Part shown: one piece after another, positions 1 to 41,315 of the stretch | Position numbering within the stretch: the stretch's first letter is position 1 | How the letters are laid out: each line of letters starts with the position of its first letter | NCBI GenBank assembly: GCA_017460365.1 | Contig: JAFUBE010000001.1 | Span: 1-41,315, forward strand | Length of the DNA: 41,315 nt | Source of the DNA: Eggerthellaceae bacterium | GTDB taxonomy: Bacteria; Actinomycetota; Coriobacteriia; Coriobacteriales; Eggerthellaceae | Direction of reading: 5' to 3' | Position numbers and translations under genes: made by a program | Notes under the pieces: model-generated | Seen by the model: the letters and a program-made list of their open reading frames with translations, nothing else | Told to the model about the DNA's origin: nothing | Databases searched by the model: none

Positions 1-110
1 CGAACCTGATCCTCGATTGATTCGTCGCGCTGCTTGTCGCATGAGAAGCGGGCGTATACCGCCACGCGTACAGGTGTTTCGCTATCCGTGTGAATTCGCT
101 TGCTTGCCAT
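1..110 (-). CDS. Serine integrase, N-terminal fragment (duplicate of the 5' end of the gene at 39617-41284)
   Basis: This minus-strand stretch encodes the first 36 residues of the large serine recombinase, from the ATG at 110 downward. It includes the YARFS segment with the catalytic serine (residue 23). It is the same DNA as 41175-41284, present twice only because the circular sequence was cut inside the gene. It is not a separate gene and should be dropped when the circle is closed. Confidence 0.9.
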   Translation of the reverse strand, partial: MASKRIHTDSETPVRVAVYARFSCDKQRDESIEDQV

Positions 111-141
111 GTATAATGTAACCGCCTTTCAAATCGCTGCG
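1..141. repeat. Terminal direct repeat, left copy (circular-contig overlap)
   Basis: Bases 1-141 are identical to 41175-41315. Both copies hold the 5' end of the serine integrase gene and the first 31 bases upstream of its start codon. An exact 141-base end overlap equals a common largest k-mer of de Bruijn assemblers, so the simplest reading is a circular molecule written with its overlap kept, not a biological terminal repeat. Removing one copy gives a circle of about 41,174 bp. Confidence 0.93.
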
Positions 142-234
142 TATGCCCGCCAATCAAATAGCTGCGTGTGTGCGCTTCGGTTGCGTTCAAGGCACGCGCC
201 GGCCGTACCGCCAAAGTAAGCGGCCGGCGCATCA
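111..234. other. Intergenic region upstream of the serine integrase; candidate attP/regulatory region
   Basis: This 124-bp gap lies between the integrase start codon (110) and the stop of the gene at 235. It holds an imperfect 16-bp direct repeat (130-145 and 155-170, 14 of 16 identical, CAAATMGCTGCGTRTG) with a 25-bp period, and a perfect 10-bp inverted repeat (196-205 and 221-230). Phage attachment sites for large serine recombinases usually lie directly beside the integrase gene, so attP is expected here or at 39509-39616. No crossover core can be fixed from this sequence alone. Confidence 0.4.
196..230 (-). terminator. Perfect 10-bp hairpin downstream of the repressor operon
   Basis: GCGCCGGCCG at 196-205 pairs perfectly with CGGCCGGCGC at 221-230 across a 15-nt loop. 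It starts 5 bases beyond the stop of the minus-strand gene at 235-951, the place expected for a terminator of the repressor operon. There is no T-run on either side, so it is not a textbook intrinsic terminator. It could also protect the 3' end or be a protein-binding site near attP. Confidence 0.4.
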
Positions 235-951
235 TTAAATCTCTGACACATTCCCTTGGAAGTCACAAACAAATTCTCTGATGCTCGTATTATCTTCGTA
301 GTGTTGGAACTTGATATGGATGCCATCCTCGCAAAGTGCCGTATCCAGAGATTCATACTCATCATTAGGGGCTTTTACCTTCTTACTGATTGACTTCGAT
401 AAGGTTACGGCATAGCCTTTCACTTCTATGTTGTCACCATTGTCAACCCACCAAAAGAAGCCCTCTGTGTTTCCAGCACAGTCATGATAGTCTCCAACTG
501 TTTTTGTTCTATGTGTTCCTTCCGGCTCTATGATGTGCAGTTTCTCGTTTCCCTCATCAAAAAACAGCGCTGTTTTGTTTTCGCCAATGGTTAAATACTC
601 TGAGTAAAAGTCTTCGTTGACCTTAAACCATGCTTCGAGGCCGTCGAGGGTTCCGCGGGCTATTACGTAACGTGGATCGGAATCACCTTTTTTGTCCGTG
701 AAGTACGAGCAGACAAACGCGTATTCTCTGCCGTTAGAGCCTTCTGTGCGTTGTTCGACATAAAAAGGTTTCTCACCTTCGGTTACGTACCAAAGCGGGT
801 TTCCGGTTTGGTCGCGACACAGCATCCACTTTCCAACGAGTTCAAAACTACCCGCGTCTGGCAGATATGGGAACTGGCGCAAGTAATCTAACTTCCCTTT
901 TGCATACTTTATGGTGTCGTAACTATCTTTAATTCTGTCGAAGAACCCCAT
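235..951 (-). CDS. Hypothetical protein, 238 aa, in operon with the lysogeny repressor (possible moron)
   Basis: I do not recognise a family. The protein is soluble and acidic, rich in aromatic residues, with no signal peptide or membrane segment. It begins MGFFDRIKDSYDTIKYAKGK, an amphipathic helix, and the rest looks beta-rich. The ATG at 951 is one base from the stop of the upstream repressor gene (953-1282), so the two are almost certainly one transcript made in the lysogen. The DNA is visibly more AT-rich than most of the genome, and with its position beside the repressor and integrase this suggests a recently acquired lysogenic-conversion gene, for example superinfection exclusion or defence. 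The function is unknown. Confidence 0.85.
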   Translation of the reverse strand: MGFFDRIKDSYDTIKYAKGKLDYLRQFPYLPDAGSFELVGKWMLCRDQTGNPLWYVTEGEKPFYVEQRTEGSNGREYAFVCSYFTDKKGDSDPRYVIARGTLDGLEAWFKVNEDFYSEYLTIGENKTALFFDEGNEKLHIIEPEGTHRTKTVGDYHDCAGNTEGFFWWVDNGDNIEVKGYAVTLSKSISKKVKAPNDEYESLDTALCEDGIHIKFQHYEDNTSIREFVCDFQGNVSEI

Positions 952-952
952 G

Positions 953-1282
953 CTATCCCCTTCTCATCGCTCGGGCTACTGACATGATCGTTCGTTTCCC
1001 CTCATGGTCGGCAGAACGCAAGGCCTCAAGAAGCTCGCGTTCTTCATCGGAGAGAGGTTGCATGGACGGCTCCTCTCTTGCGCCAAAGAAGTCATCTATT
1101 GTGATGCCGAAAAATTTGCATATAGCGGGGACGTTTTCAATATCGATAGAACTCTTGCCAGTACGCCACGCTGAAACGGATTGTTTTGTTACGCCGACAG
1201 CCTCGGCGAGTTCATTCCCACTGACTCCGTGGTTTTCCATGAGATCGATGAGGGTAAGCCTGATTTCGTCCCTGGTGTTCAT
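953..1282 (-). CDS. CI-like lysogeny repressor, helix-turn-helix protein
   Basis: A 109-aa protein with an N-terminal HTH_3 (Cro/CI, XRE) domain at about residues 8-62: GVSGNELAEAVGVTKQSVSAWRTG carries the two helices, followed by IDIENVPAICKFFGITIDDFF, which is typical of this fold. The C-terminal ~40 residues are a short charged helix with no LexA/CI peptidase domain, so induction would not be by RecA-stimulated self-cleavage. It is transcribed away from the Cro-like gene at 1417, and three 19-bp repeats lie between the two starts. Position, orientation and partner make it the likely maintenance repressor. Confidence 0.85.
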   Translation of the reverse strand: MNTRDEIRLTLIDLMENHGVSGNELAEAVGVTKQSVSAWRTGKSSIDIENVPAICKFFGITIDDFFGAREEPSMQPLSDEERELLEALRSADHEGKRTIMSVARAMRRG

Positions 1283-1309
1283 GATGCTCCTATCGCCGCA
1301 TGTCGATAG

Positions 1310-1328
1310 GGTAAATCAATAACTGACA
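1310..1328. promoter_or_regulatory. Putative repressor operator O1
   Basis: GGTAAATCAATAACTGACA. On the other strand this matches the site at 1385-1403 at 16 of 19 positions. It lies 28 bp upstream of the repressor start codon, a natural place for autoregulation. The half-site core is GTCAGTT-N-TTGATT. Confidence 0.65.
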
Positions 1329-1346
1329 AAAATCAAGGAAAACGTG

Positions 1347-1375
1347 TTGACAGTCAGTTTATAATTGATTACTCT
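1347..1375 (+). promoter_or_regulatory. Putative rightward early promoter
   Basis: TTGACA at 1347-1352, a 17-bp spacer and TACTCT at 1370-1375. The -35 is perfect and the -10 matches at three of six positions. A second -10-like TATAAT at 1360-1365 is only 7 bp from this -35, so it would need another upstream element. The promoter would drive the Cro-like gene and the early region and is embedded in operators. Confidence 0.5.
1352..1370. promoter_or_regulatory. Putative repressor operator O2
   Basis: AGTCAGTTTATAATTGATT, 13 of 19 positions identical to the site at 1385-1403 in the same orientation. It is the most diverged of the three and overlaps the spacer of the predicted rightward promoter, as well as a TATAAT at 1360-1365. 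Binding here would block rightward transcription. Confidence 0.55.
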
Positions 1376-1384
1376 AACGGCAAA

Positions 1385-1403
1385 GGTCAGTTGTTGATTG
1401 ACC
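1385..1403. promoter_or_regulatory. Putative repressor operator O3
   Basis: GGTCAGTTGTTGATTGACC, an imperfect palindrome with GGTCA/TGACC arms. It sits between the predicted rightward promoter and the Shine-Dalgarno of the Cro-like gene. Centres of the three sites are 42 and 33 bp apart. Confidence 0.65.
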
Positions 1404-1416
1404 GAAAGGAGTAACA

Positions 1417-1623
1417 ATGGTTGCATTGCGAATCGCGAAATACGTTGAGGAAAAAGGAATCAAGCAGAAAGCGATAGCTGCGGCAATCGGCATTTCTCCG
1501 CAGGCTATGAGCGAAACCCTTGCGGGGAGGCGGACGCTTTCAGCAGATGAGTATCGGGATATTTGCATCTTCCTGGAGGTTCCGTACAGCAAGTTCCTCG
1601 AAGACCTGGACGCGGTTGCATAA
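1417..1623 (+). CDS. Cro-like helix-turn-helix regulator
   Basis: A 68-aa protein consisting almost entirely of an HTH_3 domain: KGIKQKAIAAAIGISPQAMS forms the helix-turn-helix at about residues 13-32, followed by a third helix and the LSADEYRDICIFLEVPYSKF segment. AAAGGAG at 1405-1411 gives a good ribosome site. It is the first gene of the rightward transcript, divergent from the CI-like repressor, as cro is in lambdoid phages. It probably binds the same operators and favours lytic growth. It could instead be an activator or excisionase-type regulator. Confidence 0.8.
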   Translation: MVALRIAKYVEEKGIKQKAIAAAIGISPQAMSETLAGRRTLSADEYRDICIFLEVPYSKFLEDLDAVA

Positions 1624-1629
1624 CCGCCA

Positions 1630-1650
1630 GATCGGCGCACCGCGCCGATC
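1630..1650 (+). other. Perfect 9-bp stem-loop after the Cro-like gene
   Basis: GATCGGCGC (1630-1638), loop ACC and GCGCCGATC (1642-1650), starting 7 bases after the stop of the Cro-like gene. No T-run follows. The leader to the next gene continues for about 155 bases and holds a second weaker hairpin near 1713-1730. The segment may be a transcript stabiliser, a factor-dependent pause or an antitermination target. No gene is seen between 1624 and 1805. Confidence 0.45.
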
Positions 1651-1805
1651 GGAATGGGCGCACGGGTTCGGGTTCACCTCCCCTTTCACCCGATGGCGCT
1701 CTCTGGCGTGGGGATGCCTGTAGGGGCATCGAGCGGCCTCCCCCGAAGTGCAAGGGCGACGGGCTGCGCCTATCCCGATCGGCACGAAGACGAAAGGAAC
1801 TGGGA

Positions 1806-2030
1806 ATGAAACTCGATGTGATTTGGCTTGCGGTGTGCGTCGTCATTGCAATCGCAAATGTTTTCGCGGCGGTTGCGAACTATTGGAACGCCAAGCGCAC
1901 CCGCACCATGCGGTCGATTGAGCGCGAGCTCCGCGATTTGAGGTCCGAGGTGGATGCGTTGAAGCCTGGTTCAGCCGGCGACCGTCATTACAAGTGTGGC
2001 TATCGCAACGACGAGAGTGAGGATCATTAA
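1806..2030 (+). CDS. Small membrane protein, 74 aa
   Basis: An N-terminal hydrophobic segment (about residues 5-26, VIWLAVCVVIAIANVFAAVA) is followed by a basic, probably cytoplasmic tail with an amphipathic helix (RSIERELRDLRSEVDAL). GAAAGGAAC lies 7 bases before the ATG. The family is not recognised. Its 3' end overlaps, tail to tail, the opposite-strand membrane gene at 1971-2249 by 60 bp. Small early membrane proteins of temperate phages often act in superinfection exclusion, but nothing specific shows that here. Confidence 0.7.
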   Translation: MKLDVIWLAVCVVIAIANVFAAVANYWNAKRTRTMRSIERELRDLRSEVDALKPGSAGDRHYKCGYRNDESEDH

Positions 2031-2249
2031 GATGAGCATGGCTATCTCGACACGTGCCGACCTCTCTCTGGCTTCCCTCATGTCTTCGGTGACCTTGCGG
2101 GTGTCTTCCAGGACCGCGAGAAGCTCTTCGTTGCTCACCGAAATCGACTCGAGCGACGATGCCGCGCCATACCTCAAGTTGTCTTGGAGCGCAGCGTATT
2201 CATGCAAGCCTTCAAGTTTCTCGGCAAGGGTGCTCTCGTCGGGCTTCAT
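1971..2249 (-). CDS. Small coiled-coil membrane protein on the opposite strand, 92 aa
   Basis: Read from the ATG at 2249, which is preceded by GAGGT at a good distance. Residues 1-65 are a charged, helical, probably coiled-coil region (LAEKLEGLHEYAALQDNL and EELLAVLEDTRKVTEDM), and residues 67-92 are a clean membrane helix (IAMLILMILTLVVAIATLVM). The clear protein-like pattern and ribosome site argue for a real gene although it runs against all its neighbours. It would be a tail-anchored protein with its N-terminus in the cytoplasm. An upstream extension of the same frame to 2423 looks spurious. No promoter was identified. Confidence 0.6.
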   Translation of the reverse strand: MKPDESTLAEKLEGLHEYAALQDNLRYGAASSLESISVSNEELLAVLEDTRKVTEDMREARERSARVEIAMLILMILTLVVAIATLVMTVAG

Positions 2250-2394
2250 CGGTCTACCTCGATTCCTCGGCCTACGAGATTCTACCACCGGCAACCTGAT
2301 CGCCAAACCGTCGAGTGCGCGCGCGGAAAAGCGGCACCGTCCCGAGCAAGACGCAAAAAGGCTCGCCGAAAACAACGAACCGGAGGGACGGCAA

Positions 2395-2694
2395 ATGAAC
2401 CAGGCAACGACCAAACCCACCAAGCGCCCGCCCGCACGTCAGCCGCGGATCAAGCGCGCTACTCCCTCTCTCGGCGCGCCATCCGCAAATCAAGTGGGTC
2501 GCGTGCGGGCGTGGCTTTACCGCAACGCCGGCGTTCTCTGCCTCGCCGTGGGGTGGCTGTTCGCCTTCGGAATCGTGTTCATCCCGAAGACCCAGGCGAC
2601 CGCAACCGCGATCGTGGAACTCGGCCTTTGCGCCGCATCGTTCCTCGGCTTCGCCGTCGGCTGGATCGTGCGCAACGAAAGGGACAAGCGATGA
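2395..2694 (+). CDS. Membrane protein with two transmembrane helices, 99 aa
   Basis: A basic N-terminal region rich in Thr, Pro and Arg (about residues 1-42) is followed by two hydrophobic helices (about 48-66, AGVLCLAVGWLFAFGIVFI, and 73-91, VELGLCAASFLGFAVGWIV) and a short charged end. CGGAGGG lies 7 bases before the ATG. The stop overlaps the next start (ATGA), so translation is probably coupled. The family is not recognised. The 145 bp between 2250 and 2394 show no gene. Confidence 0.7.
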   Translation: MNQATTKPTKRPPARQPRIKRATPSLGAPSANQVGRVRAWLYRNAGVLCLAVGWLFAFGIVFIPKTQATATAIVELGLCAASFLGFAVGWIVRNERDKR

Positions 2695-2867
2695 ACGAGA
2701 AGCCGGTTGCCTTTGAAGACATTCTCTACTCGAACATGGAGCAATGGATACGCGAATGGAAGGAATCGCAGGATGCAGGAAAGCAGGATCGACAAGCCGA
2801 CAAAATCGCCGCGAATCCCGAAGCGCCGAGCGTTCATGATGGGAAACGGCGCACCTGTGCAGCCTAA
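2691..2867 (+). CDS. Hypothetical protein, 58 aa
   Basis: A short hydrophilic protein (MNEKPVAFEDILYSNMEQWI at the start) starting in an ATGA overlap with the preceding membrane protein gene, with AAAGGGA upstream. No domain, signal or membrane segment is seen. The basic, low-complexity C-terminal half overlaps the next gene in another frame. The function is unknown. Confidence 0.5.
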   Translation: MNEKPVAFEDILYSNMEQWIREWKESQDAGKQDRQADKIAANPEAPSVHDGKRRTCAA

Positions 2868-3102
2868 GCGCTCGCGGGCCTTCTGCGACGCCCTCGTTGA
2901 AAGGTGCCTCGACGGCAAGGTTCACGGCCACTACGACTTCGCTCTCGGCTTCGCGGCATGCTTCGACGCGGTGGCGCGCGGAACGATCGACCTGGAAGAG
3001 CATCCGGTGAACGTCGCCCTGCAGGCATGGTCTGACATCAACAACGTAACGACCGCGCCGAACAAGGTGACCGACATCATGCGGATCGGGGGCGGGGAAT
3101 GA
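2773..3102 (+). CDS. Hypothetical protein, about 109 aa
   Basis: The well-formed part runs from about residue 30 (SRAFCDALVERCLDGKVHGH and on to LNEE-type helices), a compact helical protein ending MRIGGGE. The start is uncertain. The ATG at 2773 has AAGGA eight bases upstream but overlaps the previous gene by 95 bp; the ATG at 2836 overlaps it less but has a poor ribosome site. The stop overlaps the methyltransferase start (ATGA at 3099). The family is not recognised. Confidence 0.6.
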   Translation: MQESRIDKPTKSPRIPKRRAFMMGNGAPVQPKRSRAFCDALVERCLDGKVHGHYDFALGFAACFDAVARGTIDLEEHPVNVALQAWSDINNVTTAPNKVTDIMRIGGGE

Positions 3103-3976
3103 GCTACGGCCTGCCTTACCAGGGAAGCAAGTCGGCGATCGCTGATTGGGTTATAGGCGTGCTGCCCGCGTCGCATACGCTCGTTGACCTTTTCGCGGGC
3201 GGCTGCGCGGTGACCCACGCGGCGCTCGCTTCGGGCAAGTTCGATCACGTCATGGCGAACGACCTCACGGCTGCGCCGCGCGTGTTCCTCGCCGCCACCG
3301 AGGGCGATTTCGAGGGGTATGCGACCGTTCCCAATCGGGGCGAGTTCTTCGATTCCGATGACATCGTGATGCGGCTGCTCTACAGCTTCGGGAACGACAA
3401 GAGCACATACCTATGGTCTGCGGAAACCGAGGAGTTGAAGATCGCGGCGTCGCGCATGCTCTCGGCTCCGTCCATGCACGAGCGGCGCATGTACTTCAAG
3501 GAGTTCTGCGACCGGTTGGCTCGGGGGGGGGGTCTCTCAATAGCATGGAGCACATCGAAGGCATTCAAAGGCTCGAACGGCTGCAGGGCTTGGAGCGCCT
3601 TGCGAGGATGCAGGGGCTTGACGGCATGAAGGGCATCGAGCGATTGGAGATATTCCAGGCCGATTACCGCCTCGTGCAGGTGCCGAAGGGCGCTACCGTG
3701 TACGCCGACCCGCCTTACAGATCGACCGCGAACAGCAAGCGATACACGGGCGATGACGAGCCGTTCGACTTCGACGCCTTCGACGCATGGCTCGCGTCGG
3801 TCGATTTCCCCGTGTTCGTGTCGGAGTACGACGCGCCGGCGGGATGCGTCGAGTACGCCGCGAAAACGCGTCCGTCATCGATGGCGGCGACCACGAACGT
3901 AAAGCGGATCGAGCGCATCTTCATACAGGAGCGCTTCGCCGCCGAGGCGGCCGGCATGAAGGAGACGCTGTTTTGA
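3099..3976 (+). pseudogene. DNA adenine methyltransferase (D12/Dam class), split by a frame change at a G10 tract
   Basis: The first frame (3099-3629) has the YQGSK entry motif (residues 7-11) and the S-adenosylmethionine loop VDLFAGG (29-35). The second, ending at 3976, has the catalytic DPPY motif (YADPPYRSTA, about residue 204 of the joined product). They meet at ten consecutive G (3523-3532). One G more, two fewer, or a -1 ribosomal slip joins them into a ~292-aa protein of normal Dam size. With ten G read straight, the protein stops at 3629 without DPPY and should be inactive. After the tract comes a Leu/Arg/Gly-rich repeat (RLERLQGLERLARMQGL) in the target-recognition region. No partner restriction enzyme is nearby. 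A sequencing error, a phase-variable tract or programmed frameshifting all fit. Confidence 0.85.
3523..3532 (+). repeat. Homopolymer tract G10 inside the methyltransferase gene
   Basis: Ten G in a row, the longest mononucleotide run noticed in the window. It sits exactly where the two halves of the methyltransferase change frame. Zero-frame reading is CGG GGG GGG GGT, which offers slippery GGG codons and is also a hotspot for slipped-strand length change. Confidence 0.95.
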
Positions 3977-5184
3977 TCCCCGTATCGGCAAAACATATCA
4001 GCGGTGACACATGGGAAGTCTCGCTTCCAAGGGTCAAGAGCGCGGTCAAGCACAAGGACAGCATCAGGCCGCGCCGGCGGATTCATGCGGCAGACCGAGC
4101 CGACGCGATCAGGCAGGGCGAGGAGCTTTTCGAGCGCGAGTACGCCATGTACAAGATGGGCGTGACCATGAACCTCGCAGACCTCGCCGTTTACTTCATC
4201 GACCATGCCGAGGCCGACGGCACCTACACGCCAGAGACGGCGCGGGACTACCGGGGCATCGTTCTCCGCTACGTCGAGCCGAACTTCGCGAAGGACGCCG
4301 ACCAGGTGACGGCAATCGACATCGAACGGCTCTACGCGCACCTGCTGACCGACGGCGGCCGCAACGGCGACGGCATCAACCCGAACACCGTCCACAAGCT
4401 GAACACGGTTCTGCGTGCGACGTACGCGTTCATCACGCGCGAGAACCCGGCCATATCGAACCCGATGCCATCGGTCGAACTTCCGGCGCGGGTTCACCCC
4501 GACAAGCGGGCGCTCACCGACCGCGAGTTCGTCAAGGTGCTCGAAGGTCTTGAATCGGCGCTCGGCGAGGAACCGAGCGACGCCGCCGGAATCAAGCGCC
4601 GAAACATGCTGTTCGGCGCGTACCTAGGCATCCACATGGGCGCTCGTGTCGGCGAGGTGTGCGCGATCACGCGGGGCGGCATCCGCGCCATCGAGCACGC
4701 TGCGCGCCTCGACCACTCAATGAGCGAGAAGGGCGGGCTGCACCGCAAGAAGCCGAAGACGAGATCATCGCGGCGCACGGTCGCCATCGACTCCGCGCCA
4801 TGGGAAATGCTCCGCAAGCACTACGAATGGCAGGCGAGCTACCTCACGGACAAGCAGCGCGACAGCGACGGCACGCCCGTGTGCTGCAAGGCGGACGGCG
4901 GCTTCATAGCGCCGAGCGACATGAGCGCGGCCTTCAAGGGCTTCTGCGCGTCGGTCGGCGTCGAGCTTGCCGACGGCGAATCGTTCCACGTCTTGCGCCA
5001 CACGCACGCGACGCAGCTCCTGTCGAACAAGGCAAACCCGAAGGAAGTGCAACAGCGCCTCGGGCATTCGCGCATCGAAACGACGTTCGAGTACAGCCAC
5101 GTCATGCCGGGAGAGGACGCCGCCACGGCGACCGAGTACGGCGCGATCGTGGAGCGGGCGCGGAAGGCGGGCGGTTTCCGATGA
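3973..5184 (+). CDS. Tyrosine recombinase / phage integrase family protein
   Basis: A 403-aa protein with a SAM-like core-binding domain (about residues 66-165) and a catalytic domain (about 180-395). All catalytic residues are visible: Arg225 in GARVGEV, a Lys near 260 in HRKKPKT, His339-x-x-Arg342 in HVLRHTH, His365 in LGHS and the nucleophile Tyr374 in TFEYSH. The start is TTG at 3973, overlapping the methyltransferase stop (TTGA), with AAGGAG 9 bases upstream. It is therefore intact and translated with the early genes. The phage also has a serine integrase, so this enzyme may serve another job such as dimer resolution, inversion or a second attachment site, or be a former integrase. Confidence 0.92.
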   Translation: MIPVSAKHISGDTWEVSLPRVKSAVKHKDSIRPRRRIHAADRADAIRQGEELFEREYAMYKMGVTMNLADLAVYFIDHAEADGTYTPETARDYRGIVLRYVEPNFAKDADQVTAIDIERLYAHLLTDGGRNGDGINPNTVHKLNTVLRATYAFITRENPAISNPMPSVELPARVHPDKRALTDREFVKVLEGLESALGEEPSDAAGIKRRNMLFGAYLGIHMGARVGEVCAITRGGIRAIEHAARLDHSMSEKGGLHRKKPKTRSSRRTVAIDSAPWEMLRKHYEWQASYLTDKQRDSDGTPVCCKADGGFIAPSDMSAAFKGFCASVGVELADGESFHVLRHTHATQLLSNKANPKEVQQRLGHSRIETTFEYSHVMPGEDAATATEYGAIVERARKAGGFR

Positions 5185-5414
5185 CGATGACAACCAGGTT
5201 CTCCGACCCGGAGCTCGCCAAATCAGCCGAGGCGACGTACCAGGCGCTCCAGCGCAAGTGGGCGAATGAGAAGCCCGTGGAGCCGCCCGTGTACCACCGT
5301 TACGTGATAACGCTCGAATGCACCGAGGAAGATTTCGAGCGGATCGCGCTGTACATGCGGGGCTTCGTCATGCGGCACCGCAGCTACCACGAGGAAACGA
5401 TCGGCGGCGGCTGA
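5181..5414 (+). CDS. Hypothetical protein, 77 aa
   Basis: A hydrophilic alpha/beta protein starting in an ATGA overlap with the tyrosine recombinase stop. The C-terminal half (YHRYVITLECTEEDFERIAL and MRGFVMRHRSYHEE) looks like a small beta-alpha fold. The next gene begins on the last base of its stop codon. The family is not recognised. It is part of a tightly packed early operon. Confidence 0.65.
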   Translation: MTMTTRFSDPELAKSAEATYQALQRKWANEKPVEPPVYHRYVITLECTEEDFERIALYMRGFVMRHRSYHEETIGGG

Positions 5415-5611
5415 TGGAGAAGCCGGATTACACGAAGCCGATTCCATGGGTGATCGTCATCGACGCGATGACGCACGACCAGGCAATCGAGATCGGCAAG
5501 CTGCTCGGGAGCCACGGCGTAACCGGGCGATTCATGGCAGGCGATTACGCGCAGAACATGGCGCGTTACGCGAAATGGCTGACAGAACAGGAAGGAAAGG
5601 AGGTGAGTTAA
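5414..5611 (+). CDS. Hypothetical protein, 65 aa
   Basis: A small protein with IPWVIVIDAMTHDQAIEIGK, a likely strand-helix unit, then a second helix (NMARYAKWLTEQEGKE). It shares one base with the stop codon of the preceding gene and one with the start of the following one (TAATG). Its similarity in type and size to the neighbour at 5181-5414 (a strand followed by a helix with a D-E/Q-A pattern) may mean the two are distant paralogues. The function is unknown. Confidence 0.65.
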   Translation: MEKPDYTKPIPWVIVIDAMTHDQAIEIGKLLGSHGVTGRFMAGDYAQNMARYAKWLTEQEGKEVS

Positions 5612-6006
5612 TGGCAACCAAACCATACATCAAGCTCGACACCGACTGGTACGACGATCCGAAGGTGCTCGACTTCCAAGACCGCTACGGGAAGGCCGCG
5701 CTCGTTGACCTGATTAAGCTGTTCTGCGTGCTGGGCGAGTTCTACGGCACGATCGACCTGAAAGACAATGCGCAAAAACTCAGGTTGCAGCAGGTGCTAG
5801 GCAAGAAGGGAAAGCCGCTACTCGCATTTCTCGACAAGGTTTCAGCTTGCGCGCTCATCAACGAAGAAGCCTATCGCGGCATTCAGCGTATCGGCTCAGA
5901 CCGATCGCTTAAAGACGGAGAGGCGCGGAGGAAACGCAAAGAGTACGCGTTGGTGGCCTCGCAAGCAGCGGCCGACAAGCGGAACGAGGACAAGGCGGCA
6001 CCGTAA
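5611..6006 (+). CDS. DUF4373 (Lin1244/Lin1753-like) replication protein, N-terminal domain only
   Basis: MATKPYIKLDTDWYDDPKVL with the following AALVDLIKLFCVLGEFYGTIDL is the winged-helix-like N-terminal domain found in phage replication initiators of the Lin1244/Lin1753 group. AAGGAGGTGAG precedes the ATG. Family members are usually about twice as long. Here the frame ends at 131 aa, but the -1 frame continues past the stop into Val-Thr repeats (VTDSITDTVTVTVTAPQ, from 6003), a tail I recall as common in this family. Either the gene has a frameshift near its 3' end or a shortened form is used. It probably recruits replication factors to an origin close by. Confidence 0.7.
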   Translation: MATKPYIKLDTDWYDDPKVLDFQDRYGKAALVDLIKLFCVLGEFYGTIDLKDNAQKLRLQQVLGKKGKPLLAFLDKVSACALINEEAYRGIQRIGSDRSLKDGEARRKRKEYALVASQAAADKRNEDKAAP

Positions 6007-6096
6007 CGGACTCCATAACGGACACCGTAACGGTTACCGTGACGGCTCCCCAGTTCGGACACCCATATCTAATTACTAATCACTAATTACTAATCA
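6003..6096. repeat. Short tandem repeats and AT-rich patch; candidate replication origin or degraded gene tail
   Basis: Four degenerate 12-bp units (AACGGACTCCAT, AACGGACACCGT, AACGGTTACCGT, GACGGCTCCCCA, 6005-6052) are followed by two copies of a 14-bp AT-rich unit TAATTACTAATCAC (about 6070-6097). Such low-GC DNA is exceptional here. Iterons plus an AT-rich stretch next to a replication-protein gene resemble a phage origin. The same bases read in the -1 frame continue the DUF4373 protein as Val-Thr repeats, so coding origin is an equally good explanation. The gap 6098-6216 shows nothing else. Confidence 0.4.
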
Positions 6097-6216
6097 CTAA
6101 ACGGGTTCAACTGGTAACCGCATCGGGATAGCAACCACCTTACAACCAGAACGTGAACGCAACCGAAGCGCACATCGTAGGCGGCGATGGAGCGCAGAAA
6201 AGAAAGGCTGACCGAA

Positions 6217-6675
6217 ATGAGAATCTACGTCATCGGCCCTGTTAGCGGCTTCGATGATCTGAACTTGCCGGCTTTCGACGCAGCCCGCAAGGCGCTCGCA
6301 CTCGCGGATTTCCAAGCAATGATCCCGCACGATTTCATCCCGTCCGATGCGACATGGCAACAGGCGATGCGCCGCTCGCTCGAAACGCTCGTGAAGGCGG
6401 ACGGCATCGCGTGCCTGCCGGGGTGGAGCGACAGCAACGGCGCGCGGCTCGAAGTCGAAATCGCGCAGAGCCTCGGGATGCCGACGCTCGAAGTCGGCGA
6501 CTGGCTCGAACCGCACATCGCCCGCAACCGGGAAAGGCTCGCGAAAACGACGAAGCTCTGTCCCAGGTGCCAGCGCGTGATCCCGCTGCTCCTGTTCGAC
6601 AAGTCGGCGAGTTCGGGTGACGGCCGGCAATCGTATTGCCGCGACTGCATGCGCGGACATAAGAAATCGAGGTAA
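6217..6675 (+). CDS. DUF4406 (nucleoside deoxyribosyltransferase-like) protein with C-terminal zinc ribbon
   Basis: MRIYVIGPVSGFDDLNLPAF is the start of DUF4406, a Rossmann-like family related to nucleoside 2-deoxyribosyltransferases; the middle has LVKADGIACLPGWSDSNGAR and a helix with VEIAQSLGMPTLEV, also typical. Residues ~115-150 add a CPRC...CRDC zinc-ribbon pair, an extension on the usual ~100-aa domain. AAAGG at 6202-6206 supports the ATG at 6217; an in-frame ATG at 6187 has a poorer site. A role in nucleotide or nucleotide-signal metabolism is likely, but the substrate is unknown. Confidence 0.75.
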   Translation: MRIYVIGPVSGFDDLNLPAFDAARKALALADFQAMIPHDFIPSDATWQQAMRRSLETLVKADGIACLPGWSDSNGARLEVEIAQSLGMPTLEVGDWLEPHIARNRERLAKTTKLCPRCQRVIPLLLFDKSASSGDGRQSYCRDCMRGHKKSR

Positions 6676-6685
6676 GGAGAGCACG

Positions 6686-8017
6686 ATGGCAATGAAGCTG
6701 GAACGGGTAAAGGTCGCGGACATAAGGCCGCTCGAAGACGAGTACGGCAACCAATTCGCGAGCCGCGATTACGACCTGAAGGCGAACAAGGAGTACGTGA
6801 GCGAACTCGCGGCGTCGTTCGACGCGAGCGGCGAGCCGGAGGAGCCAGTGAGGCTCATACGCGACGGCAAGCTGTACAGGATCAAGACGGGCAACAGCAG
6901 GGTCAGGGCGATGAAGCAACTCGGAACCGAGGAATGCTGGGCGCTCATCGATGACGATGACACCGTTCAATCAGTGCTCGAAGCGACCGTGCGAACCGAC
7001 CACAAGAAGAAATACGAGGAAACGGAACTCGCGGGCTACGTCCAGCAGCTCACCATGTTCGGCGATGACGAGTACGTGAGCGACGTTTCGGGAATAGGCG
7101 TCGAAAACGCGCGAAAGGTGAGGCGCGTGCGCGAGATCGCGGGCGAAGCGGCAGAGAACATGACGCTCGACCGCATGTACGCCGCCTACGAATTCGACGG
7201 CGATGACGAGAAATTCGAGGAGATCATGAGCGCTCCGGAGGGCAAGTGGCGCTCAATCGCCGACCACTACATCGGCGAGCGCGACCGGAAGCTGAAAGTC
7301 GAAGCGCTCGAAGCCGCGTCCATTGCGGCCGGACTCCGACTCACAGCCGATGCGCGGCAAGGCCGCCAGTACATCACATCGGTCGAGAAACCCGAAAGCA
7401 TGGCCGACGAGGTAGCCGGGGCTTCCGAAGGCTACACCGATGTTGTCGGCATTGTGTCAGATTACTCGTGGCGGCCCGCGATCACGCTCTACGGCGTCTC
7501 GAAGACAAAAGACGAGGAAGACCGTAAGGCTGCCGAGAAGCGCCGCAAGCGCGAGGAAGCCGAAAGCGCGTGCGAGGCGGCCATCGATGCTCGCGAGGCG
7601 TGGTTCATGGCGAAGGTTCGCAACAACGAGCCGATGCCGGTTGTCGATGGAATGCTGCGCGATGCGTTCATGAATCACGCAACGACATCGGATTACAACG
7701 CGGCGAGCATCGGCGACGCGCTCGACATCGTCGCCGAGGCCGATGACGGCCAGCGCATCGATGAAACGATGAACCAACTATGCAAGTTCGTCGCCTGGTG
7801 GTGGCTGCCCGCCCAGAAGTTCAGCACGGGTTACGCGGGTGCCGTGGCCGACGGGAACTTCGGCTACTACAAGGTGATGATGAAAGAGTTCGTCGGCCTC
7901 GGTGCCGCCATGAGGCAGGACGGGTACGAGCCGAACGAAGCGGAGGAATGGATCACCGACCTCGTTTCAAGCGCGTTGGCCGAAGACGGGAACGATGGCG
8001 ATTCCGATGACGAATAG
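6686..8017 (+). CDS. ParB-like N-terminal domain protein, 443 aa
   Basis: Residues 1-90 look like the ParB/Srx nuclease-like domain: KVADIRPLEDEY, then NKEYVSELAASFDASG and KLYRIKTGNSRVRAMKQLG, the last resembling the ParB box with its conserved Gly and Arg. A helical region follows with SGIGVENARKVRRVREIAG, probably a DNA-binding HTH near residues 125-150. The C-terminal half has a charged coiled coil (about 275-310) and no family I know. AAGGAGA precedes the ATG. Phage proteins of this class can be partition factors, but single genes without ParA, as here, more often act in replication or regulation. Confidence 0.7.
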   Translation: MAMKLERVKVADIRPLEDEYGNQFASRDYDLKANKEYVSELAASFDASGEPEEPVRLIRDGKLYRIKTGNSRVRAMKQLGTEECWALIDDDDTVQSVLEATVRTDHKKKYEETELAGYVQQLTMFGDDEYVSDVSGIGVENARKVRRVREIAGEAAENMTLDRMYAAYEFDGDDEKFEEIMSAPEGKWRSIADHYIGERDRKLKVEALEAASIAAGLRLTADARQGRQYITSVEKPESMADEVAGASEGYTDVVGIVSDYSWRPAITLYGVSKTKDEEDRKAAEKRRKREEAESACEAAIDAREAWFMAKVRNNEPMPVVDGMLRDAFMNHATTSDYNAASIGDALDIVAEADDGQRIDETMNQLCKFVAWWWLPAQKFSTGYAGAVADGNFGYYKVMMKEFVGLGAAMRQDGYEPNEAEEWITDLVSSALAEDGNDGDSDDE

Positions 8018-8423
8018 GGCCATCCCGCTGTTCTGCATCGGCCTCCTCGTGGTGATGGCGGTCATCGCGCTCGGCGCGCACGTCAAGGACGCGAGCGCAT
8101 CCGAGGTAACGCGGTTCCCGGAAGACCGCTATTTCGTGAGCGTGAGCGACAAGACGAACGCGGCTGCGGCCGAGCGCATGCGCCACGACTCGGAGAAGGC
8201 GCGGGCATCCGAAGTCGCTGCAGCGATCGCAGAATTCAAGGAATCCGAACGTATGGCGGCAGAACAGGATGAAGCCGAACCCGCTTACATAGACGTAAAC
8301 GATTACAGTGAACCCGCATACGGCTACATCGAGCCGTCATGCGATTACGCGCCGACCGACGGCCTCACACGCGAGGGTGGCGTGAACTACTACGACGGTC
8401 GCATCGAAACCTATGTTGTTTGA
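7995..8423 (+). CDS. Secreted or membrane-anchored protein, 142 aa
   Basis: An N-terminal hydrophobic segment (about residues 10-28, IPLFCIGLLVVMAVIALGA) is followed by a signal-peptidase-like ALGAHVKDASA region. The rest is hydrophilic: a charged helix (about 55-90) and a Tyr/Asp/Glu-rich tail. It overlaps the ParB-like gene by 23 bp and the radical SAM gene by 11 bp. An ATG at 8007 is an alternative start; neither has a strong ribosome site. It would be exposed on the outside of the cell or anchored in the membrane. The function is unknown. Confidence 0.65.
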   Translation: MAIPMTNRAIPLFCIGLLVVMAVIALGAHVKDASASEVTRFPEDRYFVSVSDKTNAAAAERMRHDSEKARASEVAAAIAEFKESERMAAEQDEAEPAYIDVNDYSEPAYGYIEPSCDYAPTDGLTREGGVNYYDGRIETYVV

Positions 8424-9174
8424 CCATCCCGATCTAGCCTATGCAAGTAAGGTATTCGACTTTACTCCTGACCTCGCGTACGTTCCCGACTGCGAACTTA
8501 TGAAAGGCGGGAGTGGATACAGCCTCACGAGGAAGGTTGAGCTACCCGATTACGAACGAATAATGCCTGACTATTCGCTTTATGGATGCGAGTACGCGAT
8601 CGGTAGATTCACGCGCGGTTGCCCGAACCGATGCCCGTGGTGCATCGTCCCGAAGATGGATGGCAACGAGGTTCGTCATGTCGCCGATCTAAATGACTTT
8701 TGGTCGGGACAAAAAGTTGTGAGGCTGCTTGATGACAACATCATGGCCGATCCCGATGAGTTTATCCGTGACTGCGAACAGCTGTCAAAGGCAGGGGTTC
8801 ACGTCATCTGGGAAGCTCTCGATATCAGATTGGTTACTGACAATACCGCTCGTGCGCTCGCGAGCGTGAAGCAGGACAAGTGTATTCATTTCGCCTGGGA
8901 CAGCCACAGCCAAGATGATGCAGTTCCTAGAGGGATTGAGACGTTGGCTAGAGCGGGTATTAAGCCATATCGACTCATGTTCTACGTACTCGTCGGTTTC
9001 AACACGGATCGAGATTATGACCTTTACAGGATATACACCATACGTGATCTCGGCGCTAATCCGTTTGTCATGCCCTTCGATAAAACCGATCGATACCAAA
9101 AGAACCTCGCTCGTTGGTGCAACAACAAGATCATCTTCAAGAGCACAAGTGATTTTAAGGACTATCGACCATGA
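8413..9174 (+). CDS. Radical SAM protein, N-terminally short
   Basis: GCPNRCPWC (Cys70, Cys74, Cys77) is the CxxxCxxC motif that holds the 4Fe-4S cluster of radical SAM enzymes. DFWSGQKVVRLLDDNIMA and the later VLVGFNTDRDYDLYR segment fit the TIM-barrel of a family I recall from gut phages. Those proteins start with a further ~40-50-residue B12-binding-like region (LALMK...YHK) that is absent here; this protein begins at the LAYASKVFDFTPD segment that normally follows it. The DNA is more AT-rich than its neighbours, suggesting separate acquisition. The substrate is unknown; a tRNA, DNA base or peptide modification is possible. Confidence 0.8.
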   Translation: MLFDHPDLAYASKVFDFTPDLAYVPDCELMKGGSGYSLTRKVELPDYERIMPDYSLYGCEYAIGRFTRGCPNRCPWCIVPKMDGNEVRHVADLNDFWSGQKVVRLLDDNIMADPDEFIRDCEQLSKAGVHVIWEALDIRLVTDNTARALASVKQDKCIHFAWDSHSQDDAVPRGIETLARAGIKPYRLMFYVLVGFNTDRDYDLYRIYTIRDLGANPFVMPFDKTDRYQKNLARWCNNKIIFKSTSDFKDYRP

Positions 9175-9368
9175 ACAAGCATGAGCGAACGAAGGCCGCG
9201 TGCGAAAGGCGGCGCAAGGAAACAAACGGGTATTGCGAGATCGACGATTGCTTCTACATGGGCTGGTGTCCGCAAGTCCTGGAAGAGGCCGACAATCATA
9301 AGAAAGGCGGGATCGATGAAAGACATCAATCCGGATCGGGCGCGGTCGCGCCTGCAGCAGATGACTAA
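9171..9368 (+). CDS. Hypothetical Cys-containing protein, 65 aa
   Basis: Starts in an ATGA overlap with the radical SAM stop. MNKHERTKAACERRRKETNG is followed by a compact Cys-rich stretch (CEIDDCFYMGWCPQVLEE), possibly a metal site. The last ~20 residues are low in complexity and overlap the next gene in another frame. The function is unknown. Confidence 0.55.
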   Translation: MNKHERTKAACERRRKETNGYCEIDDCFYMGWCPQVLEEADNHKKGGIDERHQSGSGAVAPAADD

Positions 9369-9519
9369 CACGCAGCTCTGGAAGTTCGCTGATAAGCATC
9401 ACATCGGGCAAGCGGAGCACGGGCGCAAGCTCACGCGCAAGCGCCTTATCGCAAGGCTGATGCTCGAAGACAGCGTGATTTGCGAGCTCGGCGCAAAGGA
9501 GGGCGAGGCGCATGCCTGA
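9316..9519 (+). CDS. Hypothetical basic protein, 67 aa
   Basis: AAAGG lies 8 bases before the ATG at 9316. The core MTNTQLWKFADKHHIGQAEH followed by KRLIARLMLED has the helix-turn-helix spacing of a SAP/HeH-type DNA-binding motif, but this is only a resemblance. The gene overlaps the previous one by 53 bp and the next one by 8 bp. It could be a small nucleic-acid-binding early protein. Confidence 0.55.
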   Translation: MKDINPDRARSRLQQMTNTQLWKFADKHHIGQAEHGRKLTRKRLIARLMLEDSVICELGAKEGEAHA

Positions 9520-10303
9520 ACAGAAGTACAAGATAACGACCGCCGATATCCGCATGCTGCTTCACGACAAGTACGGAGATCACCGGCAATACGCTTATGC
9601 CGAAGAGGTAGGAAACGCAACGGGGTTAGAGCAGAAGCGCCGTCTCGACGCGGTTGCGGTGAACGTGTACAAGTCGAACAACTACGCCATCGAGGGGATT
9701 GAAATCAAGGTTTCACGCGCTGACCTGAGACGCGAGCTCCAGGATTCGAGCAAGCATAACATATTCTTCGATTCGCTCGACTATTTCAGCCTCGCAACCG
9801 TCGATGGCGTTCTCGCGGCAACGCCCAGGGACGAGATTCCTCCGAAGTGGGGCATCTATGCCGCCTACGGGTCGGAAGGCAAGCTCGCGTTGCGCACGGT
9901 GAGGAAGCCGCTTTCGCTCCATGACGAGCAAGCGCCGGCAATCAATCGGCCGTTCTTCGCTTGCCTGATGCGCGCATTGTGCAATCAGACGCCATCGGCT
10001 GCGGCCATCGAGGCGGCGTACAAAGAGGCCGAGGCGGCTGCTGAGAAGAAATACGAGGCGCAACTTGCCTATTCGGACGCGGGGAGAATCGCCGCCCTGC
10101 AGAAGGATTTGGCGGCGTTTAACGATTTCCGGATGAAGCTGAAGATGTGGGGCGGTGCCGCTGGAATCGAGCGCGGCATCGAGAAGTACCTTGCGCTTTC
10201 GGGCGTTGACCTGAAATCGCTCGACTACAAGCTCAAAGCGCTCCAAGACGGGATAAAGGACGTTCGCAAGGCGATTCCCGCCGAACTCAAATCAAGCGTC
10301 TAG
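9512..10303 (+). CDS. MmcB-like / PD-(D/E)XK-type nuclease-fold protein, 263 aa
   Basis: Residues ~10-110 form the recognisable part: RRLDAVAVNVYKSNNYAIEG then IEIKVSRADL. Asp46, Glu64 and Lys66 give the D...E-x-K pattern of PD-(D/E)XK folds, as in the MmcB DNA-repair family, which also has the KxSRxDL segment. The middle (155-185) is an Ala/Glu-rich coiled coil and the C-terminal 80 residues are helical. Likely a DNA-processing protein of the early region; whether it cuts DNA is unproven. Confidence 0.6.
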   Translation: MPEQKYKITTADIRMLLHDKYGDHRQYAYAEEVGNATGLEQKRRLDAVAVNVYKSNNYAIEGIEIKVSRADLRRELQDSSKHNIFFDSLDYFSLATVDGVLAATPRDEIPPKWGIYAAYGSEGKLALRTVRKPLSLHDEQAPAINRPFFACLMRALCNQTPSAAAIEAAYKEAEAAAEKKYEAQLAYSDAGRIAALQKDLAAFNDFRMKLKMWGGAAGIERGIEKYLALSGVDLKSLDYKLKALQDGIKDVRKAIPAELKSSV

Positions 10304-10313
10304 GGGGTGCGAG

Positions 10314-10340
10314 ATGAACAATTTGGGGGTAAGTCGATGA
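10314..10340 (+). CDS. Possible 8-residue leader peptide
   Basis: ATG at 10314 encodes MNNLGVSR and stops at TGA 10338-10340, which overlaps the ATG (10337) of the next gene. GGGGGT at 10304-10309 could serve as its ribosome site. Such a mini-ORF may couple translation of the next gene. It may also be chance. Confidence 0.3.
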   Translation: MNNLGVSR

Positions 10341-10735
10341 GTGACCTCTTTAACGAAAAGCGAGTGAAGACGAAGAAACCGCATCGTTGCGCCTACTGTG
10401 GTGACGAAATCGCGGCTGGCACTGAAAACGTACTCTACGAGTGGGGAATCTTCGACGGGTACGGCTTCACTCGCTACACGTGCGATGCGTGTGAGCCATA
10501 CATCAAGCGCTTTTGGCGCTATCACGATTACGAGTGTGGAATTGATTTGGTCGAAGCGTTCGGCTACTTCATGGAGCAAGTAGCCGACGAGCCCTATCGG
10601 GCGAGGATTGCTTACGACAGAGACGGAAACGTTGCGCACGTGAATTGCGGCAACTGCTGGCATCCGTTCCCGCTCGAATTGCTGAAGATGCCGAAATACT
10701 GCCCGAATTGCCAATGCAAGGTGAAGGGGGTCTAG
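10337..10735 (+). CDS. Zinc-ribbon protein, 132 aa
   Basis: Two Cys pairs near the start (CAYCG at 18-22, CDAC near 50) and two at the end (CGNC and CPNCQC) suggest two small zinc-binding modules around a Trp/Tyr-rich middle. GGGGGTAAG is the ribosome site. An in-frame start at 10307 is less likely. It is the first of a run of small Cys-rich genes that extends to 13680. I do not recognise the family; nucleic-acid or protein binding is probable. Confidence 0.65.
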   Translation: MSDLFNEKRVKTKKPHRCAYCGDEIAAGTENVLYEWGIFDGYGFTRYTCDACEPYIKRFWRYHDYECGIDLVEAFGYFMEQVADEPYRARIAYDRDGNVAHVNCGNCWHPFPLELLKMPKYCPNCQCKVKGV

Positions 10736-10737
10736 CG

Positions 10738-10974
10738 ATGGTCAAACATCAATGCCGCTATTGCACGTTGCTCGTTGTCGGAAACGGCATCTGGTGCGGC
10801 TACAAGCAGAAGACCATGAGCGAACCAGCTACAAAACGCCGTAACAGATGCCCGTTTCACGAGTTTTGCGAAATCGACGCCTACGGCGAGCGCGACTGGG
10901 AGCCGGACAAGATCACCATTCAAGCGCCGACAATCGAACTCGAAGGGCAAATGCGATTGGAGTTGTGCGTATGA
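10738..10974 (+). CDS. Small Cys-rich protein, 78 aa
   Basis: Residues 6-45 carry CRYC, WCGY and CPFHEFC, a pattern able to hold one or two zinc ions. The C-terminus is hydrophilic. AAGGGGG lies upstream of the ATG at 10738, and the stop overlaps the next start (ATGA). No family is recognised. Confidence 0.6.
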   Translation: MVKHQCRYCTLLVVGNGIWCGYKQKTMSEPATKRRNRCPFHEFCEIDAYGERDWEPDKITIQAPTIELEGQMRLELCV

Positions 10975-11216
10975 GTATCGAGCGATGCCCTTGGTGCGGC
11001 GCTGACATCATCCCGATTATCAGCAATTCCGGCCTGTGGGATTTCGACTATGACCCTACATGGGACAGCGAAGATAAGGGCGATTGCCCCGTTTGCCATA
11101 AGCCTATCAAGGTTACAGCGCTGACGCACGTGACGTATTTCATCAAGAAAAACAGCGACGAGATTGAAAGAGAACAGGAGCTTTACGAGAAACGAATGCG
11201 AGGTGACTGGTCATGA
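10971..11216 (+). CDS. Zinc-ribbon protein, 81 aa
   Basis: CPWCG (residues 6-10) and CPVCHK (about 39-44) form a classic two-knuckle zinc ribbon of the type seen in Lar-like and other small phage proteins. A charged helix follows (SDEIEREQELYEKRMRG). It overlaps the preceding gene by 4 bp (ATGA) and the following one by 4 bp. The function is unknown. Confidence 0.65.
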   Translation: MSIERCPWCGADIIPIISNSGLWDFDYDPTWDSEDKGDCPVCHKPIKVTALTHVTYFIKKNSDEIEREQELYEKRMRGDWS

Positions 11217-11506
11217 ACAACGTCAAAGAGATCGTTGCAGCATATCTGAAAGCTAATAAACTCGACGGGCTTTATAGCGAAGTCGGTGAATGTGGCTGTG
11301 GCCTTTCCGACCTTATGCCATGCGATAGCCCGTGCGACCGATGCGAGCCGGCATATAGGACGTATTGCCCCTGTTGCGGCGAGTCTGTTTTCGTGCCAAT
11401 CAGGGTGTGCCAAAACACGGGCGAGCCAATCGACGGCCAGGAAATACTGATGCTCGCCGAAATACCAGATGACAAGCGGAGTATCGGCGTCATTACGCTG
11501 CCGTAA
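11213..11506 (+). CDS. Cys-rich hypothetical protein, 97 aa
   Basis: After a short helix (NNVKEIVAAYLKANKLDGLY) come many cysteines: CGCG, CDSPCDRC and CPCCG, probably two zinc sites. This is a known style of small phage protein, but I cannot name the family. It overlaps the previous stop by 4 bp. A 42-bp gap with GGAGG follows before the next gene. Confidence 0.65.
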   Translation: MNNVKEIVAAYLKANKLDGLYSEVGECGCGLSDLMPCDSPCDRCEPAYRTYCPCCGESVFVPIRVCQNTGEPIDGQEILMLAEIPDDKRSIGVITLP

Positions 11507-11548
11507 CAGCAAAGAACAAGTAATTCTTTTCCGATTGGAGGATTTGCA

Positions 11549-12283
11549 ATGGAGCTCGATCTAAAAACATGCTTATGCGGTGGCCCTGTTTCGGTTAGGC
11601 AAGACGGCGAGGGCAAGTACCACGTCGAATGCATCTACTGCTCAAGAAGAACCGCTTCATTGTCGCTTGAAGATGCAATCGAGGTGTGGAACGAGATATG
11701 CGAACGACCCGACACATACATCGACATCATTGCCGAGTTTGAAGATTACTTCTGTGCCACATGGTGCAACTCGTTTGATTGGCGGTGCGATGACCCTGTG
11801 GAATGTCCGATCTATTGGGTCAAGCAACGTGCGGCGAAGCTTCTAAACCGTGATCGCGAAAGCGAAGTGCGCGACTGCCTAATCGGTATAGCCAGCGATA
11901 TACAGAAATCCAAATACGCTCCGCGAGCGGCGGGTAGGAATCCGTTCTACTACGTTGCAGATGTTCTGGGTGTGTCATGCGCCGATCGCACAGACGAGGT
12001 TATTTCAGAAAACATGATAGAGGCGTTGCGTCACGAGTGGATGAAGCTACCAATCGACTATGACAGCCAGCCCGTCCGACCGGGCGAAGCGGTGAATGTC
12101 AGCACGTCCTACGGCTCCGATGACTGGCGTTTCGCGAAGGTAATGGGAATCGGGGAGTACAACCATGTGGTTCTGGATGTTCCCGGCCACGACTACCCGC
12201 AGGACGTGAACGCGCATTCCGTACGGGAAGCGCCGGCTGTTGATGACTACGGAAACGAGATTCGCGATGCCGATGGATCGTAA
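11549..12283 (+). CDS. Protein with N-terminal Lar-like zinc ribbon, 244 aa
   Basis: Residues 6-50 (LKTCLCGGPVSV...CIYCSRR...AIEVWNEI) match the Lar restriction-alleviation type zinc ribbon: two CxC/CxxC knuckles followed by a helix ending in WN. Residues ~60-170 hold more cysteines (CATWCNSF, CDDPVECP) and helices, and the C-terminal ~70 residues look like a small beta domain (GEAVNVSTSYGSDDWRFAKV). GGAGG precedes the ATG. Lar itself counters type I restriction; here only the ribbon is shared, so the role is open. Confidence 0.65.
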   Translation: MELDLKTCLCGGPVSVRQDGEGKYHVECIYCSRRTASLSLEDAIEVWNEICERPDTYIDIIAEFEDYFCATWCNSFDWRCDDPVECPIYWVKQRAAKLLNRDRESEVRDCLIGIASDIQKSKYAPRAAGRNPFYYVADVLGVSCADRTDEVISENMIEALRHEWMKLPIDYDSQPVRPGEAVNVSTSYGSDDWRFAKVMGIGEYNHVVLDVPGHDYPQDVNAHSVREAPAVDDYGNEIRDADGS

Positions 12284-12761
12284 GAAGTACCCGGCGAATT
12301 GGGAAAAGCTTTCGCGAATCGTGAAGGACGAGGCCGATTGGAAGTGCGAGGAATGCGGGATGCAATGCCGGCGTCCCGGCGAGCCGTTCGACACACACAA
12401 GCGCACGCTGACAGTCGCCCACTTGAACCATAGGCCGTGGGATTGCCGGCGCGAGAACTTGAAGGCGCTGTGCTCCGGTTGCCATCTGCGATACGACGCG
12501 AAACATCACGCAACAACTAGGAAGGTGAACAAGATGAAGAAAAACAGCACGACGTTCAAGCAACACGATCTCGACCGCGACCAGATCGACGCGAGCGACC
12601 TGATCCGCGAGTCTGCCGAAAACCTCGAAGCGTTCATCGTGCTCCGGTGCGAGCCGAGCCGCGAGAAATCGCTTGCGCTGACGAAGCTCGAAGAGTACGT
12701 CATGTGGGCGAACAAGGCGATTGCAACGCATGGCGTGTGGACTGACTCCGAGGGGTGTTAG
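12267..12761 (+). CDS. HNH endonuclease joined in frame to an Acb2/Tad1-type hairpin domain
   Basis: Residues 1-89 are an HNH nuclease: zinc Cys27/Cys30 (CEEC), AHLNH at 51-55, Asn64, and CSGCH at 69-73. Residues 90-164 resemble the Acb2/Tad1 hairpin domain (DUF7681), whose signature SREKSLALTKLEE is followed by MWANKAIA (residues 131-153). Members of that family bind cyclic nucleotides (Acb2, against CBASS) or gcADPR-type signals (Tad1, against Thoeris). No stop separates the two parts, but Met90 has a strong ribosome site, so a separate Acb2-like protein is likely made too. A TAG in another frame just before it (12518-12520) suggests that the HNH gene once ended there. Confidence 0.75.
   Translation: MPMDRKKYPANWEKLSRIVKDEADWKCEECGMQCRRPGEPFDTHKRTLTVAHLNHRPWDCRRENLKALCSGCHLRYDAKHHATTRKVNKMKKNSTTFKQHDLDRDQIDASDLIRESAENLEAFIVLRCEPSREKSLALTKLEEYVMWANKAIATHGVWTDSEGC
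12534..12761 (+). CDS. Acb2/Tad1-like anti-defence sponge from an internal start, 75 aa
   Basis: ATG 12534 is preceded by AGGAAGGTG at optimal spacing, inside the HNH reading frame. The 75-aa product has the usual size and layout of single-domain Acb2/Tad1 hairpin proteins: a variable N-terminal helix, then SREKSLALTKLEE and MWANKAIA near the end. These bind cyclic di- or trinucleotides, or cyclic ADP-ribose isomers, as oligomers and so blunt CBASS or Thoeris signalling. The ligand cannot be told from sequence. The motif match is strong from memory of the family; no search was possible. Confidence 0.7.
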   Translation: MKKNSTTFKQHDLDRDQIDASDLIRESAENLEAFIVLRCEPSREKSLALTKLEEYVMWANKAIATHGVWTDSEGC

Positions 12762-12763
12762 CG

Positions 12764-12913
12764 ATGTACGACTTCAAAGCTACGCGGCAAGGAGAAACGG
12801 AGCGGGTCTGCGAGAAGTGCGGTAAGGCGTACCAACCGACCGCCCGCACGCAGAAATACTGTTCGGATTGCAAGAAGCACCCGAAAGCAGCAAGGGAAGG
12901 TGTTAGGCGATGA
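12764..12913 (+). CDS. Small zinc-ribbon protein, 49 aa
   Basis: CEKCGKAYQPTARTQKYCSDC (written as two knuckles, CEKC at 16-19 and CSDC at 33-36) is a complete zinc ribbon occupying most of this short protein. The start lies two bases after the upstream stop, and the stop overlaps the next ATG (ATGA). It belongs to the Cys-rich run. The function is unknown. Confidence 0.6.
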   Translation: MYDFKATRQGETERVCEKCGKAYQPTARTQKYCSDCKKHPKAAREGVRR

Positions 12914-13272
12914 GCGGCAAAAAGGTTTGCGGTAATTGCGGCAGATCGAGAATGGAAACTCACACGGGCGATTCGCAGCTCGTCTGTTGGAAGGACAGGA
13001 GCTGCGGCGTCCCGGTCGAGCGGTTGGAAACCTGCCCCGCATGGATAGATCAGAGCGACGAGCCGATTGGTGAATATGCCGATGTGCTACTTCGACGCGT
13101 ACGCAACATCGCAATCGAACTCGATGCGGCAAAGGCGGTGGCAAAGCAAGCGTTCATGACGGCTAGGGCGCTCTATAACCTCGCATCACAGGATGCCATG
13201 CCCGTCGAATATGCGATTCGACTGAACATCATTGTCGATGAACTTGCCGATCTTGGTATCGAGGTGGACTAA
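12910..13272 (+). CDS. Zinc-ribbon plus helical protein, 120 aa
   Basis: CGNCGRSR near the start with LVCWKDRSCG and a further Cys (ETCPAW) forms a zinc site of about 45 residues. Residues 60-120 are helical, with LDAAKAVAKQAFMTARALYN. AAGGGAAGG lies upstream and the start is in an ATGA overlap. The final A of the stop is the first base of the next ATG. No family is recognised. Confidence 0.6.
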   Translation: MSGKKVCGNCGRSRMETHTGDSQLVCWKDRSCGVPVERLETCPAWIDQSDEPIGEYADVLLRRVRNIAIELDAAKAVAKQAFMTARALYNLASQDAMPVEYAIRLNIIVDELADLGIEVD

Positions 13273-13544
13273 TGGCGGTGTGGATGCAGCCGATAAAGTT
13301 GAACTACTCAAAACTCGCCAACGAGCCGCATGCCGTCAGGCAGATCGAGGGAACGCGATGTTTCGGGTGCAAGCACATGAGCTGCATACCGCAGCGCAAC
13401 AGGCGCGAACCCTGGCGGTTCTATTGCGAGATCAAGCGCCGGCACGTCGAGCCCGCGAAGCTCACGAAGCAAGATTGCCCGATCGGGCGCATAGCGCGCC
13501 GAGGGCGACCGCCGCAACCGAAAGGAGATGATCCGGGTGATTAG
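13272..13544 (+). CDS. Cys-containing basic protein, 90 aa
   Basis: RCFGCKHMSC (residues ~28-37), a later FYCEIK and QDCPIG supply four or five possible metal ligands in a basic protein, with an Arg/Pro-rich C-terminus. The pattern resembles the preceding gene (C-x-x-C ... Cys ... DCPIG/ETCPAW), so the two may be related. It overlaps the previous stop by one base. The function is unknown. Confidence 0.55.
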   Translation: MAVWMQPIKLNYSKLANEPHAVRQIEGTRCFGCKHMSCIPQRNRREPWRFYCEIKRRHVEPAKLTKQDCPIGRIARRGRPPQPKGDDPGD

Positions 13545-13680
13545 CTGGATGGAATGCCCCGCTTGCCATCAGATGACGCCGATACAGCGCAAGCGGGGGA
13601 AGACGAGGAAGCGCGGCCACGTGAAAACGATGTGGTGTCCCTGGTGCCGTCGCGTCACGCCGCATCGAGAACGATTCTAG
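13537..13680 (+). CDS. Small zinc-ribbon protein, 47 aa
   Basis: CPACHQM (residues 7-13) and CPWCRRV (34-40) form a zinc ribbon with a very basic loop (QRKRGKTRKRGH). The best start is GTG at 13537, with AAAGGAG 10 bases upstream; ATG 13528 is too close to that site. It is the last of the Cys-rich series, and its TAG stop is part of the 20-bp cassette that also serves as ribosome site for the next gene. Confidence 0.55.
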   Translation: MISWMECPACHQMTPIQRKRGKTRKRGHVKTMWCPWCRRVTPHRERF

Positions 13681-13693
13681 GAAGGTGAGCAAG

Positions 13694-14275
13694 ATGAAAG
13701 CGACAATCGACAAGCCGATGATCTTCAAGGCCGCCGCCACGCTCGCGAACGGCGGCTACAACGGCTCGGCGCTCCAATTCACCCGCAGGGGCGATAAGCT
13801 CGAAATCTGCGGAACGAACGCGTACGTCATGGTGCTCGCGCTCGTCGCCGCGAAGTTCTACCGGTGGTCCGACGGCGAGGGCTTCAGGTTCAGCGGTGCG
13901 GAGGTGCAGGCGCTGATGCGCGGCACGAGCAAGGCGCTAAAGAACGCCGACACCGTTCAGATCGAGACGGTGAAAGGCGCTGCGGCCGTCACGTTGAACG
14001 TCGAGGGCGCGGCAGTCGCGACGAGCTTCCCGTATACGCAGCCGAGGCCGCCAATAAACCTCGACCCGCTAAAGGCAAGCTGCGGCGAAAGCCCGGACGG
14101 CCGCGCGAAAGCCATGTCTGCGTACTTCATGGGGCTTGCCTCGAACGCGATGCGCACGATATCCGGGAGCAAACATGGATCGTGGACTCTCAAAGAACAT
14201 GGGATGGAAAGACCAATGGAGTTCGTTTCGAAGGAAGAGCCGGCACGCGTTCTCATGATGCCGAACAGGGAATAG
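13694..14275 (+). CDS. Possible sliding-clamp (DnaN)-like protein, 193 aa
   Basis: MKATIDKPMIFKAAATLANG followed by LQFTRRGDKLEICGTNAYVM has the helix-then-strand order of a beta-clamp subdomain (N-terminal helix, then an LxIxxTN/D type strand), and a second similar unit begins near residue 58 (FSGAEVQALMRGTSKALKNA). The length would cover only one and a half to two of the three clamp subdomains. AGGAAGG before ATG 13694 is a strong ribosome site. It may be a divergent phage clamp or clamp decoy. The resemblance is weak. Confidence 0.4.
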   Translation: MKATIDKPMIFKAAATLANGGYNGSALQFTRRGDKLEICGTNAYVMVLALVAAKFYRWSDGEGFRFSGAEVQALMRGTSKALKNADTVQIETVKGAAAVTLNVEGAAVATSFPYTQPRPPINLDPLKASCGESPDGRAKAMSAYFMGLASNAMRTISGSKHGSWTLKEHGMERPMEFVSKEEPARVLMMPNRE

Positions 14276-14284
14276 GGGGAAACC

Positions 14285-14611
14285 ATGAACGACAGCGTAA
14301 AGCATCCGAGCCATTACACGAGCGGCGATGTCGAGTGCATAGACGCGATAAAATCAGTACTCGGCCCCGAAGCGTTCCTCGGCTTCCTGTGGGGCAACGC
14401 GATCAAGTACCTGTGGCGCTGGCCGCGCAAGGGACTCGAAGAAGACCTCGAAAAGTGCGAGGAGTACATCGAGAGGATCAAGGAAGAGGGCTACGCGGAG
14501 CGCGCGGTGTTCGACATCGATAGCGGTGGCATGATCCCGAATCCGCTGCTGGCGTTCCTCGATTGCGGAGATTCTGTAAACGACGCCTTCGCGGAAATGG
14601 ACAAATTCTAA
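14285..14611 (+). CDS. DUF3310 (SaV-like) protein
   Basis: KHPSHYTSGDVECIDAI is the hallmark opening of DUF3310 and is followed by the expected FLWGNAIKYLWRWPRKG and the helix DLEKCEEYIERIKEE. The domain is short (about residues 5-65), found widely in phages and sometimes annotated as nucleotide-kinase-like, with no proven role. The C-terminal 45 residues are acidic and unconserved. AGGGGGA precedes the ATG. Confidence 0.85.
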   Translation: MNDSVKHPSHYTSGDVECIDAIKSVLGPEAFLGFLWGNAIKYLWRWPRKGLEEDLEKCEEYIERIKEEGYAERAVFDIDSGGMIPNPLLAFLDCGDSVNDAFAEMDKF

Positions 14612-14712
14612 CGTTTCGCCTGATGGGAGCGCCGTAGAAAAGAACACGCTGGAAATTGAAGCCCGAAATTGCCTTACCGTTCCAATAGGCGGACGGGAAA
14701 GGATGCGGGCAG

Positions 14713-15162
14713 TTGGTCGGCGGCGCTAAATCAAGGTTCGAACAGGTCAAACGGGCGGTTGCCAGGTTGCACGACGTTCAGCTCATGATTATGAACGACT
14801 GCGACGAATGGCGGCCGCCCTCCGTATCTTCGAGGAACGCGACGCCCGACCCGACCGCGAACGCCGCGATCCGCAACGTCGATGAGCTTGAAGGCAAGCT
14901 GCGGGCGCTACGGGACGAGGAAAGCGAGCTCACCGAGTTCATCGGCGAAGCCCTCGTCATCATCCGCGCCGTGCGCGACGGCCTGGGCGAGAAGTACGCC
15001 AACGTGCTCGAATGGCGTTACGTCGATTGCCTCGCCTGGGATTACATCAAGGATGAATTCGGCGTTATCAGGCGAACAGGAAATCGCTGCATCAACATCG
15101 CGTTCGATTGGATCGACTCGCTGGGGGTGACGCGAATCCTCGCCGGTGACTTGGAAATCTGA
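14713..15162 (+). CDS. ArpU/RinA-like late transcription regulator (sigma region 4-like)
   Basis: A 149-aa protein: a long helical N-terminus with a coiled coil (DELEGKLRALRDEESELTEF), then LEWRYVDCLAWDYIKDEFGV followed by an R-rich recognition helix and AFDWIDSLG. This sigma-70 region-4-like arrangement marks the ArpU/RinA/DUF1492 group, which turns on late genes in phages of Gram-positive hosts. The TTG start at 14713 has AAAGGA upstream. The gene is the last before the structural module, the usual place, and a promoter-like sequence lies just after it. Confidence 0.7.
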   Translation: MVGGAKSRFEQVKRAVARLHDVQLMIMNDCDEWRPPSVSSRNATPDPTANAAIRNVDELEGKLRALRDEESELTEFIGEALVIIRAVRDGLGEKYANVLEWRYVDCLAWDYIKDEFGVIRRTGNRCINIAFDWIDSLGVTRILAGDLEI

Positions 15163-15171
15163 AATTCACGC

Positions 15172-15201
15172 TTGACAAATGTCCCACGGTTTCTTTATTT
15201 T
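15172..15201 (+). promoter_or_regulatory. Putative late promoter
   Basis: TTGACA at 15172-15177, an 18-bp spacer and TATTTT at 15196-15201, directly after the ArpU-like gene. The spacer carries GTCCCACGG, which may be the regulator's binding site. Transcription would begin near 15208 and read into the late region. Confidence 0.55.
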
Positions 15202-15244
15202 TGCTACAGTGCGATAGCTGCAAGCGCACGAGACAAAACATCAT

Positions 15245-15273
15245 GGCCGCCGCGCATGGCGGCCGTTTCATTT
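15245..15273 (+). terminator. Hairpin just downstream of the putative late promoter
   Basis: GGCCGCC (15245-15251), loop GCGCAT and GGCGGCC (15258-15264), followed by GTTTCATTT. The stem is perfect and the T-run is interrupted, so termination would be partial. A transcript from the promoter above would be about 60-65 nt if it ended here. An in-frame ATG at 15243 could also begin a 48-aa ORF ending at 15389; no ribosome site supports it. Confidence 0.4.
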
Positions 15274-15385
15274 CCAACGACAGGCACGGCGTAGGCGCGG
15301 CGGGGCGCTTTCACATCCTTTTGCGCTCGAACCCGAACGGCTACGACCGTCCGCGCCTGCGCGCGTTGCGACAACGGGAGTTCAC

Positions 15386-15589
15386 ATGAAGATACGCGAA
15401 GGCGAAACCCTGCGGGATTTCATGCTTCGTTGCGCGTTGCACAACGACACCTCGATGGCCCGCGCATTCCTGCGCGCGCTCGGCGTGCCTGTTCCCGACA
15501 TCTACCCGAGGATCGCGGTCATCGAGAAGGTAGACAAATTCGCAGGCCTCGATGATTGCATGAGCCAGCGCTACGGCGTGAGGATGTAA
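15386..15589 (+). CDS. Hypothetical protein, 67 aa
   Basis: A small helical protein (MKIREGETLRDFMLRCALHN) with no recognised domain. CGGGAG lies about 8 bases upstream of the ATG. It is first in the late region, ahead of the gpZ-like gene and terminase. HNH-type nucleases often occupy this place in related phages, but no such motif is visible here. Confidence 0.6.
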   Translation: MKIREGETLRDFMLRCALHNDTSMARAFLRALGVPVPDIYPRIAVIEKVDKFAGLDDCMSQRYGVRM

Positions 15590-15593
15590 TCTC

Positions 15594-16223
15594 ATGGCGA
15601 TTAGAGTTGACCTAGCGAACTACGACGAAGTAATGCGAGATTTAGAAGATTGCCCGAAGGATTTGGCTAAAGGTGTCCGTAAGACGATGCTGGCAATGAC
15701 AAGGAAGTCCGGCGGCGTACTGACAGTCGCCCGCGCGGAGATTCCAAAGGTCTACAACATCAAGGCGAAAGACGTTACAGAGAAGTACAAGGGGAAAAGG
15801 GAAGTCGGCGGCATCACGCTTGCCGGAGTGAAGATTCCGTTCTTCGACGTTGAGTTTGAGTCGAAGGGGACGCTTACTCCCGCTCGGTTTGGCATGAAGC
15901 CGAAGAATCGGTATGCGCACAACAGGGCCTACACCGTCACCTGGCAACCGCTGAAGGCTGGCGGTAGAAGAGAGGTTCCGTCCGACACGGGCTATCCAGT
16001 GTTCCTTGCTCCAAACCCGCACGGTGGGCGCATTCTTCCTTGGAACAGGATGTATGCGAAATCGTGGGGGAAGGCTACCGGCGAGTGGAAACACCTCCCG
16101 ATCAATGCGATACACACCCACATGTCAGTTCCGCAGATGCTCGACAACGCGAAGGTTCAGCCTCACGTGCAACGCGAGGTGGAGAGGCGCTTGGAAAAGC
16201 TGCTGCAAGAGAACCTGAAGTGA
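15594..16223 (+). CDS. Prophage minor tail protein Z-like protein, out of its usual place
   Basis: A 209-aa protein resembling the gpZ family: a helical N-terminus (DEVMRDLEDCPKDLAKGVRK), the basic AREIP/YNIKAKDVTEKYK segment, and the beta-rich ITLAGVKIPFFDVEF...GVTW core, ending in a helix EVERRLEKLLQENLK. In lambda-type phages gpZ lies between gpFII and gpU and helps finish the tail connection. Here that interval (24358) is closed up and this gene is found upstream of the terminase. Its DNA is also more AT-rich than the structural genes. Alternatively it is a head-tail adaptor of another class. Confidence 0.5.
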   Translation: MAIRVDLANYDEVMRDLEDCPKDLAKGVRKTMLAMTRKSGGVLTVARAEIPKVYNIKAKDVTEKYKGKREVGGITLAGVKIPFFDVEFESKGTLTPARFGMKPKNRYAHNRAYTVTWQPLKAGGRREVPSDTGYPVFLAPNPHGGRILPWNRMYAKSWGKATGEWKHLPINAIHTHMSVPQMLDNAKVQPHVQREVERRLEKLLQENLK

Positions 16224-16518
16224 GGTTCGTCGGCATTGTTCCCGATGGTACAATGTGACTATATGCAGGCACTCGCAAAGCCGCGACCAGTTATCAAGCA
16301 CGCTTATCGTCGCGGTTGTCGTTTAACTACGCGATGACCTGCTGTTTTAGGTTCTTTCAGCGATGATTCCAGTTATGCGGCTCCGTGGCGCAAAATATCG
16401 CTAGGTTTTAGGTTCCGTTTTTTCGTGTCCGTGGCCGTCCCGCACGCACGCGACTTTATATCGCGCGCGTAGCGGCCAACGGCTTTGGCCGTTTGTCCCC
16501 TGAAAGGATCGGTTGCGC
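16224..16518 (+). other. Structured non-coding region before the terminase; candidate packaging (cos/pac) site and promoter
   Basis: No gene is seen in these 295 bases. They hold a -10-like TACAAT (16249-16254) with a poor -35 (TTCGTC, 17-bp spacer), a 7-bp inverted repeat (16281-16287 with 16309-16315), a 10-bp direct repeat TTTTAGGTTC (16345-16354 and 16406-16415), an ATAT/GCGCGC stretch near 16456-16470, and a 7-bp stem CGGCCAA/TTGGCCG (16473-16479, 16485-16491). Terminase small subunits bind repeats close to their own gene, so packaging may start here. Confidence 0.4.
16473..16500 (+). terminator. Hairpin upstream of the terminase small subunit
   Basis: CGGCCAA (16473-16479), loop CGGCT, TTGGCCG (16485-16491), then TTTGTCCCC. 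The short T-run makes termination doubtful; it may separate the upstream transcript from the terminase operon or be part of the packaging site. Confidence 0.35.
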
Positions 16519-17046
16519 GTGGAAGGCTACATCACCACTGAGCAAGCCGCGCCGCTAATCGGCAAGTCTGAGCGCACCGCGAGGCGCTACATCAAGGAAG
16601 GCAAGCTGGAAGGCTTCAAGGACGAAGACGGCCATTACCTCGTTTCGATCATATCGATTTCGCGCTACTTGGCGAGCAACGCGCCTGCTGATGACGGTGA
16701 AACCGACTGGGATGAAGAGCGAAAGAAGCAAGACGCGCTTTACAAGCAGCTAAACGTCGCATTGAAGCGCCTTGAGCTTGACGAAAGGCTAGGGCTGCTG
16801 CATCGCGCGGAACACGTGCGCGATGCGACGCTCGATCTGATCTATGCGCAACGGTCGGCCATGGCCGCGCTTCCGGGCAAGCTTGCGCCGCTGCTGGTCG
16901 GCGTGACGGATGAAGCGGTTATCGCCGCGCTGATTGACGATGAAGTGAGGGCAATCCAGGATGACTTATCGCGTTACGAGTACGATCCCGCCTATTACCG
17001 GAAGCGGCTAGCCGAGGATCGGGGCAAGGTCGATTTTGATGATTGA
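16519..17046 (+). CDS. Terminase small subunit (Nu1-like)
   Basis: A 175-aa protein. The N-terminus (YITTEQAAPLIGKSERTARR, then EGKLEGFKDEDGHYLV) is a winged helix of the MerR/Nu1 type that binds packaging sites. A helical region (about 65-165) follows, containing DALYKQLNVALKRLELDERL, as in Nu1-like subunits that contact the large subunit. GTG 16519 sits 10 bases from AAAGGA; TTG 16513 is too close. It overlaps the large subunit gene by 8 bp. It selects and delivers phage DNA to the motor. Confidence 0.85.
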   Translation: MEGYITTEQAAPLIGKSERTARRYIKEGKLEGFKDEDGHYLVSIISISRYLASNAPADDGETDWDEERKKQDALYKQLNVALKRLELDERLGLLHRAEHVRDATLDLIYAQRSAMAALPGKLAPLLVGVTDEAVIAALIDDEVRAIQDDLSRYEYDPAYYRKRLAEDRGKVDFDD

Positions 17047-18940
17047 TGAGATTGATCTGGAACCGGCCGCAGTAGTTGCCACAATGCAGCCGCTTTACTC
17101 GGAAGCACGGTTGCCGGAAAGGGTGACGGTTTCGCAATGGGCAGACGCTAACCGACGCCTATCGCGAGAAACGAGCGCCGAGGCTGGCCCGTGGAGAACT
17201 TCGCGCACGCCTTACCTGGCGGCGATTATGGACGCGTTCACGGAGCCGGCCGTTAAGAAGATCGCCGTTGTCGCGAGCTCGCAGGTCGGAAAGACCGAAG
17301 CGCTCATAAACATGTTGGGCTACGTGATCGATATCGATCCGGGGCCCGTGATGTGGGTGACGCCGACGAATGACAACGCCGAGGATTTCAGCAAGAGAAG
17401 GATCGCGCCGGCCATACGCGATTGCGCGGCTCTTCGGCGCAAAGTTGCCGAATCGAAGGGCCGAAGCGCGGCGAACACAACGCTAAAGAAGCGGTTTCCG
17501 GGCGGCATGCTCACGATGACCGGCAGCAACAGCCCTGCAAACCTTGCATCGGTGCCGGCGCGTTACGTGTTCGGCGATGAGATCGACCGTTGGGCGAAGG
17601 ACGCTGGCGGCGAGGGCACACCGGCAGGCTTGTTGGAGGCGCGTACTGCGACGTTTTACAACTCGAAAATTGTGATGGTAAGCACGCCAACTGTGCGCGG
17701 CTCTTCGACCATAGAGGCAGAGTTCATGTTAGGCACGCAAGAATACTGGTCGGCCAAGTGTCCGCATTGCGGCGAATACCGTTTCGTGACGTTTGACAAT
17801 ATCAGATTCGAGCACGAAAGGATTGTGGAGGGTAGCCATGAGCGGTTCGTAATCGGCGATATATCGTATTGCTGCCCTGAATGTGGGGCTATGTCGAGCG
17901 AAAAGGAAATGCGCGATACAGATCACAAGTGGATCGCGAAGAATCCTGATGCGATCGCATCCGGAACGCGGTCGTTCTGGATCAACGCGTTTTCGAGCCC
18001 ATGGGTTTCATGGGAGCACATTATTCGGCGGTTTCTCGAAGCCGGCGAGGATTCGCGCAAGCTCAAAACCGTGTTTAACACGCTGCTTGGGCAGCTATGG
18101 GAGGAACGCGGCGAGATCGCCGACGTTGACGAGCTCGCAGAGGGACGCGAAGAGTACCCGGCAGAGTTGCCGGATGGGGTCTTGTGCCTTACGTGCGGGG
18201 TCGATACGCAAGACAACCGTCTGGAATACGAGGTTGTAGGCCACGGGCTTTTTGATGAGACGTGGGGCATCCAGCGCGGCGTGCTTTGGGGGCGTCCGGA
18301 TGCGCCCGATTCTGACGCATCGCCTAACGTTTGGCGGCAGCTTGACGCGATCATTAGCCACGAATGGCGCTATGCGGATGGTAAGATACTGCCGATTTCG
18401 GTTACCTTTGTCGATTCGGGCGGTCACCACACACAAGACGTTTACCGCGAGTGCGCGGCGCGCATGGGCAAGCATGTTTTCGCTATCAAGGGGCGCGGCG
18501 GCGAGGGCATCCCATACACGTCGCAGCCAAGTAAGCAGATAATCACCGTGACGGACGCGCGCGGCCGGTTGCGCAACGTAACCGTTTGGCTATACGTCCT
18601 GGGCGTGGATGCCGGCAAGGAAAAGATCATGAGCGCGCTAACGGTTCGCACTCCGGGGGCGCGGTACTGCCATTTTCCCGCCGACAAGGCGCGCGGCTAC
18701 GATGCCGAGTTCTTCAACGGGCTTGCGAGCGAACGCATGGTGTTGACGCCTTCCGGGAAGTGGCAATGGCAGAAGATCACCGGGCATCGCCGGAATGAGG
18801 CGCTTGATTGCCGGAACTACGCGCTGGCCGCATTCAACGTGGTTAATCCGGACATGGCCGCTTTGGAGCGCGCGCGGCGCGGCGTCGCAGCGCCGAAGGT
18901 CAAGCGCAAGCGCAAGGTTAGCAGGGGGTTTAGCGTATGA
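17039..18940 (+). CDS. Terminase large subunit (lambda gpA family)
   Basis: A 633-aa protein, the expected length for the GpA family. The ATPase part has Walker A ASSQVGKT (79-86) and the acidic VFGDE (177-181). IVMVSTPTVRGSSTIEAEF is typical of the family, as is the zinc-like CPHCGEY...CCPECG insert (about 240-290). The nuclease part starts near 385 with GVDTQDNRLEYEVVG and VTFVDSGGHHTQDVY, giving conserved Asp residues. GpA-type motors usually cut at cos sites, which favours a cos phage. Confidence 0.93.
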   Translation: MIDEIDLEPAAVVATMQPLYSEARLPERVTVSQWADANRRLSRETSAEAGPWRTSRTPYLAAIMDAFTEPAVKKIAVVASSQVGKTEALINMLGYVIDIDPGPVMWVTPTNDNAEDFSKRRIAPAIRDCAALRRKVAESKGRSAANTTLKKRFPGGMLTMTGSNSPANLASVPARYVFGDEIDRWAKDAGGEGTPAGLLEARTATFYNSKIVMVSTPTVRGSSTIEAEFMLGTQEYWSAKCPHCGEYRFVTFDNIRFEHERIVEGSHERFVIGDISYCCPECGAMSSEKEMRDTDHKWIAKNPDAIASGTRSFWINAFSSPWVSWEHIIRRFLEAGEDSRKLKTVFNTLLGQLWEERGEIADVDELAEGREEYPAELPDGVLCLTCGVDTQDNRLEYEVVGHGLFDETWGIQRGVLWGRPDAPDSDASPNVWRQLDAIISHEWRYADGKILPISVTFVDSGGHHTQDVYRECAARMGKHVFAIKGRGGEGIPYTSQPSKQIITVTDARGRLRNVTVWLYVLGVDAGKEKIMSALTVRTPGARYCHFPADKARGYDAEFFNGLASERMVLTPSGKWQWQKITGHRRNEALDCRNYALAAFNVVNPDMAALERARRGVAAPKVKRKRKVSRGFSV

Positions 18941-19170
18941 GCAGCACGGAAGAGCGGATTGCGAAGTACCGCGAAATGCTCGATGCGGTTGACGAAGCGA
19001 TATTGAAAGTGCTTTCAGGCCAGAGCTATTCGCTCGGGTCGCGCACGGTCACACGGGCAGACTTGAAGCAGCTTCGCCTTTATCGCAAAGAGCTAGAGGC
19101 CGATATCGAAGCGCTCGAAGAGAACGGCACCACGCGCCGGCGCTTCAAGCGGATCGTTCCGATTGGATAG
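18937..19170 (+). CDS. gpW-like / DUF6148 head-tail joining protein
   Basis: A 77-aa protein beginning in an ATGA overlap with the terminase stop. It is made of two helices around a short beta turn: EERIAKYREMLDAVDEAILK, the GQSYSLGSRTVTRADLK hairpin, and LRLYRKELEADIEAL. The GQSYS-G-R-TRADL signature is that of the gpW/DUF6148 proteins which plug the portal vertex and sit, as here, between terminase and portal. Confidence 0.75.
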   Translation: MSSTEERIAKYREMLDAVDEAILKVLSGQSYSLGSRTVTRADLKQLRLYRKELEADIEALEENGTTRRRFKRIVPIG

Positions 19171-19177
19171 GGTTGTC

Positions 19178-20782
19178 ATGACAAAGAAGAAAAAGAAGGG
19201 CAAGGCCAAAGCGGAGAAGCGAAGCCCAGAAGAGCGCTTTGCCGCAGCGCGCGCCGATGCCGCCGAGGCCGCTGTATCGGCGATCAGGGCTTACGGCTAT
19301 TCATCTGGCGGCGCTTCGAGGTCGAAGCCCTCCATGAAGGGCTGGGATTATGAAAGCGCTTCGCCGCAAAAGGACATTGACGCCAACCTTGAAACGCTTC
19401 GCAAGCGAAGCCGGAGCCTGTATTACAACGCGCCGGTTGCGACCAGCGCCGTGAACCGCAACCTGGTTCACATCGTTGGATCGGGCTTGCGCGTGTCACC
19501 GAAGATCGCATGGCGGCAGCTCGGCATAACCAAGGAACGCGCCGATGAGATCGCGGCCGATGTTAAGTTCAAGTTCGGCATATGGGCGAGCTCGAAGGGC
19601 TGTGACGTTACCGGCCAGAATAACTTTTACGAGCTGCAGCAATTGGCGATTCTCACGTGGCTTATCGGCGGCGAGGTCTTCGCGCTTCACGCCTACGACG
19701 GCGCGGGGCCCGTGGGGCTGTGCATCCGGCTTGTGGAGGGTGATCTTTGCTGCAATCCGGGCGATCTTTCGGGGTTTGCCGGCGTCGATGTGACGTGCGC
19801 GGAAACTGGTAACCGCATCCGCAACGGCATCGAGATTGACGCGCAGGGGCGCGTCGTGGCGTACCATTTCGTGAAAGGCTACCGCGACCAGTACCAGAAT
19901 CGCGAATGGGTGCGCGTTCCGGCGCGCGGCGAGAAGACGGACAACCCGAACGTTCTTCACGTGTTCAACGCGATTCGTCCGACGCAGTACCGGGGCGTTC
20001 CGTACCTTGCGCCGGTTATCGAGAGCATCAAGCAGCTCACGCGCTACACCGAAGCAGAGATCATGGCGGCCGTTATCAACGGCCTTTTTTCGGTCTTCAT
20101 CACGTCCGAAGATAGGCAAGCGCCCGACTTCGGGGACGTGGGAACGAGCTTTTTCAACCCGGACGGCGGTTATCCGGAGGGCGAAGAGGTTGATTCCGAT
20201 GATGAGATTGCGCTGGGAAACGGTAACATCGGCTTTCTGCAACCGGGCGAAGCGGTTCAGGTCGTGGACGCGAAGCGGCCTAACACGAACTTCGACGGTT
20301 TCACCGGGGCCATGGCTAAGCACATCGGCGCTGCGCTCAACGTTCCCGCCGAATTGCTCTTGATGCAGTTCACGGCAAGCTATAGCGCATCGCGCGGGGC
20401 GCTCTTGGAAGCCTGGAACTTCTTTAGCCTTAATCGCGAATGGTTCGCCGCTGACTTTTGCCAGCCGATTTACGAACTATGGCTTGCCGAGGCGGTTTCG
20501 AAGGGGATCGTTGACATGCCCGGTTTCTTCGCCGATGACTACCGGCGCGCGGCATGGTGCGGCGCAACGTGGACGGGGCCGGCACCGGGGCAGCTCAATC
20601 CGACGGTCGAGGTAAACGCGGCCGTTGCGAAGATGGCGGCGGGTCTTTCGACCGGCGAGCGCGAAGCGTTGGCGATGAACGGCAGCGATTACGCCGAGAA
20701 CATCGAGCAGCTTGCGACCGAGAAAGCGTTGCGAATCGATCAGGGAATGGAGAGTCAAGATGGCAATCAGAATCGCAGTTAA
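19178..20782 (+). CDS. Portal protein (lambda gpB family)
   Basis: A 534-aa protein, almost exactly the length of lambda gpB. After a lysine-rich start come the family landmarks DANLETLRKRSRSLYYNAPV, an asparagine-rich NRNLVHIVGSGLRVSP, ILTWLIGGEVFALHAY and the region PNVLHVFNAIRPTQYRGVPY. The C-terminal part holds FTASYSASRGALLEAWNFF, also conserved in lambda-type portals. It forms the dodecameric channel for DNA. ATG 19178 is chosen over an in-frame TTG at 19163. Its end overlaps the protease gene by 23 bp. Confidence 0.93.
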   Translation: MTKKKKKGKAKAEKRSPEERFAAARADAAEAAVSAIRAYGYSSGGASRSKPSMKGWDYESASPQKDIDANLETLRKRSRSLYYNAPVATSAVNRNLVHIVGSGLRVSPKIAWRQLGITKERADEIAADVKFKFGIWASSKGCDVTGQNNFYELQQLAILTWLIGGEVFALHAYDGAGPVGLCIRLVEGDLCCNPGDLSGFAGVDVTCAETGNRIRNGIEIDAQGRVVAYHFVKGYRDQYQNREWVRVPARGEKTDNPNVLHVFNAIRPTQYRGVPYLAPVIESIKQLTRYTEAEIMAAVINGLFSVFITSEDRQAPDFGDVGTSFFNPDGGYPEGEEVDSDDEIALGNGNIGFLQPGEAVQVVDAKRPNTNFDGFTGAMAKHIGAALNVPAELLLMQFTASYSASRGALLEAWNFFSLNREWFAADFCQPIYELWLAEAVSKGIVDMPGFFADDYRRAAWCGATWTGPAPGQLNPTVEVNAAVAKMAAGLSTGEREALAMNGSDYAENIEQLATEKALRIDQGMESQDGNQNRS

Positions 20783-21938
20783 GGGAAGCATCATCGAGGG
20801 CGGCAACTCGTGGATTTACGATTTCCTCGGGATCAGCTACACGGCATCCGAGTCGTTCGTCCAGCAGCTTCGGGCGGCTGGCGGCGATGACGTGATCGTG
20901 GAGATCAACAGCCCTGGCGGCTACGTTGCGCCGGCAGCGGAGATTTACGAGGCGATCCGCACGTATCCGGGCCACATCGAATGCCGCGTGGTCGGGCAGG
21001 CGGCCAGCGCGGCGAGCATCATCGCGTGTGCGGCCGAAAACTCAATCACGCCCATGGGCACATTCTTCATGCACAACTGCATCGGCTCGGCGTCCGGGAA
21101 CCACAACGACATGCGGCAGACCATGCATGCCATGGAATCGATTGATGAGAACATCATGGAGGCATACCGCGCGAAGACCGGCATGAGCGACGAAGAGATA
21201 TACGCGCTCATGGAAGAGAACACCACGCTTAATGCGCGGCAGGCCGTGAAATACGGCTTTATCGACAGGGTTACCGATAGCGCAGCCGACATTGCGCAAG
21301 CCAACAGCGCCGTTACCGGCATTGCGGCGAGCGCAGGCGGTTTCGTTGACCTCATGGCCATAGACGCTGACCGTCTCGCAGCCATGCGGGAAGCTTACGA
21401 GAACAGCAGAGTTGCGAGCGGCGAAGGGGGTGAAACTATGGAAAAGGACAACATGAGGGACGAGGCCGCAGAAACCACTGAGGAACAGGCCGAGGAAACC
21501 GAAGCTGCCGAGGAAACCGAGGGCGCGGCGCAAGCCGAAACCGAAGAGGAAACCGCCGAGGAAACCGAAGCCGCCGAGGAAACCGAGGGCGAGCAGGCCG
21601 AATCCGAAGAGGATCAGGCCGGTGAGCTCGAAGCGGCCTACCAGCGCGGCGTGCTCGCAGAGCGCGAGCGCATTTCCGGCATTCTTGACATTGCGGCCAA
21701 GGTGCCCGATGCAATGGTTCGGGCGGCGCTCTTCACTGAGCCGATCAGCGCAGAGCAGTTGGCGCTTGCCGCCATGCGCGCCGAAGACGCTGAGCGCACG
21801 GGCTATTTCGCCAAGGCGTGCGCGGATGTGGACGCATCCAACAGCGGTCAGGTTGCCGCCGAGGTAACCGACAACGCGAACGACGCGAGCAACGAAGTCG
21901 ATATGCTGGCGGCAATGTTGAAGGAAAGATTCGAATAG
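20760..21938 (+). CDS. Head maturation protease (ClpP/S14 type, lambda gpC-like) with C-terminal scaffold
   Basis: A 392-aa protein. Residues 1-190 form a ClpP-like protease: VEINSPGGYVAPAAEIYEAI, the nucleophile Ser83 in VGQAASAAS, His105 in FFMHNCIG, then the usual AVKYGFIDRV. Residues ~227-300 are an extreme Glu/Thr/Ala repeat (EETEAAEETEG and variants) and 300-392 are helical, like a scaffold. A strong internal start (see 21438) implies that the scaffold is also made alone, as lambda Nu3 is within C. The protease would process the prohead and then destroy the scaffold. Confidence 0.9.
   Translation: MAIRIAVKGSIIEGGNSWIYDFLGISYTASESFVQQLRAAGGDDVIVEINSPGGYVAPAAEIYEAIRTYPGHIECRVVGQAASAASIIACAAENSITPMGTFFMHNCIGSASGNHNDMRQTMHAMESIDENIMEAYRAKTGMSDEEIYALMEENTTLNARQAVKYGFIDRVTDSAADIAQANSAVTGIAASAGGFVDLMAIDADRLAAMREAYENSRVASGEGGETMEKDNMRDEAAETTEEQAEETEAAEETEGAAQAETEEETAEETEAAEETEGEQAESEEDQAGELEAAYQRGVLAERERISGILDIAAKVPDAMVRAALFTEPISAEQLALAAMRAEDAERTGYFAKACADVDASNSGQVAAEVTDNANDASNEVDMLAAMLKERFE
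21438..21938 (+). CDS. Nested capsid scaffold protein (Nu3-like) from an internal start
   Basis: ATG 21438 lies in the frame of the protease gene (codon 227) and is preceded by AAGGGGGTG at 7 bases, a better ribosome site than most genes here. The 166-aa product starts MEKDNMRDEAAE, with an acidic Glu/Thr/Ala repeat and then helices (LEAAYQRGVLAERERISGIL). This matches the lambda C/Nu3 arrangement, where the scaffold is the C-terminal part of the protease gene. Confidence 0.7.
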   Translation: MEKDNMRDEAAETTEEQAEETEAAEETEGAAQAETEEETAEETEAAEETEGEQAESEEDQAGELEAAYQRGVLAERERISGILDIAAKVPDAMVRAALFTEPISAEQLALAAMRAEDAERTGYFAKACADVDASNSGQVAAEVTDNANDASNEVDMLAAMLKERFE

Positions 21939-21951
21939 CAAAGGAAAGATC

Positions 21952-22332
21952 ATGACAACTGAACTGCTCAACAAACCGGCGTACACGATTGACGCCGATA
22001 ACCTGATGCTGGCGGTCGGGTATCCGGTGCTTAACCGCTCGATCATCGTCACTAATCCGCAAGTTGCCCTGGTTCGCGGCATGGCCGTTATCAACGCTTC
22101 CGGCACGCTCTACGTTGCCGGCGCTGAAAGCGAAAACACCACCATCGCCGGCGATATCGTGGCAATCATCGCAGCCGATCACGACGCCGACACCACGAAC
22201 GCGACCGTTGTTGTGGATGCCTACGTTTCCGGCGCGTTCAACGTTGGCGAGGTCAAGACCATCAACAGCCTTGACGTAAGCACCGATGCCTACGTGCTCG
22301 GCGCGCAGGGCAATGGAATTTACCTGCTCTAG
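21952..22332 (+). CDS. Head decoration protein (lambda gpD-like)
   Basis: A 126-aa beta-rich protein with the conserved elements of the HDPD family: ALVRGMAVINASGTLYVAGA, a middle IAGDIVAIIAADHDAD, and VVVDAYVSGAFNVGEV. It is slightly longer than lambda gpD (110 aa). AAAGGAAAG precedes the ATG. It lies between the protease/scaffold and the major capsid genes, as in lambda. Trimers stabilise the expanded capsid. Confidence 0.9.
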   Translation: MTTELLNKPAYTIDADNLMLAVGYPVLNRSIIVTNPQVALVRGMAVINASGTLYVAGAESENTTIAGDIVAIIAADHDADTTNATVVVDAYVSGAFNVGEVKTINSLDVSTDAYVLGAQGNGIYLL

Positions 22333-22348
22333 GCGAAAGGAACAGACA

Positions 22349-23404
22349 ATGCTTATCTATCGTACTAACAACCTGATCGAGGTCGTTAAGAAGGAGCGCG
22401 TTCCCGGCTCTTTCCTGCGCACGCGCTTTTTCCCGACAGGGCCGCGCGACATTTTCAAGACGAAAAAGGTCTTTATCGAGCGCACTGATGAGGGCAATCT
22501 TTGCGCACCGTTCGTCATCCCGTATTCCGGCGCAAAGCTGATGGAGCGCCCGGACTACACGGCCGAAGAGCTCATGCCGGCGTTCATCAACCCGGCGCGT
22601 GACATGAGCATCGCGCAGCTCGAAAAGAAGGGCATCGGCGAAACGCTTTACGACGAGGTAACGCCGGAACAGCGCGCCATGCAATACCTTGCCGATGACC
22701 TCGCTTTTCTGCAGAAGAGCGTTCAGCGCACGCAAGAATGGATGTGCGGTCAGATCATCATCAACGGTTACGTTGATTGCGTGATCGACACCAACCAAAA
22801 GGTTCGGTTCCAGTATTACGATCAGGCTTTCGGTAACCTGATGGTATTCACCAGCGGCGGCAGCACGGTCTATTGGGACACGGCCGGCGCGTCGATCTAC
22901 GAGCAGCTTTCCGCTATGGTGAACGATATCGATGCCGAGTACGGCGATATCGATATCATCCTGGGCGCTGAGCTCGTTACGCTTTTCCTCACTGATACGC
23001 AAATGCTCAAGATGCTCGATGTTGCTAACGCCAACTTCGGCCGCATCGATCCGGGCCTGCAGCAGTTCCCCGGCGTCGGTTTCATCGGCGCGCTCAACTT
23101 CGGCGGTAAGCTGTGCAACGTGTACACCTACAATGCGAAGGCCACGATTGGCGGCGTCGAAACGAGCTTCATCAATCCCAAGTACGCCGTCGCGATTCCG
23201 CGCACCGGCTTCGGGGCTACCAAGTTCGGTTCCATTACGCAGATGGAGCAAGAGGACAACAAGTATCACACCTACACCGCCGAAATGGTTCCGCGCGTGC
23301 TGAGCGACGCCCATAACGACGAGCAGCGCATCGAAATGAAGAGCGCGCCGCTTCCGCATCCCTACGCGCTCGATTCCTGGCGCGTCACCAAGGCGCTGGC
23401 TTAG
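22349..23404 (+). CDS. Major capsid protein (lambda gpE family)
   Basis: A 351-aa protein close to lambda gpE (341 aa). The PF03864 pattern is visible: FLRTRFFPTGPRDIFKTKKV at the N-terminus, VIPYSGAKLMER, MPAFINPARDMS, the DDLAFLQKSVQRTQEWM helix, and near the end FINPKYAVAIPRTGFGATKF. It has the HK97 fold and builds the icosahedral shell. AAAGGAACAG precedes the ATG at 22349. Confidence 0.95.
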   Translation: MLIYRTNNLIEVVKKERVPGSFLRTRFFPTGPRDIFKTKKVFIERTDEGNLCAPFVIPYSGAKLMERPDYTAEELMPAFINPARDMSIAQLEKKGIGETLYDEVTPEQRAMQYLADDLAFLQKSVQRTQEWMCGQIIINGYVDCVIDTNQKVRFQYYDQAFGNLMVFTSGGSTVYWDTAGASIYEQLSAMVNDIDAEYGDIDIILGAELVTLFLTDTQMLKMLDVANANFGRIDPGLQQFPGVGFIGALNFGGKLCNVYTYNAKATIGGVETSFINPKYAVAIPRTGFGATKFGSITQMEQEDNKYHTYTAEMVPRVLSDAHNDEQRIEMKSAPLPHPYALDSWRVTKALA

Positions 23405-23422
23405 CGCCGGAAAGGAGCCGTC

Positions 23423-23797
23423 ATGCTTATCGTTGCAAAGGGTAAGGTCGTTGTCGGCCGCAAGATCATCGGGCTCGGCGGCGAGCTTGACGGGCTCACG
23501 CCCGAAGCCGAAGAGCAGTTGATCGCGGTCGGCGTTGCGAAGCGTGTCGGTGCGCCCGTCGCATCCGAGGCCGCTGCATCCGGCGAAGACGTTCGGAGCG
23601 TACCGGGTTCTGTCAAGGAGCCGTCGAAAGCTGAGCTGCAGGCGCGTTGCCGCGAGCTCGGAGTTTCCGCGCGTGGCTCGAAGGCAGAGATGCAGGCGCG
23701 CATTGACGAAGCCGAGAGCGCCGACAAAGAGCCCGAAGAGGCTATCGAAGCCGACGATGACGCGCCGCCTGAGTTGACAGCGGAGGTGCCGCGATGA
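23423..23797 (+). CDS. SAP-domain protein after the major capsid gene (gpFI position)
   Basis: A 124-aa protein. Residues 1-45 form a small beta/helix unit (GKVVVGRKIIGLGGELDGLT, with a Val/Gly pattern common in proteins at this site). Residues 65-95 (SKAELQARCRELGVSARGSK) are a SAP/HeH DNA-binding motif. The tail is acidic. In lambda this position is held by gpFI, which aids DNA packaging; a DNA-binding helper here would suit that role. AAAGGAG precedes the ATG, and the stop overlaps the next gene (ATGA). Confidence 0.65.
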   Translation: MLIVAKGKVVVGRKIIGLGGELDGLTPEAEEQLIAVGVAKRVGAPVASEAAASGEDVRSVPGSVKEPSKAELQARCRELGVSARGSKAEMQARIDEAESADKEPEEAIEADDDAPPELTAEVPR

Positions 23798-24060
23798 TTC
23801 GATTGTTGAGACGCCTTGGGCGATTCCCGGCCGGAACCGAGACTGACTATTTCGACGCCGCTGCAGAAGCGGCGTTTCTGTTGGACGGAACCGCCGAGCG
23901 CATCGAGCCGCCCATTGATTCGAAAGGCACCGCAGGCGATTACGAGGGCTTGACCAAAGGAGAGCTCTTGAAGATCGCCGCCGATCGCGGTGTGGAAGTG
24001 CGACCCCGCGCCGCCAAGCGGGAGATCGCGGAAGCCCTGTCGTCGTCCGATGAAGCTTAA
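23794..24060 (+). CDS. Hypothetical head protein with SAP/HeH-like C-terminus, 88 aa
   Basis: Residues 1-50 are variable. Residues 52-85 (LTKGELLKIAADRGVEVRPR followed by AKREIAEALSS) repeat the SAP-like helix-extended loop-helix seen in the gene before it, so the two may be related by duplication. It overlaps both neighbours (ATGA before, 11 bp after). It lies in the packaging/head-completion group between capsid and connector. Confidence 0.6.
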   Translation: MIRLLRRLGRFPAGTETDYFDAAAEAAFLLDGTAERIEPPIDSKGTAGDYEGLTKGELLKIAADRGVEVRPRAAKREIAEALSSSDEA

Positions 24061-24358
24061 CGAAGCCATCGCGGAAGACGTCGACCTCGTTCTCGACCTT
24101 GATGAGTTCGCCGAGACGGCCGTTGTCGAAGGCGCATCTATCAAGGTGCAATTCGACTCGGATCGGCTCGGCGAGCTCTCCGGGTTCACCGAGTACGCGA
24201 TCGGCCTCGATGCGATGGTCATGTACGCCCGCACCGCAGACCTCCCGCCGAAGCGGAAGCCGGGCGACGCGCTCATGGTCGGCTCTTCCGACTGGACGGT
24301 TCTGGGCTGGGAGGATCGCGGAGGAATCTCCGAGGTCGTGTTGCAAAGGCCGCGCTGA
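24050..24358 (+). CDS. Head-tail connector (gpFII-like)
   Basis: A 102-aa beta-rich protein whose C-terminal half resembles lambda gpFII/Phage_attach folds: AMVMYARTADLPPKRKPGDALMVG (shown in part) and WTVLGWEDRGGISEVVLQ, an SH3-like strand series. The position after gpE/gpFI and before the tail genes is that of gpFII, which provides the tail attachment site. The ATG overlaps the preceding gene by 11 bp and its stop the next by one base. Confidence 0.65.
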   Translation: MKLNEAIAEDVDLVLDLDEFAETAVVEGASIKVQFDSDRLGELSGFTEYAIGLDAMVMYARTADLPPKRKPGDALMVGSSDWTVLGWEDRGGISEVVLQRPR

Positions 24359-24909
24359 TGACCCCGCGAACCATTTCAAAGACGCTTGACGACGTGGCCG
24401 CATGGGTCGCCTCCGAGATCGCGCCGAAGCTCGAATACCTCGTTCCACCCGACGACGGCAGCGTTGGCGGGTTCGAGGTCGAGACGGCTCATCCGGTGGT
24501 TTACCAGTCGTTCGTTCCCGGCAAGGAGCGGCTCACGCAAGGCCAGTTGCAAGCGCCCAGTATCGCCGTGCAACTGCTCGGGGGAAGCGACGCGTCATCA
24601 GGAAACCGCACGCTCAACGTGCGGTTGGTGCTCACGATCTGGGCACCGGGTCATTACGACGCCGATGGCTTCCACCGAGACCAGGACGGCTGGCGGGATT
24701 TGCACAACGGGCTCGACGCGATGGCGGTCGCTGTCGGGTCTGCCGAGGTAATCGCCGGCTGCGCCGTCAACCTCAGCCGTGGCGTGCAGTTCGGTTACTT
24801 CGACATCGAAGGCGAGATTCCCGACCTCTACCCATACTGGATGGGGAAGGTCGATTTCGAGCTGACCGGGGCGTACCCGGCAAACAAACGATTTGAAAAC
24901 CTGCTATAG
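24358..24909 (+). CDS. Tail-terminator / gpU-like head-tail completion protein
   Basis: A 183-aa protein with no strong family memory. Its place directly before the sheath, and patterns such as TLNVRLVLTIWAPGHYDADG and GWRDLHNGLDAMAVAV, suit a tail terminator or neck protein that caps the tube. Bacterial P2-like phages have a similar protein here. It overlaps the connector stop by one base (TGATG), with the sheath 12 bases downstream. Confidence 0.5.
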   Translation: MTPRTISKTLDDVAAWVASEIAPKLEYLVPPDDGSVGGFEVETAHPVVYQSFVPGKERLTQGQLQAPSIAVQLLGGSDASSGNRTLNVRLVLTIWAPGHYDADGFHRDQDGWRDLHNGLDAMAVAVGSAEVIAGCAVNLSRGVQFGYFDIEGEIPDLYPYWMGKVDFELTGAYPANKRFENLL

Positions 24910-24921
24910 ACGAGGTGAAAG

Positions 24922-26340
24922 ATGGCTAATTACACTCATGGCATCTACGGCACGCTGAAAGATGCCGTCGTGCCCAATGCCGCCGAAGCTTCGAGCGCGA
25001 CGGTCGCGGTCGGCACCTTGCCGGTGCATCTGCTCGCCGACTACACCGGCATGGTCGGCGTGCCGATCGCGATGTCGAACGCCACGGCGAAGAGCGAGTT
25101 CGGCTACAGCGATTCGTGGGACAAGTTCACGCTCTGTGAGGTCATGCAGAGCTTCCTTGGCGGATCGTCCGACAACATCGGCGGGCTCTACTGCATCAAC
25201 GTTCTCGACCCGGCCACCCACAAGGCGGCGAGCGACACGGAGGTTTCCGTCACGTTCGCTGACGGCGTTGGCACCATCACCGACGAGCTCGCGATCGTCT
25301 CGACAATCGCCGTCGACGGCATCACCGCCGACAATACGAGCGCGAGCTACGATTGGGTGAGCGGCAAGACCACCATCCGCGCGACCGGAGCGACCGGAGC
25401 GAAGGACGTGACGTATCGCCGCGTGACACCTAACACCGTCGCTGCATCCGACATCGTTTCCGCCATCGCCGCGATCGACGACCTCTATCCGCTTGAGAAC
25501 GTGATCCCGAACATCCTGATCGCGCCGGGCTGGTCTGACAACCCGACCGTTTACGCCGCTCTCGTCAGCAAGACCCAGGCGATTGACGAGCATTTCCTCG
25601 GCTTCGTCCTGGCCGACATCCCGACGAGCGCGGCGACCATCGAGGCGGCGATCGCCTGGAAGGCTTCGAACGGCTACACTTCCAAGTACTCGAAGGTCTG
25701 CTGGCCCTGCGCGAGCGACGCGTCCGGCAAGATCTACCACCTGTCGACGCTCTACGCGCGCGAGATGGTGCGCAACGACGCGCGGAACGACGGCGTTCCT
25801 TACGTCACCGCTTCCAACACGGTCGTCTCTAGCGGCGGCGTGTGCCTCGCCAACGGCACGACCGTCAAGCTCTACAACGAGCACGGCAACTCGCTCAACG
25901 AGTACGGCATTTCGACCGCGATCGCCTGGGGAGGCCAGGTAAGGTTGTGGGGCGGTCACACGGCCGGATTCATCGACAGCGCCGCCGACAACGAGGCGAG
26001 CGCGATCTTCGACACGAACATCCGAATGCTGTGCTACATCATCAACGGGTTCCAGACGCGCTGGATCAACTCGATCGACCAGCCGATGACGATCGCGCTC
26101 CGCGACACGATCCTGTTCTCCGAGCAAAGCTTGCTCGACGGGCTCGTTGCCCAGGGCGCGCTTGTCGGGAGCCCGACCGTTGCGTTCTTGCCGAGCAGCA
26201 ACACGCCCGGCGACATCATCCAGGGCAACTTCACCTGGGACATTTCCGCAACCCCGACGCCGCAGTTCAAGACGGCGCGCGCCGTCGTCGCCTACACGAC
26301 CGATGGCTTCGACGCCTACATTGAGAGCGATGGTGAGTAA
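24922..26340 (+). CDS. Contractile tail sheath protein (P2 FI-like)
   Basis: A 472-aa protein typical of phage tail sheaths. ANYTHGIYGTLKDAVVPNAA starts the N-terminal linker arm; the middle part has LENVIPNILIAPGWSDNPTV and AIAWKASNGYTSKYSKVCWP; the C-terminal core has HTAGFIDSAADNEASAIFDT, FQTRWINSIDQPMTIALRDT and a strand-rich end. AGGTGAAAG precedes the ATG. It shows that the virion is a myovirus and works with the tube protein encoded next. Confidence 0.95.
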   Translation: MANYTHGIYGTLKDAVVPNAAEASSATVAVGTLPVHLLADYTGMVGVPIAMSNATAKSEFGYSDSWDKFTLCEVMQSFLGGSSDNIGGLYCINVLDPATHKAASDTEVSVTFADGVGTITDELAIVSTIAVDGITADNTSASYDWVSGKTTIRATGATGAKDVTYRRVTPNTVAASDIVSAIAAIDDLYPLENVIPNILIAPGWSDNPTVYAALVSKTQAIDEHFLGFVLADIPTSAATIEAAIAWKASNGYTSKYSKVCWPCASDASGKIYHLSTLYAREMVRNDARNDGVPYVTASNTVVSSGGVCLANGTTVKLYNEHGNSLNEYGISTAIAWGGQVRLWGGHTAGFIDSAADNEASAIFDTNIRMLCYIINGFQTRWINSIDQPMTIALRDTILFSEQSLLDGLVAQGALVGSPTVAFLPSSNTPGDIIQGNFTWDISATPTPQFKTARAVVAYTTDGFDAYIESDGE

Positions 26341-26342
26341 TC

Positions 26343-26870
26343 ATGGCGAACTTCATTGACAAGATGACCGTCGTCGAGGCTGCGACGATCTACAAGAGCG
26401 GCGAGCTCATCGGCAACGATTACAAGGTGACGCTGCCGGCCGTGACGCCCGCGACCACGGACGTTGGCGGTCTGATGGGAACGATGAACATCCCGCTTCT
26501 CAACACGCTCGAAGCGATGGATATGACCATCACCAAGACCGGCGTCGACGCGAACACGGCCCAGCTCTGCACGCCGGGCAAGAAAGACCTCATGGTCAAT
26601 TGGGTTCAAGACAAGGTGAACAGCTCCGGCGAGGTCTCGCCGGTCGGCTGCAAAGCCCAGGTGAGCTGCTTGCCGAAGTCGTACATGCCCGCAGCCGATA
26701 TCGAGGTCGGCAGCACTTCCGAGTTCGATTGCACCTTCGAGGTTTACGAGTACAAGCTGACCGTCGACGGCGTTGTTGTGTTCCACGTGAACCGCCTGAC
26801 CGGGACGCTCGAAGCATGGGACGGCAAGAAGCTCGTCAACTATTCGAGCTCGTTCGACCAACTGCTTTAA
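26343..26870 (+). CDS. Tail tube protein (P2 FII-like)
   Basis: A 175-aa protein of the P2 FII family: an N-terminal VEAATIYKSGELIGNDYKVT, the loop TPATTDVGGLMGTMNIPLLN, then MDMTITKTGVD and a C-terminal hairpin EYKLTVDGVVVFHVNRLTG. It begins 2 bases after the sheath stop, as in P2, with GGTGAG as the ribosome site. Hexamers stack to form the inner tail tube. Confidence 0.93.
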   Translation: MANFIDKMTVVEAATIYKSGELIGNDYKVTLPAVTPATTDVGGLMGTMNIPLLNTLEAMDMTITKTGVDANTAQLCTPGKKDLMVNWVQDKVNSSGEVSPVGCKAQVSCLPKSYMPAADIEVGSTSEFDCTFEVYEYKLTVDGVVVFHVNRLTGTLEAWDGKKLVNYSSSFDQLL

Positions 26871-26900
26871 GGGGCGCATGCAGACGAAAGGAGAACGGAA

Positions 26901-27293
26901 ATGGTAGAGACCATTTTCTTGAAGACGCCGATCCTCATCGACGGGGAGCGCGTCCGGGAGCTCTCGTATGACATCGACGAGATCAGCGCCCACCAGTTCA
27001 TCGACGCAGAAAACAGGGCGGCATCCAGGGCGATGATGCTCGGGACGCCGCCCGCATCTGTGGCAGAGCTCGACGCCGGATTTCACGTGTACCTCGGGAT
27101 CATGGCCGTTATCGCTGTGAATCCGGGGTACACGGTCGAGGACATCGAGCGCGTCAAGGGGCCCGATGTCACGAAGCTGATGAAGGTCGGCCGAAATTTT
27201 ATGACTTCCGGTGCGGAGGAGGACGAAGAAGAGGACTTCGACGAGCCGGAGGACGAAACGGAAGCAGAACCCTACCTCCAAGAGCGGGAATAA
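26901..27293 (+). CDS. Tail assembly chaperone, short form (P2 gpE-like)
   Basis: A 130-aa protein, zero-frame product. Residues 1-95 are a compact helical domain ([20 protein letters not shown] and [20 protein letters not shown]), then an acidic tail ([18 protein letters not shown]). It lies between tube and tape measure, where P2 gpE and lambda gpG sit. AAAGGAG precedes the ATG. A slippery A-AAT-TTT lies at its residue ~99, before the acidic tail. Confidence 0.8.
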   Translation: MVETIFLKTPILIDGERVRELSYDIDEISAHQFIDAENRAASRAMMLGTPPASVAELDAGFHVYLGIMAVIAVNPGYTVEDIERVKGPDVTKLMKVGRNFMTSGAEEDEEEDFDEPEDETEAEPYLQERE

Positions 27294-27499
27294 GGGGGCG
27301 GGAGCTGCGCCGCGCCATGCGCGATTACTGCCGCGTCTACCACACGTCGATCGACTACCTGGCGAACATGACCATGACGGCCCTGGTCGCCGAGCTGGAA
27401 GACGCGGCCGCTGAGCTTTCCGATGAGAGGAAGCGAAGAGAGAAGCAACTTGAAAAGGAGCGGGCTCGCGCCCGCTCCCGTCGTAGACACAGGGGGTGA
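26901..27499 (+). CDS. Tail assembly chaperone, predicted -1 frameshift product (E+E'-like)
   Basis: Reading in the zero frame to 27200 and in the -1 frame from there gives a 199-aa protein with no stop until 27497-27499. The second part is Arg-rich at first, then [20 protein letters not shown] and [19 protein letters not shown], like the E' or gpT-type domain (helical, with an N-M-T segment) of P2-like phages. The frame relation (-1), the slippery heptamer and the position between tube and tape measure all match the known conserved tail frameshift. A separate start at 27317 is less likely because the frame is open upstream. Confidence 0.75.
27194..27200 (+). promoter_or_regulatory. Slippery heptamer for -1 ribosomal frameshifting
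   Basis: A-AAT-TTT in the zero frame (X-XXY-YYZ), allowing tandem slip of AAT to AAA and TTT to TTT. It is the only good slippery site in the overlap of the two tail-chaperone frames. Confidence 0.7.
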
Positions 27500-29853
27500 T
27501 GGCTTTGGCAAAGACGATGAAGGCGATCATCGAGCTTGGTGGCAAGCTCGATGGATCCCTGCTCAAGTCGATGTCTTCCGCAGAAAAGCACATGGCATCC
27601 CTGAAAAGGGTTGGCGGTGCGCTCGGAACCGCCGTGAAAGCCGGCGCTGCCGCTGCCGCCGCAGGAACCGTCATGCTCGCGAAGAAGGGCATGGAAGCCT
27701 ACGAGCAGGTCGAAGCCGGCGCGAACAACGTGATCATCGCGACCGGCGCGACCGGCGACGCGGCGAAAGAGCTCGTCGACGTTTACAAGGACGTTTCCAA
27801 GAACGTCGTGGGCGATTTCGGCGACATCGGCAGCGCCGTTGGCGAGCTGAACACCCGATTCGGGCTGGAAGGCGAAGCGCTGGAAGCGGCAAGCGAGCAA
27901 GCCTTGAAATACGCGAAGATCACCGGCCAGGACGCGACAGCGGCCATCCAGGACGTATCCAGGATGATGAACAACGCCGGCATCGACGCGAGCGAGTACG
28001 CGAACGTGCTCGACACCCTCACGGTCGCCGGCCAGCAAGCCGGGATCAACGTCGGCACTCTCGCCAAGAGCGTCACCGAGAACGCCGCCAGCTTCCGCGA
28101 GCTCGGGTTCACGACCGACGAATCGATCGCGCTGCTCGCGAACTTCGAGAAGGTCGGCGCGAACACGTCGACCGTGCTCGCGGGCATGAAGAAGGGCGTC
28201 GCCGAGTGGAACAAGGCCGGAGTGTCGGCGAAGGACGGTTTCAGCGAGTTCGTGAAAGGCGTGGGCGAAGGCACGATCGACGCCCAGGGCGCGATCGAGC
28301 TGTTCGGATCCCGCGCCGGCGTCGCGATGTACGACGCCGCCAAGCAAGGCCAGCTCGACTTCGAGAAGATGTACGAGGCCGTAACCGATGGCAGCGAAGG
28401 CGCGCTCGATCAGGTCTACAAGGACACGCTCACCGTGACCGAGAAAATCGACCTCGCATGGCAGAACGTGAACGTCGCGCTCGCGGACGTGTTCGCGCCG
28501 ATCGCCGTCGCGGCGTCCGATTTCCTGGTCGGGGTGGTCATACCGTTCGTCCAGGACGCGGCGACGGCGATCGGGCGGTTCACCGACGTGTTCATGTCGG
28601 CCTTCGACTTCGAGGCCGTCGCGGAGTCATTCGCGCCGATCTCCGACATGTTCGGCGCTGCCGACTTCGGGACGATGGCCGACGACATGGCGCGCATGGC
28701 GGGATCGGGCTTGTCGTCGTTCCTGCAAATGGTGGGCGACGCCGCATCTGCGGCGCTGCCGTACATTCAGACGATGGCCGAGTTCGTAGGCGGCGCGCTC
28801 GTCCAGGCTTTCGAAATCCTGAAGACGATCAGCCAAGGGGTATGGGGAGGATTGCAGAGCGGGTTCGAGCGCCTACAGAAGCACCTTCCCGGTATCAGCA
28901 GGCTCACGGAGCAGCTTGGGGCGGCGCTCGAATTCGTCGGCGGGATCATCGCCGATTATGTCGCTCCGCAGATCAGTTCATTCGTCGAGAGCGCGCTTGA
29001 TGGCTTCGGCTACCTGCTCGAAGGGTTCGCCGTGCTGTTCGATTTCATCGGGGAAGCGGCCGGCGCTGTTTCCGGCTTCGTCACCGGCGTGATCGACACT
29101 GTGTCAAGCATACCGGGTGCGATCGGCGGGTTCTTCGACTCTGCCGCCGCGTTCGTCATCGGCGCGATACAGCGCGCATTCGAGTTCATCAGCTCCCTCC
29201 CCGGCAACGTGGGAAGAGCGATTTCGGGCATACCCGGAATCTTCTCGTCGGTGTTCAACAATGTCGTGAGCGTCATATCGTCGATTCCCGGCCAGATCGT
29301 CGGCTTTTTCAGCGGCATCGGGCAGCGCATCACCGAGGCGATAGGCTCGATACACTTCCCGACCCCGCATGTGAGTTGGGGTGATATCAAGGTGGGCGAT
29401 CTGTCTATCCCGCTGCCTACCGTGCAATGGTACGCGAGGGGCGGTTTCACTAACGGCCCGATCGCCATCGCTGGCGAGGCGGGCACCGAAGCCGTCATCA
29501 GCTTCGACCACAGGTATCACGATGCAAACGTTGGGTATTGGCTCGCAGCGGGCCGGATGCTCGGCGTGCTGCGCACCTTCGCAACGGGCGGCATCGCGGC
29601 CGGAACCGCGAGCGACCTGTCGGCCGACATCGCGAGCCCGACAGGATCGCTGGCCCTGGCGGCTGGCTCGTCGGGAACGTCGGGCGGCGTGACCATCGAC
29701 TTCGGCGGCGTCACGTTCGCCCCGCAAGTGAGCGTATCCGGAGACGATGCAGGCGATGTCATGACGCAACTACGCGCGGCGCGCGATGAGTTCTTCGACT
29801 TCTTCGACGAGTACGCCATGGAAAGGGGCGCTAGCTATGCCGCAGTATTCTGA
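27499..29853 (+). CDS. Tail tape measure protein
   Basis: A 784-aa protein with the make-up of a tape measure: an N-terminal TP901/PhageMin_Tail region ([20 protein letters not shown], then [20 protein letters not shown] and [20 protein letters not shown]), long helices, several hydrophobic segments ([15 protein letters not shown] and others, 430-600) that may enter the membrane on DNA injection, and a Gly-rich end with [20 protein letters not shown]. The ATG at 27499 overlaps the chaperone stop, but AGGGGG is too close; the TTG at 27505 has better spacing and could be the true start. Its length sets the tail length. Confidence 0.93.
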
Positions 29854-30064
29854 TCACGGGTACTACACGACGACTCAGAGCGACACCTTCGACCTGATCG
29901 CGTATGACCTCTATGGCGACGAGTACCTTGCCACGGACATCGTAGACCTGAATCCCGAATACAGCGGCGTCGTGGTGTTCGATGCCGACGTAGAGCTCAA
30001 AGTGCCGATCTACGACAGCGACACAGGAGCGGAAACCGTCGCACCGTGGAGGCGACCGCTATGA
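29837..30064 (+). CDS. Tail protein X (P2 gpX-like, LysM-type)
   Basis: A 75-aa protein. [20 protein letters not shown] then [20 protein letters not shown] is the Tail_X pattern, a LysM-like fold with a T-x-x-x-G/S-D-T-x-D-x-I-A core and a final proline-x-Y/T strand. AAAGGGGCG precedes the ATG. It lies between tape measure and gpD, where a LysM protein links the tail tip components in related myophages. Confidence 0.88.
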
Positions 30065-30975
30065 TCCTGAGCTACGAGGGAACGGACATCACCGACGAGG
30101 TAACAGTGTCCCGATGCGTGTACGAAGCATGCGAGATCGGGCGCGTACCGTGGCTGTCGGTTGAGTTCGACGACGCAGCCGGGCTGTGGGACAAGTGGGG
30201 CCCGCAGCCCGGCGAGCGCATCGCCGTCGTCGAAGAGGGCATCGCGGCAACGGGCGCGATGTACGTCGACAAGGTTGAGCCGCAATCTGGCGGGTACGCG
30301 ATCCACGCGACGGCGATGCCGATCGCGGACGCTCGCGCCGTGCGGGAGTGGCGCGATACGACGCTGCTCACCGTCGCCGGCCAGCTCTCGACGGTGCTGG
30401 GGCTCGGGTTCGAATCGCATGGATGCGACGACATGGCGATCGCCTACGCGCGCCAGGACGACGAGGGCGCCGCAGCAGTGCTGTCGCGCCTTGCCGTCGT
30501 GTCGGGCTGCACGCTCGACGTGTACGACGGCAGGCTTCACCTGTGCTCTCGCGGTTGGGTCGAGTCGAGGACGGCGGTCGGGACGGTCGCGCTCGGCGAG
30601 GAATCCGATTACGCGTACTCGCGGAAAGCGCCGTTCGCGTCATGCACGGTCAGCCAGCCGGCGACGGCCGATGCGAGCGGGCTGATGGAGGAATGCGGGG
30701 AGGGCGAACCGCGCCTGGCGGTGGTGCTCGACAAGAGCATCGCCCTTCCCGGATCCGCAGAGCTGAGGCGGGCGTGCTCCGGCGTGCTCGCGCACGAGAA
30801 CGCGAGGCGGTCGGCGGGATACGTGCGCGGAAGCTCGCTCTCGCCGTACTCGCCGGGCTCCGTGTGCGTCGTCTCGTGCGAGAAAACGCCGTCGATATCA
30901 GGCCGCTCGGTCGTCACGAGGGTGCGCAACGACTTCGCGGAACAATCAAGCAAGACATGGTGGAGGACGCTATGA
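30061..30975 (+). CDS. Baseplate hub protein (P2 gpD-like)
   Basis: A 304-aa protein of the late-control-D/gp27-like hub group. ITDEVTVSRCVYEACEIGRV and VSVEF-like strands open the beta-barrel domain, and a later LLTVAGQLSTVLGLGFESHG with LSRLAVVSGCTLDVYDGRL matches the gpD pattern. It is shorter than P2 gpD (387 aa). The start is in an ATGA overlap with gene X and the stop overlaps the next start. It would form the central hub below the tube. Confidence 0.8.
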   Translation: MILSYEGTDITDEVTVSRCVYEACEIGRVPWLSVEFDDAAGLWDKWGPQPGERIAVVEEGIAATGAMYVDKVEPQSGGYAIHATAMPIADARAVREWRDTTLLTVAGQLSTVLGLGFESHGCDDMAIAYARQDDEGAAAVLSRLAVVSGCTLDVYDGRLHLCSRGWVESRTAVGTVALGEESDYAYSRKAPFASCTVSQPATADASGLMEECGEGEPRLAVVLDKSIALPGSAELRRACSGVLAHENARRSAGYVRGSSLSPYSPGSVCVVSCEKTPSISGRSVVTRVRNDFAEQSSKTWWRTL

Positions 30976-31526
30976 GCTTAGTCACCGGAACCAAAGCGCA
31001 GAGGAACAAGGCGAAAGACAAGATCAAGGCGAAGAACCCCATAGCGCGCTGGGGCACGTATGCGTTCTGGAAGCTCACGGCTGACCAGATCTGCATGTTC
31101 GACGAGATCTCCATGAGCCGCGAATGGGTCGCCAAGCAGACGAAGGGATCCGGCAAGAAGAAGAAAACGATTGCAGCCCACAAGGGCCCTATCGAGTTCG
31201 ATTTCCGGTTCACGCTGCACAAGGAGTTCTTCACGAAGATCGACCTCGCACAGCAAATCCGCACTTGGAACTCGCGGGTCGGGAAGGCTGCGCCGTTCTA
31301 TCTCGGCACGACGGCGTTCGGAGCCGCGCGCAAGTACAGGCTCGTCGGCGTAAACGTGTCCGACATACAGCAAGTTCGCGGGACTATCGTCGCATGCACG
31401 ATCGAGCTCCATTTCAAGATGACCAACTCGAAGACGCTGAAAAGCGAGAAGAAGCAGTTCAAGAAGGCCATCAAGAAGAAGTCGAAGAAGAAGAAGCAGA
31501 AGCTTAACAAGCGGCGAACGGGGTGA
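30972..31526 (+). CDS. gpU-like tail/baseplate protein with a poly-lysine tail, 184 aa
   Basis: Residues ~28-155 have a beta pattern reminiscent of P2 gpU: a WGTYAFWKL strand, GPIEFDFRFTLHKEFF, IRTWNSRVGKAAPFYLGTTA and a final TIELHFKM strand. Residues 156-184 are almost all Lys and Arg (KKAIKKKSKKKKQKLNKR). The order (after D, before W) is where P2 has gpV, but no spike motifs are visible. The basic end is unusual and may bind nucleic acid or an acidic partner. The start is in an ATGA overlap with gpD. Confidence 0.5.
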   Translation: MSLVTGTKAQRNKAKDKIKAKNPIARWGTYAFWKLTADQICMFDEISMSREWVAKQTKGSGKKKKTIAAHKGPIEFDFRFTLHKEFFTKIDLAQQIRTWNSRVGKAAPFYLGTTAFGAARKYRLVGVNVSDIQQVRGTIVACTIELHFKMTNSKTLKSEKKQFKKAIKKKSKKKKQKLNKRRTG

Positions 31527-31532
31527 TGAAAC

Positions 31533-31847
31533 GTGCTCGCAGAGGGAAATTCAAGCATGGCAGCATGCTCGCACAACCTGCTCGCCATGAAGCAGCGCGA
31601 AGTGCCGTTCTCCCGGACGAAGGGGATGGATCCCGACATCTACGACATGCCATTCGACGAAGCGGAAGGGTATCTCGATGAGGCGGCGCGTAGCGTCCTG
31701 GGAACCTACGAAGACCGCATCGACATCGATGCGGTCGAGCTCGACTTCGGCGAGTCAGACGACGTGAGCGGGGCGTCGTTCACGGTCGAGATCGTGCAAT
31801 CGAGCATCAACGAAGAATCAGACGACTACTGGGAGGGTGATGATTGA
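31533..31847 (+). CDS. Baseplate wedge protein (P2 gpW / T4 gp25-like)
   Basis: A 104-aa protein with the GPW_gp25 signature: REVPFSRTKGMDPDIYDMP at the start, then YLDEAARSVLGTYEDRIDID, where the E-x-R-I/V motif is a hallmark, and a closing beta strand (ASFTVEIVQSSI). The start is GTG 31533, with GGGGTGATG upstream. Gene order W-J-I follows P2. It nucleates the baseplate wedges. Confidence 0.8.
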   Translation: MLAEGNSSMAACSHNLLAMKQREVPFSRTKGMDPDIYDMPFDEAEGYLDEAARSVLGTYEDRIDIDAVELDFGESDDVSGASFTVEIVQSSINEESDDYWEGDD

Positions 31848-32953
31848 TGGGCATGTTCCTCGAATACGACGCCCAGGCGATCCACGACAACATAATCTCG
31901 CGTCTGCAAGAGGCGACGGGCGAGGTTCTGCCGGAGGGTGACGAGCGGCGCGTGTTCGCCGAAGCCCTGACGGCGTACATGCTCGCCGTGCTCGCCGATG
32001 TCGAGGACGTGGCGAAGCAGAAGATGTTGCGCTACGCGCGCGGCGAAGTGCTCGACGGGCTCGGCGAGATGTACGGATGCGAGCGCATCGAGGCCGAACC
32101 GGCCACATGCACGCTCAGGTTCACCGTCCCGGCAGCGCAGCCCTACGCCGTCACGGTTCCGGTCGGAACCGTCGCGTCGACCCCCGATGGCTTCGCCTTC
32201 GCTACCGACAGCGATGCCACAATCGCCGCCGGCGAGACGAGCGTCGACGTTGCCGCAACGGCGACCGACGTCGGCAGCGAGTACAACGGGCTCGTCGCCG
32301 GCAGCGTGAACGTCGTGCGCTCGGCGCTGTCGTTCAGCGCGACCGTCGCGAACGTGACCACGACGGACGGCGGCACTGACGGCGAGCCGGACGACGACGA
32401 GGGCAACGAAGCGTTCCGCCAGCGGATCCTCCTGAAACAGAACGCCGTGAGCACGACCGGAACCGAGGCGAGCTACATCGCCGTCGCGAAAGCATCCGAC
32501 GCCGACGTTGCGGACGTGCAGGTTCCCGATCTCGACGAGGAATACCGCGTCGTCATCTACGTCGTGAAGGCCGGCGGCGGTCTGTTCACCAACGTGGAGC
32601 TCGCAGCCATCCAGGCGGCATGTGGCGCCGATGACGTGAAGCCGCTCGGCGATCTCGTCGTCGTCCAGAACGCCGCGCGCGTCGAGTACGAGATCGAGGT
32701 CGAATACACCTGCTCGGCAGAAGACGAGGCTGCGGTTGTCGCGGCAATCGAGGGCGATAGCGGCGCTATCGACGCGTACAAGGAATGGCAAGACGAGACC
32801 ATAGCGCGTGCCATCAACCCGCAAAAACTCATGGCACTCATGTTCGCGGCCGGCGCTCAGACGGTCGAGGTCACCAAGCCGACCGCGACGGCCGTCACCA
32901 CGGGCCACGTCGCCAAATGCACGAGCGTCGACGCGACCCACGAGGCGGTGTGA
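31847..32953 (+). CDS. Baseplate assembly protein J (P2 gpJ-like)
   Basis: A 368-aa protein of the Baseplate_J family. Conserved parts are LADVEDVAKQKMLRYARGEV, LDGLGEMYGCERIEAEPATC, the beta domain with PVGTVASTPDGFAFATDSDA, and NEAFRQRILLKQNAVSTTGT followed by AVAKASDADVADVQVPDLDE. It begins in an overlap (TGATG) with the gpW stop. It forms the wedge backbone along with gpI. Confidence 0.93.
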   Translation: MGMFLEYDAQAIHDNIISRLQEATGEVLPEGDERRVFAEALTAYMLAVLADVEDVAKQKMLRYARGEVLDGLGEMYGCERIEAEPATCTLRFTVPAAQPYAVTVPVGTVASTPDGFAFATDSDATIAAGETSVDVAATATDVGSEYNGLVAGSVNVVRSALSFSATVANVTTTDGGTDGEPDDDEGNEAFRQRILLKQNAVSTTGTEASYIAVAKASDADVADVQVPDLDEEYRVVIYVVKAGGGLFTNVELAAIQAACGADDVKPLGDLVVVQNAARVEYEIEVEYTCSAEDEAAVVAAIEGDSGAIDAYKEWQDETIARAINPQKLMALMFAAGAQTVEVTKPTATAVTTGHVAKCTSVDATHEAV

Positions 32954-32955
32954 TC

Positions 32956-33528
32956 ATGTCCGACAGATACGACGACATCGAGAGCCTGTGGTTGCTGCCG
33001 GAGTTCATGCGATCTGACGCGTTCGATGCCGAGATGTCGGCGATCGTCGACGACTTCGGGGCCGACGTTTCTGCGGCGACGCGCACGTACAGCGTTTGGG
33101 ACTCGATCGACGTTCTCGGCGAAGCGACGCTCGACGCGCTCGCCGAAGAGCTCAACATCATCTGGTACGACAAGACCGCAGATGTCGAGGCCAAGCGCGG
33201 TGTTGTCAAGAACAGCAAGCGAATACAAGCCGCGCTGGGAACGAAGTGGGCGCTCGAAGAGATCCTGAACATCTACTTTGCCGGCCGCGCGGTGATAACC
33301 GAATGGTTCGACTACGGGGGCGACCCGAACCACTTCATGGTAGAAGCGGAGAGCTTTAGCCGGGGCGACGAGGAAGCCGAGAAGTTCCTCGCCGTGCTCA
33401 GCGGAGTGAAGCGGAAGTCAGCCGTACTCGATGGGGTGATCGCAACCATCGGGTCGGAATCCACTGTTCATGCGTCCGTCTGGGCGCATGGTCGTCGAAC
33501 CGACGAAATGACCGTAAGGAGGGACTGA
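32956..33528 (+). CDS. Tail protein I (P2 gpI-like)
   Basis: A 190-aa protein of the Tail_P2_I family: LWLLPEFMRSDAFDAEMSAI at the start, the central DALAEELNIIWYDKTADVEA with W-Y-D as expected, RGVVKNSKRIQAALGTKWAL and the later IYFAGRAVITEWFDYGGDP. It starts two bases after the gpJ stop, and its stop overlaps the fibre gene's ATG by one base (TGATG). It connects fibres to the baseplate. Confidence 0.92.
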   Translation: MSDRYDDIESLWLLPEFMRSDAFDAEMSAIVDDFGADVSAATRTYSVWDSIDVLGEATLDALAEELNIIWYDKTADVEAKRGVVKNSKRIQAALGTKWALEEILNIYFAGRAVITEWFDYGGDPNHFMVEAESFSRGDEEAEKFLAVLSGVKRKSAVLDGVIATIGSESTVHASVWAHGRRTDEMTVRRD

Positions 33529-35267
33529 TGATTCAGACGTTGACGGAACTGGGCTCGCAGCTACTCGCCGACGCGCTCTCGAGCGAGGAGTCGGTCGAGT
33601 TCACGCGCTGCGCGGTCGGCACCGGCTCGTTCGACCCGGAAGAAGACGACCCAAGCGAGATGGAGGAGCTTATAGCCAGGGCTGCATATATCCCGGTGAC
33701 AGCAGTGCGCAGAGAGGACGGCGGACTAGCCGTCGTCGCAGACATGGACAACACGACGGTCGCCGGCGGCACGGAGATAAGCGAGTTCGGTGTGTACGCC
33801 CAAGCCGAGTCGAGTGACGAGGTGCTGTTCTCATACGCGTACACAGACGAGCCCGAGGTCGTGCCGGCGTCCAGCGAGTCTACCTACGAGCGCAGGTTCC
33901 TGTCGCATTTCGTGCTATCTGACGAAGAAGCTGAGCTTGCGATCGTCTACGACAGCATCGCGGAGGCGATGGAGCAAGCTGGCTACATAACCGCCGATGA
34001 CGTGCAGACTGCGATCAACGCAGCTCTCACATCCGTGTTCAGGTACAAGGGGGTGAAATCGTCGGCGGCAGAGCTACCGGCAACCGGGAACAAAGTCGGC
34101 GATGTTTGGTTCGTTTCTTCCGACAACTCCGAGTACGCATGGAACGGCGAAAGGTGGGAACAGCTCGGGTCGGCAAACGGAGCTCCGGCGTCGCCCACCG
34201 GCATGGTCGCGGAGGCGACGGGAAAGACCACCATAAGGATCAAGTGGAGCGACCCGGAAGAAATGACGTATTCTAACGGGGCGTACTCGGTATGGAAGGC
34301 GACGGCTTTAGTACGAAAGACGGGTTCGACACCACAAAGCCCGTCAGACGGCACGCTCGTGACCATGTCGACCACGCATGACGCTTACGCCACGAGCGGA
34401 TACCAGGACACGGGGCTAGAGAATGGGACGACGTATTTCTACGCGGCGTTCCCGATCTCTGCGGGCGGCGCTATAGGCGTCGCGGCAACGTCGTCGGCTA
34501 CCCCGTCGTGGTCGGCTGTGTCCTGGGCGAACAGCTCGTTTAGCGACATTGTTTCCATGATCGAGGCACATTACTCCGGCGAGATCAGCCTTTCCGATTA
34601 TTGGAGCGTCGGCGACACCCGCACCGTCCCGCTATCGGCCATGGAGGCGACCGGCGTCGGCGAATCGCATGTCGCGCAAGATGTAGAGGTCGTGCTAATG
34701 GACTTCGACCATTACGATCTCACGAGCGCGCAGAAGACGGCGCTCGGCACGTCCAAGACGAAGGCCGCTGTCGTCTGGGGGTTGAAGAACTTCCTATCGA
34801 ACGGCACGGCCGGCGAGTACGGCTACATGGAGAGCACCAACACCAACGCGAACGGCTGGCACGGCTCCGCGCGGCGAACATGGTGCCAGAACGTGTTCAA
34901 GGCAGCGTTGCCGAGCGCGATGCAGTCGCTGCTTAAAGAGGTAAGCATCGTCACGGCAACGAAGGGCAACGCACGGGGAACAACTGCGAGCTCCGATTAC
35001 ATCTTCCTCCCCGCCGAGAAGGAAGTGTTCGGAACCAATACCTACGCGAACTCGACCGACGAAGCATCGCTTTCGCAGTATGAATGGTACGAAACGGCAG
35101 AGAATCGCATCAAGAAAGCCGGCGCGGAAGGTAGCGCGGCCACTTGGTGGGAGCGTTCCCCTCGCGGTTCCAACGCGGCCTACTTCTGTGCTGTCTACTC
35201 CGACGGCACCGCCGATCTCTACAGCGCCAGCGGCTATGTTGGCGTCGCGCCCTGCGGCTGCTTCTAA
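33528..35267 (+). CDS. Tail fibre / receptor-binding protein, DGR target with C-terminal variable C-type-lectin-like domain
   Basis: A 579-aa protein. Residues 1-160 are a P2 gpH-like baseplate-binding domain (LTELGSQLLADALSSEESVE, then TEISEFGVYAQAESSDEVLF). About 170-215 is a short helix and a beta motif (GDVWFVSSDNSEYAWNGERW), and 220-320 a fibronectin-III-like domain. Residues 340-579 are a DUF6273-type domain of the C-type-lectin/formylglycine fold: SVGDTRTVPLSAM, NFLSNGTAGEYGYMESTNTN, CQNVFKAALPSAMQSLLKEV and IFLPAEKEVFG. The last 45 residues (535-579) are the variable repeat, ending GVAPCGCF. Diversified residues there would form the host-binding face. Confidence 0.92.
   Translation: MIQTLTELGSQLLADALSSEESVEFTRCAVGTGSFDPEEDDPSEMEELIARAAYIPVTAVRREDGGLAVVADMDNTTVAGGTEISEFGVYAQAESSDEVLFSYAYTDEPEVVPASSESTYERRFLSHFVLSDEEAELAIVYDSIAEAMEQAGYITADDVQTAINAALTSVFRYKGVKSSAAELPATGNKVGDVWFVSSDNSEYAWNGERWEQLGSANGAPASPTGMVAEATGKTTIRIKWSDPEEMTYSNGAYSVWKATALVRKTGSTPQSPSDGTLVTMSTTHDAYATSGYQDTGLENGTTYFYAAFPISAGGAIGVAATSSATPSWSAVSWANSSFSDIVSMIEAHYSGEISLSDYWSVGDTRTVPLSAMEATGVGESHVAQDVEVVLMDFDHYDLTSAQKTALGTSKTKAAVVWGLKNFLSNGTAGEYGYMESTNTNANGWHGSARRTWCQNVFKAALPSAMQSLLKEVSIVTATKGNARGTTASSDYIFLPAEKEVFGTNTYANSTDEASLSQYEWYETAENRIKKAGAEGSAATWWERSPRGSNAAYFCAVYSDGTADLYSASGYVGVAPCGCF
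35131..35264 (+). repeat. DGR variable repeat (VR)
   Basis: 134 bp at the very end of the fibre gene, aligned without gaps to the template repeat at 35849-35982. The two differ at 23 positions, 22 of them A in the template: for example AAC to GCC, CGC, TAC, CTC and GGC, and AAT to GCT, GTT and TAT. The one other change is C to T near the 5' edge. The last 24 bases before the stop are nearly invariant and GC-rich, as expected for the site where mutagenic copying begins. Confidence 0.97.
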
Positions 35268-35279
35268 TATCCTAACCAT

Positions 35280-35303
35280 CGCCTCCGGCGTTAGCCGGAG
35301 GCG
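35280..35303 (+). repeat. DGR-type hairpin/cruciform downstream of VR
   Basis: CGCCTCCGGC (35280-35289), loop GTTA, GCCGGAGGCG (35294-35303): a perfect 10-bp stem with a 4-nt loop, 15 bp after the VR and 12 bp after the stop. DGR targets in other phages carry such short inverted repeats with 4-nt loops just past VR, and they raise retrohoming. It could also end transcription, but no T-run follows. Confidence 0.8.
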
Positions 35304-35343
35304 TTAAAGGGTATAGGCGGTTTTTCGGTTATTATGGGGTCTT

Positions 35344-35832
35344 ATGAGCGTACCGACACATGAAAGAGAACAGTCGCTCGCGCAGTTCGTGGAGACGGCT
35401 CGCGTGCTGAACGTCGAGATCGCGCAGACGGTAGCCAACGGGCCAAAGAAGTACATGCTCACCTATGGCGACCGGCTCGTGAACCTCGCGCTCGATGTGT
35501 ATTCCGAAACCATCCAGGCGAACTCGATTCACCCGTCGAAAGGCGTCCGCGCCGAGGCCGACTATCTTCAGCGGCGCGCCCACTTGATCGAAGCGCGCGC
35601 CAAGACGCATGCGGTCGCAGCGCTCGCGCAAGTCTATTTCGAGGTGTTGAAAGCCGCTCGCGGTCTGCAGCGCAATAAGGGTGAGATCATGGAGAGCGAC
35701 GAGAAGATCGCCCGTCGGTCGAAGCTGAACTCGCGAATGGAGCGGATCGGTGCCATCTGCGACAAGGAAATCAGACTTATTAGCGGGGTGCTGAAAAGTG
35801 ACACGGAGCGGTTTCGGAAGTACAATAGCTGA
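35344..35832 (+). CDS. avd: DGR accessory variability determinant (Avd-like) protein
   Basis: A 162-aa, all-helical protein: SLAQFVETARVLNVEIAQTV, YGDRLVNLALDVYSETIQAN, RAEADYLQRRAHLIEARAKT, FEVLKAARGLQRNKGEIMES and a fifth helix (NSRMERIGAICDKEIRLISG), with basic residues throughout. It sits between VR and TR, where Avd is found. Avd proteins are four-helix-bundle pentamers that bind the template RNA and the reverse transcriptase. This one is longer than the usual ~125 aa. Assignment rests on position and fold type more than on motifs. Confidence 0.8.
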   Translation: MSVPTHEREQSLAQFVETARVLNVEIAQTVANGPKKYMLTYGDRLVNLALDVYSETIQANSIHPSKGVRAEADYLQRRAHLIEARAKTHAVAALAQVYFEVLKAARGLQRNKGEIMESDEKIARRSKLNSRMERIGAICDKEIRLISGVLKSDTERFRKYNS

Positions 35833-35848
35833 CGGTTACGCCTCGGAT

Positions 35849-35982
35849 GTAGCGCGAACAACTGGTGGGAGCGTTCCCCTAACGGTTCCAACACGACCAA
35901 CTTCTGTAATGTCAACTCCGACGGCACCGCCAATAACAACAACGCCAGCAACAATAATGGCGTCGCGCCCTGCGGATGCTTC
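35849..35982 (+). repeat. DGR template repeat (TR)
   Basis: 134 bp in the same orientation as VR, 16 bases after the avd stop. Read in the VR frame it has 14 AAC/AAT codons, ten of which lie in the second half. Adenine-mutagenic copying of AAY codons can reach 15 or more amino acids without creating stops. The 3' end (CGTCGCGCCCTGCGGATGCT) differs from VR by a single A to C, the usual IMH/IMH* type of difference. The RNA made here is the mutagenesis template and need not be translated. Confidence 0.97.
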
Positions 35983-36147
35983 CCGAAAGCCCAAGGCGAG
36001 TAACCACGGCGAAAGCATACGGGCGTCGCGCGCCGCAAGGCGCGGCGAGAGGATGCAGGGAGGCGTGACCATGGCCGCAAGGCCGAATGAACGCCGCCGC
36101 TCGCGTGGGGGCTTGCGCTCGCGCGATACGGCATACGCCGGGGCGGC
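35983..36147 (+). ncRNA. Spacer of the DGR template RNA between TR and reverse transcriptase
   Basis: 165 non-coding bases between TR and the RT start. In the Bordetella phage DGR the corresponding spacer RNA is needed for priming and for binding Avd-RT. Here it holds several GC-rich, self-complementary stretches (for example around 36018-36060, with GCGTCGCGCGCCGCAAGGCG) that could form the required structure. An ORF running through TR and this spacer (35798-36154) is of low complexity and not believed. Confidence 0.6.
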
Positions 36148-37284
36148 ATGCTGACCTTCGATGAGGTGTTCACCTTCGAACACCTCTACGATTGCGCCCA
36201 CGAGTGCTGCAACGGCGTTCGCTGGAAGGCATCGACGCAAATGTTCGAGAGTTCGGTGCTGATATGGGTCGCTCGTCTCAAAGACGAGCTGGAACGCGGC
36301 GTGTACCGGTCGAAGGGCTTCAACCACTTCACGATCGTGGAGCGCGGGAAGACCCGACACATCCAGTCGATACACATAAGCGAGCGAACCGTCCAAAAGT
36401 GCCTCGTGCAATACGCCCTGCGCCCGCTCATCATGCCCAAGCTCATAGCATCGAACCACGCAACGCTTCCGGGGCATGGCACGGAAACGGCGCTGAAGGA
36501 GCTGCGCGAGCACCTGCGATGGTGGCACGCGCGGCACGGCCGCGCGGGCGGCGTGCTCGTCATGGACTACCACGACTATTTCGGGAGCGTCAGGCACGAC
36601 GAGCTGAAGGCCATGTACCGAAAGCTCGACATGGACGATCGGCTGTACGACATCACCTGTTACTTCATCGACTGCTTCGAGGGCGATACGGGTTTGGGAC
36701 TCGGGAGCGAGATCAGCCAGATTTCGGCGGTGTTCTACGTCAACCCGATAGACCATTTCCTGAAAGACACCATGGGCTTTCACTGTTACGGGCGCTACAT
36801 GGACGATTCCTATCTGATAGGCGAAACCGATGACCTGGTGCTCGCGTTGGGGTGCGTTGAATCGCTCTCGCTCGCGCGCGGATTGACCCTGAACCCGAAA
36901 GCGACGAACATCACGCGCCTCGACGGAGGATCGTTCAAGTACCTCAAGAAGCGCGTGTTCGTGTCGGAAACGGGAAAGATCGTGATGCGGCTCGACCGGG
37001 CGAACATCGCCCGCGAGCGAAAGCGAATCAAGGCAAACGCCCGCAAGCTCGCCGAAGGCGAGATCACGGGGGAATCGGAGTACCAGTCATGGCAATCGTG
37101 GCAATCCTACGCGTCGAAGATCGACGCGCACAACACCGTGAACAGGATGGCCGCCGAGCGCGACGCCGCCCTGGAACGCGCATTGAAGGCACCCCCCCGC
37201 AGGCTGATTTGCCGAACCGAAGCTAACCTCGACCCCCGCTCCCGCGGGGGTTTTTTAATGCCCGAACACAGCGATTACCGATAG
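36148..37284 (+). CDS. DGR reverse transcriptase
   Basis: A 378-aa protein with reverse transcriptase motifs in order: R/K fingers near 50-75, Asp140 in VLVMDYHDYFGS (motif A), the DGR-specific GLGSEISQISAVFYVN with Ser190-Gln191 where retroviral enzymes have another pair, the catalytic YMDD (217-220), and LTLNPKAT...SFKYLKKRVF in the palm/thumb. The (I/L/V)GxxxSQ motif separates DGR enzymes from group II intron ones. It copies the TR RNA with adenine errors and directs cDNA into VR. A perfect intrinsic terminator lies in its last 18 codons. Confidence 0.96.
   Translation: MLTFDEVFTFEHLYDCAHECCNGVRWKASTQMFESSVLIWVARLKDELERGVYRSKGFNHFTIVERGKTRHIQSIHISERTVQKCLVQYALRPLIMPKLIASNHATLPGHGTETALKELREHLRWWHARHGRAGGVLVMDYHDYFGSVRHDELKAMYRKLDMDDRLYDITCYFIDCFEGDTGLGLGSEISQISAVFYVNPIDHFLKDTMGFHCYGRYMDDSYLIGETDDLVLALGCVESLSLARGLTLNPKATNITRLDGGSFKYLKKRVFVSETGKIVMRLDRANIARERKRIKANARKLAEGEITGESEYQSWQSWQSYASKIDAHNTVNRMAAERDAALERALKAPPRRLICRTEANLDPRSRGGFLMPEHSDYR
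37233..37256 (+). terminator. Intrinsic terminator inside the 3' end of the RT gene
   Basis: CCCCCGC (37233-37239), loop TCCC, GCGGGGG (37244-37250), then TTTTTT. This is a classic rho-independent terminator, but it precedes the RT stop (37282-37284) by 26 bases. Most transcripts would end without a stop codon. The true RT gene may have ended earlier and been extended by a lost stop. Confidence 0.85.
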
Positions 37285-37294
37285 GGGGTGGGAA

Positions 37295-37639
37295 ATGGAA
37301 CAGGTCATCCAGGCCGAAACGGCATGGCTCTACATCATGGGAATCTGCGGAGCGATCATCACGCTCGGCGGCGCTATCGCCGTCCTCGTGAAACTGTACC
37401 GATGGGTTCGCAAGCCGAGCGCCGAGAACACCGACAGCATCGAGCAGATGATGGACTACCTCGCATCCGACAAGCGCCGCATCGAGGCGCTTGAGCGTAG
37501 GCAAGACGAACAGGAAGCGGAATCGAAGCTGATGCTCAAGAGCCTCATGCAAATCATGAGCCACGAGATAGATGGAAACCACAAGGAACAGCTCCGCGTC
37601 ACGCGAGACGAAGTGGAGCAGTTCCTAATCGACAAGTAG
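37295..37639 (+). CDS. Holin-like / membrane-anchored coiled-coil protein, 114 aa
   Basis: One transmembrane helix (residues 11-34, AWLYIMGICGAIITLGGAIA and VLVK) is followed by a basic turn (YRWVRKPS) and a long helix with a heptad pattern (IEQMMDYLASDKRRIEALER and KLMLKSLMQIMSHEI). The layout is common in the lysis cassettes of phages of Gram-positive hosts. GGGGTGGG lies upstream of the ATG. It may be a holin or a holin regulator. Confidence 0.65.
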   Translation: MEQVIQAETAWLYIMGICGAIITLGGAIAVLVKLYRWVRKPSAENTDSIEQMMDYLASDKRRIEALERRQDEQEAESKLMLKSLMQIMSHEIDGNHKEQLRVTRDEVEQFLIDK

Positions 37640-37652
37640 AGAGGTGATACCC

Positions 37653-38000
37653 ATGGCGGATCATACAAGAGTTCCGTACGGCGAAATCGCGAAGGTGGAG
37701 GAATACGACGATTTCGATGACTACGACGATTTGGAAATCGGGAAGGCGAAACCGGCGTACAGCAAACTCGTAGTCGCTACATGCCTCGTGCTGATCCTCG
37801 CGTTCACGGTGACGTGCCTCGTTTTCTATTGGTACACGAAGGCGGTTGACCCGGTGCTCATCGGGTTCTTCTTCGCTTGCTTCGGCGTCGAGTTCGCGTC
37901 CCTCGCGTTCATCAAAGGCCGCGAGGTCAGGTACGTCGAGGGCAACCCCGCGAACAAGCAGATGCCGCATGTCGAGCTAAAGGAGGGCGAAGATGACTAG
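37653..38000 (+). CDS. Membrane protein with two transmembrane helices, 115 aa (holin-like)
   Basis: An acidic N-terminus (VEEYDDFDDYDDLEI) precedes two hydrophobic helices: about 40-62 (KLVVATCLVLILAFTVTCLV) and 68-89 (DPVLIGFFFACFGVEFASLA). The C-terminus is hydrophilic. GAGAGGTGA precedes ATG 37653; an in-frame GTG at 37644 is part of that ribosome site. Two-helix proteins beside an endolysin are often holins or antiholins. Confidence 0.65.
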   Translation: MADHTRVPYGEIAKVEEYDDFDDYDDLEIGKAKPAYSKLVVATCLVLILAFTVTCLVFYWYTKAVDPVLIGFFFACFGVEFASLAFIKGREVRYVEGNPANKQMPHVELKEGEDD

Positions 38001-38280
38001 GAACGATTTCATCCGCAAGATCACGAGCCGCAAGTTCTTGTTGAGCCTCGCGGCGTTCATCGCGGTTTTCTGCACGGGCGTCGCCGGTGTCATGCCGCCC
38101 GAATGGTGCGCCGTTGGAATGGCGCTATCTGCAGGCATATACGCGGCATGCGAGGCGTACGTGGACGGCAAGAGCGCTGGCGCGTCGCAGACGATCAGCA
38201 CCACGAGCGTCAGCGCATCGGCAACGTCTCAAAAGGTCGTAGAGAAAGCAATCGTCCCCGATTCCAAAGAGGCGGCGTAG
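37993..38280 (+). CDS. Putative holin, 95 aa
   Basis: A basic start (MTRNDFIRKITSRKF), a first hydrophobic helix (LLSLAAFIAVFCTGVAGVM), a short loop (PPEWCAVG), a second weaker helix (MALSAGIYAACEAYV), then a Ser/Thr-rich tail. This is the usual build of small holins of Gram-positive phages, and it lies immediately before the endolysin gene. AAGGAGGGCG precedes the ATG. It overlaps the previous gene by 8 bp. Confidence 0.7.
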   Translation: MTRNDFIRKITSRKFLLSLAAFIAVFCTGVAGVMPPEWCAVGMALSAGIYAACEAYVDGKSAGASQTISTTSVSASATSQKVVEKAIVPDSKEAA

Positions 38281-38282
38281 CA

Positions 38283-39218
38283 ATGGGGAGCATCCAAAAG
38301 TTCTGCGATGCGATGCGATGGGCCGCGAACAGCGATCAGGTAGGCTACTCGCAAACCGACCGCGACAGCCTGCGCCCGAACGATTTCTTCGGGAACGGGC
38401 TGTACAACACCGACTGTTCGAAGCTAACCATCGTAGCCTTGCAATACGCCGGCTTTGAAACCGGCTGGGCGAGCTACACGGGCAATATATCCGACGCGCT
38501 CTGTGCTAACGGATGGCAGCGGCTTTCGCCGTGGTCAGACCGGCAACCGGGCGACATCCTGCTAAACGACGCCAACCACGTCGCCGTATGGCTCGGTGAT
38601 TGCCTAGCGCAAGCGTCGATTGACGAGAACGGTAACATCGCGGGCGGCGCTCGCGGCGACCAGACGGGTTCCGAGGTGAACACGTGCGGTTTCTACAACT
38701 ACCCGTGGAACTGCATCCTGCGGCACACGGGCAGCAGCGATTACAGCGGCGCGCCCTCGGGCTGCTCCGCTGGATCGGGCGCGCCCTCGGGCGGCACCGT
38801 CGGCTGCTGCTGGCAGGGCGACATGGTAGGCAGGCGCGATACGACCGGGAGCGGCGACGATTACGCTGGCGTCCCAGGCAGGCCGATTCTCAACATCGCC
38901 ATGGATGGCGTCGGCGAATACCAGGTTTCCGATACGATTCACGGTGATTTCTGGCCGAAGGTAAACCACTACGACCTGAACGACCCCGAGAACGGATATG
39001 CCGGCGACGATAGGCCAATTGACCGCGTTCGCATCTTCGACCCGACCGTGAGCTACCAGCTCCACGAGATTTACGGCGACTGGTACCCCGTCATGCAAGG
39101 CACGCACGACACGGGCGGTTCGAGCGATGACTTCGCCGGCGAGAAGGGCGTGCAGTTCGATCTTTTCCGGGCTTGGCGCGATGACGGCGAACAGCCGCGA
39201 TACAACGTGTACAGCTAG
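38283..39218 (+). CDS. Endolysin, NlpC/P60- or CHAP-like amidase with C-terminal wall-binding region
   Basis: A 311-aa protein. Residues 1-155 are a cysteine peptidase-type amidase (Amidase_5/NlpC class): Cys45 in NTDCSKLTI and His99 in DANHVAVW, after PGDILL, form the active site. A Gly/Ser/Cys-rich linker (about 157-185) follows. The C-terminal half holds two similar stretches, RPILNIAMDGVGEYQVSDTI and RIFDPTVSYQLHEIYGDWYP, each near a DDYAG/DDFAG motif, suggesting duplicated wall-binding repeats. It cuts peptidoglycan once a holin opens the membrane. Confidence 0.85.
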   Translation: MGSIQKFCDAMRWAANSDQVGYSQTDRDSLRPNDFFGNGLYNTDCSKLTIVALQYAGFETGWASYTGNISDALCANGWQRLSPWSDRQPGDILLNDANHVAVWLGDCLAQASIDENGNIAGGARGDQTGSEVNTCGFYNYPWNCILRHTGSSDYSGAPSGCSAGSGAPSGGTVGCCWQGDMVGRRDTTGSGDDYAGVPGRPILNIAMDGVGEYQVSDTIHGDFWPKVNHYDLNDPENGYAGDDRPIDRVRIFDPTVSYQLHEIYGDWYPVMQGTHDTGGSSDDFAGEKGVQFDLFRAWRDDGEQPRYNVYS

Positions 39219-39226
39219 GAGCAGCC

Positions 39227-39508
39227 ATGAAATACAGCCTAGCGATTGTCGCCGCTTACGCTGCCATGATTCTCTCCGTCGCAGGAGCGATCTACGCAAT
39301 CGAGACGGTTGCGTTCCCAGATAAGGCGCAGGCAGTCGAATTCTCGCCCGCGCCGAAAGACCGGCCCGTTCTCGAAACTGTCGGGCAGGTCTGGCAAGCA
39401 AGGGCAACCGGCGTGAGCAAATTCGACTTCGACGGCGTTCACTACATTATTTCGGGATTTCCGAAAGAATACGTCGATTACTCGGCGTGGTGCGTGCGGA
39501 TGCCGTAG
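39227..39508 (+). CDS. Small exported or membrane protein, 93 aa
   Basis: A hydrophobic N-terminus (residues 3-26, YSLAIVAAYAAMILSVAGAI) followed by a possible signal peptidase site near AQA at 33-36. The mature part is a small beta-rich domain (ETVGQVWQARATGVSKFDFD, then HYIISGFPKEYVDY). AGGAGCAGCC precedes the ATG. It is the last gene of the lysis operon. The family is not recognised; a lysis-related, cell-surface role is possible. Confidence 0.65.
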   Translation: MKYSLAIVAAYAAMILSVAGAIYAIETVAFPDKAQAVEFSPAPKDRPVLETVGQVWQARATGVSKFDFDGVHYIISGFPKEYVDYSAWCVRMP

Positions 39509-39544
39509 GCGCGAACGGGACTATGCGATGTAAGCGAAACGGCA

Positions 39545-39605
39545 ACTTTCAGCCAAAAATGAAAGTAGCGCTCGGGGCTTCGGCCTCGAGCGCTTTTGTT
39601 GTTTT
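39545..39605 (+). terminator. Double hairpin with UUCG tetraloop, end of the late transcript
   Basis: A first stem ACTTTCA/TGAAAGT (39545-39551, 39560-39566) is followed by an 11-bp stem GCGCTCGGGGC/GGCCTCGAGCGC-type pairing (39568-39578 with 39583-39593) closed by TTCG, then TTTTGTTGTTTTA. The stem has one G-T pair. It lies between the last rightward gene and the converging serine integrase, so it stops late transcription from entering the integrase and may work both ways. Confidence 0.9.
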
Positions 39606-39616
39606 ATAGAATGGTT

Positions 39617-41284
39617 TTACGCTGCATCAAGGGTGACCATTATGCCAAATCCATTATCAAGGAAGACTACCGGCACACCGCGAGCTGTAATTATTGAGCG
39701 TTTGATTTGGTTCGTTTTATCTTCGTCAGGGGGGAGCCAGAGACTAGATTCTCGAACCTGCTTTTGACCTGCGGGTTCGAGAATTTGTTTTAGTGCGCAA
39801 TTGATTTCGTAGGGCGTGCTGGTCTTGCCTTGGAAATTCATAACGGCCATTGCGTGATTCTCCGAAACCCAAACTTGGGAAACGAACGCCTTCAATAACT
39901 CCTCGTCCGTGCGCATGCCGCTCGCAACAAGCTCTAAGAACTGCAATACATCCGCTTTTGTGATCTCGCATTTCGCCCGCTCAAGTTCGGCGATCTTCTT
40001 CTCCGTCACCGCTTGCTGTTCATCGAGCTTTTCCATCTTGTCTTTAATATGCTTGTATGGAATCCCGTCCTCGATTGCTTTTATGAATCGCCTACGCTGC
40101 TTGTCGATTTCTTTCAAGCTGGCGTTCAGCGCTTCGATTGTCGCCTCGGGTTTCCTGTTGCCCCGGTATTTCATGAAACCGTCGGCGATCAGCTCCGCAA
40201 CATCGGGTTTCACTAATATCTTGCGAATCGTCTTTGCGATTGCCGACTCAACCTGATCTTTCCAGTAAATGCCGTTGCAGGCTTTACGCTTGCCCTGGCA
40301 ACAATACCGATAGAACAGCACTCCGTCATGATTCGTGCATACCTCCCCGTGCATCGGTCGGCCGCATTCGGAGCAGAACAGCTTTCCCGAAAGCATGTAA
40401 TCGGCTTTCGCGTTCGCGTGTTTCCGGTACTTCAACCTCCATAGGCACCGTTCCTTCTCGTCTTTCGTGACGATAGCCGGCACTCCATCTTCGACGCGCA
40501 CAAGCGGGATCGGCTTCCCGTCGGAATCCTTCACGACGCTCCCCCGCTCGTCCTTCAGCTTGCCCCATGTGTACACGCCCGCGTAGACCATGTTCTTCAG
40601 CACTCCCGTAACGAACGTGTTGCCCACGGGCTTACCACCCGCTCCCCGAACCTCGATTCGGTTGAGCCAGCCAACGATGTCTTTCTGCGATTGTCCCTGG
40701 ATGTACCTCATGTGTATCTCGCGCGCAATAGGAGCTTCGACCGGATCGAGTATGATCTCGTCGCCGTCATGCGAGTAGCCGAACCAATGGATGCCGAGGT
40801 ACTGGCATTTCTCGGCCTTGCCGAGCATTCCCCTCATCGTGTCTTCAGCGCTTTGCTGTGATCGAACCTGCGCGAATATGGCAAGCATGCCCTTCGACAT
40901 CGACGCTTCGATACTGTTCCCCGATATGTGCTCCTTCACGCTTTCAAGCCGAACGCCTGCATCGTTTATCAATTTCTCGTAATAGTACTGGTCTTGCATG
41001 TTTCGCGCGAAACGATCCATCTTCCAAACGAGCACGACATCGAACGCACCGATTCTTGCATCCTCGATCATCTGAAGGAACTGCGGCCGATCGTCACTTC
41101 GCCCGGATATTGCGAAATCCGGATACACTTTCATAATCTCGTAGTTGCGCTCGGCGCAATAGCGCTTCGCTTCGCGAACCTGATCCTCGATTGATTCGTC
41201 GCGCTGCTTGTCGCATGAGAAGCGGGCGTATACCGCCACGCGTACAGGTGTTTCGCTATCCGTGTGAATTCGCTTGCTTGCCAT
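39617..41284 (-). CDS. Large serine recombinase (phage integrase)
   Basis: A 555-aa protein, ATG at 41284. Residues 14-155 are the resolvase catalytic domain with Ser23 in YARFSCDKQR and the conserved VLVWKMDRFAR (84-94). Residues ~160-270 are the Recombinase domain (KCQYLGIHWFGYSHDGDEII and the later VTGVLKNMVYAGVYTWGKL). A zinc ribbon uses Cys304, Cys307, Cys329 and Cys336, followed by a coiled coil (about 380-445). Such enzymes join attP and attB without host factors, and reverse with a directionality factor. It is transcribed toward the late terminator. Confidence 0.95.
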   Translation of the reverse strand: MASKRIHTDSETPVRVAVYARFSCDKQRDESIEDQVREAKRYCAERNYEIMKVYPDFAISGRSDDRPQFLQMIEDARIGAFDVVLVWKMDRFARNMQDQYYYEKLINDAGVRLESVKEHISGNSIEASMSKGMLAIFAQVRSQQSAEDTMRGMLGKAEKCQYLGIHWFGYSHDGDEIILDPVEAPIAREIHMRYIQGQSQKDIVGWLNRIEVRGAGGKPVGNTFVTGVLKNMVYAGVYTWGKLKDERGSVVKDSDGKPIPLVRVEDGVPAIVTKDEKERCLWRLKYRKHANAKADYMLSGKLFCSECGRPMHGEVCTNHDGVLFYRYCCQGKRKACNGIYWKDQVESAIAKTIRKILVKPDVAELIADGFMKYRGNRKPEATIEALNASLKEIDKQRRRFIKAIEDGIPYKHIKDKMEKLDEQQAVTEKKIAELERAKCEITKADVLQFLELVASGMRTDEELLKAFVSQVWVSENHAMAVMNFQGKTSTPYEINCALKQILEPAGQKQVRESSLWLPPDEDKTNQIKRSIITARGVPVVFLDNGFGIMVTLDAA

Positions 41285-41315
41285 GTATAATGTAACCGCC
41301 TTTCAAATCGCTGCG
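41175..41315. repeat. Terminal direct repeat, right copy (circular-contig overlap)
   Basis: Identical over 141 bases to 1-141. It contains the first 36 codons of the serine integrase and 31 bases upstream. See the left copy. Confidence 0.93.

Follow-up and report, generated by a model that had tools for sequence, protein, structure and literature searches.

A complete, most likely functional BPP-1-type diversity-generating retroelement in the temperate myophage of a presumed Eggerthellaceae host from the gut

Diversity-generating retroelements (DGRs) generally carry C-type lectin folds at their variable repeat (VR), and in viral clades their targets include tail structures (PMC8144416). Homing in phage BPP-1 involves a (GC)14 block, an element of 21 bp in which the template repeat (TR) and VR mismatch five times, and, downstream of VR, a hairpin whose stem measures 8 bp and which is required (PMC3240598). 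A BPP-1 assay with a VR reporter has been carried out in E. coli (PMC12875486). DGRs of E. lenta prophages were published in 2022 and occur in five clades (2, 3, 4, 7, and 10); in one E. lenta DGR, 10 VR sites had changed after the culture was grown in a chemostat (PMC8778435). DUF6273 has already been published as a DGR target in Faecalibacterium phages (PMC11792537).

The stretch of DNA analyzed here (41,315 nt, referred to below as the window) very probably contains a complete, most likely functional DGR of the BPP-1 type, carried by a temperate myophage of a gut bacterium of the family Eggerthellaceae. The following parts of a BPP-1-type element were found: an A-biased TR/VR pair, a DGR-type reverse transcriptase (RT), an accessory variability determinant (Avd), a C-type-lectin-like (CLec-like) target, an IMH-like end, and a hairpin. 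A first-pass annotation of the same DNA had proposed a complete cassette, and the TR/VR pair, Avd-like gene, and DGR-type RT that it named were all present. The cassette order, fibre-avd-TR-RT, is Bordetella-like. Similarities with BPP-1 (mtd-avd-TR-brt) include gene order, 134-nt repeats, A-specific change, Avd fold, and RT family, as well as a G/C-rich IMH with a TR/VR mismatch and a hairpin after VR. In contrast to BPP-1, the target is a DUF6273 fibre rather than Mtd, the 3' end of the repeats contains one mismatch instead of five, the hairpin loop is GTTA instead of GAAA, and the presumed host is a Gram-positive gut actinobacterium.

A repeat search of positions 33000-38500 identified a single long direct repeat, whose two copies aligned without gaps over 134 nt with 83% identity. 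VR (35131-35264, + strand) forms the last 134 nt ahead of the stop codon of a 579-aa fibre gene (33528-35267, + strand) and covers its codons through the last residue, while TR (35849-35982, + strand) starts 16 nt after the avd stop. The copies differ at 23 positions. TR has A at 22 of these and contains 36 A in its 134 nt overall (hypergeometric p = 8.6e-15). In VR, these A residues were replaced by G (10), C (6), and T (6); the lone mismatch at a non-A base is a C to T change at TR position 14. The coordinates and mismatch counts of the repeat pair in the first-pass annotation were reproduced, as was the location of VR at the end of the fibre gene. Its estimate of about 14 AAY codons in TR agreed with the 14 counted in frame, which correspond to a theoretical repertoire of 15^14, or approximately 3e16, stop-free variants. 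The count of 22 mismatches at TR A was also correct; one of the 22, the silent difference at 35258 (repeat position 128), is better read as an IMH/IMH* mark than as mutagenesis. With this position set aside, 21 of 35 A residues would have been mutagenized, in addition to one non-A change.

Profile searches of the target protein yielded a match of residues 3-131 with a PHROG tail fibre (1.4e-15) and of residues 437-576 with Pfam DUF6273 (5.4e-17). An AlphaFold2 (AF2) model of residues 331-579, based on an alignment of 44 sequences, had a pLDDT of 93.6. Its fold matched T. denticola variable protein 1, which is the variable protein of a DGR (2y3c), with Z 7.5 and an rmsd of 4.2 for 138 aligned residues. 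Further fold matches were with the C-terminal domain of Legionella Lcl and, with Z 5-6, many C-type lectins, whereas searching the PDB by sequence alone, with the fibre and its profile, gave no relevant match. The modeled C-terminus of the fibre is best described as a CLec-like target domain bearing VR, joined to a phage tail-fibre N-terminus. From its position and predicted fold, we infer that the fibre tip binds a host receptor. The best fold match of the domain was with the N-terminal domain of an IgA peptidase of Thomasclavelia ramosa (Z 16.1); this match was taken as fold likeness only, and functional kinship with the peptidase was rejected.

The avd gene (35344-35832, + strand) encodes a 162-aa protein, predicted to form a four-helix bundle, that matched the PHROG Avd profile (1.8e-4), as did 38 of its 49 aligned homologues. 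Its AF2 model (pLDDT 90.5) matched BPP-1 Avd (4dwl, Z 12.9 with an rmsd of 1.8 across 106 residues; 8ub8, Z 13.5), while a PDB search by sequence alone, with Avd and its profile, gave no relevant match. S23-family proteins and designed bundles matched the model with scores in the same range as BPP-1 Avd. Since unrelated helical bundles score alike by fold, the specific identification as Avd derives from the profile matches of the protein and its homologues. Profile and BPP-1 Avd fold together supported the Avd-like gene proposed in the first-pass annotation. The RT gene (36148-37284, + strand) encodes 378 aa with matches to RVT_1 (7e-10), PHROG RT (5e-62), and, in the PDB, the BPP-1 DGR RT (8ub7, 6.4e-14). 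Both motifs on which its initial assignment had been based, YMDD and the DGR-type GSEISQ, were present, and a motif alignment showed YMDD and the G-S-E-x-x-Q type to be common to relatives in the family. The 165-nt spacer between TR and RT (35983-36147, + strand) was defined by position only; by analogy with BPP-1, its RNA may recruit RT-Avd and prime cDNA synthesis. Its predicted RNA folding was no better than that of shuffled sequences (z -0.16), and a comparison with Rfam yielded no match.

A second, related cassette was found in the same genome bin, at positions 1-3708 of contig C560 (locus L029, G000:C560). Identities with the window were 87% for RT, 84% for Avd, 94% for TR, and 60-68%, in two parts, for the fibre, which is longer in C560 (709 aa). 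Between the TRs of C560 and the window there are 10 mismatches. Apart from window position 14, each VR was identical to its own TR at non-A sites through position 106, which would be the outcome if every VR were overwritten from its own TR. The C560 VR ceases to match its own TR beginning at position 128 and has G and T at positions 130 and 132, opposite A and A. Because VRs follow their own TR through position 106 and the C560 VR departs at 130/132, the 3' border of transfer was placed at approximately positions 109-128.

The window VR has an IMH-like 3' end (35240-35264, + strand). Repeat positions 110-127 form an 18-nt block that is A-free in TR, contains 15 G/C out of 18, and is identical in TR and VR. 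It is followed by position 128 (35258), a C in VR opposite an A in TR, which is silent in the fibre codon (GGA/GGC). As the C560 VR departs from its own TR at 130 and 132, position 128 was read as a fixed TR/VR mark and, judged from the aligned repeats, is probably an IMH*/IMH difference rather than an adenine mutation. Downstream, a 24-nt hairpin or cruciform (35280-35303, + strand) with a perfect 10-bp stem and a GTTA loop begins after 15 nt between the VR end and the stem. Folded as DNA, it had a z-score of -4.64, and none of 200 shuffled sequences was as stable; each of the 11 other loci in the initial set had an equivalent hairpin. The criteria used for BPP-1-type hairpins were a GC-rich stem of 7-10 bp, a 4-nt GRNA loop, and a location 4-34 nt after VR; the second base of the GTTA loop does not fit the published GRNA consensus. 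This hairpin was absent from the parts list of the first-pass annotation.

To place the window among its relatives, 80 viral and 80 genome loci were taken from RT profile searches. An A-biased TR/VR pair was detected in 141 of the 172 loci scanned, which comprised the profile-search loci and earlier loci. Several pairs of loci had identical TRs and identical sequences over 400 bp upstream, with VRs that differed at TR A in 18/18 (L041/L042), 15/16, 22/22 (L069/L134), 17/17 (L113/L115), 17/17, 19/20, and 23/23 (L190/L192) cases. Because these same-TR pairs differ in VR only, or nearly only, at TR A, the sequence comparison indicated that relatives of the window DGR are active or were so very recently. 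These observations also bear on an ordinary duplication, in which the end of the fibre gene would have been copied and then have diverged by point mutation and selection beside an unrelated reverse transcriptase. Nothing was found in favor of such a history, and its probability is negligible: the divergence is A-only and in one direction (p ~1e-14), the same anatomy recurs in the 141 loci, and pairs with the same TR and different VRs exist. In these sequences, A-bias and family comparison together refute it. An exact-pattern scan of IMG/VR and a search of annotated phages yielded no near-identical copies of the window phage or of its VR/TR; among the annotated phages there was one weak match (MT837512, human faeces).

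Target sites were compared in 109 dereplicated loci, for which mononucleotide shuffles were used and only perfect stems were counted; as the loci share ancestry, the following numbers characterize the clade and do not amount to independent tests. In 76 of 109 loci, a mark with A in TR and C in VR was present, flanked as G[A/C]T. In 63 of these 76 it occupied a third codon position, including 35 glycine codons, in which any base is synonymous. Most loci without this mark had a VR ending in GGCTTC and a TR with GGCTCC. Stems of at least 7 bp within 80 nt past VR were found in 81 of 109 loci, vs. 10 of 411 upstream coding windows and 11 of 105 RT gene ends. The loop form C-N(2-4)-G-Y occurred in 55 of the 81 hairpins, vs. 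5 of the 381 that shuffled sequences yielded, while the published GRNA loop was found in a single one. Whether the target site of this RT clade departs in detail from the BPP-1 rule, with C-N(2-4)-G-Y loops and a recurrent TR-A/VR-C G[A/C]T mark, appears evenly balanced on these data. The literature searched contained no description of either feature, and the loop form and recurrent mark across the approximately 109 related loci may be new. Located just 3' of the constant block, the G[A/C]T mark could act as a minimal IMH*/IMH switch that shields TR.

The same census is informative on the possibility that the stem-loop following VR merely terminates transcription and has no role as a DGR target element. 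Its position directly past a stop codon is consistent with termination, and the terminator likeness of such elements was remarked on by the BPP-1 authors (PMC3240598). However, no T tract follows the window hairpin, and only 6 of the 81 hairpins after VR in relatives have one. Moreover, stems vary among relatives while loops are conserved, and none of the 11 hairpins at RT gene ends has a C..GY loop. A role as terminator only was therefore considered improbable, and interpretation as a DGR target element was retained.

According to the proposed mechanism, RT and Avd would bind an RNA that contains TR, and this RNA would be reverse transcribed, with random bases incorporated opposite template A. 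The cDNA would then replace VR as far as a boundary inside the A-free, G/C-rich IMH block, and the hairpin that closely follows VR would guide this step. The C of VR at 35258, opposite an A in TR, would keep TR from self-targeting. Up to 14 AAY codons on the CLec-like domain of the fibre tip could be substituted in this way (NNY: 15 residues each, no stops), and in the modeled domain such substitutions would be predicted to change what the phage binds.

Target, avd, TR, and RT occur in the same order in most clades of the E. lenta prophage DGRs (PMC8778435), whose host family is presumably also that of the window phage. The window RT, however, has no more than approximately 40% identity with the RTs encoded by other genomes in the family and is closer to that of a Collinsella sp. 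An2 element (57%). By RT sequence, the window phage is a lineage separate from the E. lenta prophage DGRs. As in the Faecalibacterium phage DGRs (PMC11792537), one of which has a target with a tail-fibre-like N-terminus, VR lies at the C-terminus of a DUF6273 protein, but hosts and phages are different. Since E. lenta DGRs and DUF6273 targets were already published, the window DGR is a further example of a known system, which brings a known way of altering host attachment into a further lineage of phages from gut actinobacteria. The related loci provide a data set for refining the target-site rules (hairpin loop and TR/VR mark), which matter when DGRs serve as mutagenesis tools in the laboratory.

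Identical contig ends are a usual sign of circular assembly. The window starts and ends with the same 141 nt (1-141 and 41175-41315, an exact direct terminal repeat) and was therefore interpreted as a complete circular genome of 41,174 bp, with an intact tail-fibre-directed retroelement and a related element in the same bin. Genes for baseplate J and Tail_P2_I precede the fibre gene and a tail sheath is also encoded; this sheath identified the phage as a myophage, in line with the first-pass annotation. We infer, from binning only, that its host is a gut bacterium of the family Eggerthellaceae. Completeness of the genome is relevant to a decayed DGR, which would once have been active but whose RT, Avd, or RNA parts would now be defunct in the window phage. 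The spacer RNA without a significant fold is consistent with decay, as is a same-genus related RT broken by an internal inversion (L030, G117:C13, approximately 3884-4894), in which the middle part, approximately residues 158-242 including YMDD, is inverted in place. However, the phage genome is complete, all ORFs and motifs of the cassette are intact, and TR equals VR at all non-A sites but one, which indicates that copying was recent relative to ordinary drift. Decay was accordingly judged very unlikely, and a functional DGR remained the preferred interpretation. The L030 inversion was also considered as an on/off switch, which was rejected because its borders carry only 7-nt inverted repeats and a misassembly or dead copy is as likely.

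The presence of integrases indicated that the phage is temperate. Two types occur within this one genome, a tyrosine integrase (phrog_1; 3787-5184, + strand) and a serine integrase (phrog_95; 39617-41284, - strand). Elsewhere in the window, the early region encodes a radical SAM protein (8413-9174, + strand; phrog_9298, 4.6e-62), and an imperfect direct duplication with overlapping copies (83 nt, 83% identity) is located at 21468-21613.
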